Notes under the pieces: model-generated
What the model was told of the DNA's origin: nothing
What the model saw: the letters and a program-made list of their open reading frames with translations, nothing else
Databases searched by the model: none
Position numbers and translations under genes: made by a program
Source: Crocinitomicaceae bacterium
GTDB lineage: Bacteria; Bacteroidota; Bacteroidia; Flavobacteriales_D; Crocinitomicaceae
Assembly: GCA_030833265.1 (NCBI GenBank)
Contig: JAURHO010000002.1
Coordinates: forward strand, 1-37,787
DNA length: 37,787 bases
Direction of reading: 5' to 3'
Part shown: positions 1 to 37,787 of the stretch, in pieces
Layout: the number at the start of each line of letters is the position of its first letter
Numbering within the stretch: position 1 is the first letter of the stretch

Positions 1-6
1 TCACTC

Positions 7-38
7 CTAGTTGCGAAAAATGCAACTGGACGTTTTTT
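7..38 (+). terminator. possible rho-independent terminator of an upstream gene
   Basis: An inverted repeat (AGTTGC, 7-nt loop, GCAACT, with extra C-G and T-G pairs outside) is followed a few bases later by six T residues. It lies at the window edge, so the gene it would terminate is not visible. The stem is short and the T-run is offset by about 5 nt, so this is tentative. Confidence 0.35.
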
Positions 39-104
39 AGCTTCGCAATTCAGTTTTCCGCCCCGTATATTTTGTTCTTCCTTTGTCAGACCAAAATGTA
101 TACT

Positions 105-1292
105 ATGAAAACAAAAAAATTACATTCAGCACTTTTATTGGTCGCCATTCTTTTTGGTCTCAACACCACCTATTTGGCGCAAACCAATGCAACTTTAGCG
201 GTTGCTAATCCAAATGTCAATTCTTTAACAATTAAACCAGAAGCTGCAGCGAAAATGATGCGCCTTGAGCTCATTAAGATGAACAAGTACAAGGTTTATG
301 ATGAGTTTGACATGAATGAAATCATCCAAACGAAAGAGGAGTATAAATCAGGTTGTTATGGCCAAAATTGCTTAACAAGACTCGGTGAAGAATTGAAAGT
401 AGACTACGTGATGTCTGGAAGCATTGATGGTCTGGGCAACAAAATTGTCGTGACCGTTAAAATCATCGATGTTAAAAATCAAGCACTTTACAAATCAGCG
501 GTCCGAGAATTTGACAACCAAGAAACAGAAATTCAGCGCATGATCGAGATCGTTCTGTCTGAAATGCACGGCATTACAATAGACAAAGTTACTTTAGATC
601 GCCTGGCCTTTAAAAACGAAATCATCACCTCAAATAATGTGGGTAAAGTAAATAATTCAGGTCCAAGAATTGGTGTGGCTTATCTTACTGGCGATTTAAA
701 TGATTTTGCAACACGTGATGAAAAATACGGGGGTTTGGGTATTCAGCCTTTTGCCTCAATGATTGGTTATCAAATTGAAGGACAGTATGTAGGAACAGAG
801 AATTTCTCAGCACTTGTAGAAGGAATCATCAATGTTTCGGGTCTTGAACAAGGCCAATTTGTTCCTTCTATATCATTGTTAAACGGGTTCCGTTTTGGCA
901 AAGGCAATTGGGAGTTCGCTTTCGGTCCACGCTTTGGTGTGTCAAGTACGTCAATCGGTTATGTAGATGCAAAAGGCGATTTTGGTGTACAAAATGCATA
1001 TTATACGGAACAAGAATGGACTGCTTCAGGTGGGAAAACAAATAAGGATGGTGATTTAATTACGGACCCAGGATTTACTAAAAACTTCGATAAGCGTGGT
1101 GCAAAAACAATGTCAACCTCTTTTTTAATGGCATTTGGAAAAACTTTCCAGGCGGGAGCGCTGAATATTCCGGTCAATATTTTCTATAGCTCTCAAAAAG
1201 GAGGGGGTTATGTAGGTATTAACATGGGTTTCAATGTTCAAAAGAGCAAGCAGCCGATTAACAAAACAACTAGTCCGGGACGTTATTATTAA
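105..1292 (+). CDS. secreted protein with CsgG/LpoB-like N-terminal domain
   Basis: About 395 aa. The ORF track starts at a TTG at 72, but the ATG at 105 gives a clean signal peptide (MKTKK, hydrophobic core, cleavage near TYLA-Q), so I choose it. Residues of about 35-165 look like the CsgG/LpoB/TolB-N type of alpha/beta domain that Bacteroidota put on many exported proteins: a helix, a 'KYKVYDEFDMNEII' strand-helix, then a Cys pair (C84 and C89, GCYGQNC) followed by 'GEELKVDYVMSG' and a beta hairpin. The C-terminal 200 residues alternate polar and aromatic residues and look like outer-membrane beta strands. Probably a cell-envelope protein. A terminator follows at 1356-1392, so it is likely monocistronic. 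The exact role is unknown; the fold call is by pattern only. Confidence 0.6.
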   Translation: MKTKKLHSALLLVAILFGLNTTYLAQTNATLAVANPNVNSLTIKPEAAAKMMRLELIKMNKYKVYDEFDMNEIIQTKEEYKSGCYGQNCLTRLGEELKVDYVMSGSIDGLGNKIVVTVKIIDVKNQALYKSAVREFDNQETEIQRMIEIVLSEMHGITIDKVTLDRLAFKNEIITSNNVGKVNNSGPRIGVAYLTGDLNDFATRDEKYGGLGIQPFASMIGYQIEGQYVGTENFSALVEGIINVSGLEQGQFVPSISLLNGFRFGKGNWEFAFGPRFGVSSTSIGYVDAKGDFGVQNAYYTEQEWTASGGKTNKDGDLITDPGFTKNFDKRGAKTMSTSFLMAFGKTFQAGALNIPVNIFYSSQKGGGYVGINMGFNVQKSKQPINKTTSPGRYY

Positions 1293-1355
1293 ACGTTTGA
1301 AGGATTTATTCTATTTAAAATACGCAATTTAAAACAGATTAATTTGCGACTTTAA

Positions 1356-1392
1356 GCGCCCTGGTTCCATAGTTGGCAGGGCGCTTTTTTTT
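1356..1392 (+). terminator. rho-independent terminator
   Basis: Perfect 8-bp stem GCGCCCTG / CAGGGCGC with a 13-nt loop, followed directly by eight T residues. It sits 64 nt after the stop of the CsgG-like gene and before the cyclase gene, so it separates the two transcripts. Confidence 0.85.
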
Positions 1393-1414
1393 ATGTCGCT
1401 GTCTCTGCTTAAAT

Positions 1415-1443
1415 TTGCTTGTTAATCCTGAAGTTGTATCTTC
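1415..1443 (+). promoter_or_regulatory. candidate promoter for the cyclase-HD gene
   Basis: TTG, 19 nt, TATCTTC resembles the Bacteroidetes consensus TTG-N17-23-TAnnTTTG with a partial -7 box. It lies just after the terminator at 1356-1392 and 24 nt before the ATG. Weak match. Confidence 0.3.
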
Positions 1444-1467
1444 AGTGGAACATTTAAAAAACACCTC

Positions 1468-3045
1468 ATGAGCGCCTTGCTCTTTTTATTTATTTTCAAA
1501 TCTTGGTGGCTTTCTGGGCTTTTTGTTTTTGCGCTCCTTATTTTAATCTTGGTTTTTATTCGTAGACGTATTGAATCGAACCGCAGAAATCAAGTAAGGC
1601 TAGAGGTTAAAATTGCAGAACGCACCAAAGAAATCAGGCTCCAAAAGACCAAAATTGAAGAACAAAAAAGATTGCTCGAAGAAGAGAAAAACAAAGTCCT
1701 CGAGCAGCAGGCCTTACTGCAAGTTGAAAAGGACAAAACCGAACAATGGTTGCTGAACACACTGCCTTCGCAGGTTGTGATTGAATTAAAGCGCAATGGC
1801 AAGGTCAAAGCACAGGCCTTCAAGCAAGTTTCAATTATGTTCACTGATGTGGTGGGCTTTACACGAATTTCAGAGTCTATGGCTCCAAGCCGTATTGTCT
1901 CGAAATTGGACGTCCTCTTCCAAAAGTTCGATGAAATCATTCAGGCCAATAACCTCGAAAAAATCAAAACCATCGGGGATGCCTATATGTGTGCAGGTGG
2001 AGTGCCAGTTGAGAACTCTACCAATCCGATTGATGCTTGTTGCGCCGCTTTGCAAATTCAAGCTTTCATGGACAAGCTCAAATACGAGGCCATTGCCGAT
2101 CACGAAGATTATTGGGAAATCCGCCTTGGTATCAATACCGGACCTGTCATTGCTGGAATCATTGGAAATATTCGTTTGGCATATGATGTTTGGGGTTCTT
2201 CCGTGAATTTGGCACAACGCATGGAAATGCTTGGTGAACCTGGTAAAGTCACCATTACAGGTAATACTTTTCAGCACATCGAGCCCTATTTTGAATGTGA
2301 TTACAAAGGAAAAGCGCTGACCAAATCTCGCACGAAAGTTGACATGTACGTCGTGCAGCGCATCAAACCAGAACTTTCGGTCAATGGGGAGGGCTTGATT
2401 CCAAATTCTCGCTTTGAAGAAATCAAAAAGCTACATCATTACAGTTCTATAAAATATTATAAGGCTGAGCACCACGTGATGAACATTTTGGAAAAAAACT
2501 TGCCTGATGGGCTGCATTATCATTCAATTAAGCACACCAAAGATGTCGTCAAGTCCGTTGAACGCATTGCGTTGCTAGAAGGTGTCACCGATGAGGGGCT
2601 TTTCCTTTTGAAAACTGCGGCTATTTTCCACGATGCTGGTTTTATTGAAAAATACGATCACAACGAAACAATTGGTGCAAGAATGGCGCAAGAAATATTG
2701 CCGAAATATGGTTACACTGATCAACACGTCAAAACAATCGTTGAGCTCATTCATGCCACTGAAATTCCACACAAGCCGATTAATAAATTACAAGAAATCA
2801 TTTGTGATGCCGACCTCGATTACTTGGGTCGCGATGACTTCGAAATGATTTCAGATAATTTAAGGAAAGAGCTTACTGAAATGGGAAAAATCAGTGCTAG
2901 AAAAGAGTGGGACGAAATTCAAGTGAAGTTCTTGAATCAACACCAATATTTTACGCAAACTGCGCTACAATCTAGGCAAAAGAAAAAAGCCGAGAACCTC
3001 CAAACCGTGGTCGATCGCTTGGCTGCCGACGCCTATCAGGATTAA
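1468..3045 (+). CDS. membrane adenylate cyclase (class III) fused to HD phosphohydrolase domain
   Basis: 525 aa. Order: a transmembrane segment (about 13-32), a charged coiled coil (about 35-95, 'ERTKEI' start), a class III nucleotide cyclase domain (about 115-300) and an HD domain (about 335-510). The cyclase keeps both metal aspartates (D127 in FTDVVGFT, D171 in KTIGDAYM), the adenine-selecting pair K167 and D240 (YDVWG), and the transition-state N247 and R251, so ATP is the expected substrate. The HD domain keeps an H (around 350-354), H388-D389 (IFHDAGF), a later H (IHATE) and D (CDADLDY), so it should bind metal and hydrolyse a phosphoester or phosphoanhydride. The segment before the cyclase resembles the membrane exit of Bacteroidetes Y_Y_Y/7TMR sensors, but no periplasmic sensor domain is present. 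Transcribed alone; it converges on the DUF2490 gene. cAMP synthesis is well supported; the HD substrate is not known. Confidence 0.9.
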   Translation: MSALLFLFIFKSWWLSGLFVFALLILILVFIRRRIESNRRNQVRLEVKIAERTKEIRLQKTKIEEQKRLLEEEKNKVLEQQALLQVEKDKTEQWLLNTLPSQVVIELKRNGKVKAQAFKQVSIMFTDVVGFTRISESMAPSRIVSKLDVLFQKFDEIIQANNLEKIKTIGDAYMCAGGVPVENSTNPIDACCAALQIQAFMDKLKYEAIADHEDYWEIRLGINTGPVIAGIIGNIRLAYDVWGSSVNLAQRMEMLGEPGKVTITGNTFQHIEPYFECDYKGKALTKSRTKVDMYVVQRIKPELSVNGEGLIPNSRFEEIKKLHHYSSIKYYKAEHHVMNILEKNLPDGLHYHSIKHTKDVVKSVERIALLEGVTDEGLFLLKTAAIFHDAGFIEKYDHNETIGARMAQEILPKYGYTDQHVKTIVELIHATEIPHKPINKLQEIICDADLDYLGRDDFEMISDNLRKELTEMGKISARKEWDEIQVKFLNQHQYFTQTALQSRQKKKAENLQTVVDRLAADAYQD

Positions 3046-3058
3046 TCTCTTTTGCGGC

Positions 3059-3769
3059 CTATAAAAAATGCGGAGTCCTTTGTCTTCCCTTATCTTTTTT
3101 GCCCTTTGCCTCAAGTGCATGGCTGTAAGAAAGATTCAGAATGGCTTTGTTTATGGCACCAGGGCTATAAAACCTTTGGTCATAGAGGTAAGCAATTTCA
3201 AGCTCTCCGGCTTTGTTTAATGCTATTGCAAGCCCAACGTTCCAACGTATTCTGTTCATATGATAACCGCGTTGTCCGGTCAATGGGGTGTAAAACAATT
3301 CCATGCCCGCTTGAGGCGTAATTTTTGAATTTTCAAGATTTACAGCAATGCTTGGCTTAAAGCGAAATGCATTATTGAATTCTGAACCGTAATCGGTAAC
3401 AGATTTATTTGCGGAAAATTGATAGCGCATTCTGAAGCCAAATTCAAGGCGATTGACTTGATGAATCAATTGAACGTTGGCATTCAAACGATGTTGTAAG
3501 CCATAGTTGCCAAAATCATCCTTGGAACCAATGAGACGGTAGTCAAGCGATGGACGAATGTACTTATTGAGCTTGTATTTATAAGAAACCTGAGGGAAAA
3601 TGGTTTGTAGCCCCGCAACATCAAAGCGCGTGGTAAGGTCAAGACCTACGCTTTGTTTTTTGTCAATTTTATAGCTTAGACCAAGTTCGTTCCAACTTTG
3701 AAAAACAGTACTGTTTTGTGCCAAAGTGAAAAAAGGCAAGAGCCCAACAAGAAGCAAATAACGCATCAT
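3059..3769 (-). CDS. DUF2490 family outer-membrane beta-barrel protein
   Basis: 236 aa with a short signal peptide (cleavage near TLA-Q, residue 17). The mature part is almost entirely amphipathic beta strands, with the 'QSWNELGLSYKI', 'QVSYKYKLNKYIRPSLDYR' and 'HRLNANVQL' pattern that I recognise as DUF2490. Family members are predicted outer-membrane barrels of unknown function. The start overlaps the stop of the upstream lipoprotein gene (TAATG), so the two are translated together. Two adjacent Met codons open the ORF; either could be used. No terminator is seen in the 13-nt gap to the converging cyclase gene. Confidence 0.75.
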   Translation of the reverse strand: MMRYLLLVGLLPFFTLAQNSTVFQSWNELGLSYKIDKKQSVGLDLTTRFDVAGLQTIFPQVSYKYKLNKYIRPSLDYRLIGSKDDFGNYGLQHRLNANVQLIHQVNRLEFGFRMRYQFSANKSVTDYGSEFNNAFRFKPSIAVNLENSKITPQAGMELFYTPLTGQRGYHMNRIRWNVGLAIALNKAGELEIAYLYDQRFYSPGAINKAILNLSYSHALEAKGKKDKGRQRTPHFL

Positions 3770-4200
3770 TAACGAGTCACTATGATTTCACCCAAATCGT
3801 TCACCTCGTTTTTGCCCAACTCAATCGTGAACTTTACTGGAACCTTGGTATAGTAGTCGTCATCGTTATTGGTAAGGTTATTTCCCGGGTTGAAAATCTC
3901 GTTGTAGGCAAATACAGTGTAAGTTCCTGGAAATAAGTTATTGATGCTAAAAGTACCGTCGTAATTACATTCGATTTTATCGTCAAAGATGCTGTCTTGG
4001 GTCCCGTAAACAATGTAAATATCTTCTGTTGCACCGGGGTAACTTACGGTTTGGGATAAAACACCGTTGACATAAAGTTTCTCGTTGACAGTTAGTTTAC
4101 CAGTTATCTTGCTTCGCCCTCCTTGACCTTCATATTTTTTACAGGCACTTAAGACGAAAACAGCTGAAAGCAGTAAACTAAAAAATCGAAATTTTTTCAT
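3769..4200 (-). CDS. lipoprotein with a carboxypeptidase-regulatory-like beta domain
   Basis: 143 aa. The lipobox is LSAC with the lipidated Cys at residue 20 followed by KK, so it is a lipoprotein; without an Asp at +2, an outer-membrane location is possible. The mature part contains 'YNGTFSINNLFPGTYTVFAYNE'-like sequence typical of CarboxypepD_reg/Cna-B beta sandwiches, which often occur in Bacteroidota surface lipoproteins (motif read by eye). The stop overlaps the start of the DUF2490 barrel gene, suggesting a lipoprotein-barrel pair. A -7-like box (TAACATTG) lies 17 nt upstream. Function unknown. Confidence 0.7.
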   Translation of the reverse strand: MKKFRFFSLLLSAVFVLSACKKYEGQGGRSKITGKLTVNEKLYVNGVLSQTVSYPGATEDIYIVYGTQDSIFDDKIECNYDGTFSINNLFPGTYTVFAYNEIFNPGNNLTNNDDDYYTKVPVKFTIELGKNEVNDLGEIIVTR

Positions 4201-4217
4201 TTGAATTATTTTTTTGA

Positions 4218-4225
4218 CAATGTTA
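4218..4225 (-). promoter_or_regulatory. candidate -7 box for the lipoprotein-DUF2490 pair
   Basis: TAACATTG on the minus strand matches TAnnTTTG at all but one position and ends 17 nt before the ATG. No clear TTG -33 element is at the usual distance (a TTC is 22 nt upstream). Confidence 0.3.
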
Positions 4226-4315
4226 AGAAAAAAACAACTTTTCGAGTGAACTTACGTCTGCTAGTTTGGATAAAAATTGATTATTCAGTAATATTACCAA
4301 GCTAAACTCGCCTTA

Positions 4316-7300
4316 ATGAAACACTTACTACGCTCCATACTTTCCTCCTTGATTTTATGCAGTGCTATACCAGCATTTGGACAAGTAGTGATCAATGAAT
4401 ATTCTTGTTCAAATGTGACAGGAATTGTTGATGCCTATGGGGAACGCGAAGACTGGATCGAGCTCTATAACACAACGGCTGCTTCAGTAGATTTAACGGG
4501 TTGGTTTTTATCTGATAAAGCGACAAACCTAACCAAATGGCAAATCCCGAGTGGAGCCATCAATGCCAACGGTTTCAAAATGGTATTTTGCTCTAAAAGA
4601 AACACGGTAAACGGCACACAGTATCACCCAAACTTTAATTTATCTCAAACCGACGGCGATTGGATCATACTTTCAAATCCTTCTGCCGTGGTCGTGGATT
4701 CGTTTAAAATTGTTCACTTGACCAAAGCCAATCATTCTGTTGGGCGTTCAACGAACGGTGCTATCGATTTTAAATTGTTTACCACACCAACACCAAATGC
4801 CAATAATGCAGGCGGGGTTAACTTTTATCCACCCAAACCTGTTTTTAGTTTAGCACCAGGTTTTTATGCAAGTGCCCAGAGTGTCAGTATCACCTGTGCC
4901 GATCCAACGGCTACAATCCGCTACACCCTTGATGGCTCAGACCCAACCGCCACATCAACGGCCTATGCTGGTCCAATAAATATTCCGAGTACCAAAGTGC
5001 TTCGCGCGGCAGCTTTTGGCACTACTTTATCTTCTTTTACCGAGACCAACACATACTTCATTAATGTCAATCATTCCATTCCTGTCGTTTCTGTATGTTC
5101 TCAAGGCGTGTATAGTTTGGTTGCTAACGGAAGTCAGAATCCGCCTGAACGCATCGGAGCTTTTGAACTTTTTGAACAGGATGGCACTTTTATAGACGAA
5201 AGCGAAGGAGATTTCAACAAACACGGCAATGACTCTTGGGCTTATCAGCAAAGAGGTTTTGATTATGTATGCCGCGATCAATATGGTCAAAATGGCGATA
5301 TCGATCATCAAATTTTCCCGGAAAGGACACGCGATGGTTACCAACGCTTGATTTTAAAACCAGCCGCAAACGATAACTATCCATTTTCTAGCGGTGGCGC
5401 CCATATTCGCGATGCTTATGTGCATACGCTTTCAGACCGTGCTGACCTCAAACTAGATGAACGTACTTGGCGCCCATGTGTCTTGTATTTGAACGGAAGT
5501 TATTGGGGGGTTTACGAAATCCGTGAAAAGGCCGATGACCACGACTTCACAGATTATTATTATGATCAGGATAAGTTCAATTTACATTACTTAAAAACTT
5601 GGGGAGGAACTTGGCAAGAGTATGGCTCTCCGAATGCCCTACCAGCTTGGAATAACCTCAAGAATTATGTTGCTGCCAACAATATGGGAAATCCTGCAAA
5701 CTTTGCGTATGTAGATAGCTTGTTCAGCTGGAAGTCTCTTGTTGATTATTTTGTTTTAAACTCTGTTACTGTAACCACTGACTGGCTAAATTGGAACACC
5801 TCATGGTGGAGAGGCCTAGACACAACAGGAGACCACAAAAAATGGGGCTATGTACTCTGGGATCTCGATGCGACCTTCGGCCATTACATCAATTACACAG
5901 GCGTACCAAGCACCTTACCGAATGCAGATCCATGTAATGTAGAAAACCTACCAAATCCAGGAGGTCAGGGGCATACCGAGATTTTACAAAAGCTCATCAA
6001 TGAAAATCCAATAGTCGAACAATATTATATCGCTCGTTATATTGACCTTTTGAACACGAAGTTGTCGTGTTCGTTCATGATTCCTCTCCTTGATTCCATG
6101 TTGGCCGAAATTGAACCTGAAATGCCGGGTCAAATTGCAAAATGGGGCGGTTCCATGACCACTTGGCAAAACAACGTGTTGGCCCTCAAAAATTATATCA
6201 ATACCAGATGCGTTGCACTTACGCAAGGCCTCATCGATTGTTATCAATTGAGCGGCCCATTCGCAGTAACCTATGACGTCAGCCCAGCCGGAGCCGGCAC
6301 AATTCAAGTAAACTCTGTCAATCCACCGAGCTATCCTTGGGCCTCAAGCTACTTTGGAGGCATTCAAACTTTATTGGTCCCAACGCCAGCGCCTGGTTAT
6401 ATGTTTAGCCACTGGACCGTCACAACGGGGCCATTAGCGCTTCCTGCAACCACTGCCAATAATGCCATTACCATAAACGGTCCTGAAACTATTGTTGCTG
6501 TATTTATTCCAGACAACCCAGACCTAGATGGCGACGGATGTTTAAACGTCGATGAAATTCAAGTTGGCACAGATCCAAATAATCCGGATACCGATGGCGA
6601 TGGCGAAAATGACTGTGCAGAAATTGGTAATGTTACTGCACCTACTGATACCGACGGCGACGGCATCATTGACGCCCTTGAATCATCTATTATTGATACC
6701 GACGGCGATGGCGTAATGGACGAACTCGATCCAAATAACACAGATCCATGTATTCCGAACCCGAATGCTGGCCCTTGTGACCAAGATGGCGATGGACTTA
6801 CTAACACGCAAGAAGGATTAGCAGGAACGAGTCCGACGAATCCAGATACGGATGCTGATGGAATCAACGACGGGACAGAGGTAACAAATGGATCAAATCC
6901 ACTGAATCCTTGTGATCCAGATGACACTTTGCCTGGTTGTCAGATAGACACTGATTTTGATGGCCTCACGGACGCCCAAGAAGGCGTCTTGGGCACCAAC
7001 CCAACCAATCCAGACACAGATGGCGATGGCATCAATGATGGTGCTGAGGTTGCCAATGGCAGTAATCCGCTAGATCCATGCGATCCAGACGGCAGCAGCC
7101 CTGAATGTGCAACCGGCATTTATTTCCCGACTGCATTCTCTCCAAACGGAGTGGGGAATAACCTGAACGAATTTTATCAGGTAATAGCTGGTAAGGATAT
7201 CAAAGAACTCCAATTCAAGGTATTTGACCGCTGGGGAAATCTACTTTATGAATCGGGCAACAAACAATTCAAATGGGATGGCTCCTACAAAGGCAAACCT

Positions 7301-7393
7301 TGCAATAGCGGTGTGTATGCTTATATCTGTGACGTCACCTACGATACTGGTGCCACTAAAAAATTCACGGGTAACATTACCTTGATCAGATAA
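4316..7393 (+). CDS. secreted CotH-kinase-family protein with lamin-tail, TSP3 repeats and type B T9SS tail
   Basis: 1025 aa. Signal peptide to about 22 (AFG-Q). Then: lamin-tail-like domain (about 23-165, 'INEYSCSN...DWIELYN'); chitobiase/hexosaminidase C-terminal-like segment (about 175-245, '[11 protein letters not shown]'); CotH-like kinase region (about 250-630) with '[15 protein letters not shown]' near 344, '[12 protein letters not shown]' and '[13 protein letters not shown]' near 510, which resembles the metal-binding DxD motif of CotH; an InlB-B-like repeat (about 645-735); calcium-binding TSP3 repeats (about 736-930, DTDGDG units); and a CHU_C tail (about 934-1025, '[12 protein letters not shown]' ... 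'[12 protein letters not shown]'), which directs export by the T9SS. CotH of Bacillus phosphorylates spore-coat proteins; a surface-protein kinase role here is inferred. The PorP/SprF gene starts 2 nt after the stop. Confidence 0.88.
6779..7108 (+). repeat. tandem 162-nt TSP3 repeat pair
   Basis: Two 54-residue units (6779-6940 and 6947-7108), each starting at an Asp-rich DxDxDGL loop and ending at a Cys, with two codons between. By direct comparison 39 of 54 residues are identical. The TSP3-like Asp loops (NPDTDxDGINDG) are expected to bind calcium and form a rigid rod before the T9SS tail. Codons have diverged, so this is an old duplication. Confidence 0.8.
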
Positions 7394-7395
7394 TT

Positions 7396-8433
7396 ATGCG
7401 CCCAGAAAATAGAATATTCTTGTTTTGTGCGCTACTCGTACTTTTTTCAAGTGCAAATGCCCAAGATTTTCACCTCACACAAATAGAGCGCAGCGCGCCA
7501 TACCTGAATCCAGCATTTGTTGGTGCCTACAAAGGTTATGAGCGCATTAGTTTACTCAATCGCAACCAATGGATCGGTACGGGCACTCAGTTCTTGACTA
7601 GTTACGGAATGGCCGAATTTACGCCAGGCCGCAACTTATCTAAAGAGCGCGCATATGTCAGTATTGCACCAACCTTTAGCAATGACGTCGGTGGTGACTC
7701 TCGCATGACGCAACGCTCTTTCGGATTAACCGTAAGCGGGCACTTGCCATTGGCTAAGGGACACTGGCTTGACGCAGGATTACAAACGGCTATTCAACAA
7801 CGCAGTGCAGATTTTAGCAAGCTACTCTATTATTCTCAATGGAATGGCTTGAGTCTGGATCCTTCGGTTTTTTCTGGCGAAGAAAATGATTTTGTCAGCT
7901 TTTCTTTCGTCGATGCGGGCTTAGGTTTGGCTTACCGATATGAACCAAATTCAAGAGGTGAGTTGAAGGAAGGTCAGTGGGCACTTACCACAGGGCTTTC
8001 CATGCAGCATGTCAATAAACCTGTATTGCAATACAATTCTTTGTCGGCAGATCGACTTTACCAAAAACTGGTGTCTTATGCGCAGTTTAGTTTAGGCCTG
8101 AATGGTGTTTCCGCCTTGAAATTCAGTTTGGCTTATACCCGACAAGGTAGCCATCAAGAGGCAATTTTTGGCGCACTTTACCGACTCCAAATGCGTGGCG
8201 CATCTCAAATTACAAATGAAGTAAGCAATCGTTTTTTAACTGCTGGTCTATATTTCAGATCGACTGCTGCGCTATCGCCGTACGTCGCTATTGACTTTGG
8301 CGCCCTCGATCTTGGGCTGTCTTATGATGCCGATTTAGGGCGTTTGGCATCGGCATACAGAAATTCTGTTGAAGTGAACCTTAGTTATACTTTCAACAAG
8401 AAGTCTATGTTTAAAGGTAACCGTTTGTTTTAA
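7396..8433 (+). CDS. PorP/SprF family type IX secretion membrane protein
   Basis: 345 aa, signal peptide 1-22 (SANA-Q). The start of the mature protein has the family hallmark: 'APYLNPAFVGAYKGYERISLLNRNQW', ahead of a long series of outer-membrane beta strands ending in 'VEVNLSYTFNKK'. Family members PorP and SprF are outer-membrane proteins; SprF is needed to export its neighbour SprB, and type B (CHU_C) cargo often has a PorP/SprF gene next door. It begins 2 nt after the CotH-like gene, so the two are one operon and this is probably that protein's dedicated partner. Its 3' end overlaps the converging GH3 gene by 23 nt. Confidence 0.88.
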   Translation: MRPENRIFLFCALLVLFSSANAQDFHLTQIERSAPYLNPAFVGAYKGYERISLLNRNQWIGTGTQFLTSYGMAEFTPGRNLSKERAYVSIAPTFSNDVGGDSRMTQRSFGLTVSGHLPLAKGHWLDAGLQTAIQQRSADFSKLLYYSQWNGLSLDPSVFSGEENDFVSFSFVDAGLGLAYRYEPNSRGELKEGQWALTTGLSMQHVNKPVLQYNSLSADRLYQKLVSYAQFSLGLNGVSALKFSLAYTRQGSHQEAIFGALYRLQMRGASQITNEVSNRFLTAGLYFRSTAALSPYVAIDFGALDLGLSYDADLGRLASAYRNSVEVNLSYTFNKKSMFKGNRLF

Positions 8434-9937
8434 GAAAGAGCGTCCACTGCTCGGCCTGTTTTTTATTCATGACCCGTGGAATCTTGTTTTGAGCGCCCAA
8501 TTTATTGATGCTTTCCAAGTAGTCATAGAAAACCTGAGTCGGGATCATTTTTAAACTTGGAGCAGGCATGCTGTGCTTGCGCACATAGGCGTAGTCATCG
8601 TTCACTTTTTGAAGTTCGGCATCTATTTCCAAAATCAGGTCATCTGAGGCAGTTTCGTCATCACAACCAATAAACCAATTGTGCTGATTACTGATTTCGT
8701 CTGCAAAAATGGTGTATTCAGAAAAAGACAAATGATGTCTGTTGCTTACTTGAACCATGCCTTGATTGATGTTGTCTAAAGAAAGGTGCTCTCCACAAAT
8801 ACTGAGATACTGTTTGATGCGCCCTGAAATAATAATTTCTTGCGTGCTTGTATCTACGAAACGCACAAGATCACCGAGCATATAGCGCCACAAACCTGCA
8901 TTGGTACTGATGACAAGTGCGTAGTCAATATTGGGCTTGACTTCACTAATGGTGTAGGCGAGGTGTTTATTTTTGAGTTCTCCTGATTCGGTAAAGTAGT
9001 CTGCATTAAAAGGAATGAATTCAAAGAAAATGCTGTTGTTTAACAGCAGTTTCATGCCTTTTCTTTTAGGACTAATTTGATAGCCGAAGTATCCTTCGCT
9101 TGCCAAGTAAGTGTCCAGTAATATTACGGACTCACCGCACACTTTTTTTAATCTTTCCTTGAACGGATCCATGTAGACGCCGCCGTGAACATATACCTTA
9201 AAGTTTGGCCAAATCTCATGAATATTTTTGAGCTGATAATGCTTGACAATTTCTTCCAAGAGCAGCACACACCAGCTAGGTATGCCTGCCATAATGCCGA
9301 TGTTCCATTTGGGTGCTTGCTCGACCATTAGTGGAAGCTTCGCTTTCCAATCTTTTAAATGGGTTATCTTTTTATTTGGTTTGGCAAAAGGCGCCGCAAT
9401 GAGCGAGGTGTGTTTTTTTAAAATACCGCTGAGGTCACCTTCAAAATGATTACCAACCTTTTTGAGTTTGGTTGAACCTCCAACTGCCAAAACCTTGGAT
9501 CCGTAAAAAGTATCTGATAAATTGAGTTCATGCAAAACCGAAAACTGACGCAAGGAAACCCGTTGAAAAGAGCGGATCATTTCGGTGGTTACCGGAATTC
9601 GTTTACTTGGCGCACCGGTTGTACCAGAGGACAGCGCATAATATTTGATGCGCCCTGGCCAAATATGGTCTTTGGCGCCAATGATGGCATCTTCGAGCCA
9701 ATCTTGATAAAAAGTGTCGTATTCGGTAATTGGAACTTGTTGCTGGTACCGAGAAACGAGATCGGTGCGTAGAAGCAAGCTCGCGAAGTGGTGTGCTAAG
9801 CCAAACTTTGTCTTTTTAGCCACTTCAATGTTTTGTCTGAGGGCCTCTAATTGCTGCTTGTAATCAGGACTTTTGCGCGAAATTCTTTTGAAACTGATCG
9901 CGGTACTCCTTTGAATTAATTTTCCGATGATAGGCAT
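8411..9937 (-). CDS. GH3 auxin-responsive-promoter family acyl-adenylating enzyme
   Basis: 508 aa, a usual length for bacterial GH3 proteins. Three ATP/AMP motifs are visible: 'SSGTTGAPSKRIPVT' near 105, 'YLASEGYFGYQ' in the middle and 'YMLGDLVRFV' later. In plants GH3 enzymes join amino acids to hormone carboxylates by way of an acyl-adenylate; bacterial members are common in Bacteroidota but their substrates are mostly unknown. No signal peptide, so cytoplasmic. It is monocistronic, divergent from the universal stress gene, and its 3' end overlaps the PorP/SprF gene by 23 nt with no terminator between them. Confidence 0.85.
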   Translation of the reverse strand: MPIIGKLIQRSTAISFKRISRKSPDYKQQLEALRQNIEVAKKTKFGLAHHFASLLLRTDLVSRYQQQVPITEYDTFYQDWLEDAIIGAKDHIWPGRIKYYALSSGTTGAPSKRIPVTTEMIRSFQRVSLRQFSVLHELNLSDTFYGSKVLAVGGSTKLKKVGNHFEGDLSGILKKHTSLIAAPFAKPNKKITHLKDWKAKLPLMVEQAPKWNIGIMAGIPSWCVLLLEEIVKHYQLKNIHEIWPNFKVYVHGGVYMDPFKERLKKVCGESVILLDTYLASEGYFGYQISPKRKGMKLLLNNSIFFEFIPFNADYFTESGELKNKHLAYTISEVKPNIDYALVISTNAGLWRYMLGDLVRFVDTSTQEIIISGRIKQYLSICGEHLSLDNINQGMVQVSNRHHLSFSEYTIFADEISNQHNWFIGCDDETASDDLILEIDAELQKVNDDYAYVRKHSMPAPSLKMIPTQVFYDYLESINKLGAQNKIPRVMNKKQAEQWTLFLKTNGYL

Positions 9938-9971
9938 GAACCGAGTAGCTTAAATTAGAGTAGGCTTCACA

Positions 9972-9979
9972 CAAAAATA
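9972..9979 (-). promoter_or_regulatory. candidate -7 box for the GH3 gene
   Basis: TATTTTTG on the minus strand fits TAnnTTTG exactly and ends 34 nt before the GH3 start. No good TTG lies at the -33 distance, so only the -7 element supports it. Confidence 0.4.
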
Positions 9980-10015
9980 AAGAGAATTATAGTGCGTTCT
10001 TACTGCACTTTGTTT

Positions 10016-10023
10016 TAAATTTG
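10016..10023 (+). promoter_or_regulatory. candidate -7 box for the universal stress/fbp operon
   Basis: TAAATTTG fits TAnnTTTG exactly and ends 14 nt before the ATG at 10038. A TTC 16 nt upstream is the only -33-like element. Back to back with the GH3 box at 9972-9979. Confidence 0.5.
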
Positions 10024-10037
10024 TAAAAAACACCACT

Positions 10038-10862
10038 ATGCAAACAAAAACGTTTATTGTTCCTCAAGATTTTACCCCAGTGGCCGATATCGCCTTACAA
10101 CACGCCATTGCAACAGCCAAGCCACTCGGTGCCGAAATTCAGCTTTTACATGTTGTGTCTAAAGACACTCAAATTCCTGAAGCACTTGCTCAACTTGAGA
10201 ACATCATCGGAAACCTCGAACACGAAGGGGTTAAAATCCATCCAAACGTACGCATAGGTAGTATTTTTGAAGACATCGGTGCTTTTGCTGCTGAACACCA
10301 AGCTGAATTAATTATCATGGGAACGCATGGTGCACACGGCTGGCAACACATCACTGGTAGCCATGCCCTCAAAGTTGTAACAAGCTCACAAGTACCCTTT
10401 ATCATCGTACAAGAAAAAGCAGTGAAGGCCTCCGGTTATGACTCTATTGTCGTTCCTATGGACCTCCACAAAGAAACCAAGCAAAAATTATCTATTGTTG
10501 CCAATTTGGCCAAATACTTCAACTCAAAAGTTCACGTAGTTACTCCAGACGAATCCGACGAGTTTTTACGCCACCAAGTTCGTTCCAACATCACCTTCTC
10601 AGAAAGTTTCTTCAAAGACCGTGGTATTGAAATGACGAGCGCGGTTGTACCAAGTTCAGGTTTTGACAAAGAAGTCGTTAAATACGCGGTTAGCGTAGAC
10701 GCTGACCTCATCGCTATTATGAACCTGAATCGCAACAATATCTTTACTGCCCTCACCACAAACCACGAGCAGTATATCATTACCAATGACGCGCTTATTC
10801 CAACGCTTATTGTCAATCCGATTCACCTCGGCACTGACTACAGCAATATGTTCTCTATGTAA
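10038..10862 (+). CDS. tandem-domain universal stress protein
   Basis: 274 aa with two Usp folds (about 1-130 and 138-274). The first has the nucleotide-loop signature in the form '[21 protein letters not shown]', the spacing usual for Bacteroidota Usp proteins, and ends in 'VPFIIVQ'. The second copy keeps the fold ('[12 protein letters not shown] ... TLIVNPI') but lacks the glycine loop, so only the first is likely to bind ATP. Cytoplasmic. The fructose-bisphosphatase gene starts 2 nt after the stop, so the two are almost certainly co-transcribed, which hints at a link between stress sensing and gluconeogenesis (inference). Confidence 0.88.
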
Positions 10863-10864
10863 GC

Positions 10865-11860
10865 ATGTCTAAACTGACTACCCTACATGAATTTATTGTT
10901 GCCAAGCAAAAAGATTTCCCTTTTGCCAGCGGCGAACTATCTAGGTTATTAAGCGATATCGCATTAGCCGCCAAAATTGTTTCCAACGACGTCAGAAAAG
11001 CAGGCCTTGTAGACCACATTTTAGGTGCACAAGGGGGGCAAAACGTTCAGGGCGAAGAGCAGCAAAAACTAGATGTCGTTGCCGATGAAGCCTTTATCCG
11101 TGCCTTTGAAAATGGCGGCGAAGTCTGTGGCATTGCCTCCGAAGAAAACGACGATTACTTAGCGTTTAGCTCAGAAGCTGCCCAAAAAGGAAACTACGTA
11201 GTCTTGTTTGACCCGCTTGATGGTTCTTCAAACATTGACGTCAATGTATCGATCGGAACCATTTTCTCCATCTATCGCCGCATTTCACCAAACGGCACAC
11301 CTGCCACTTTAGCAGATATGCTACAAACCGGTGACCAACAAGTGGCAGCTGGCTATGTTCTTTATGGTTCTTCAACCATTCTTGTTTACTCTACAGGCAA
11401 AGGTGTTAACGGCTTTACACTTGATCCAGCAATTGGAGAATTTTTCTTGTCTCACCCGGACATGAAAATGCCAGAAGAGGGCAGGCTATATTCCATCAAC
11501 GAAGGCAATCTTCAAGATTTCAATCCTACGTTGCGTGCCTACCTAGACTACTGCCAATCAGATCAAAATCAAACAGGCAAGCCTTATTCAGGTCGCTATA
11601 TTGGTTCATTAGTAGCCGATTTCCACCGCAATCTTATTAAAGGCGGCATCTATATTTATCCGACAGTTCCGTCTGCACCTCAAGGCCGTTTACGTCTCTT
11701 ATATGAATGTAATCCGTTGGCTTTTATTGCCGAGCAAGCGGGTGGTTTAGCCACCGATGGCCAACAAAGAATACTAGCTATCAAGCCAAGTCAACTCCAC
11801 CAAAGAGTCGGTTTCTATATTGGTTCCAAGAAAATGGTTGAAAAAGCGATGGGTAACTAA
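10865..11860 (+). CDS. fbp: class 1 fructose-1,6-bisphosphatase
   Basis: 331 aa. Hydrolyses fructose-1,6-bisphosphate to fructose-6-phosphate, the committed step of gluconeogenesis, in the cytoplasm. Diagnostic motifs: '[15 protein letters not shown]' near the N-terminus, the metal-binding 'SEEND', '[13 protein letters not shown]' with D116, and the C-terminal '[16 protein letters not shown]'. Length and motif order are those of the E. coli-type class 1 enzyme. Second gene of an operon with the universal stress gene (2-nt gap). Converges on the TonB-like gene with 5 nt between stops and no hairpin. Confidence 0.97.
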
Positions 11861-11865
11861 TCCCT

Positions 11866-12627
11866 TTAACCCTTTGGCGTCAAACGGATGGTGTAATCCA
11901 TTGTAACAATTGGAGCCCCTGGATCTTTATTGCATTTTACTTCACGCTTGATGCGTTCCTTCAAGTCATTGATGATGCGATCTTCCACACAAGTTGTTAC
12001 CGATTTTACAGTGCTTACACCCACAACTTGACCATCTTCATTGACCTGCAACCTGAACATAATTCGACACTCAAAATCGAGTTCGTATTTCGGAAGACTC
12101 ACGTTATTAAGCCTAACCCGACCTTTACCTGAGCCTCTTCCCGTGCCAGTGCCATCACCTTCGACACCAGTACCTGGTCCTCCAAAGGGGCCGTTTCCCG
12201 GTCCATCACCACGACCACTTCCGCCGCTACCAAAATAGTTGGTAGAACGTGTGGTGGTAGAACTGGCATTGGTACCGTTGGCAGAATTATGGTTGTCTGA
12301 ATTGCCGCTATTGTGTGTGAAATCGCTTTGTGCTGCAGTAGCAACTCGTTCTGTTTGTTCGGCAGGGGGAGCAATGCGTCCTGCCCCAGGAGTTCCTCCT
12401 CCGCGGCTTCCGCCAGAGACATCGTCAAGGGTGACGTTATCAATTTGAAATTCTTCAATGACTTCGTCAGAACGCAATGGAGGTGTATCTACCAAAGCAT
12501 CTTGACGCGCATCAAACTTGATAATGAAAGAGATGAGCAATAAGAAAAGCAGCCAAATAGCGCTGTAAATCAGAGATTTGCGCGCATCTTGTTTGGCCTC
12601 GATATAATCTAATTGTAGTTGATCCAT
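11866..12627 (-). CDS. TonB-like energy transducer with glycine-rich linker
   Basis: 253 aa. Short cytoplasmic N-terminus, one membrane anchor (about 18-37), a periplasmic linker (about 65-168) that is rich in Gly, Ser and Asn rather than the usual Pro-Glu/Pro-Lys repeats, and a C-terminal domain (about 175-253, 'FRLQVNEDGQVVGVSTVKS') like the TonB C-terminal or AgmX/PglI-type fold. Two Cys (in 'VTTCVED' and 'VKCNKD') could pair in the periplasm. It is the last gene of an ExbB-ExbD-TonB set, so it should transmit proton-motive energy to outer-membrane receptors or another envelope machine. The gene's GGX linker gives many false ORFs on the other strand. Confidence 0.75.
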   Translation of the reverse strand: MDQLQLDYIEAKQDARKSLIYSAIWLLFLLLISFIIKFDARQDALVDTPPLRSDEVIEEFQIDNVTLDDVSGGSRGGGTPGAGRIAPPAEQTERVATAAQSDFTHNSGNSDNHNSANGTNASSTTTRSTNYFGSGGSGRGDGPGNGPFGGPGTGVEGDGTGTGRGSGKGRVRLNNVSLPKYELDFECRIMFRLQVNEDGQVVGVSTVKSVTTCVEDRIINDLKERIKREVKCNKDPGAPIVTMDYTIRLTPKG

Positions 12628-12647
12628 TTCCTTATTACTAAACGGGG

Positions 12648-13055
12648 TTAGCCTTCTTTGGTGGCAATAATCATTTTGAGATCGTTGAGCATACCGATTT
12701 TCAGTAGGTCAACAAGCTCCTGAACTTGGGCGTCAAAAGGCAGACGAATGATGACGGTGTTGTCGCCGATTTTTTTAGTTTCGGTTACTAATACGCCTTC
12801 TAATTTATCGAGGCCAACTTCGTCGTTATCAACATAGAAATGACGCTGTTGATTTTCATCAAACTTAACAGTGAGGGTCACGTGCTGCTTTTGTGTCTTC
12901 TCATTGGCATCAGACTTTGGCAATGGAACTTTGATGACGTTCGGGTTGGCCAAAGTAGAGATGATCAAAAAGAACAACAACAAGAAGAACATGATGTCGC
13001 TCAGGGCCGATGTCGCAACTTCGGCATGAAACCTACGGTTACGCTTTATTGGCAT
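12648..13055 (-). CDS. exbD: ExbD/TolR family protein
   Basis: 135 aa. One N-terminal membrane helix (about 16-38) with an Asp at residue 20 ('ALSDIMFFLLLFF'), the position of the proton-channel Asp of ExbD/TolR, and a small periplasmic domain ending 'IGMLNDLKMIIATKEG'. It should form the proton channel with ExbB. The start overlaps the exbB 3' end by 17 nt; the TonB-like gene follows after 20 nt. TolR or a T9SS-motor-like homologue is excluded only by context (no Tol genes nearby). Confidence 0.88.
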   Translation of the reverse strand: MPIKRNRRFHAEVATSALSDIMFFLLLFFLIISTLANPNVIKVPLPKSDANEKTQKQHVTLTVKFDENQQRHFYVDNDEVGLDKLEGVLVTETKKIGDNTVIIRLPFDAQVQELVDLLKIGMLNDLKMIIATKEG

Positions 13056-13776
13056 CGCTTGGGCGGATTAATTTTACAAACTCTAAATTGATTTTTTGAA
13101 TCGCTAAAGCATAGTTATCAATGATACCATTCAAAAGGTGATATGCGGTGAAGGCAAGGATACCTACAACGAGTCCAGAACCTGATGAAATCATTTTTTC
13201 GTAAAGACCACCAGAGATATTTCCGATAGAAACGTTTTCCGATATAGAGATGCTGTAGAAGATTTTGATAACCCCAGAAATTGTTCCGATGAATCCAAGG
13301 GTCGGAGCAATACCAGCGATGAGTCCGAGGTGATTGATGTTTCTTTCCATTTTGCCAATTTCAATATTGGCTACTTTTTCCATGTTGGCCTCAATTTGTG
13401 GAATTGGACGACCAATAGATTGCACACCTTCTTTCACTACAGAACCAAAAGCAGTTTGATCGCGATTAACCACATCCAAAGCGCCACTCATGTTACCTGA
13501 GTTCAATTGCGTTTGAAGTTCGCTCATTAGGAACATGTTTTGTTTGGTCATGCGACGGATATACAAAAAGCGCTCAACAGCGACATAGGTTGTGTAGAAT
13601 AATAGCAGGACAATAGGGATGAGGAAAACGCCACCCTTCATTAAAAAGTCGATGGCTGAAATTTCTTCAACTGTTTTGAAACCTGCAGCCTGAGCAGTAG
13701 AGTCTGCTTGGCCGAAAAGAAAATTGGAGCTTGATAAAAAGGCTAGTGCTAAGGTGAATTTCACGGAAAACTTCAT
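13039..13776 (-). CDS. exbB: MotA/TolQ/ExbB proton channel protein
   Basis: 245 aa. An N-terminal signal-like segment (MKFSVKFTLALAFL, to about FGQ) precedes three membrane helices (about 48-70, 150-175, 197-220), as usual for Bacteroidota ExbB. Helices 2 and 3 carry 'APTLGFIGTISGVIKIF' and 'GSGLVVGILAFTAYHLLNGI', the conserved pore-lining segments. First gene of the exbB-exbD-tonB set, overlapping exbD by 17 nt. It is divergent from mfd; a -7-like TAATTTTA lies about 23 nt upstream but has one mismatch. Confidence 0.9.
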   Translation of the reverse strand: MKFSVKFTLALAFLSSSNFLFGQADSTAQAAGFKTVEEISAIDFLMKGGVFLIPIVLLLFYTTYVAVERFLYIRRMTKQNMFLMSELQTQLNSGNMSGALDVVNRDQTAFGSVVKEGVQSIGRPIPQIEANMEKVANIEIGKMERNINHLGLIAGIAPTLGFIGTISGVIKIFYSISISENVSIGNISGGLYEKMISSGSGLVVGILAFTAYHLLNGIIDNYALAIQKINLEFVKLIRPSDANKA

Positions 13777-13924
13777 AATTGCTGTCTATTTTAGTTCGAT
13801 AAAATTAGTCAAAGACAAGTGGCGCACACTTGGTAATTCTTGGAGATATTCACACTGAATTGTTATTTCAAACGTTAAGTACCTGAATTCGTCACATTTT
13901 TTACGACCAAGGAATTAGTTTCGT

Positions 13925-13932
13925 TAATTTTG
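13925..13932 (+). promoter_or_regulatory. -7 promoter box close to the mfd start
   Basis: TAATTTTG fits TAnnTTTG exactly and ends 9 nt before the mfd ATG, predicting a leader of only a few nt. No clear TTG at -33. Confidence 0.45.
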
Positions 13933-13941
13933 CAAACCCCT

Positions 13942-16900
13942 ATGGAACTCGCCACATTCATCAAAGAGCTTGCCAAACATCCTGCCTTGGATCGCAGTGC
14001 GGCACATTTACAAGACCCGGCAGCTAAATTGCATTGGAAAGGTTTAGTGGGTTCAGCAAAGGCGCTCATGAGTGCGGTTGTTGCCCAACAAGTGCCAGGG
14101 GTTCACCTCTTTATACTAGCTGACAAAGAAGAAGCGGCTTATTTCCTAAATGACCTCGAGGGTCTATTCCCTTCAGATAAACGCTTGTTTTTTTATCCGG
14201 CATCTTACCGAGTCCCGTATCAACAAGAGCAAACAGACAACGCTAATGTCGTTACACGTGCCGAAGTACTAGAGCGCCTCAGCGAGCATAAAAACGCCTG
14301 GATTGTTACTTACCCAGAAGCGCTTTTTGAGAAAATTCCAAGTAAAAAGAACTTGGTCAAGCATACCATGCGTTTGGAAATCGGTAAGCAATACAGCACC
14401 GATTTTTTAAATGAACTTTTGCTCGAATATCAGTTTGAGCGCGTTGACTTTGTATACGAACCGGGCCAATTCTCAATTAGAGGCGGCATTTTAGATGTTT
14501 TCTCTTTTGCCAATGAGCATCCTTTTCGCATTGAATTTTTTGGCGATGAAATTGAAAGCATCCGCACCTTTGATGCAGCCAATCAGTTGTCAATTGCAAG
14601 TCATCACTTTTTTAATGTGATCCCAAATATTCAAACAGGGCTAAGCATTGAAATCCAAGAGAACATGTTGGGCTTTGTCGGTCAGCAGGCCATCGTCTGG
14701 CTTTCAGATGCCGAACGCACCCAAGAAATCATCAAAAAAGAATACGAAAAGGCCGTTGAAATTCATGCTAAAATTGATACGCCTGTCAAGCATGCGCTAC
14801 CAAACGAACGCTACCTTTCACACCTTGAATGGCAAGAACAAATTGAAAAGTACCGTTTGGTAGAATACGGCCCTGTTTATTATTTTAAATCCAGTCAGCA
14901 AGAATTATTTGAAACCATTCCTCAACCTAGTTTCAATAAAGATTTTGAAAGATTAAATACAGATCTGAAAGCCCGAAAAGCCGCTGGTTTTAAAAACCTC
15001 ATTTTTTCGAATCAGCCCCAACAAATTGAACGACTTTACCAAATTTTCAAAGATATTGGTGAAGAAGGCGAATTTAGCGCTCTCCCAATAGCCTTGCACG
15101 AAGGCTTTATTTGCCCCGAGCTCAAGTTGGTTTGCTACACCGATCATCAATTATTTGAACGCTATCATCGTTTCAGGCTTAGAGAAGGCTTCAAGCAGGC
15201 CAAACAAGCCCTCACACTTAAAGAAATTTACCAGCTTCAAAAAGGCGATTACGTCACGCACATCGACCATGGTGTGGGCCAGTTTTCAGGTCTAGAAACC
15301 ATTGATGTCAATGGCAAACCTCAAGAAGCGATTCGTTTAGTCTACAAAGATGGTGATGTTTTGTATGTTGGGATCCACTCTTTACACCGTATATCTAAGT
15401 TTACGGGCAAAGAGGGCAGCGCCCCTACACTCAATAAATTAGGCACGCAAGCATGGTCTAATCTAAAGAACAAGACCAAAAAGAAAATCAAAGAACTGGC
15501 TTTCGACCTCATCCAACTATATGCGCAGCGTCGCAGCAATCCGGGTTTTGCTTTTGCCCCTGATAGTTATTTGCAAAACGAGCTCGAAGCATCGTTTATG
15601 TTTGAAGATACACCGGATCAATTCAAGGCCACCCAAGATATCAAGCGCGACATGGAAGCCGCTAGACCGATGGATCGCTTGGTGTGCGGCGACGTAGGTT
15701 TTGGAAAAACCGAAGTCGCGATTCGGGCGGCTTTTAAAGCAGTGACTGACTCCAAACAAGTAGCTGTTTTGGTCCCGACTACCATTCTTTCTTTGCAACA
15801 TTATCGCAGCTTTAAAAGCCGCTTGGCCGGCTTTCCGGTAAACATCGATTACATCAATCGTTTTAAGTCAGCTAAAGAAATCACTGAAACTTTAAAGAAA
15901 TTGGCGGCCGGCCAAATTGATATCTTGATCGGCACTCATGCCTTGGTAGCAGAACGCGTCAAGTTTAAAGATTTGGGCCTCATGATCATCGATGAAGAGC
16001 AAAAGTTCGGTGTGGCTGTCAAAGATAAACTCAAAACACTGAGAGCCACTGTTGATACCCTTACCCTGACGGCCACCCCAATCCCGAGAACTTTACAGTT
16101 TTCTTTAATGGGCGCCCGAGACCTGAGTATCATCAATACGCCGCCTCCAAACCGTCAGCCGGTACTTACCGAGATCATTTCATTTAACGAAGAACAAATT
16201 CGCGACGCCATTGCCTATGAAATGGGGAGGGGAGGACAGGTTTTCTTTGTCAATAATAGGCTTTCCAATATCAAAGAACTTTCTGGCATGATCCAACGCT
16301 TGTGCCCAGGTGTGCGCGTCGGTATCGGACACGGACAAATGGATGGCAAGCAGCTTGAAAAAATCATGATGGATTTCATTGAAGGTGCCTATGACGTGCT
16401 ACTCGCGACCACAATTATTGAATCAGGTATTGACATTTCCAACGCCAACACGATCATTATTAACGATGCCCATCAGTTTGGCTTGAGTGATCTCCATCAG
16501 CTCAGAGGTAGGGTAGGCCGCAGTAATAAAAAAGGATTCTGTTATTTGATCGCTCCTAAATTTAGCATCATGACCTCAGAAGCCCGTAAACGCCTAGAGG
16601 CTTTGGTACAGTTTTCTGATCTTGGTTCGGGCTTTAACATTGCCATGAAAGACCTCGACATTCGCGGTGCAGGTAACATGCTGGGTGGTGAGCAGAGTGG
16701 CTTCATTGCTGAGATTGGCTTTGAGATGTATCAGAAAATTCTCAATGAGGCCATGCAAGAGCTCCGCGAGCACGAATATAAAGAACTGTTTGACGAACGC
16801 GTGAGTGATCAATTCAATGGTTTTGTTCAAGATTGCATTTTTGAGACCGATATGGAGGTGCGCATCCCTGATCAATATGTAAATCAGGTTGCCGAGCGTT

Positions 16901-17280
16901 TGAGTTTGTATCAGGCCATGGATAACCTCAAGGACAAAGCCGAACTGGCACAATTTAGCGAACAGCTTGTGGATCGTTTTGGCCCGCTTCCAAAAGAAGT
17001 CAAAGAACTATTATTCTCTTTTGAATTGCGTTGGTTGGCAGAATCGTTAGGTTTGGAAAGATTGGTACTCAAATCAGAGAAGCTCGTTGGTCATTTTATC
17101 TCGAATCCGCAGTCTCCTTTTTATGAAACAGCTCAGTTTCAAGAAGTCTTACAAAATATTTTAGCGAAACAGAGCGGGTATCGTTTGGTTCAGAAAGACG
17201 ATAAACTCAGACTTGTGATTGAGCCTATTCGCCATATTAAAGATGCCTTTGAAAAGCTGCAAGCTTTACAAAACGGCTAG
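13942..17280 (+). CDS. mfd: transcription-repair coupling factor
   Basis: About 1112 aa from the ATG at 13942. The track's TTG at 13930 overlaps a -7 promoter box, so I reject it. Mfd removes RNA polymerase stalled at DNA lesions and recruits UvrA. Order: UvrB-like domains (to about 340), the CarD-like polymerase-interacting domain ('KGDYVTHIDHGVGQFSGLE', near 433), the SF2 helicase with Walker A 'GDVGFGKTE' (G583), 'DEEQKFGV' (D684) and 'TATPIPRTL', the RecG-like TRG region ('HQFGLSDLHQLRGRVGRS') and a C-terminal Mfd domain. Complete length. Divergent from exbB. No terminator hairpin is visible in the 100 nt after the stop. Confidence 0.97.
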   Translation: MELATFIKELAKHPALDRSAAHLQDPAAKLHWKGLVGSAKALMSAVVAQQVPGVHLFILADKEEAAYFLNDLEGLFPSDKRLFFYPASYRVPYQQEQTDNANVVTRAEVLERLSEHKNAWIVTYPEALFEKIPSKKNLVKHTMRLEIGKQYSTDFLNELLLEYQFERVDFVYEPGQFSIRGGILDVFSFANEHPFRIEFFGDEIESIRTFDAANQLSIASHHFFNVIPNIQTGLSIEIQENMLGFVGQQAIVWLSDAERTQEIIKKEYEKAVEIHAKIDTPVKHALPNERYLSHLEWQEQIEKYRLVEYGPVYYFKSSQQELFETIPQPSFNKDFERLNTDLKARKAAGFKNLIFSNQPQQIERLYQIFKDIGEEGEFSALPIALHEGFICPELKLVCYTDHQLFERYHRFRLREGFKQAKQALTLKEIYQLQKGDYVTHIDHGVGQFSGLETIDVNGKPQEAIRLVYKDGDVLYVGIHSLHRISKFTGKEGSAPTLNKLGTQAWSNLKNKTKKKIKELAFDLIQLYAQRRSNPGFAFAPDSYLQNELEASFMFEDTPDQFKATQDIKRDMEAARPMDRLVCGDVGFGKTEVAIRAAFKAVTDSKQVAVLVPTTILSLQHYRSFKSRLAGFPVNIDYINRFKSAKEITETLKKLAAGQIDILIGTHALVAERVKFKDLGLMIIDEEQKFGVAVKDKLKTLRATVDTLTLTATPIPRTLQFSLMGARDLSIINTPPPNRQPVLTEIISFNEEQIRDAIAYEMGRGGQVFFVNNRLSNIKELSGMIQRLCPGVRVGIGHGQMDGKQLEKIMMDFIEGAYDVLLATTIIESGIDISNANTIIINDAHQFGLSDLHQLRGRVGRSNKKGFCYLIAPKFSIMTSEARKRLEALVQFSDLGSGFNIAMKDLDIRGAGNMLGGEQSGFIAEIGFEMYQKILNEAMQELREHEYKELFDERVSDQFNGFVQDCIFETDMEVRIPDQYVNQVAERLSLYQAMDNLKDKAELAQFSEQLVDRFGPLPKEVKELLFSFELRWLAESLGLERLVLKSEKLVGHFISNPQSPFYETAQFQEVLQNILAKQSGYRLVQKDDKLRLVIEPIRHIKDAFEKLQALQNG

Positions 17281-17342
17281 AAATTCATTTCCTTGACCTA
17301 CATCAACAAAAATTAACCCAAATGCACGCAACTTTGCAGCAT

Positions 17343-17350
17343 TAATTTTG
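17343..17350 (+). promoter_or_regulatory. candidate -7 box for the yceI cluster
   Basis: TAATTTTG fits TAnnTTTG exactly and ends 29 nt before the first yceI ATG. The leader is A/T rich (ATTTAAAAC just before ATG), which suits SD-less initiation in this phylum. Confidence 0.45.
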
Positions 17351-17379
17351 TTTATTCACTAATCATTAAAATTTAAAAC

Positions 17380-17952
17380 ATGAAAAATTTATTTGTCGGT
17401 TTATTGGGCGCTTTTGCCTTGTTTTCTTTTGTAGCTACTTCAGCAGGACTTTGGTCTTTGGATGGTGCGCATTCTCGTTTAGGTTTCACAATTACCCACA
17501 ACGGTATCACACAAGTTCACGGTAACTTTACAAAGTTCAATATGGAAGTAACTACTCCTAATGAAGATTTCAATGGTGCAACTATCACTTTGAATGCAGA
17601 AGCAGGATCAGTAAACACAGGTATTGAAGCACGTGACAACCACTTGCGCACAGCAGATTGTTTCGATGCAGAAAAATTCCCTGCGATCAGCTTCAAAAGT
17701 ACTTCTGTTAAAGAGACTAAAACAAAAGGAACTTACGCTATTGAAGGAGAATTAACGATGCATGGCACCACTAAAAAAGTTGTTTTCAATGGTGTTCATA
17801 CCGGAAATAGCAAAAACTACCAAGGTGCTGTAGTAGCAGGTCTTCAAGTGACAGGTTTGGTTAAAAGATCAGAATTTGGAATGGGTCAAGTTAGCCCAGG
17901 ACTTTCTGACGAAGTAAAATTACAAGCAGACTTAGAAGTAGTTAAAAACTAA
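17380..17952 (+). CDS. YceI family periplasmic lipid-binding-like protein
   Basis: 190 aa with a signal peptide (cleavage near TSA-G, residue 23). Standard YceI features: 'WSLDGAHSRLGFTITH' at the mature N-terminus, 'HGNFTKFN', 'DNHLRTADCFDAEKFPAISFKS' and 'GELTMHGTTKKV'. YceI proteins have an extended lipocalin-like beta barrel that binds isoprenoid or other lipids in the periplasm. Followed after 5 nt by a second, divergent YceI gene and then a small membrane protein, all before one terminator. The ligand cannot be told from sequence. Confidence 0.92.
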   Translation: MKNLFVGLLGAFALFSFVATSAGLWSLDGAHSRLGFTITHNGITQVHGNFTKFNMEVTTPNEDFNGATITLNAEAGSVNTGIEARDNHLRTADCFDAEKFPAISFKSTSVKETKTKGTYAIEGELTMHGTTKKVVFNGVHTGNSKNYQGAVVAGLQVTGLVKRSEFGMGQVSPGLSDEVKLQADLEVVKN

Positions 17953-17957
17953 TTTCT

Positions 17958-18479
17958 ATGAAAAAAGTAGTTTTCTTCTTCTTGCTTTGTTTTGCATTTA
18001 CTTCAAGCGCTCAGCAATATAAAATTGCAGAAGGTTTCAAGGTTGCTTTTACAAACCCAGATGTCAGTGGAAATTTTGATGAACTCACGTCAACATCACT
18101 CGTTTTTAACGAGGCAAATTTGGCGCAATCGAAATTAAGTTTCAAAATCAAAGTCGCTTCAATAAATACGGGCAATGGTTTGCAAAACAAGCATGCACGT
18201 GCCGAAGAGTGGTTTGATGCTGAGAAATACCCTTATATTGAGTTCAACTCAAGTAAAATAGAAAAGACAGCTGAAGGTTATAAAGCAACGGGCAAATTAC
18301 AGATCAAAGGCGAGACTAAAGAAATTACGATTCCATTTACTTTTACAAAAAAAGGTTCAAAAGGAACTTTTATTGCTAAATTTAGTGTGAATCGCAATGA
18401 TTTTGGTGTCGGGAAGAAGAACGCTGGCGTAGCTGACAACATCAAAATCACGGCAACTATTCCAGTAATTAAAAAATAA
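17958..18479 (+). CDS. second, divergent YceI family protein
   Basis: 173 aa with signal peptide (SSA-Q, about 18). It keeps the YceI core ('NKHARAEEWFDAEKYPYIEFNSSKI', 'GKLQIKGETKEITIPF', 'FSVNRNDFGVG') but has lost the N-terminal 'DxxHSxxxF' element ('KIAEGFKVAFTN' instead). So it is a diverged paralogue of the preceding gene, probably from tandem duplication or with a different ligand. It lies 5 nt after the first yceI, in the same operon. Confidence 0.85.
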   Translation: MKKVVFFFLLCFAFTSSAQQYKIAEGFKVAFTNPDVSGNFDELTSTSLVFNEANLAQSKLSFKIKVASINTGNGLQNKHARAEEWFDAEKYPYIEFNSSKIEKTAEGYKATGKLQIKGETKEITIPFTFTKKGSKGTFIAKFSVNRNDFGVGKKNAGVADNIKITATIPVIKK

Positions 18480-18482
18480 AAA

Positions 18483-18875
18483 ATGGTTAAAAAAGTTATT
18501 TGGGCCCTAGGGTCAGGTTTGTTAGCAGGAGGTGTTTCCTATTTTTATGGCGAACAATTCGAGCAACAATTATTAGAAGATTATTCGAATGTTGTACCAA
18601 CAGCAGCTATCTTCATTTCTAGTTTGATCGGAACGATCTTTGCAACACTTGGTCATTGGTTGCTCACTAAGTTCATTCCGTCTTTTGGTGAGTTCATTTT
18701 TGCGCTCATTTTTGCCGGAATCAGCACGGCTAGTTTGGTTGGTGTATTGGGCTTTACCTTTACAGACAATTCTACTGAGCTGCATCAATTTATTTTTTAT
18801 GGATACGCCATGCCAATGCACTTTTTTCCTTTCTTAGCTTGGTACGTCCTCAAACCATTATTTGACAAAAAATAA
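18483..18875 (+). CDS. small integral membrane protein
   Basis: 130 aa with four hydrophobic stretches (about 5-22, 40-62, 68-92 and 104-125). I do not recognise the family. It starts 3 nt after the second yceI gene and is the last gene before the terminator, so it is the membrane member of a yceI-yceI-membrane operon. In other bacteria some yceI genes sit beside cytochrome b561-like membrane proteins, but no conserved haem-histidine pattern is evident here, so I do not call it that. Confidence 0.65.
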   Translation: MVKKVIWALGSGLLAGGVSYFYGEQFEQQLLEDYSNVVPTAAIFISSLIGTIFATLGHWLLTKFIPSFGEFIFALIFAGISTASLVGVLGFTFTDNSTELHQFIFYGYAMPMHFFPFLAWYVLKPLFDKK

Positions 18876-18897
18876 CTTAAGTTTGGCACAATACTTG

Positions 18898-18924
18898 AAA
18901 AGGATGCTTCGGCATCCTTTTTTT
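18898..18924 (+). terminator. rho-independent terminator with UUCG loop
   Basis: AAAAGGATGC, loop TTCG, GCATCC, then seven T residues. The 6-bp stem plus stable UUCG tetraloop closes the yceI operon 23 nt after the last stop. Confidence 0.88.
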
Positions 18925-18980
18925 ATGCAAAAAAGTGCCGTTTTACACAACGAATTCTGAGAAATTACGTAGTTATTGAG

Positions 18981-21359
18981 ATGCTTCGTCAAAAGTACAC
19001 TTTCCTTATACTTTTTTGCCTTATCCTGATCTCAGGTCTAAGGGCGCAGCTCATCACCAATAATTCATTAAATCCGCAGGGCTTGGTTCAAAACATTCTC
19101 CTCGGAAATGGCGTCACGGTTACAAATGTCACCTACAACGGAAGTCCGGCTGCGATTGGCCAATTTACTGCTGCAAATACCAATCTCGGCATCGCAAGCG
19201 GTATCGTCATGACGACGGGGACGACCTTGCCTAACGGCGACGGCCCGCAGGGCCCCAATGACCAACCAGGCGCTGGTGTCGATAACAACATGGGTGGCTT
19301 TCCGCTGCTTTCTCAGGCCATTGGCGGCACACAAACTTACAACGCCGCTATTCTAGAATTCGACTTCGTTCCTTATGCAGACACCGTACGCTTCAAATAC
19401 GTTTTTGGCTCCGATGAATACCCTGAGTTTGCGCCGCCAAACAACACCACTTACAATGATGTCTTTGGTTTCTTTATCTCGGGTCCTGGCATCACGGGTT
19501 TTCAAAATATGGCCAAACTTCCCAACGGGTCAGTTGTGTCGATCAATAATGTGAATACCATTACCAATCCTTTCTATTTTGTGAATAATGGGGATGGCAA
19601 TACGGCCCCCTATAATCAAAGTACACAGTATATTCAATATGATGGATTTACAAAGGTCTTAGAGGCTGTTTCTAAAGTGCAATGTGGCCAAACGTATCAC
19701 CTGATTATTTCCATTGCAGATGTCGGAGACGGCCAATGGGATTCAGGCATTTTCTTGGAAGCCAATTCCTTATCAACTTTGACACCTGTCGAAATAGATT
19801 ACACGCTTTCCCAACAAGTATTTGCCAATCCGGCTTGGATGGCCGAGGGCTGTGTAAGTGCCCAGGTTACCTTAGAACGGCAAACAAACCTCAATCAGAC
19901 CCTAACCATTCCGGTACAACTTTCCGGAACAGCTACCAATGGCCTAGATTTCTCCGGAGTTCCGGCCTCTGTTACGTTTCAAGCAGGTCAAACCACCGTT
20001 AGTTTCAATATTCAAACAGCCATTGATGCTCAAATTGAAGGGCTAGAATCCTTGACACTAACTTTTCCTATCTCCGATCCATGTGGCAATATTACGCCTT
20101 TGGTGCTCGATCTCTGGATTCAAGACAATCAACCCATGGAGGTAACTTTGAGTAGCAACGCGGTTGTGTGTCCCGGTGACCCAGTTACCATCAATTGTTC
20201 TGTACTCGGCGGTGTTCAACCGCTTACTTACGCCTGGAGCAACGGACAAACTGGGCCAAGTCTTAGCTTTACACCAACGTCAACAACAGCCATTTGGGTT
20301 TCCGTCACTGACGCCTGCGGAAGCGGCCCTGCCTATGACACACTTGTAGTAAACGTACCCGTTTTCCAACCATTAACTTTGCAAATAAGTCCGGATATCA
20401 CTGAAATCTGTCCTTATATTGAAACCATGATTGGTGTTTCTGCAGCAGGGGGCTCCGGACAATATACTTATGACTGGACAGTCAATAATACGACGGTCGG
20501 TTTTGCAGATTCCATCTTAGCGAATCCGGGGTCAACGACAGTTTATCAAGTAACAGTTACAGACAATTGCGGCGCAACTGTTCAAGATTCCATGCTTTAT
20601 ACCATTTTGAGTCCTCCATTGATCGCGCAAACCAACGGCCCATTTGAAATTTGCCCTGGGGATACCGCTACACTTTCTGTAAGTGCCACCGGGGGCTATG
20701 GATCTTATTATTATTTGTGGTCCAACCAAGCAACGACGCCAAACATTACCGTGAATCCGGCGGCGTCAACCGCTTATTTTGTTCAAGTTAGCGACGAGTG
20801 TCAAACCTTTAGTGTCGGAGCGGTGGCTTATGTTCAGGTGGTTAAGCCACAGGCTAATTTCTATTTTGTCACGGAAGAACCGATGCAAGGTTTACCCGTT
20901 CAATTTGAAAACGCATCTCAAAATGCCTGGACTTATACTTGGGAATTTGGCGATGGTTCCAATTCATTTTTAGTGCATCCAAACCATACGTATTTACAGC
21001 CAGGCCCTTACGAGATTACGCTCATTGCCATTGACCAAAAGGGCTGTATTGACAGCATTTCTAAATGGATTACCATAGCTCCTGAGCGCTATATTTATTT
21101 ACCAAATTCGTTCACTCCTGATGGTGATGGACTGAATGACTACTTTTTTGGTCGATTCATTGGCCTCATGAGCGCAAGGTTTTATATTTTCAACCGTTGG
21201 GGTGAAGAGGTCTTTAGCGCTACAAATCTCAATTTTGTTTGGGATGGCACCTATGAAGGCATACCCGTACAAGTTGGCACCTATACCTGGTATTTAGTTT
21301 ATGAAATTGAAAAAGGCATTTACAAAGACCTTTCAGGCCATGTCAATGTCATTCGCTAA
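18981..21359 (+). CDS. secreted choice-of-anchor-L / PKD protein with type B T9SS tail
   Basis: 792 aa, signal peptide to about 22 (LRA-Q). Order: choice-of-anchor-L domain (about 28-260, 'ASGIVMTTG', 'VFGSDEYPEF'), a Calx-beta-like segment (about 268-370, 'TNGLDFSGVPASVTFQAGQ'), three immunoglobulin/PKD-like domains (about 378-620, 'YAWSNGQT', 'YDWTVN', 'YLWSNQAT'), a PKD domain (about 625-700, 'YTWEFGDGSN') and a CHU_C tail (about 704-792, 'PNSFTPDGDGLNDYFF', 'IFNRWGEEVFS'). It is a surface or secreted adhesin-like protein exported by the T9SS; no enzymatic domain. Unlike the CotH-like gene it has no adjacent PorP/SprF partner. It ends 1 nt before the stop of the converging OmpA gene. Confidence 0.85.
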   Translation: MLRQKYTFLILFCLILISGLRAQLITNNSLNPQGLVQNILLGNGVTVTNVTYNGSPAAIGQFTAANTNLGIASGIVMTTGTTLPNGDGPQGPNDQPGAGVDNNMGGFPLLSQAIGGTQTYNAAILEFDFVPYADTVRFKYVFGSDEYPEFAPPNNTTYNDVFGFFISGPGITGFQNMAKLPNGSVVSINNVNTITNPFYFVNNGDGNTAPYNQSTQYIQYDGFTKVLEAVSKVQCGQTYHLIISIADVGDGQWDSGIFLEANSLSTLTPVEIDYTLSQQVFANPAWMAEGCVSAQVTLERQTNLNQTLTIPVQLSGTATNGLDFSGVPASVTFQAGQTTVSFNIQTAIDAQIEGLESLTLTFPISDPCGNITPLVLDLWIQDNQPMEVTLSSNAVVCPGDPVTINCSVLGGVQPLTYAWSNGQTGPSLSFTPTSTTAIWVSVTDACGSGPAYDTLVVNVPVFQPLTLQISPDITEICPYIETMIGVSAAGGSGQYTYDWTVNNTTVGFADSILANPGSTTVYQVTVTDNCGATVQDSMLYTILSPPLIAQTNGPFEICPGDTATLSVSATGGYGSYYYLWSNQATTPNITVNPAASTAYFVQVSDECQTFSVGAVAYVQVVKPQANFYFVTEEPMQGLPVQFENASQNAWTYTWEFGDGSNSFLVHPNHTYLQPGPYEITLIAIDQKGCIDSISKWITIAPERYIYLPNSFTPDGDGLNDYFFGRFIGLMSARFYIFNRWGEEVFSATNLNFVWDGTYEGIPVQVGTYTWYLVYEIEKGIYKDLSGHVNVIR

Positions 21360-21360
21360 A

Positions 21361-22329
21361 CTAGTCGTTTGAAATAATTTCAAATAACTCGTTCAAATTA
21401 GGCGAAATAATAATTTCAATTCTGCGGTTCTTCGCTTTGTCATTAGGGTCTACCGGATGAAATTCACCGCGGCCTGCAGCCATAATTTGCGCCGGAGACA
21501 TGCTTGAATTAGCCAACATGAGTTCTACAACTGAGGTTGCTCTGAGTACAGAAAGTTCCCAGTTGTTTTTAGGAGAAACACTGCTCGTTAGTTTGTCAGT
21601 ATCTGTATGACCTTCTACTACAATTTCAAGATCGCGTTCAGTTTCGAGTACTCGGGCAAGTTCTACTAGTGCGGCTTTACCTTCCTCTTCAACTTTTGTT
21701 GAACCTGAATTGAATAATAATTTGGCTTCGAGGCTTACATAGATTTTTCCATTTTTTTGAACGACCGTAAGACCTTGATTTTCAAAGTTTCTGAGCGCGT
21801 TAGCAACGCGTGCTTTTAAAAGCTGAATTTTTGCATCTTTCTTTCTGATGGCCTCTTCGAGTTCATTCACGCGTTTTTCGCGTTCAACAAGCAGTGCTTG
21901 CTTCACTTTTAATTCTTCATCGAGTTTCAAAAGTGCGTCTTCTTTTCTTTGAAGTTCGCGGGTTTTAGCCTCAAGTTCAGTTTGTAGTGTCGCCGTTTCT
22001 TTAGCGCTGAGGTTCTTTAATTTGTCAAAAGAGTTCTCAAGTGTTTCGTATTGTGCCTCAAGTGTTGCTTGTTCGCGGCTAAGTAAACGAATTTGATTAC
22101 CCAATTGATTGGTGTCGCCGCGTAATCGGCTCACTTCTTTAGCGGCTAAATCATACTTGGACTGCAAGTCTTTTGAAAGGACTTCGTAATCGGTGCTGCT
22201 TTTTTTGTACTTCGCTAATTCTTCGCTGCAGCTTTTTTCGCGTTCTAAGAGTTCGTTGTATTTCTTAGAAGGCACACATGCTGTGAACAAGACACTGCAA
22301 AGTAAGGATAGGGCTAAAGTTTTTTTCAT
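21361..22329 (-). CDS. OmpA-family lipoprotein with coiled coil
   Basis: About 322 aa from the ATG at 22329, which puts a clean lipoprotein signal (MKKTLALSLLCSVLFTAC, Cys18) at the start; the track's ATG at 22341 is 12 nt further upstream. A long coiled coil (about 25-190, Glu/Lys/Leu heptads) is followed by an OmpA C-terminal domain (about 205-322): 'LEIVVEGHTDTDK', 'ELSVLRATSVVELM', 'GRGEFHPVDPNDKAKNRRIEI'. The domain binds peptidoglycan, so the protein probably tethers the outer membrane to the wall. The coiled coil would span the periplasm. Monocistronic. Confidence 0.88.
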   Translation of the reverse strand: MKKTLALSLLCSVLFTACVPSKKYNELLEREKSCSEELAKYKKSSTDYEVLSKDLQSKYDLAAKEVSRLRGDTNQLGNQIRLLSREQATLEAQYETLENSFDKLKNLSAKETATLQTELEAKTRELQRKEDALLKLDEELKVKQALLVEREKRVNELEEAIRKKDAKIQLLKARVANALRNFENQGLTVVQKNGKIYVSLEAKLLFNSGSTKVEEEGKAALVELARVLETERDLEIVVEGHTDTDKLTSSVSPKNNWELSVLRATSVVELMLANSSMSPAQIMAAGRGEFHPVDPNDKAKNRRIEIIISPNLNELFEIISND

Positions 22330-22463
22330 GAGTTCAGTCATTTTTACAAAGATGAGTGGAATTATGGCTGAGAATTGGCCATTTTCTTGATTTTATAAAC
22401 ACTAAACTTTGTATAAAGTAACAGTAAGCGGCACGCTTTTCAGTAAATGGCACTTGAATTCCT

Positions 22464-22471
22464 TAACTTTG
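22464..22471 (+). promoter_or_regulatory. -7 promoter box 4 nt before a start codon
   Basis: TAACTTTG matches TAnnTTTG exactly and is followed by CCCC and ATG. The usual start site about 5 nt after the box would be the A of the ATG, i.e. a leaderless mRNA. The -33 element is weak (TTTT 23 nt upstream). Confidence 0.55.
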
Positions 22472-22475
22472 CCCC

Positions 22476-23045
22476 ATGAGTACAGCCAAAAAAAGCGATG
22501 CAAAAAGCATAGAAATGTTGCAAAAACTAGCTTTGCAAGATATTTCATCGGTTACAGAAGCCTTGAATTATCTCAGAGAGAAGGGGAAGGCACAACATTT
22601 GACTGCTGTTTTTGAAAGCTTAAAAGGAGCCGAGCGCAGCAAACAACAGCTCATCGTTGGTTTCTTATCCGATATTCTAGATACCTCAGCAGTTGATACG
22701 TTTATTGATTTTTTGGAAAATGAACCAGATGCCGAAACAAGAAAGCTTGTGTTAGCTGCTATTTGGAATTCAAAATTGCCTTTTGATGCCCATTTGCCGT
22801 TTTTTGTAATGCTCGCTTCTCAAGGAGATTTCCTCGAAGCCCTCGATTGCCTGACTATTCTTGAAAATATGAGCGGCCCGTTTGAAGAAGCACAGCTTTT
22901 AGAAGCGCAATTATTGCTTAAAGAATATTTGGAAGAAAAGGCACCACAAACCGATCAAAAAGCACAAATTATGAGTGAAATAGCTTGGTTTGTAAAGGAA
23001 CAAAATGAAGGCATTGATGCCGATTTACTACTAGATGATGAATAA
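22476..23045 (+). CDS. helical-repeat (HEAT-like) cytoplasmic protein
   Basis: 189 aa, no signal peptide or membrane helix. It is almost all alpha-helical with paired amphipathic helices ('KLALQDISSVTEALNYLRE', 'DTSAVDTFIDFLEN', 'LASQGDFLEALDCLTILENM') that look like HEAT/armadillo or tetratricopeptide units, and it ends acidic (DADLLLDDE). I do not recognise a named family. It is the first gene of the yicC-gmk-nadD operon and overlaps yicC by 11 nt, so it is co-translated with it. A scaffold or regulator role is possible but not shown. Confidence 0.7.
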   Translation: MSTAKKSDAKSIEMLQKLALQDISSVTEALNYLREKGKAQHLTAVFESLKGAERSKQQLIVGFLSDILDTSAVDTFIDFLENEPDAETRKLVLAAIWNSKLPFDAHLPFFVMLASQGDFLEALDCLTILENMSGPFEEAQLLEAQLLLKEYLEEKAPQTDQKAQIMSEIAWFVKEQNEGIDADLLLDDE

Positions 23046-23931
23046 TTACGATATTTCGAATTCGGCCCTGCAATCCATGACCGGATTTGGGAAAGCCAAT
23101 GGTCAATTTCAAGACAAAAAAATTTCAATTGAAGTAAGGTCCTTGAATTCCAAAGGTCTTGATCTCAATCTTAAAATTCCTTCGGCGTATCGCGATATGG
23201 ATACAGAAATCAGACGCATTGTTTCTGATTTACTGCTCCGAGGCAAGATGGACCTCGGTATTTATATTGAAAGTCAAAACCAGGCGGCCAATAATCTTAT
23301 TAATACTGAATTGGCAACCCAATATTTTGAGGCGCTTAAAGCACTAAATAACACTTGGGAAAGTCAAACGCAAGATTACCTCTCCTTGGTGCTTAAAATG
23401 CCCGATGTATTATCTATTCAGCAAGAGGCATTGACTGATGCTGAAATTGAATTTGTGCTCAAACTCGTTAAGGATGCCGCCGCACAACTTCAATTATTTA
23501 GAAAGCAGGAAGGGAAGGCGTTAGCTCAAGATTTAGTGGCGAATATTGAGGCCATCAAAGCGAATCTAGAAGCCATTGCTCCTTTTGAACAAGAGCGTGT
23601 CAACCAAGTAAAAGAACGCATTCATAAAGGACTCGCCAGTATTGATGAGGCGCGCATTGACGTCAATCGGCTAGAGCAAGAGATGATATTTTATGTAGAA
23701 AAATTGGACATCTCCGAAGAAAAACAGCGTTTGCTTCAGCACCTCAATTATTTTGTTGAAACCATGCAGCAAGAGGCCTCAGGTAAAAAATTAGGGTTCA
23801 TCGCTCAAGAAATGGGACGCGAAATCAATACGCTTGGCAGCAAATGCAATCATGCTGAAATCCAGCGCAAAGTGGTTGATATGAAAGATCACCTTGAGAA
23901 AATCAAAGAACAAGTGCTCAATTCTTTATAA
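23035..23931 (+). CDS. yicC: YicC/YloC family endoribonuclease
   Basis: 298 aa. The N-terminal 'ALQSMTGFGKANGQ' and 'IEVRSLNSKGLDLNLKIP' and the C-terminal DUF1732-type segment ('GFIAQEMGREINTLGSKCN', 'VDMKDHLEKIKEQV') are diagnostic. YicC is an RNA endonuclease linked to small-RNA turnover in E. coli. The start overlaps the end of the preceding gene; two Met codons in a row begin the ORF. It is directly followed by gmk, an order common in Bacteroidota and Firmicutes. Confidence 0.95.
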   Translation: MMNNYDISNSALQSMTGFGKANGQFQDKKISIEVRSLNSKGLDLNLKIPSAYRDMDTEIRRIVSDLLLRGKMDLGIYIESQNQAANNLINTELATQYFEALKALNNTWESQTQDYLSLVLKMPDVLSIQQEALTDAEIEFVLKLVKDAAAQLQLFRKQEGKALAQDLVANIEAIKANLEAIAPFEQERVNQVKERIHKGLASIDEARIDVNRLEQEMIFYVEKLDISEEKQRLLQHLNYFVETMQQEASGKKLGFIAQEMGREINTLGSKCNHAEIQRKVVDMKDHLEKIKEQVLNSL

Positions 23932-23932
23932 C

Positions 23933-24499
23933 ATGAATCCGCGTAAAAGCATTGTTATTTCAGCGCCCTCCGGAGCAGGGAAATCAACCATTGTCAAGGC
24001 ATTGTTGGCGCAAAACCCACAGTTGGCTTTCTCCGTTTCGGCATGCTCACGACTGCCAAGAGGTGAGGAGCAAGAAGGGATTCATTACTACTTTTTAAGC
24101 CCTGAAAATTTCAAGCAAAAAATTACAGATGGTGCTTTTTTTGAGTGGGAAGAAGTCTATGATGGTATGTACTATGGCACACTGCATTCCGAATTGGAAA
24201 GAATTTGGGCTGCAGGTCAATATGTTGTTTTCGACGTAGATGTAGTAGGCGGATTGCACATCAAAGAATTATTAGGCGCCAATTGTTTAGCCATATTTAT
24301 TCAACCCCCAAGTATTGCTGTGCTGGCTGAGCGCTTGCACAAGCGCAATACCGATACCGCTGACAAAATTCAGATGCGTCTGGCAAAAGCTGAAGAAGAA
24401 ATAAAAAGCGCTCCGGCATTCGATGTGGTTGTGGTAAACGACGACCTGAATTTAGCCATTGAACAGGTGAGTAAAGTAATCCAACAATTTTTAGACTAA
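23933..24499 (+). CDS. gmk: guanylate kinase
   Basis: 188 aa from the ATG at 23933; the track's 23894 start lies inside yicC and is rejected because the P-loop must be near the N-terminus. Walker A is 'SAPSGAGKSTI' at about 8-18; 'SACSRLPRGEEQEGIHYYF' and 'EWEEVYDGMYYGT' bind GMP. It makes GDP from GMP with ATP. One nt separates it from yicC, and its stop overlaps the nadD start (TAATG). Confidence 0.96.
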   Translation: MNPRKSIVISAPSGAGKSTIVKALLAQNPQLAFSVSACSRLPRGEEQEGIHYYFLSPENFKQKITDGAFFEWEEVYDGMYYGTLHSELERIWAAGQYVVFDVDVVGGLHIKELLGANCLAIFIQPPSIAVLAERLHKRNTDTADKIQMRLAKAEEEIKSAPAFDVVVVNDDLNLAIEQVSKVIQQFLD

Positions 24500-25089
24500 T
24501 GAGAATTGGTTTGTATTTTGGCACGTTCAACCCCATACACGTGGGCCATTTGATCATTGCCAATTACATGGCACAATCAGAAAATATTGACCAAGTTTGG
24601 TTGGTGGTGACGCCTCAAAACCCTTTTAAAGTCAAAGAGAGTTTATTGGCAGATCACATTCGTTTGGATATGGCCAAAGAAGCCACAGAAGATCATCCAT
24701 TACTGCAAGTCAGTGATTTAGAATTTCATTTGCCGAAACCGAATTATACTATTTCAACACTCACACACTTCACGGAGAAATACCCGCAGCACACTTTCAG
24801 TTTACTCATGGGGGCAGATAACCTGCGCAGTTTTCATAAGTGGTATAACTGGGAACAAATTTTGGCAAAGCATCAGATCTATGTATACCCAAGAGCCCTA
24901 GTTGCAAACGAAGCGCCACAAGAAAGCCCTGAAATGTCACATCCTCATATTCATTTCATGGCCGATGTGCCCGTTTTAGGGATCAGTGCAAGTATGATTA
25001 GGTCAATGCTTGCCAAACAGCAAGATTGCAGCTTTCTGCTGACCGATAAAGTAATGAAATATATTGATGACCGCGGTCTTTATAAATAA
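24499..25089 (+). CDS. nadD: nicotinate-nucleotide adenylyltransferase
   Basis: 196 aa. It adenylates nicotinate mononucleotide in NAD synthesis. The N-terminal 'GTFNPIHVGHLIIAN' holds the HxGH nucleotidyl-transferase motif and the C-terminal 'GISASMIRSML' is the ISxTxIR-type signature. Length typical. Its ATG overlaps the gmk stop, so the pair are translated together; a strong hairpin follows the operon. Confidence 0.96.
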   Translation: MRIGLYFGTFNPIHVGHLIIANYMAQSENIDQVWLVVTPQNPFKVKESLLADHIRLDMAKEATEDHPLLQVSDLEFHLPKPNYTISTLTHFTEKYPQHTFSLLMGADNLRSFHKWYNWEQILAKHQIYVYPRALVANEAPQESPEMSHPHIHFMADVPVLGISASMIRSMLAKQQDCSFLLTDKVMKYIDDRGLYK

Positions 25090-25111
25090 ATCTAGCGCAT
25101 TGTTGGAAACA

Positions 25112-25139
25112 AAAAGAGGGGGCAAACGCCCCCTCTTTT
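25112..25139. terminator. bidirectional terminator between nadD and the type A cargo gene
   Basis: Stem AAAAGAGGGGGC, loop AAAC, GCCCCCTCTTTT: eight G-C-rich pairs plus four A-T pairs, with T-runs on either strand. It lies between two converging genes and can end both. Confidence 0.88.
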
Positions 25140-25169
25140 GTTATCAATACCAGGTCTAAGCCAGGTGAA

Positions 25170-25916
25170 TTATAGTTTCACGAATTTTTCAGTTCGAGTT
25201 CCGAATTGGTCTTTTACGATAATCATGTAGGTTCCGCTTTTCAAGGCAGCAAGGTTAAATGTCGTATCAAGTTGATTGGCCGCTTTGTTTTCAAGTACTT
25301 TCCCAGAAAGGTCTTGAATGCTGATGTTAGTTTGGGCAGATGGTAGGTAACCACTGATGGCAATTTGCTCAGTTGCTGGATTAGGAACTATTGAGAGCGG
25401 CGCAAGTACAGCTTCAATTTTACCGTTGGTTCCTACTAAAATTTGGTAGCCATCGAAAGAAACGGTTTGCGTAACTGGTGTTGGAGGTAAGCCTGGAAGA
25501 AGCACGATAAGAACAGTGGCAGTTACTTCAATTGAAATAGGGAAGACACCGATCGTATCAGTTGTTCCGTAAATGTTTGCACAACCATTACCACCACCTA
25601 AGTAAGTACAATTACTAATGTTACAAGCATAGTCAAATCCTGGAGGCAAGCCAATTACATTAGAAACTGTAAATTGTTGGATTGTGGAACCTACAAAAGC
25701 GCCACTTGGGTCAATTGCAGGAGTAACAGAATCTGGAACTTTGAAGTTCAGGTCTGTGGAGTAAAAAACATTAGGGTCTGCTTGTGGGAAGTTCTGCGTA
25801 GTATCAGGCCAAACACCATAAGTGGAGTCAACAAAGTTTGCTCCTGGCGTGCAAGATTGCGCATAGGACACAAAGTAAACAATTGTAAATAAAGAAGATA
25901 GGATGAGTTTTTTCAT
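25170..25916 (-). CDS. secreted protein with type A T9SS sorting domain
   Basis: 248 aa. Signal peptide (MKKLILSSLFTIVYFVSYA-Q). The middle (about 20-165) is beta-rich with Cys in 'FDYACNISNCTYLGGGNGCANI' and no recognised domain. The last 75 residues match the Por-secretion tail: 'LSIVPNPATEQIAISGY', 'ISIQDLSGKVL', 'LKSGTYMIIVKDQFGTRTEKFVKL', the type A T9SS signal (contrast the CHU_C type B tails in two other proteins here). Monocistronic, with a shared terminator downstream; the leader of about 30 nt is A-rich. Exported; function unknown. Confidence 0.85.
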   Translation of the reverse strand: MKKLILSSLFTIVYFVSYAQSCTPGANFVDSTYGVWPDTTQNFPQADPNVFYSTDLNFKVPDSVTPAIDPSGAFVGSTIQQFTVSNVIGLPPGFDYACNISNCTYLGGGNGCANIYGTTDTIGVFPISIEVTATVLIVLLPGLPPTPVTQTVSFDGYQILVGTNGKIEAVLAPLSIVPNPATEQIAISGYLPSAQTNISIQDLSGKVLENKAANQLDTTFNLAALKSGTYMIIVKDQFGTRTEKFVKL

Positions 25917-26017
25917 AGCTTTAGTTTTTTATGCTGAAGTAAAAGTACAATTTATTTGCTGTTTTAATTGGTGATTTTACGTACAAGCTTTCATTTTTCT
26001 CCGTCAATGGCTTTCAG

Positions 26018-26025
26018 TACCTTTG
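26018..26025 (+). promoter_or_regulatory. -7 promoter box 4 nt before a start codon
   Basis: TACCTTTG fits TAnnTTTG exactly, followed by CGCT and ATG (26030). TTTTT is 19 nt upstream at the -33 position. Suggests a leaderless DUF4286-rsmA message. Confidence 0.55.
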
Positions 26026-26029
26026 CGCT

Positions 26030-26344
26030 ATGGTTCTATATAATGTAACAGTAAGTATAGATGCTGCCGTTGAACACGAATGGCTGCGTTGGATGCAAGA
26101 AGAGCATATTCCTGCCGTCATGCAAACGGCTTGCTTTGAAGAATGCAAGTTGTCAAGAGTCAATGGCGAAGAAGATGGCGGCAAAACTTATGCTGTACTT
26201 TATTTGGCTCCGGATCAGGCAACCCTTGATCATTACCAGGCACATTTTGCGCCCGCTTTGCAGAAAGATCATACCGATCGTTTTCTTGGAAAATTTGCAG
26301 CCTTTAGAACCACCTTATCCGTAGTTAAGTCTTTCAAGAAATGA
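26030..26344 (+). CDS. DUF4286 family protein
   Basis: 104 aa, cytoplasmic, with an alpha/beta ferredoxin-like look: 'VLYNVTVSIDAAVEHEWLRWM', 'EEHIPAVMQT', 'YAVLYLAPDQATLDHY'. These are DUF4286 features, a family of unknown function. The stop overlaps the rsmA start (ATGA, 4 nt), so it is translationally coupled to the rRNA methylase and may be associated with it. This pairing recurs in Bacteroidota as far as I recall. Confidence 0.85.
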   Translation: MVLYNVTVSIDAAVEHEWLRWMQEEHIPAVMQTACFEECKLSRVNGEEDGGKTYAVLYLAPDQATLDHYQAHFAPALQKDHTDRFLGKFAAFRTTLSVVKSFKK

Positions 26345-27138
26345 GTGTTAAACCAAAAAAACAATTAGGCCAACACTTTTTAAAAGACGCCGGGACCTGT
26401 CAAAAAATTGCCAAGCAAGTGATCTGGACAAACGACACCAGAAAAGTGCTTGAAATAGGCCCAGGAATGGGTGCACTCAGTAAGTATTTGTGGGAAATTC
26501 CTGAAATTGATCTTTGGTTATTAGACGTTGATATTGAGTCTATTGACTATCTCAGGGCACATTACCCAGCACATGCAGACCGAATCTTGTTTGGAGATTT
26601 CTTGCGTTTGCGCCCAGAAGAGCTTTTCGGAGACGACTCCTTTATAGTTGTTGGAAATTTCCCGTATAATATTTCTTCTCAAATTTTATTTAAGTGTCTT
26701 GAGTACCGCAATCAGGTTCCTCAAATCATGGGAATGTTTCAAAAAGAGGTTGCCGTTCGCGTAGCGCAGGGTCCGGGTTCTAAAGAATATGGCATTATCA
26801 GTGTGCTACTCCAAACTTTTTATGATATCCATTATTGCTTCACAGTAGACGAACACGTTTTTATTCCGCCTCCAAAAGTTAAGAGTGGTGTGATTCGTTG
26901 TGTGCGCAATGAAAGAGACGCCTTGCCTTGCGATGAAAAACTGTATTTTCATGTGGTTAAGATGGCTTTTAATCAGCGCCGCAAAACCCTTAGAAATTCA
27001 TTGAGGCAGTTGCTCAAGGACCATCCGTTACCGCCGAAATTTGAGAGTCAGCGCCCTGAGAAATTAAGCGTGGATGACTTTATTGAGTTGACATGTCTGA
27101 TCGAACAATGGACCGCTGAGGCTAACGCTCAGGAATAA
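26341..27138 (+). CDS. rsmA: 16S rRNA dimethyladenosine transferase
   Basis: 265 aa. RsmA (KsgA) dimethylates two adjacent adenosines in the 3'-end hairpin of 16S rRNA. Motifs: 'KKQLGQHFLKD' at the N-terminus, the SAM motif 'LEIGPGMGALSKYL' (about 37-50) and the catalytic 'GNFPYNIS' (about 106-113). Full length. Second gene after DUF4286 with a 4-nt overlap; it overlaps the converging MORN gene by 17 nt. Confidence 0.96.
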   Translation: MSVKPKKQLGQHFLKDAGTCQKIAKQVIWTNDTRKVLEIGPGMGALSKYLWEIPEIDLWLLDVDIESIDYLRAHYPAHADRILFGDFLRLRPEELFGDDSFIVVGNFPYNISSQILFKCLEYRNQVPQIMGMFQKEVAVRVAQGPGSKEYGIISVLLQTFYDIHYCFTVDEHVFIPPPKVKSGVIRCVRNERDALPCDEKLYFHVVKMAFNQRRKTLRNSLRQLLKDHPLPPKFESQRPEKLSVDDFIELTCLIEQWTAEANAQE

Positions 27139-28828
27139 AGCCCTCTTTTTCTTTTTTGCCAACTTCTTCACCGTACCTAAAGACTTTTCTACTGACAATC
27201 TTGCCATTCTCATTGAAAGCAATGAAATCACCGTGCTTAAGGCCGTTTTTATAATTGATTTCATAAACCAAATGGCCATAGCGGTCATATTGTCTGAAAA
27301 CACCATCTAGTTGCCCATTTTGGTATTGCGCTACAATGGTAGGTACAACCCCACCTGGGTAATAGTTAGTCCAAGTACCGTGCTTTTGTCCATTTTTATA
27401 CTTGCCGATTTCTTTCAATTGAAAGTCAATATGGGAATAAGCCTCATAAGAGCCATGAAATTCGCTCACATTTTCTTTGTAGCCCATTCTATTGAGACCT
27501 TCAGAAATATTTTTTTGCGCTAAGATTTTATAGTGCTGCTTTTCTTTGAGCCTTCCATTGGAATAATAGAGCAACCATTCTCCGACTTTTAGCCCATCCT
27601 TGTAGGTTCCTTTTAAACTAACTACGCCGTCTGGGGTATACGAAATCCAGGGACCTTCCAATTTTCCGGTACGAAACGAAGATTTATTTTTGAGGCGTCC
27701 GTTTTCCCAGTAGTTTTTCCATTCGCCTTCTTCCAAACCATTTGCATAGCGACCACTCATTAAAAGGGTAGAGTCTTCGTACCAAGTTTGCCATTCTCCA
27801 TTTTTCTGATCTGTTAAATAGCTCCCTGTTCGGTACAAGGCACCGTTTGGATAATAGTAGGTCCAGTCTCCGGTGCGCAGATCTTTTTGAAATTTGGCAA
27901 CGTAAGAGAGTTGACCATTCGGAAAGTAATAATGCCAAATGCTATCTTGTTTGCCTTCCACAAAATAGCCAGTCATGTCAAGGACTGCATTTTCATTAAA
28001 CCAAATCCAGCGTCCGGTTTTTTGACCTTTGCTGTACATTCCGCAGGTCAAGGTATCTTTTTCAGATAGCATCACGAGGTATTGGCCGTCTAAAGAATCT
28101 AGGGCATAACCGACGCGTTTTTCGAGTACACCATCAAAGCGATAGAATTCCCAGGTGCCGTCTTTTTTTCCATTGACAAATGCCCCTGAAACAGAAAGTA
28201 CACCGTTGGCGGTTCTCTCTTCGAAAGGCCCGGTTTTTAATCCATTTTGAAAGGTGTATGCTTCCTTAACAACCCCATCTACATAATAACTCAGGACCTT
28301 GCCATTGCCATTTTTAATAGTTTGTTTATGCGGCATTTGCTCTTCCCAAAATTCCATCAAATAAATGGTGTCATTGCTCACCACTTCTACAGATTTTGGA
28401 TGACCATCTGTGTAATAATATTCCCAACGACCAACGGGGCTTCCCAAATCAAATTGGCCTTTTGTCAGGAGTTTGCCATCTTCAGCATATTCTTTATAAG
28501 TTGAATCGGGCACATTAAAACTGAAATAAGCTTCTTGCTTAATTTGTTTATTTGGATAATAAAAAGTGCGTTTGCCTTGCAGTCTATTGCGGTAATAATT
28601 AGCTTCTTCCTCGAGCACACCGTCATAGGTAAAAAACTGCCATTTACCATGCTTTTCATCAACAGCTGGTTTTACCACACCGACATAATATGAACCAGTT
28701 CCTTGTACATGCTTTTTTTGAGCATCCCAATAAATACGAACCTTTGGAGATAAGTTTTCTTTTAAGATTTTATAATCTTGGGCTTGTAGGTTGCTCCAAA
28801 GTGCAAGAAAGACGAGAAGGTATCTCAT
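27122..28828 (-). CDS. MORN-type repeat protein
   Basis: 568 aa with a signal peptide (MRYLLVFLALWSNLQA-Q). Nearly the whole protein is a row of roughly 20-25-residue units of the form 'NGxxxGxWxxYYxNGxL', i.e. the MORN_2/YwqK variant, about 17 or more copies ('GKKDGTWEFYRFDG', 'DQKNGEWQTWYED', 'GLKVGEWLLYYSNG'). Annotation pipelines call such proteins 'toxin-antitoxin YwqK antitoxin', but no toxin gene is next to it and the signal peptide points to an envelope location. The repeat makes an open beta sheet; its role here is unknown. It lies 11 nt after the LysE gene, so it is probably in its operon. Confidence 0.85.
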   Translation of the reverse strand: MRYLLVFLALWSNLQAQDYKILKENLSPKVRIYWDAQKKHVQGTGSYYVGVVKPAVDEKHGKWQFFTYDGVLEEEANYYRNRLQGKRTFYYPNKQIKQEAYFSFNVPDSTYKEYAEDGKLLTKGQFDLGSPVGRWEYYYTDGHPKSVEVVSNDTIYLMEFWEEQMPHKQTIKNGNGKVLSYYVDGVVKEAYTFQNGLKTGPFEERTANGVLSVSGAFVNGKKDGTWEFYRFDGVLEKRVGYALDSLDGQYLVMLSEKDTLTCGMYSKGQKTGRWIWFNENAVLDMTGYFVEGKQDSIWHYYFPNGQLSYVAKFQKDLRTGDWTYYYPNGALYRTGSYLTDQKNGEWQTWYEDSTLLMSGRYANGLEEGEWKNYWENGRLKNKSSFRTGKLEGPWISYTPDGVVSLKGTYKDGLKVGEWLLYYSNGRLKEKQHYKILAQKNISEGLNRMGYKENVSEFHGSYEAYSHIDFQLKEIGKYKNGQKHGTWTNYYPGGVVPTIVAQYQNGQLDGVFRQYDRYGHLVYEINYKNGLKHGDFIAFNENGKIVSRKVFRYGEEVGKKEKEGFIPER

Positions 28829-28839
28829 GAGTTTTGAAT

Positions 28840-29505
28840 TTAACGAAACATGAACCTAAACATGAAAAATAAACCAAAAGCCACAAAAGAGACACCGATG
28901 ACTTTGTTAAGAAGATTCAGCATGCGTTCGTTAACGAAGTTTTTAATTTTTTTGGCCGTAAAAATTTTCAAAATATCAAAACTGAAAAACGTAAGAAGGA
29001 TGGTGCCTAGAAAAAGAAACAACATGCTGTTGCTGTCTTCAGTACTTTCTCTTTTGGCTACGGATGCCACACTTAACCAATAAAAAATAACCAGTGGATT
29101 AGCGAAGTTGAGCAGGAAACCTTTTGCGATACTTAGGCCAAGATTTCTTTTGGGGTCTTTACCTTCTGCGAGGTTAAATTTTTCGGTCACCTCTGCTAAT
29201 TCAGCATTGCCCGTTGAAATCTTGGTTTTTTTAAACCAATTAAATACGCCATATATGATGAAAATAGAGCCACCAATAATGTCGAAAAGTTGCTTGTTAT
29301 TACCGGATAAAAGTGAATTGATTTGTTCTACAAATAAAACGGCCAGTAAAATATAAACGATGTCACTGATCAAGACACCGAGATCAAGCGCCAAAGCGCT
29401 GCGAATACCCTTTGTAATGCTGTTTTCGATCAGGACAAAAAAGACCGGACCAGGCATCACGGATAAAATAAGACCAATAGAAAATGCGCGGAACAATAAA
29501 TCCAT
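28840..29505 (-). CDS. LysE family amino-acid exporter
   Basis: 221 aa from the ATG at 29505; the track start at 29607 adds a non-hydrophobic piece, and a perfect -7 box lies 4 nt upstream of 29505. Five to six membrane helices ('AFSIGLILSVMPGPVFFVLI', 'LDLGVLISDIVYILLAVL', 'GGSIFIIYGVFNWF', 'FLLNFANPLVIFYWL', 'SMLFLFLGTILLTFF', 'VIGVSFVAFGLFFMF'). The 'MPGPVFFVLIENSITKGIRSAL' segment is the LysE/RhtB signature. The substrate (lysine, threonine or other amino acids) cannot be told. Divergent from the small acidic gene; the MORN gene follows. Confidence 0.88.
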   Translation of the reverse strand: MDLLFRAFSIGLILSVMPGPVFFVLIENSITKGIRSALALDLGVLISDIVYILLAVLFVEQINSLLSGNNKQLFDIIGGSIFIIYGVFNWFKKTKISTGNAELAEVTEKFNLAEGKDPKRNLGLSIAKGFLLNFANPLVIFYWLSVASVAKRESTEDSNSMLFLFLGTILLTFFSFDILKIFTAKKIKNFVNERMLNLLNKVIGVSFVAFGLFFMFRFMFR

Positions 29506-29509
29506 AGAG

Positions 29510-29517
29510 CAAAAATA
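29510..29517 (-). promoter_or_regulatory. -7 promoter box 4 nt before the LysE start
   Basis: TATTTTTG on the minus strand fits TAnnTTTG exactly, followed by CTCT and the ATG. A leaderless transcript is predicted. The -33 element is not clear. Confidence 0.5.
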
Positions 29518-29591
29518 ACTTTTCCTGCCACTGAAATGTTTTTTAGCGTTGAATGTTACGGACACTGCGATGTTTATTTCCGGAAATCCAC

Positions 29592-29599
29592 TAAATTTG
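29592..29599 (+). promoter_or_regulatory. candidate -7 box for the small acidic gene
   Basis: TAAATTTG fits TAnnTTTG exactly and lies 18 nt before the ATG at 29618. A TTT 16 nt upstream is the only -33 candidate. Confidence 0.45.
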
Positions 29600-29617
29600 T
29601 CACTCAATTTATACGAA

Positions 29618-29977
29618 ATGAAAACATTGCGCGCTAATCAGAAACTTGAACAAATCATTGAAACAGTAGAAAAAAAGGGACTTGCAGCTCCATCACTAGT
29701 TGCTGATCTCAAAGAACTACGTGAAATGGCCTTGCTCGAACAAGACCCATTGGTTGTAAAAGTGCTCCGATTGACCTACGAATTCATCACCGAAAACGAA
29801 TGTTTTGATGTAGAAGCGCAATACGAAGAGGATGAAGAGGGCAATGAATACCCAATTGAAATCGAAGACCAAGAAAATCTTTTGTATTTACTCAACTTGC
29901 TTAAAAACGCTGAGCACAAAATCAACCGCGAAGAGATCAAAGATTACCGCTCAGCACTCAAATTAGAATTGTACTAA
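29618..29977 (+). CDS. small acidic hypothetical protein
   Basis: 119 aa from the ATG at 29618. The track start at 29549 is rejected because it would include the -7 box and its extra residues do not look like protein. Mostly helical with an acidic stretch ('YEEDEEGNEYPIEIEDQENL') in the middle; no signal peptide. I do not recognise the family. A bidirectional terminator follows at 30047-30076. Confidence 0.65.
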   Translation: MKTLRANQKLEQIIETVEKKGLAAPSLVADLKELREMALLEQDPLVVKVLRLTYEFITENECFDVEAQYEEDEEGNEYPIEIEDQENLLYLLNLLKNAEHKINREEIKDYRSALKLELY

Positions 29978-30046
29978 GCAACCACCAACAAGGGCAATAC
30001 GTCTCGCAATAGAGCAGCCTTTGTTCACGGTTTTAATTACTTGCAG

Positions 30047-30076
30047 AAAAACCTGGATGACCTCCAGGTTTTTTTT
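30047..30076. terminator. bidirectional terminator
   Basis: AAAAACCTGG, loop ATGACCT, CCAGGTTTTTTTT: a 6-bp G-C stem extended by A-T pairs with T-runs on both strands. It is just after the acidic gene on plus and begins 2 nt after the AddB-like stop on minus. Confidence 0.85.
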
Positions 30077-30077
30077 G

Positions 30078-32879
30078 TTAATTACAAAACTGACAATATT
30101 TGGATGACGGATTATGCTCAAACCCAATTGTTGGGTCGAGTAATTCATTGAGCAAGGCACTGATGCCTTCATTGACCAATTCGGGTACCATGCTCAGACC
30201 TTTGTGTTTTTCAATATTGAGTGAAAAATCACTTTCCCGATTGATCAACGACTCGATTTTTGCTTGGTGGGGTAAAAAGCCAAACTTTTCTTGAAAAAAC
30301 AGGCAATAAAGGCTTAATTGAAGGGTGTGTTTTGGGCTAGAAAGATTGGTGAGCGCGTCGTTTTTTTCGGTATATTTTACATCTTTTGGCTCGGCCTTGC
30401 CCGATTTGTAATCGATGACCCGGTATTGATCTCCAATGCGGTCAATGCGGTCAATAAAACCCACAAAGTTGACCGGAATAGTTTCTCCATTGATATCGTA
30501 AGAGATCAAAAGTTCGAAACGTCCTTCCAGCTGTTCAATATACATAGGCTCAGTTAGTGACTTCACAAAGTTGAGCTCTTTTATTAAAATTTCTTTGGTC
30601 AAATCCAGGGCCATTTCAAAGCTTAGTCTGTTTTTTCCTTTGCTGAACAGTTGTTCGTTCTGATCAAAATAAGCCAAGAATTGTTTTCTGAGTTCGTTAG
30701 GATATAGCGTGAGCATTTTAGCAACGGCTTGCTCGGTGAGTGGGCCTGGAGCGGGTTGAACGGGGTCACCATTTTTATGGCGTTGGGCATATGGTAAATA
30801 CAATGCTTCTAAACAACCGTGAATGAGCGAACCAAAAGTGTTCTGAGCTAAATCTTCTTCGACTTCATCTTCTTCTCCGAATTCAACGACATAGCGGTAA
30901 TAGAAATCGAGTGGGCAAGACAAATATTTTTTTAGTGCAGAGGCTGATACTGATTGTGCTAAATAGTGTTTGATGCGCTCGATAATTGCAGGCGTTTTTA
31001 CAAATTCTGGGCTCAAACTACTTTGACTAGTGCTCGGTATTTGGTATTTATATTCTTCCCATTGGACATGGGGGTTCGTTTGTAACCATTCCATTTCAAG
31101 TTGAAGCAGGTAGCGGCTTCTTTCACTGCTGCCAAGCACTTCACTAGCAGTGGTGTAGGTGAATGTTAAATGACGCGCCTCATGCAATAAGCGGTAAAAA
31201 TGCTGGGCAAAAATCCCTTGTTTATCGCGGTTACTTGGCAAGCCAAAAGCAGCTCGAAGATCCATAGGGATGATACTTTGAACCGGATTGGTGGGTGGCA
31301 ATTTGCCTTCATTCATTCCGAGTACATAGACGTGTTCAAAGTCTAATAAGCGCGTTTCTAATAAGCCTGTGATTTGGAGCCCAGCCGTTGGATTGCCTAA
31401 ATAGGCCAAATGCGCTCGCGTCCAGTGTTGGTAAAAAAGCTTTTTGAAGCTACCCAAGGTCATGGTCGGATAGCCATCGGCTAATAAATTTTCGAACTGA
31501 CGACAACTCTGTTCAAAAGTTAAAATTGCCGTATGCTCAAAGTCATTGGACTGCGGAATAAGCTCAATCAGGAGGCTATTGATTTTTCTAAGCTGTTGCA
31601 GTGCTAAATGCCAATTTTGTTGCCAAGGCGTGCTTAATAACTCAATAATTTGCTGGCTAGCCCCGTCTAAATTGAGTTGTGAAATATTTTGAAAAACCCG
31701 ATTGTATTTAACGGTTTGTTTCTCGGCTGCACTGAGTGCTTGCAGCGCCGTGTGATCAAGACACAAACTGGTAAAAGCATGGTGACAAAAACGTTGAAAA
31801 TCTTTGTGGTAGAGGGCTGTTGTTTTGAATTTGTTTTTGTTTTCTTGAATTTGAAAACAGAGATCAACCCAAGTCCTGATAGGCGTTTGATCTAGCGGGA
31901 GCCCTAGGGTAATATTTGCTTTACCTACATTTATAGGGATATGACGAAGTGCTGCGTGAACTAAAGACTCATCGGCTAAAAGCACCAAGACATCGGCCCA
32001 ATCTTTTACATGAAGGGCCTTGAGTTCGGTGGCAAGTACCTTGACTTGACCAATGTGTTGCGCACATTCAATCACCTTTACCTGATAGACATCGTTTTGC
32101 AGGTCTTTCCTTAGAAATTTTGCATCGGTAATGCCGAAGTGTGCTAAATTTTTACGTTGAAAGGCGCCGGCTTCGTGCTGTGTATTTTCGAAATAATAAG
32201 CGTCAGAGTCAATGAAAAAATCAGCTTGTTTTCTCTTTAATAAAAACTCGACGATGCGCTGTTCAGCACCACTAAGGGCATTGAAGCCAGCAAAAATAAA
32301 GTGCGTATTTTCTGAAAGCAACAATGCTGGGTTTTCTGCTAAAAAGCGATACGCCATTGCCTTTGTAAAGCCATTTTTATCGGCTAATTTTTTTGCCAGT
32401 CCGGTGTGCAAATCTGAAATGTGCTCCCAAAAGGCCATGAATTTTTTTTGGGATAGCGAATAATTTTCTTCATCGATTTGCCAGCTTTCTAAGGCTTTGA
32501 TAGAGGCTAGGTTCTTATAGAGTTGTTCGACGTTAACTAGATATCGATCGACATCATCAAAGTCAGCTAACAAAATAGTTCCCCAACTTAGAAATTCTTC
32601 AAAAGGCTGCGCTTCAGCGCCTAAGACTTCCTGATATACCTCAAAAAGTAGGAGCAGCACGCGTGTGGGATGCACTATTTTTTTAGGACTCAGTTCAGTA
32701 ACCCATTGATCAATAGTTTGTATGACGGGGGCAAGCATGGGCCCGTTGTTTTGCCGATACAAGGCATTTAACAGATATCGTTTGGCACGCTCTGAAGGCA
32801 AAATAACATGGAGGTCTCGGCTTTTTTCGAGTTTTGCTAATATTTCTTTGGCAAGTTGGTCAAGGACTTTCATGAGCAT
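30078..32879 (-). CDS. AddB-like PD-(D/E)XK nuclease of a RecBCD/AddAB-type system
   Basis: 933 aa. An inactive-helicase-like N-terminal part (no intact Walker A seen) is followed by a RecB-type nuclease domain. The nuclease motifs are 'LKKYLSCPLDFYYRYVV' near 650, 'VNFVGFIDRIDRIGD' then 'VIDYKSGK' (823-828, the D-x-K catalytic motif) and 'LQLSLYCLF' (QxxxY). AddB nucleases bind an iron-sulphur cluster through one Cys before and three after the nuclease core; here the upstream Cys (SCPLD) and a final 'YCQFC' pair are present, but the protein ends one residue later without the third C-terminal Cys. AddB works with AddA helicase in double-strand break resection; addA is not in the window. It follows the TraB gene after 3 nt (same operon). 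Confidence 0.85.
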   Translation of the reverse strand: MLMKVLDQLAKEILAKLEKSRDLHVILPSERAKRYLLNALYRQNNGPMLAPVIQTIDQWVTELSPKKIVHPTRVLLLLFEVYQEVLGAEAQPFEEFLSWGTILLADFDDVDRYLVNVEQLYKNLASIKALESWQIDEENYSLSQKKFMAFWEHISDLHTGLAKKLADKNGFTKAMAYRFLAENPALLLSENTHFIFAGFNALSGAEQRIVEFLLKRKQADFFIDSDAYYFENTQHEAGAFQRKNLAHFGITDAKFLRKDLQNDVYQVKVIECAQHIGQVKVLATELKALHVKDWADVLVLLADESLVHAALRHIPINVGKANITLGLPLDQTPIRTWVDLCFQIQENKNKFKTTALYHKDFQRFCHHAFTSLCLDHTALQALSAAEKQTVKYNRVFQNISQLNLDGASQQIIELLSTPWQQNWHLALQQLRKINSLLIELIPQSNDFEHTAILTFEQSCRQFENLLADGYPTMTLGSFKKLFYQHWTRAHLAYLGNPTAGLQITGLLETRLLDFEHVYVLGMNEGKLPPTNPVQSIIPMDLRAAFGLPSNRDKQGIFAQHFYRLLHEARHLTFTYTTASEVLGSSERSRYLLQLEMEWLQTNPHVQWEEYKYQIPSTSQSSLSPEFVKTPAIIERIKHYLAQSVSASALKKYLSCPLDFYYRYVVEFGEEDEVEEDLAQNTFGSLIHGCLEALYLPYAQRHKNGDPVQPAPGPLTEQAVAKMLTLYPNELRKQFLAYFDQNEQLFSKGKNRLSFEMALDLTKEILIKELNFVKSLTEPMYIEQLEGRFELLISYDINGETIPVNFVGFIDRIDRIGDQYRVIDYKSGKAEPKDVKYTEKNDALTNLSSPKHTLQLSLYCLFFQEKFGFLPHQAKIESLINRESDFSLNIEKHKGLSMVPELVNEGISALLNELLDPTIGFEHNPSSKYCQFCN

Positions 32880-32882
32880 TGA

Positions 32883-34103
32883 TCATTCAAACCATACTTT
32901 TTCAAAAAAGGAAAAAGGCCTGTTTGAGTGCATGAATTTGTTCCCGCCATAGCTCTTGATCACGACGAAGTGCGCAGCACCAAATTGAATCTGAACAAAG
33001 TTGAGCCCTTCGGGATAAGTATCTGAAAGCCCATAAAAAACGACTGATCCGTCGTCTAGAATTTTTTTAGTGATGTTAGCACCGGTGGGTGGATTGATAT
33101 AAATACTGGCTAATTCTTCTTGAGAGATATTGGGGTCAAGCACTTGAAGGTCGATTTCAAAGGTGTTGCCTTGACCAAGTTCTCGGTAAACAATGCGTTT
33201 GGTACCGTCTTCGAGGTCTTTGACATAGGGTTTGCCCGGGAATTTAGCAACCAGACCTGAGTTTGGGTCTGAAAAAATATATTCGGTAGGTTTTCTGAGT
33301 TTTTGCTTGGCAACAGGGGCCTTTTCAGCCACAGACCACAGAACGGGCCTTACGCGGTAGCCTTTTGCTCTTAGCAATTGAATGAGGCCATCTTCGCCGC
33401 CTAAATGACCAGCACCCACGGCGCAAAAGAAGCTGGTATTGCCTTTGAGTAAGTTGATTATTTTGTCAAGCATGAGTTTGTTGCGCTTGACTATAACCTC
33501 TTCATAGAGCTGATCTTGAACAGATAAGTTAGATTTCATGAAGCGCTGTAGGGCTTCGATATCGCCTTTGAGATACAATTCTTTCAATTTCTCTTGGGTG
33601 AAAGAATTGATGCCGTTATCAATGATTTTACGCTCGCTTAATTTGAATTCATTGGTCAGGGCATATTGGTCTTCTAGTGCTTCTAGTGCAATAACTGGTT
33701 TGTTGTATTGCAAGGCCAATACTTGAAAATAGGCATCTAAAAATTGTGGCATGCCATTTTCTGAACCGTAAATAGTTTCAGAGCTTTGATCAGAACTGGT
33801 ATAGGATTTTCCTTGGTCGTCGAATTTGGTTTCTGGCAATTTTTTTCGGGTGTCCATCTCCTCGAAAAGTCGATAAATATCGGTTTCAAGGACGAGGGTT
33901 TGCGCTTGCTCAAAAGCAATGTAGACACTATCTGAAAGGTCAAAAAGTGAGCGATCGTTGGCATGTAGGGTGCCAAAAATATAAGATTTGACTTTTGATT
34001 TCGGATGGCTGATTTCCCAAAGTAATTCTTTCTCGGGCAAAATCAATTGTGAAAAGCCTAAGGAGAAGCAACTTAAGAAAAGGAGGAGTACTCTGACCTG
34101 CAT
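32883..34103 (-). CDS. TraB/GumN family protein
   Basis: 406 aa from the ATG at 34103, which gives a signal peptide (MQVRVLLLFLSCFSLGFS-Q) and is preceded at 5 nt by a perfect -7 box. The mature N-terminus 'LLWEISHPKSKVKSYIFGTLHANDRSLF' and the later 'FFCAVGAGHLGGEDGLIQLLRAKGYRV' are the two paired GxxH motifs of TraB/GumN, proposed as metal-protease or hydrolase catalytic elements. The last 130 residues (about 275-406) are an extra beta-rich segment. Exported; substrate unknown. The AddB-like gene follows after 3 nt. Confidence 0.85.
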   Translation of the reverse strand: MQVRVLLLFLSCFSLGFSQLILPEKELLWEISHPKSKVKSYIFGTLHANDRSLFDLSDSVYIAFEQAQTLVLETDIYRLFEEMDTRKKLPETKFDDQGKSYTSSDQSSETIYGSENGMPQFLDAYFQVLALQYNKPVIALEALEDQYALTNEFKLSERKIIDNGINSFTQEKLKELYLKGDIEALQRFMKSNLSVQDQLYEEVIVKRNKLMLDKIINLLKGNTSFFCAVGAGHLGGEDGLIQLLRAKGYRVRPVLWSVAEKAPVAKQKLRKPTEYIFSDPNSGLVAKFPGKPYVKDLEDGTKRIVYRELGQGNTFEIDLQVLDPNISQEELASIYINPPTGANITKKILDDGSVVFYGLSDTYPEGLNFVQIQFGAAHFVVIKSYGGNKFMHSNRPFSFFEKVWFE

Positions 34104-34108
34104 TGATT

Positions 34109-34116
34109 CAAAGTTA
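34109..34116 (-). promoter_or_regulatory. -7 promoter box 5 nt before the TraB start
   Basis: TAACTTTG on the minus strand fits TAnnTTTG exactly, followed by AATCA and ATG. Near-leaderless transcript predicted. A TTG lies 14 nt upstream, closer than the usual -33 spacing. Confidence 0.5.
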
Positions 34117-34152
34117 AGCAATTCCCTGCACAAGTAGGAAGGCTAGAAAAAC

Positions 34153-35385
34153 TTAAATAAAAATCCGTTGAATATGATCCTCGGTGTAGGCGTAAGCCAA
34201 ATAGGCAAGCGACGGAAGTTCTTTGGTCAGAACGAGCGGACTCTTTCTGCCTAAAGCGATTTTACCGTGCGTTTCGCTGAGCTCTAGAGCTGCAGCAGCA
34301 TTGATGGTGAGGGCATTAATGGCTTCCTCAGGGGTCATTTTCATTTTGATACAAGCCAAAGACAGGACATTCATCAAATGATAACTCGGTGAAGAACCCG
34401 GGTTGAAATCACTGGCTAGTGCTAAAATAGCATTGGCGTCCATGAGTTTTCTGGCGTTTCCAAATGGGATAGTTAAAAAATGTGAACAGCCTGGTAATAG
34501 GGTTGCAACGGTAGCGCTATTGGAAAGTGCAGCTAGGTCGGCATCGTCTAATTCTTCGAGGTGGTCTACTGAAACTGCATTTTGGTCTACGGCTGCACCA
34601 ACACCGCCCATGATTGAAAATTGATTGACGTGAACCTTGGGTTTGAGGCCATATTTGGCTCCCGCTTCAAGAATTCGGGTCATTTCTTCAAGGGTGAAGT
34701 AGTTGCGTTCGCAAAAAACGTCGATGTATTCGGCAAGATTTTCTTTAGCTATTTGAGGTAAAAGCTCATTGATGAGTAAATCAATATAGCCTGTTCGATT
34801 TTCTTTAAAAGCTTGGGGTAGGGCATGCGCGCCCAAAAAAGTGGCTTTGATTGCGATTGGAAAATGGGCCTTGAGTTGGGCAATAACGCGCAGCATTTTT
34901 AATTCACCGTCTAGGCTTAAGCCATACCCGGACTTAATTTCAAGTGCGCCAGTTCCGGCGGCTATGATTTTTTCAATGCGTTTTTTAGCGGCATTGAAAA
35001 GCTCGGCTTCAGGCATGTCATTGAGTTTGCGTGCAGAGTTCAGAATGCCGCCTCCTTTTGCCGCAATTTCTTCGTAGCTGAGTCCTCGAATGCGGTCCAC
35101 GAACTCTTCTTCACGGCTTGCGGCAAAAACCGCATGCGTGTGTGAGTCAATAAAAGCCGGCAAAACATAACAGTTCGTTGCATCAATGACCTCGACATCT
35201 CTCCAGTCAGTAATTCCTGGCCAGTCGGACATCAGGCCGTAGTCCACAACCGTGTTGTCTTCAAGTGCAAGGTAGGCATCTTCTAGCACGGGCAGGTGCT
35301 GCATTTGTTGCCCGCGGATGGCGCTAGGCAGGTTTTCACCAACCTGAACCAAGCCTTTTATATTCTTAATAAATTGTTTGCGCAT
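34153..35385 (-). CDS. hutI: imidazolonepropionase
   Basis: 410 aa from the ATG at 35385; the track start at 35397 is a GTG. HutI opens 4-imidazolone-5-propionate to N-formimino-glutamate in histidine breakdown. Motifs: 'PAFIDSHTHAVFAASREEEF' (metal-binding HTH, about 80-84), 'GGGILNSARKLN', 'IKSGYGLSL', 'VHVNQFSIMGGVGAAVDQN', 'DHLEEL' and 'ALASDFNPGSSPSYH'. These are clear for the family. hutH, hutU and hutG are not here, so the pathway genes are elsewhere. Divergent from yraN with 48 nt between them; cytoplasmic. Confidence 0.94.
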   Translation of the reverse strand: MRKQFIKNIKGLVQVGENLPSAIRGQQMQHLPVLEDAYLALEDNTVVDYGLMSDWPGITDWRDVEVIDATNCYVLPAFIDSHTHAVFAASREEEFVDRIRGLSYEEIAAKGGGILNSARKLNDMPEAELFNAAKKRIEKIIAAGTGALEIKSGYGLSLDGELKMLRVIAQLKAHFPIAIKATFLGAHALPQAFKENRTGYIDLLINELLPQIAKENLAEYIDVFCERNYFTLEEMTRILEAGAKYGLKPKVHVNQFSIMGGVGAAVDQNAVSVDHLEELDDADLAALSNSATVATLLPGCSHFLTIPFGNARKLMDANAILALASDFNPGSSPSYHLMNVLSLACIKMKMTPEEAINALTINAAAALELSETHGKIALGRKSPLVLTKELPSLAYLAYAYTEDHIQRIFI

Positions 35386-35422
35386 ACGTAAATTCACTGT
35401 AAAGATACAAGCAATTTCGGCT

Positions 35423-35430
35423 TAATTTCG
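35423..35430 (+). promoter_or_regulatory. candidate -7 box close to the YraN start
   Basis: TAATTTCG differs from TAnnTTTG at one position and ends 3 nt before the ATG at 35434, the same spacing as other genes here. No TTG at -33. Confidence 0.35.
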
Positions 35431-35433
35431 AGT

Positions 35434-35814
35434 ATGTCCTTAACTGATATTTGGCAACATCATGACCTCCTCGGAAAATGGGGTGAAGACTACGCGCTGC
35501 AACACTTACTCAAGTTGGGTTATACGCTCAAGAGCAGCAATTACCGCTTCAACAGAATGGAAATCGACCTCATCATGATCGACCAAAATACTTTAGTCAT
35601 GATTGAAGTGAAAACGCGTCAAAGTGCTGCGCTAGGCGAACCCTGGAAGGCAGTCAATTTGGCTAAGCAACGTCAAATTATTCGGGTAGCAAACTATTTC
35701 ACGAAGGCCATTCAATGGCCGCATGAAGTGCGCTTTGATATCGTTTCAATCGTACACAACCAAGAAAATACTGAGTTGGTGCATATCAAACAGGCTTTTA
35801 GCCCGCTTCCGTAA
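35434..35814 (+). CDS. YraN/UPF0102 family nuclease-like protein
   Basis: 126 aa. 'LGKWGEDYALQHLLKLGYTLKSSNYRFNRMEIDLIMIDQNTLVMIEVKTRQS' is the UPF0102/YraN core: a PD-(D/E)XK-like fold with E (in GED), D (in EIDLI) and ExK (IEVKTR) as the presumed catalytic set. The function is unproven; related proteins are thought to be Holliday-junction-type nucleases. Monocistronic, with the dihydrolipoyl dehydrogenase gene converging after 10 nt and no terminator between. Confidence 0.92.
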   Translation: MSLTDIWQHHDLLGKWGEDYALQHLLKLGYTLKSSNYRFNRMEIDLIMIDQNTLVMIEVKTRQSAALGEPWKAVNLAKQRQIIRVANYFTKAIQWPHEVRFDIVSIVHNQENTELVHIKQAFSPLP

Positions 35815-35824
35815 AAACTCAGAG

Positions 35825-37222
35825 CTATACGTGTAAAGCGCGGTCTGCAGTAGCAGCTAAAGCCGCTTCTTTAATGGCTTCAGAATAGGTTGGGTGGCCG
35901 TGGCAAATTCTGGCAATATCTTCAGCAGATGCACGGTATTCCATAGCAGTTACGGCTTCCATTATGAGGTCAGCAGCGCGTGCGGCAATCATATGAACCC
36001 CTAAAATTTCATCTGTTTGGCTATCGGCTAAAATTTTGACAAAACCAGCGGTGTCCATACTTGCACGAGCTCTACCTAAAGCTTTAATCGGGAAAGATCC
36101 GGCTTTATAACTGATGCCTGCTGCCTTGAGCTCTTCTTCTGTTTTACCAACGGCAGCAATTTCTGGCCAAGTATAAACAACACCAGGGATGAGGTTATAA
36201 TTGATGTGCGGATGCTGACCCGCAATTGTTTCAGCCACAAATACACCTTCTTCTTCAGCTTTATGCGCAAGCATAGCGCCTCTAACGACATCTCCAATTG
36301 CGTAAATGTGTGCTTGGTTGGTTTGCAAATGATCATTGACCTCAATTTGGCCGCGTTGATTTATTTGAACACCTGCTTTTTCGAGGCCTAAACCTTCCGT
36401 GAAAGGTTTGCGCCCTACAGCTACTAGACAGTAATCAGCTTCTAGTGTAACCACTTCACCTTTTTTATTTTCCGCAGTGAGCTCTACGAGTTTTCCTTTA
36501 TTTTTTACACCCAAAACTTTGTGTTCAAGATGGAATTTAAAGCCTTCTTTTTTCAAAATCTTGGTAAATTCTTTGCCTAGCCCAGCATCCATAGTTGGCA
36601 AGATACTTGGCGCAAACTCAATGACTTCAACAGTGGCACCTAGACGGGCGTAGACTGAACCTAATTCAAGTCCAATGACACCACCACCAATCACGAGCAT
36701 CTTTTTAGGAATCTCGGTCATGTTGAGTGCTTCAGTTGATGTGATGATGCGCTTTTTGTCTGGTTCCATTCCTGGGAAATAGTTGGGCTTACTTCCTGTG
36801 GCAATAATGATGTTTTTACCAGAAATTTGGGTGTTTTGTTCACCTGTAATCTGAATGGTATGGGCATCGATAAAAGAACCCAAGCCATGATAAACAGTGA
36901 CTTTGTTTTTATCCATTAGGAATTTAACACCTGCGCATGTTTGCGAAACCACTTCGTTTTTACGAGCGATCATTTGGCTTAAATTCGCTTTAAGACCCGT
37001 AATTTCAATGCCGTGATCCGTGAAATTATGTTGGGCGTTATGGAAATGTTCTGAAGAATCAAGGAGTGCTTTTGAAGGTATACAGCCGACATTTAAGCAA
37101 GTTCCACCAAGGGTATTGTATTTTTCAATAAGGGCTGTTTTCAAACCCAATTGCGCACAACGCAAAGCTGAAACATATCCACCGGGTCCTGAACCAATAA
37201 CTACGACATCAAAAGCATCCAT
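35825..37222 (-). CDS. lpdA: dihydrolipoyl dehydrogenase
   Basis: 465 aa, the E3 flavoprotein of the pyruvate and 2-oxoglutarate dehydrogenase complexes. FAD-binding 'VIGSGPGGYVSALR' at the N-terminus; redox disulfide 'GGTCLNVGCIPSK' (C42 and C47); NAD-binding 'VIGGGVIGLELGSVYARLG'; 'IYAIGDVVRGAMLAHKAEEEG'; and the catalytic 'HGHPTYSEAIKEAAL' at the C-terminus. All landmark residues are present and length is normal. It has its own promoter (TTTG, 19 nt, TAACTTTG) and is not next to other complex subunits. Confidence 0.97.
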   Translation of the reverse strand: MDAFDVVVIGSGPGGYVSALRCAQLGLKTALIEKYNTLGGTCLNVGCIPSKALLDSSEHFHNAQHNFTDHGIEITGLKANLSQMIARKNEVVSQTCAGVKFLMDKNKVTVYHGLGSFIDAHTIQITGEQNTQISGKNIIIATGSKPNYFPGMEPDKKRIITSTEALNMTEIPKKMLVIGGGVIGLELGSVYARLGATVEVIEFAPSILPTMDAGLGKEFTKILKKEGFKFHLEHKVLGVKNKGKLVELTAENKKGEVVTLEADYCLVAVGRKPFTEGLGLEKAGVQINQRGQIEVNDHLQTNQAHIYAIGDVVRGAMLAHKAEEEGVFVAETIAGQHPHINYNLIPGVVYTWPEIAAVGKTEEELKAAGISYKAGSFPIKALGRARASMDTAGFVKILADSQTDEILGVHMIAARAADLIMEAVTAMEYRASAEDIARICHGHPTYSEAIKEAALAATADRALHV

Positions 37223-37239
37223 TTTCTGTAAATTTTTTA

Positions 37240-37270
37240 CAAAGTTACTGTTTGTCTACGAACAACCAAA
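37240..37270 (-). promoter_or_regulatory. strong promoter of lpdA
   Basis: On the minus strand: TTTG (37270-37267), 19 nt, TAACTTTG (37247-37240), then a 17-nt A-rich leader to the ATG at 37222. Both elements match the Bacteroidetes consensus exactly. Confidence 0.75.
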
Positions 37271-37282
37271 GCCTTAATTTTG
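37251..37282 (+). promoter_or_regulatory. strong promoter of the last, partial gene
   Basis: TTTG (37251-37254), 20 nt, TAATTTTG (37275-37282): exact matches to both consensus boxes, 12 nt before the proposed GTG start. It overlaps the lpdA promoter on the other strand. Confidence 0.75.
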
Positions 37283-37294
37283 TGTTATTATATT

Positions 37295-37787
37295 GTGCTA
37301 AGATTCAGCCTCTTTCTCTCCTTTCTGTTTTGCTTGTTGTTTCAACAGGTCAGAGCTTCTCATATCATTGGGGGCGATATCTATTACAACTTTTTGGGCA
37401 ATGACCAATACCGATTTTTCATTACCCTTTACCGAGATTGCGCTTCCACTGGCGCCCAATACGACGACCCGCTGTACCTTTCCATTTTCAAACAAGGAAA
37501 CGTTCACCATTTAACTGTACAAGTGCCATTTCCAGGTTCGGTTGTTTTACCCAATAATTTCAATAATCCGTGCGCTACACAACCTACTGGCATTTGTGTT
37601 GAACGCGCCATTTATCAAGTGGTGCTTACCTTGCCGCCAATTCCAGGTGGCTATACAGTTTCTTATCAGCGTTGTTGCCGTGGTCCGAATATTACTAATT
37701 TACAGTTCCCAGATGATACCGGCCTCACACTTGTAGCTCAGGTGCCAGGTTCAAATACCGGGGCCTCTAATAATAGTAGTCCGAGGT
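37295..37787 (+). CDS. N-terminal part of a large secreted T9SS/gliding-type protein (partial)
   Basis: Open to the end of the window (about 164 residues) and missing from the ORF track, probably because it has no ATG start and runs off the edge. The proposed GTG at 37295 begins a signal peptide (VLRFSLFLSFLFCLL, cleavage near VRA-S). A TTG at 37280 is also in frame, but it overlaps the promoter box. The mature start 'SHIIGGDIYYNFLGNDQYRFFITLYRDC' is the hallmark of large Bacteroidota CHU_C/gliding-motility proteins, and Cys-rich 'YQRCCRGPNI' follows, as usual in this group. The domains further along and the tail lie outside the window, so a T9SS tail is expected but not seen. Confidence 0.85.
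   Translation, partial: MLRFSLFLSFLFCLLFQQVRASHIIGGDIYYNFLGNDQYRFFITLYRDCASTGAQYDDPLYLSIFKQGNVHHLTVQVPFPGSVVLPNNFNNPCATQPTGICVERAIYQVVLTLPPIPGGYTVSYQRCCRGPNITNLQFPDDTGLTLVAQVPGSNTGASNNSSPR

Follow-up and report, generated by a model that had tools for sequence, protein, structure and literature searches.

CAPE (COMBINED AC with PDE) proteins of Marchantia polymorpha and other streptophytes contain an adenylyl cyclase and a phosphodiesterase (PDE), and both activities have been demonstrated (PMC5159850, PMC8115329). The PDE belongs to the HD superfamily, in which the mononuclear H..HD..D type includes YpgQ, YfbR, SpoT and the class I PDEs, and the dinuclear H..HD..H..HH..D type includes HD-GYP and PgpH (PMC8177086). 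Class I PDEs have the signature H(X)3H(X)25-35D/E (PMC4222275). BDPDE1, a plant protein of the YpgQ-like group, hydrolyses cAMP more effectively than cGMP (PMC8431786). SpdA of S. meliloti, a cyclase-linked predicted PDE, proved to be a 2',3'-cNMP enzyme (PMC4222275). In Pycsar systems, the pyrimidine cyclase PycC is accompanied by a PycTM or PycTIR effector, PycTM being a membrane effector domain (PMC11224242). cAMP signalling in Bacteroidota is poorly understood, and class III cyclases are common in the order studied here.

We analyzed a 37,787-nucleotide stretch from a Crocinitomicaceae bacterium (the window), which contains a gene for a protein with a class III cyclase domain and an HD domain (Table 1). 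We read the product as a membrane-anchored class III adenylate cyclase with its own predicted metal-dependent cyclic-nucleotide phosphodiesterase, and conservation, genomic association and fold lead us to give this reading a probability of roughly 55%. The closest working analogue would be the plant CAPE, which likewise joins a class III adenylyl cyclase to an HD-superfamily PDE in one chain; if the predicted PDE activity is right, the window protein would work like a CAPE without being one. The CAPE PDE is N-terminal and a true class I PDE domain, whereas the HD domain of the window protein is C-terminal, short (about 195 aa) and YpgQ-like. The window protein further differs in being bacterial, with a membrane helix and an ancestral propeller sensor, and the two fusions are not homologous. 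A limited literature search for cyclase-HD fusions in bacteria found nothing relevant, an absence that proves little, and automatic annotations of such proteins surely exist. What is new is the reading of the HD domain as a cyclic-nucleotide eraser, together with its association pattern, and not the existence of the gene itself.

Table 1. Features of the cyclase-HD gene and its upstream region (positions in the window)
Feature	Position	Strand	Basis or remarks
Cyclase-HD gene	1468..3045	+	525 aa, ATG start; orthologues at same locus in relatives
Single membrane helix, about aa 12-31	1501..1560	+	Kyte-Doolittle scan, sole hydrophobic stretch
Long signalling helix / coiled coil, aa 32-98	1561..1761	+	AF2 full-length model, continuous with membrane helix
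Class III cyclase catalytic domain, aa 113-297	1804..2358	+	Pfam Guanylate_cyc; D127, D171 (metal), K167, D240 (ATP), N247, R251
HD hydrolase domain (predicted), about aa 325-520	2440..3027	+	Pfam HD match aa 354-449, conservation, model, fold search
Y351-H352-x3-H356 motif	2518..2535	+	Invariant; class I PDE-type signature H(X)3H(X)25-35D
H388-D389 (HD dyad)	2629..2634	+	Invariant
D447-A-D449, candidate last metal ligand	2806..2814	+	Invariant
Intrinsic terminator of upstream gene	1354..1392	+	10-bp stem + T run, -20.8 kcal/mol, z -5.2
Possible Bacteroidota-type promoter TTTG-N19-TATCTTC	1414..1443	+	Spotted by eye, inference only

The reading frame stays open for 12 codons upstream of the ATG. 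Because the terminator lies between the upstream neighbour and the cyclase-HD gene, the latter is probably transcribed alone, as its own transcription unit; a promoter scan gave a result at chance level. The hydrophobicity scan, the AF2 model and Pfam bore out the description in the first-pass annotation of a protein with one membrane helix and a coiled coil and no sensor domain. In the full-length AF2 model (pTM 0.54, a value from which the packing of the HD domain on the cyclase is not readable), one unbroken helix (aa 13-98) joins the membrane to the cyclase, and its aa 32-98 part aligns with the equivalent segment of propeller-bearing relatives. Strong purifying selection was evident in comparison with L002, both in aa 1-300 (134 synonymous vs 12 nonsynonymous codon changes) and in aa 301-524 (100 vs 12). 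A split gene or frameshift was ruled out, as the nearest relatives share the same short frame and form one branch.

The window protein and its closest relatives (≥82% identity) are about 525 aa long. In same-genus relatives at ≤74% identity, the open frame spans about 1300 aa and encodes, in order, Reg_prop repeats, Y_Y_Y, membrane helix, coiled coil, cyclase and HD. The sensor in these relatives is a ~790-aa Reg_prop/Y_Y_Y propeller like those of the hybrid two-component-like receptors of Bacteroidota, and it leads into the same membrane helix and coiled coil that the window protein has. Unlike in those receptors, the output is a cyclase-HD pair and not a histidine kinase, and in the window protein the sensor has been lost. 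In a phylogenetic tree, the sensor-less clade is nested among the propeller proteins of the genus (100/100 support), as sister to L069/L070 (98/94). The well-supported branches cannot be reconciled with fewer than three gains or losses of the sensor, the loss count outside the window's clade being approximate and the deep root of the tree uncertain. Propeller-bearing L030/L031 have the gene order of the window (LpoB-like gene, cyclase-HD gene, DUF2490, small gene, CotH, PorP, GH3), indicating that the sensor was removed in place. The sensor-less form is thus a derived, lineage-specific loss, and a cyclase-HD protein with a propeller sensor is the norm for both genus and family. Searches with tblastn upstream of the gene, in the window and in 19 relatives, detected no sensor remnant. 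A search for an orphaned sensor elsewhere in the genome (78% complete) returned a single Reg_prop protein, which was rejected as PorZ-like, with a C-terminal secretion domain and distant similarity to the lost sensor. In several lineages, the sensor has gone and the cyclase-HD pair has stayed. The architecture, for which the first-pass annotation proposed a search across Bacteroidota, is not peculiar to the window: it is kept throughout the genus and recurs in several of the order's families, and 54 fused proteins were compared. Further downstream in the window (4316-8433), a CotH-kinase/lamin-tail/TSP3 protein bearing a C-terminal domain for type IX secretion is encoded ahead of a PorP/SprF gene, a secretion pair that is commonplace in Bacteroidota.

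The cyclase domain matches its Pfam model with an E-value of 7.6e-48 (163 bits, curated cut-off 21.9). All six residues earlier ascribed to its active site proved to be present at their positions, comprising two metal-binding Asp, an ATP-type Lys/Asp pair and the transition-state residues N247 and R251, and the domain is accordingly predicted from its sequence to make cAMP from ATP. The K167/D240 pair is kept in all fused cyclase-HD proteins save degenerate ones. No other class III cyclase was found in the source assembly (2.0 Mb, 78% complete). The protein resembles Pycsar components in having a class III cyclase, and relatives of its HD domain are fused to PycTM elsewhere in the phylum; however, its best match to PycC models was 2.3e-11, compared with 7.6e-48 for the general cyclase model. 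PycTM was not found in its own genome (78% complete). With this weak PycC match and no PycTM in the genome, assignment as a Pycsar cyclase or Pycsar member was rejected. Two variations in the cyclase site were seen among relatives. The R251 position is Gln in propeller-bearing L025, L026, L027, L039, L073, L076 and L078, with the remaining catalytic residues kept. Two cyclase-HD proteins (L121:4107-5495(+), L129:5312-6685(-)) lack the cyclase residues D127 and D240 and have a complete HD site; in these proteins a dead cyclase domain may regulate an HD enzyme.

The Pfam HD match has an E-value of 6.3e-5 and a score of 23.7 bits, just over the cut-off of 22. Conservation was examined in 22 HD domains down to 38% identity, and then in the 54 fused proteins. 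Residues Y351, H352, H356, H388, D389, E400, T431, D447, D449 and Y452 were invariant in the fused proteins, and H398 and H429 were freely replaced in both samples. Of the full H...HD...H...D set described previously, H356, H388-D389 and D447/D449 therefore stand as invariant, and the later His (H398 or H429) varies. By the rules of PMC8177086, the sequence motif places the domain in the mononuclear H..HD..D type; the dinuclear HD-GYP/PgpH motif is lacking, as H398 and H429 are unconserved. None of 2000 shuffles of the window protein yielded YHx3Hx(28-34)HD, showing that the pattern is not due to chance.

Structure prediction of the HD domain, a step suggested in the first-pass annotation, gave a confident HD-like fold (pLDDT 93.3, pTM 0.87). 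In a fold search, YpgQ and proteins like it came out as the nearest solved structures, at E 0.002-0.05. Directly behind them ranked the class I phosphodiesterases PDE4, PDE5 and PDE1, at E 0.025-0.09 and TM by query 0.45-0.63; the matches were weak overall (best E 0.002 for YpgQ, TM about 0.6). A PDB profile search recovered the same two groups, with 2pq7 at 4.5e-4 and PDE9A at ~0.8, a value meaningless alone. HD-GYP, PgpH and RelA/SpoT were absent from the listed profile and fold matches. The YpgQ group (PDB 5dqv, 5dqw, 2pq7, 3dto; plant BDPDE1) thus provides the best fold matches and shares the mononuclear H..HD..D site with HxxxH, but identity is only 16-20%, and these proteins are stand-alone, without a cyclase; B. 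subtilis YpgQ acts on (d)NTPs. The class I PDEs (PDE1, PDE4, PDE5, PDE9), which act on cAMP/cGMP, share their signature with the window protein, where it has one match, at H352. This signature is not discriminating, since the YpgQ ligands listed in PMC8177086 also fit it. The PDE catalytic domain is about 320 aa long, compared with about 195 aa for the HD domain, and the PF00233 (PDEase_I) model gave no significant match among the 22 HD homologues, one of which matched at E 0.049. We did not identify in the HD domain the glutamine that is conserved in the purine pocket of PDEs, and this counts against the PDE reading. Since YpgQ cleaves (d)NTPs and the YpgQ-like BDPDE1 hydrolyses cAMP, a PDE and an NTP pyrophosphohydrolase are both compatible with the structure alone.

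The same HD family also occurs as an unfused ~195-aa protein, in which the metal and catalytic positions are likewise invariant. Among 150 genomes of the order, 114 contained both the HD family and a class III cyclase, 2 the HD only, 6 the cyclase only and 28 lacked both; for family f9, in which cyclase-HD fusions were not seen, the corresponding numbers were 18, 0, 2 and at least 13 (both sets uncorrected for shared ancestry). In L139-L143, L186, L189 and L194, unfused HD genes lie directly beside class III cyclase genes or in an operon with them. In five genomes of two genera, REC-cyclase and HD genes are convergent, with their ends nearly touching (L139:3786-5387, L140:3867-5524, L141:3428-5036, L142:3623-5232, L143:3472-5090). 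L189 contains a cyclase-cyclase-HD array in one direction, L186 a REC-cyclase gene followed after 14 bp by an HD-YitT gene, and in L183, L185, L190, L192 and L194 the HD lies within a few kb of a cyclase. Overall, a cyclase was present in the fetched stretch at 7 of 14 unfused, non-PycTM HD loci, which had been chosen by HD score only. A hybrid histidine kinase is encoded upstream of the REC-cyclase in L139 and L141, where this was tested.

Frames of ~400 aa are common among HD matches across the phylum, and all seven such relatives examined were HD-PycTM fusions. The HD is N-terminal to PycTM in L132:4189-5397(-), L134:4202-5368(+), L151:4044-5276(+), L196:2847-4082(-), L197:3327-4565(+) and L199:2436-3662(-). 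This HD has been recruited on both the synthesis side and the effector side of cyclic-nucleotide systems, and its attachment to PycTM would equip the effector with a possible signal eraser.

The main rival to a PDE is a YpgQ-type nucleotide pyrophosphohydrolase, converting (d)NTP to NMP and PPi. In doing so, it might restrict the ATP available to the cyclase or couple cyclase output to nucleotide pools. YpgQ, which acts on dGTP and dATP (PMC8177086), is the top fold match and has the same mononuclear motif, including HxxxH. We consider this activity unlikely, because it leaves the specific association with cyclases and PycTM effectors unexplained, and the HD is only 16-18% identical to YpgQ in the fold alignment. 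Another possibility is that the HD hydrolyses another cyclic mononucleotide (cGMP, cCMP, cUMP or 2',3'-cNMP), clearing a different or salvage nucleotide beside the cyclase: HD-PycTM fusions exist, and known members of the PycTM domain family answer to cyclic pyrimidines (PMC11224242). HD enzymes with 2',3'-cyclic PDE activity are also mentioned among work cited in PMC8431786, and SpdA provides a precedent that in turn weakens the PDE reading, being a PDE predicted beside a cyclase that proved to act on the other isomer (PMC4222275). The attached cyclase, however, carries the ATP-type K167/D240 in all non-degenerate fused proteins and matches Pycsar cyclase models weakly, and we rank such a substrate below a (d)NTP in likelihood.

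Lower again in our ranking is a nucleotide-binding regulatory module without significant turnover, binding cAMP, AMP or ATP and gating the cyclase. The C-terminal position of the HD beside the cyclase in one chain would suit this role, and sensor loss would leave a need for another input; however, a pure binder is expected to lose some of the metal and catalytic positions, which are all invariant, including in stand-alone HD proteins and in those with a decayed cyclase. The candidate substrates listed at the outset were cAMP, a cyclic dinucleotide, ppGpp or another nucleotide. Of these, a cyclic mononucleotide is now favoured. Enzymes degrading cyclic dinucleotides or ppGpp exist in the HD superfamily, but the extra His ligands of dinuclear cyclic-dinucleotide PDEs (rule of PMC8177086) are unconserved here, and the listed matches include neither HD-GYP and PgpH nor, for ppGpp, RelA/SpoT, making this by far the least probable of the readings considered.

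We return to the reading of a cyclase paired with its own cyclic-nucleotide PDE. The HD outlives the sensor and, in L121/L129, the cyclase; it follows and adjoins cyclases; and it is fused to PycTM. These observations suggest that its function probably concerns cyclic nucleotides. The original proposal that one protein makes cAMP and removes a nucleotide signal accords with conservation and genomic association, and the hydrolysis itself is what we infer. In the proposed mechanism, the protein would dimerise through its long helix, and the cyclase would convert ATP to cAMP. The HD metal would be held by H356, H388, D389 and either D447 or D449, with H352 as the likely acid, and the HD would hydrolyse the same 3',5'-cyclic mononucleotide to the 5'-nucleotide, so that net cAMP output would be set locally by the balance of the synthesis and hydrolysis sites. 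In propeller-bearing relatives, a periplasmic ligand would shift this balance through the helix; in the window's clade, it would probably be set by nucleotide level, the membrane helix or expression. More tentatively, and at somewhat less than even odds, the HD may represent a so far unrecognised, Bacteroidota-wide family of cyclic-mononucleotide phosphodiesterases with three wirings: fused to class III cyclases as a self-limiting single-chain cAMP switch, encoded by a separate partner gene of cyclases, or joined to PycTM, where it would serve as a built-in brake on a membrane effector gated by cyclic nucleotides.

If the HD is a phosphodiesterase, the on and off switches would reside in one protein, making the pathway testable with a single gene. 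Its presence on PycTM proteins would likewise suggest that cyclic-nucleotide effectors carry their own signal eraser. The propeller-bearing and sensor-less orthologues offer a natural pair for examining the effect of the sensor on the balance of synthesis and removal.

Candidate receptors were also considered. A simple pattern test did not find the canonical cAMP phosphate-binding motif in any of the three CRP-like proteins of the genome (L085, L086, L087), which were rejected as receptors, nor the canonical cAMP-binding motif in the CRP-like proteins examined in eight relatives. No canonical CRP-type cAMP receptor was thus found in the genus, which counts against the favoured reading. In other Bacteroidia, a recurrent set consists of a histidine kinase, a REC-cyclase, a YitT_membrane/DUF2179 protein and an HD (L186:2656-5158, L185:10211-14143, L194:3452-6066, L190:205-4639), the HD being fused to YitT-DUF2179 in L185 and L186. 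One idea is that DUF2179 is a putative cyclic-nucleotide receptor; as a general partner or receptor YitT/DUF2179 was rejected, since the window's genus lacks DUF2179. Next after a SpoIIE-type phosphatase gene comes a cyclase-HD gene in L122:5422-8726 but a stand-alone HD gene in L138:4907-7290, as though either type could stand in for the other within one operon.
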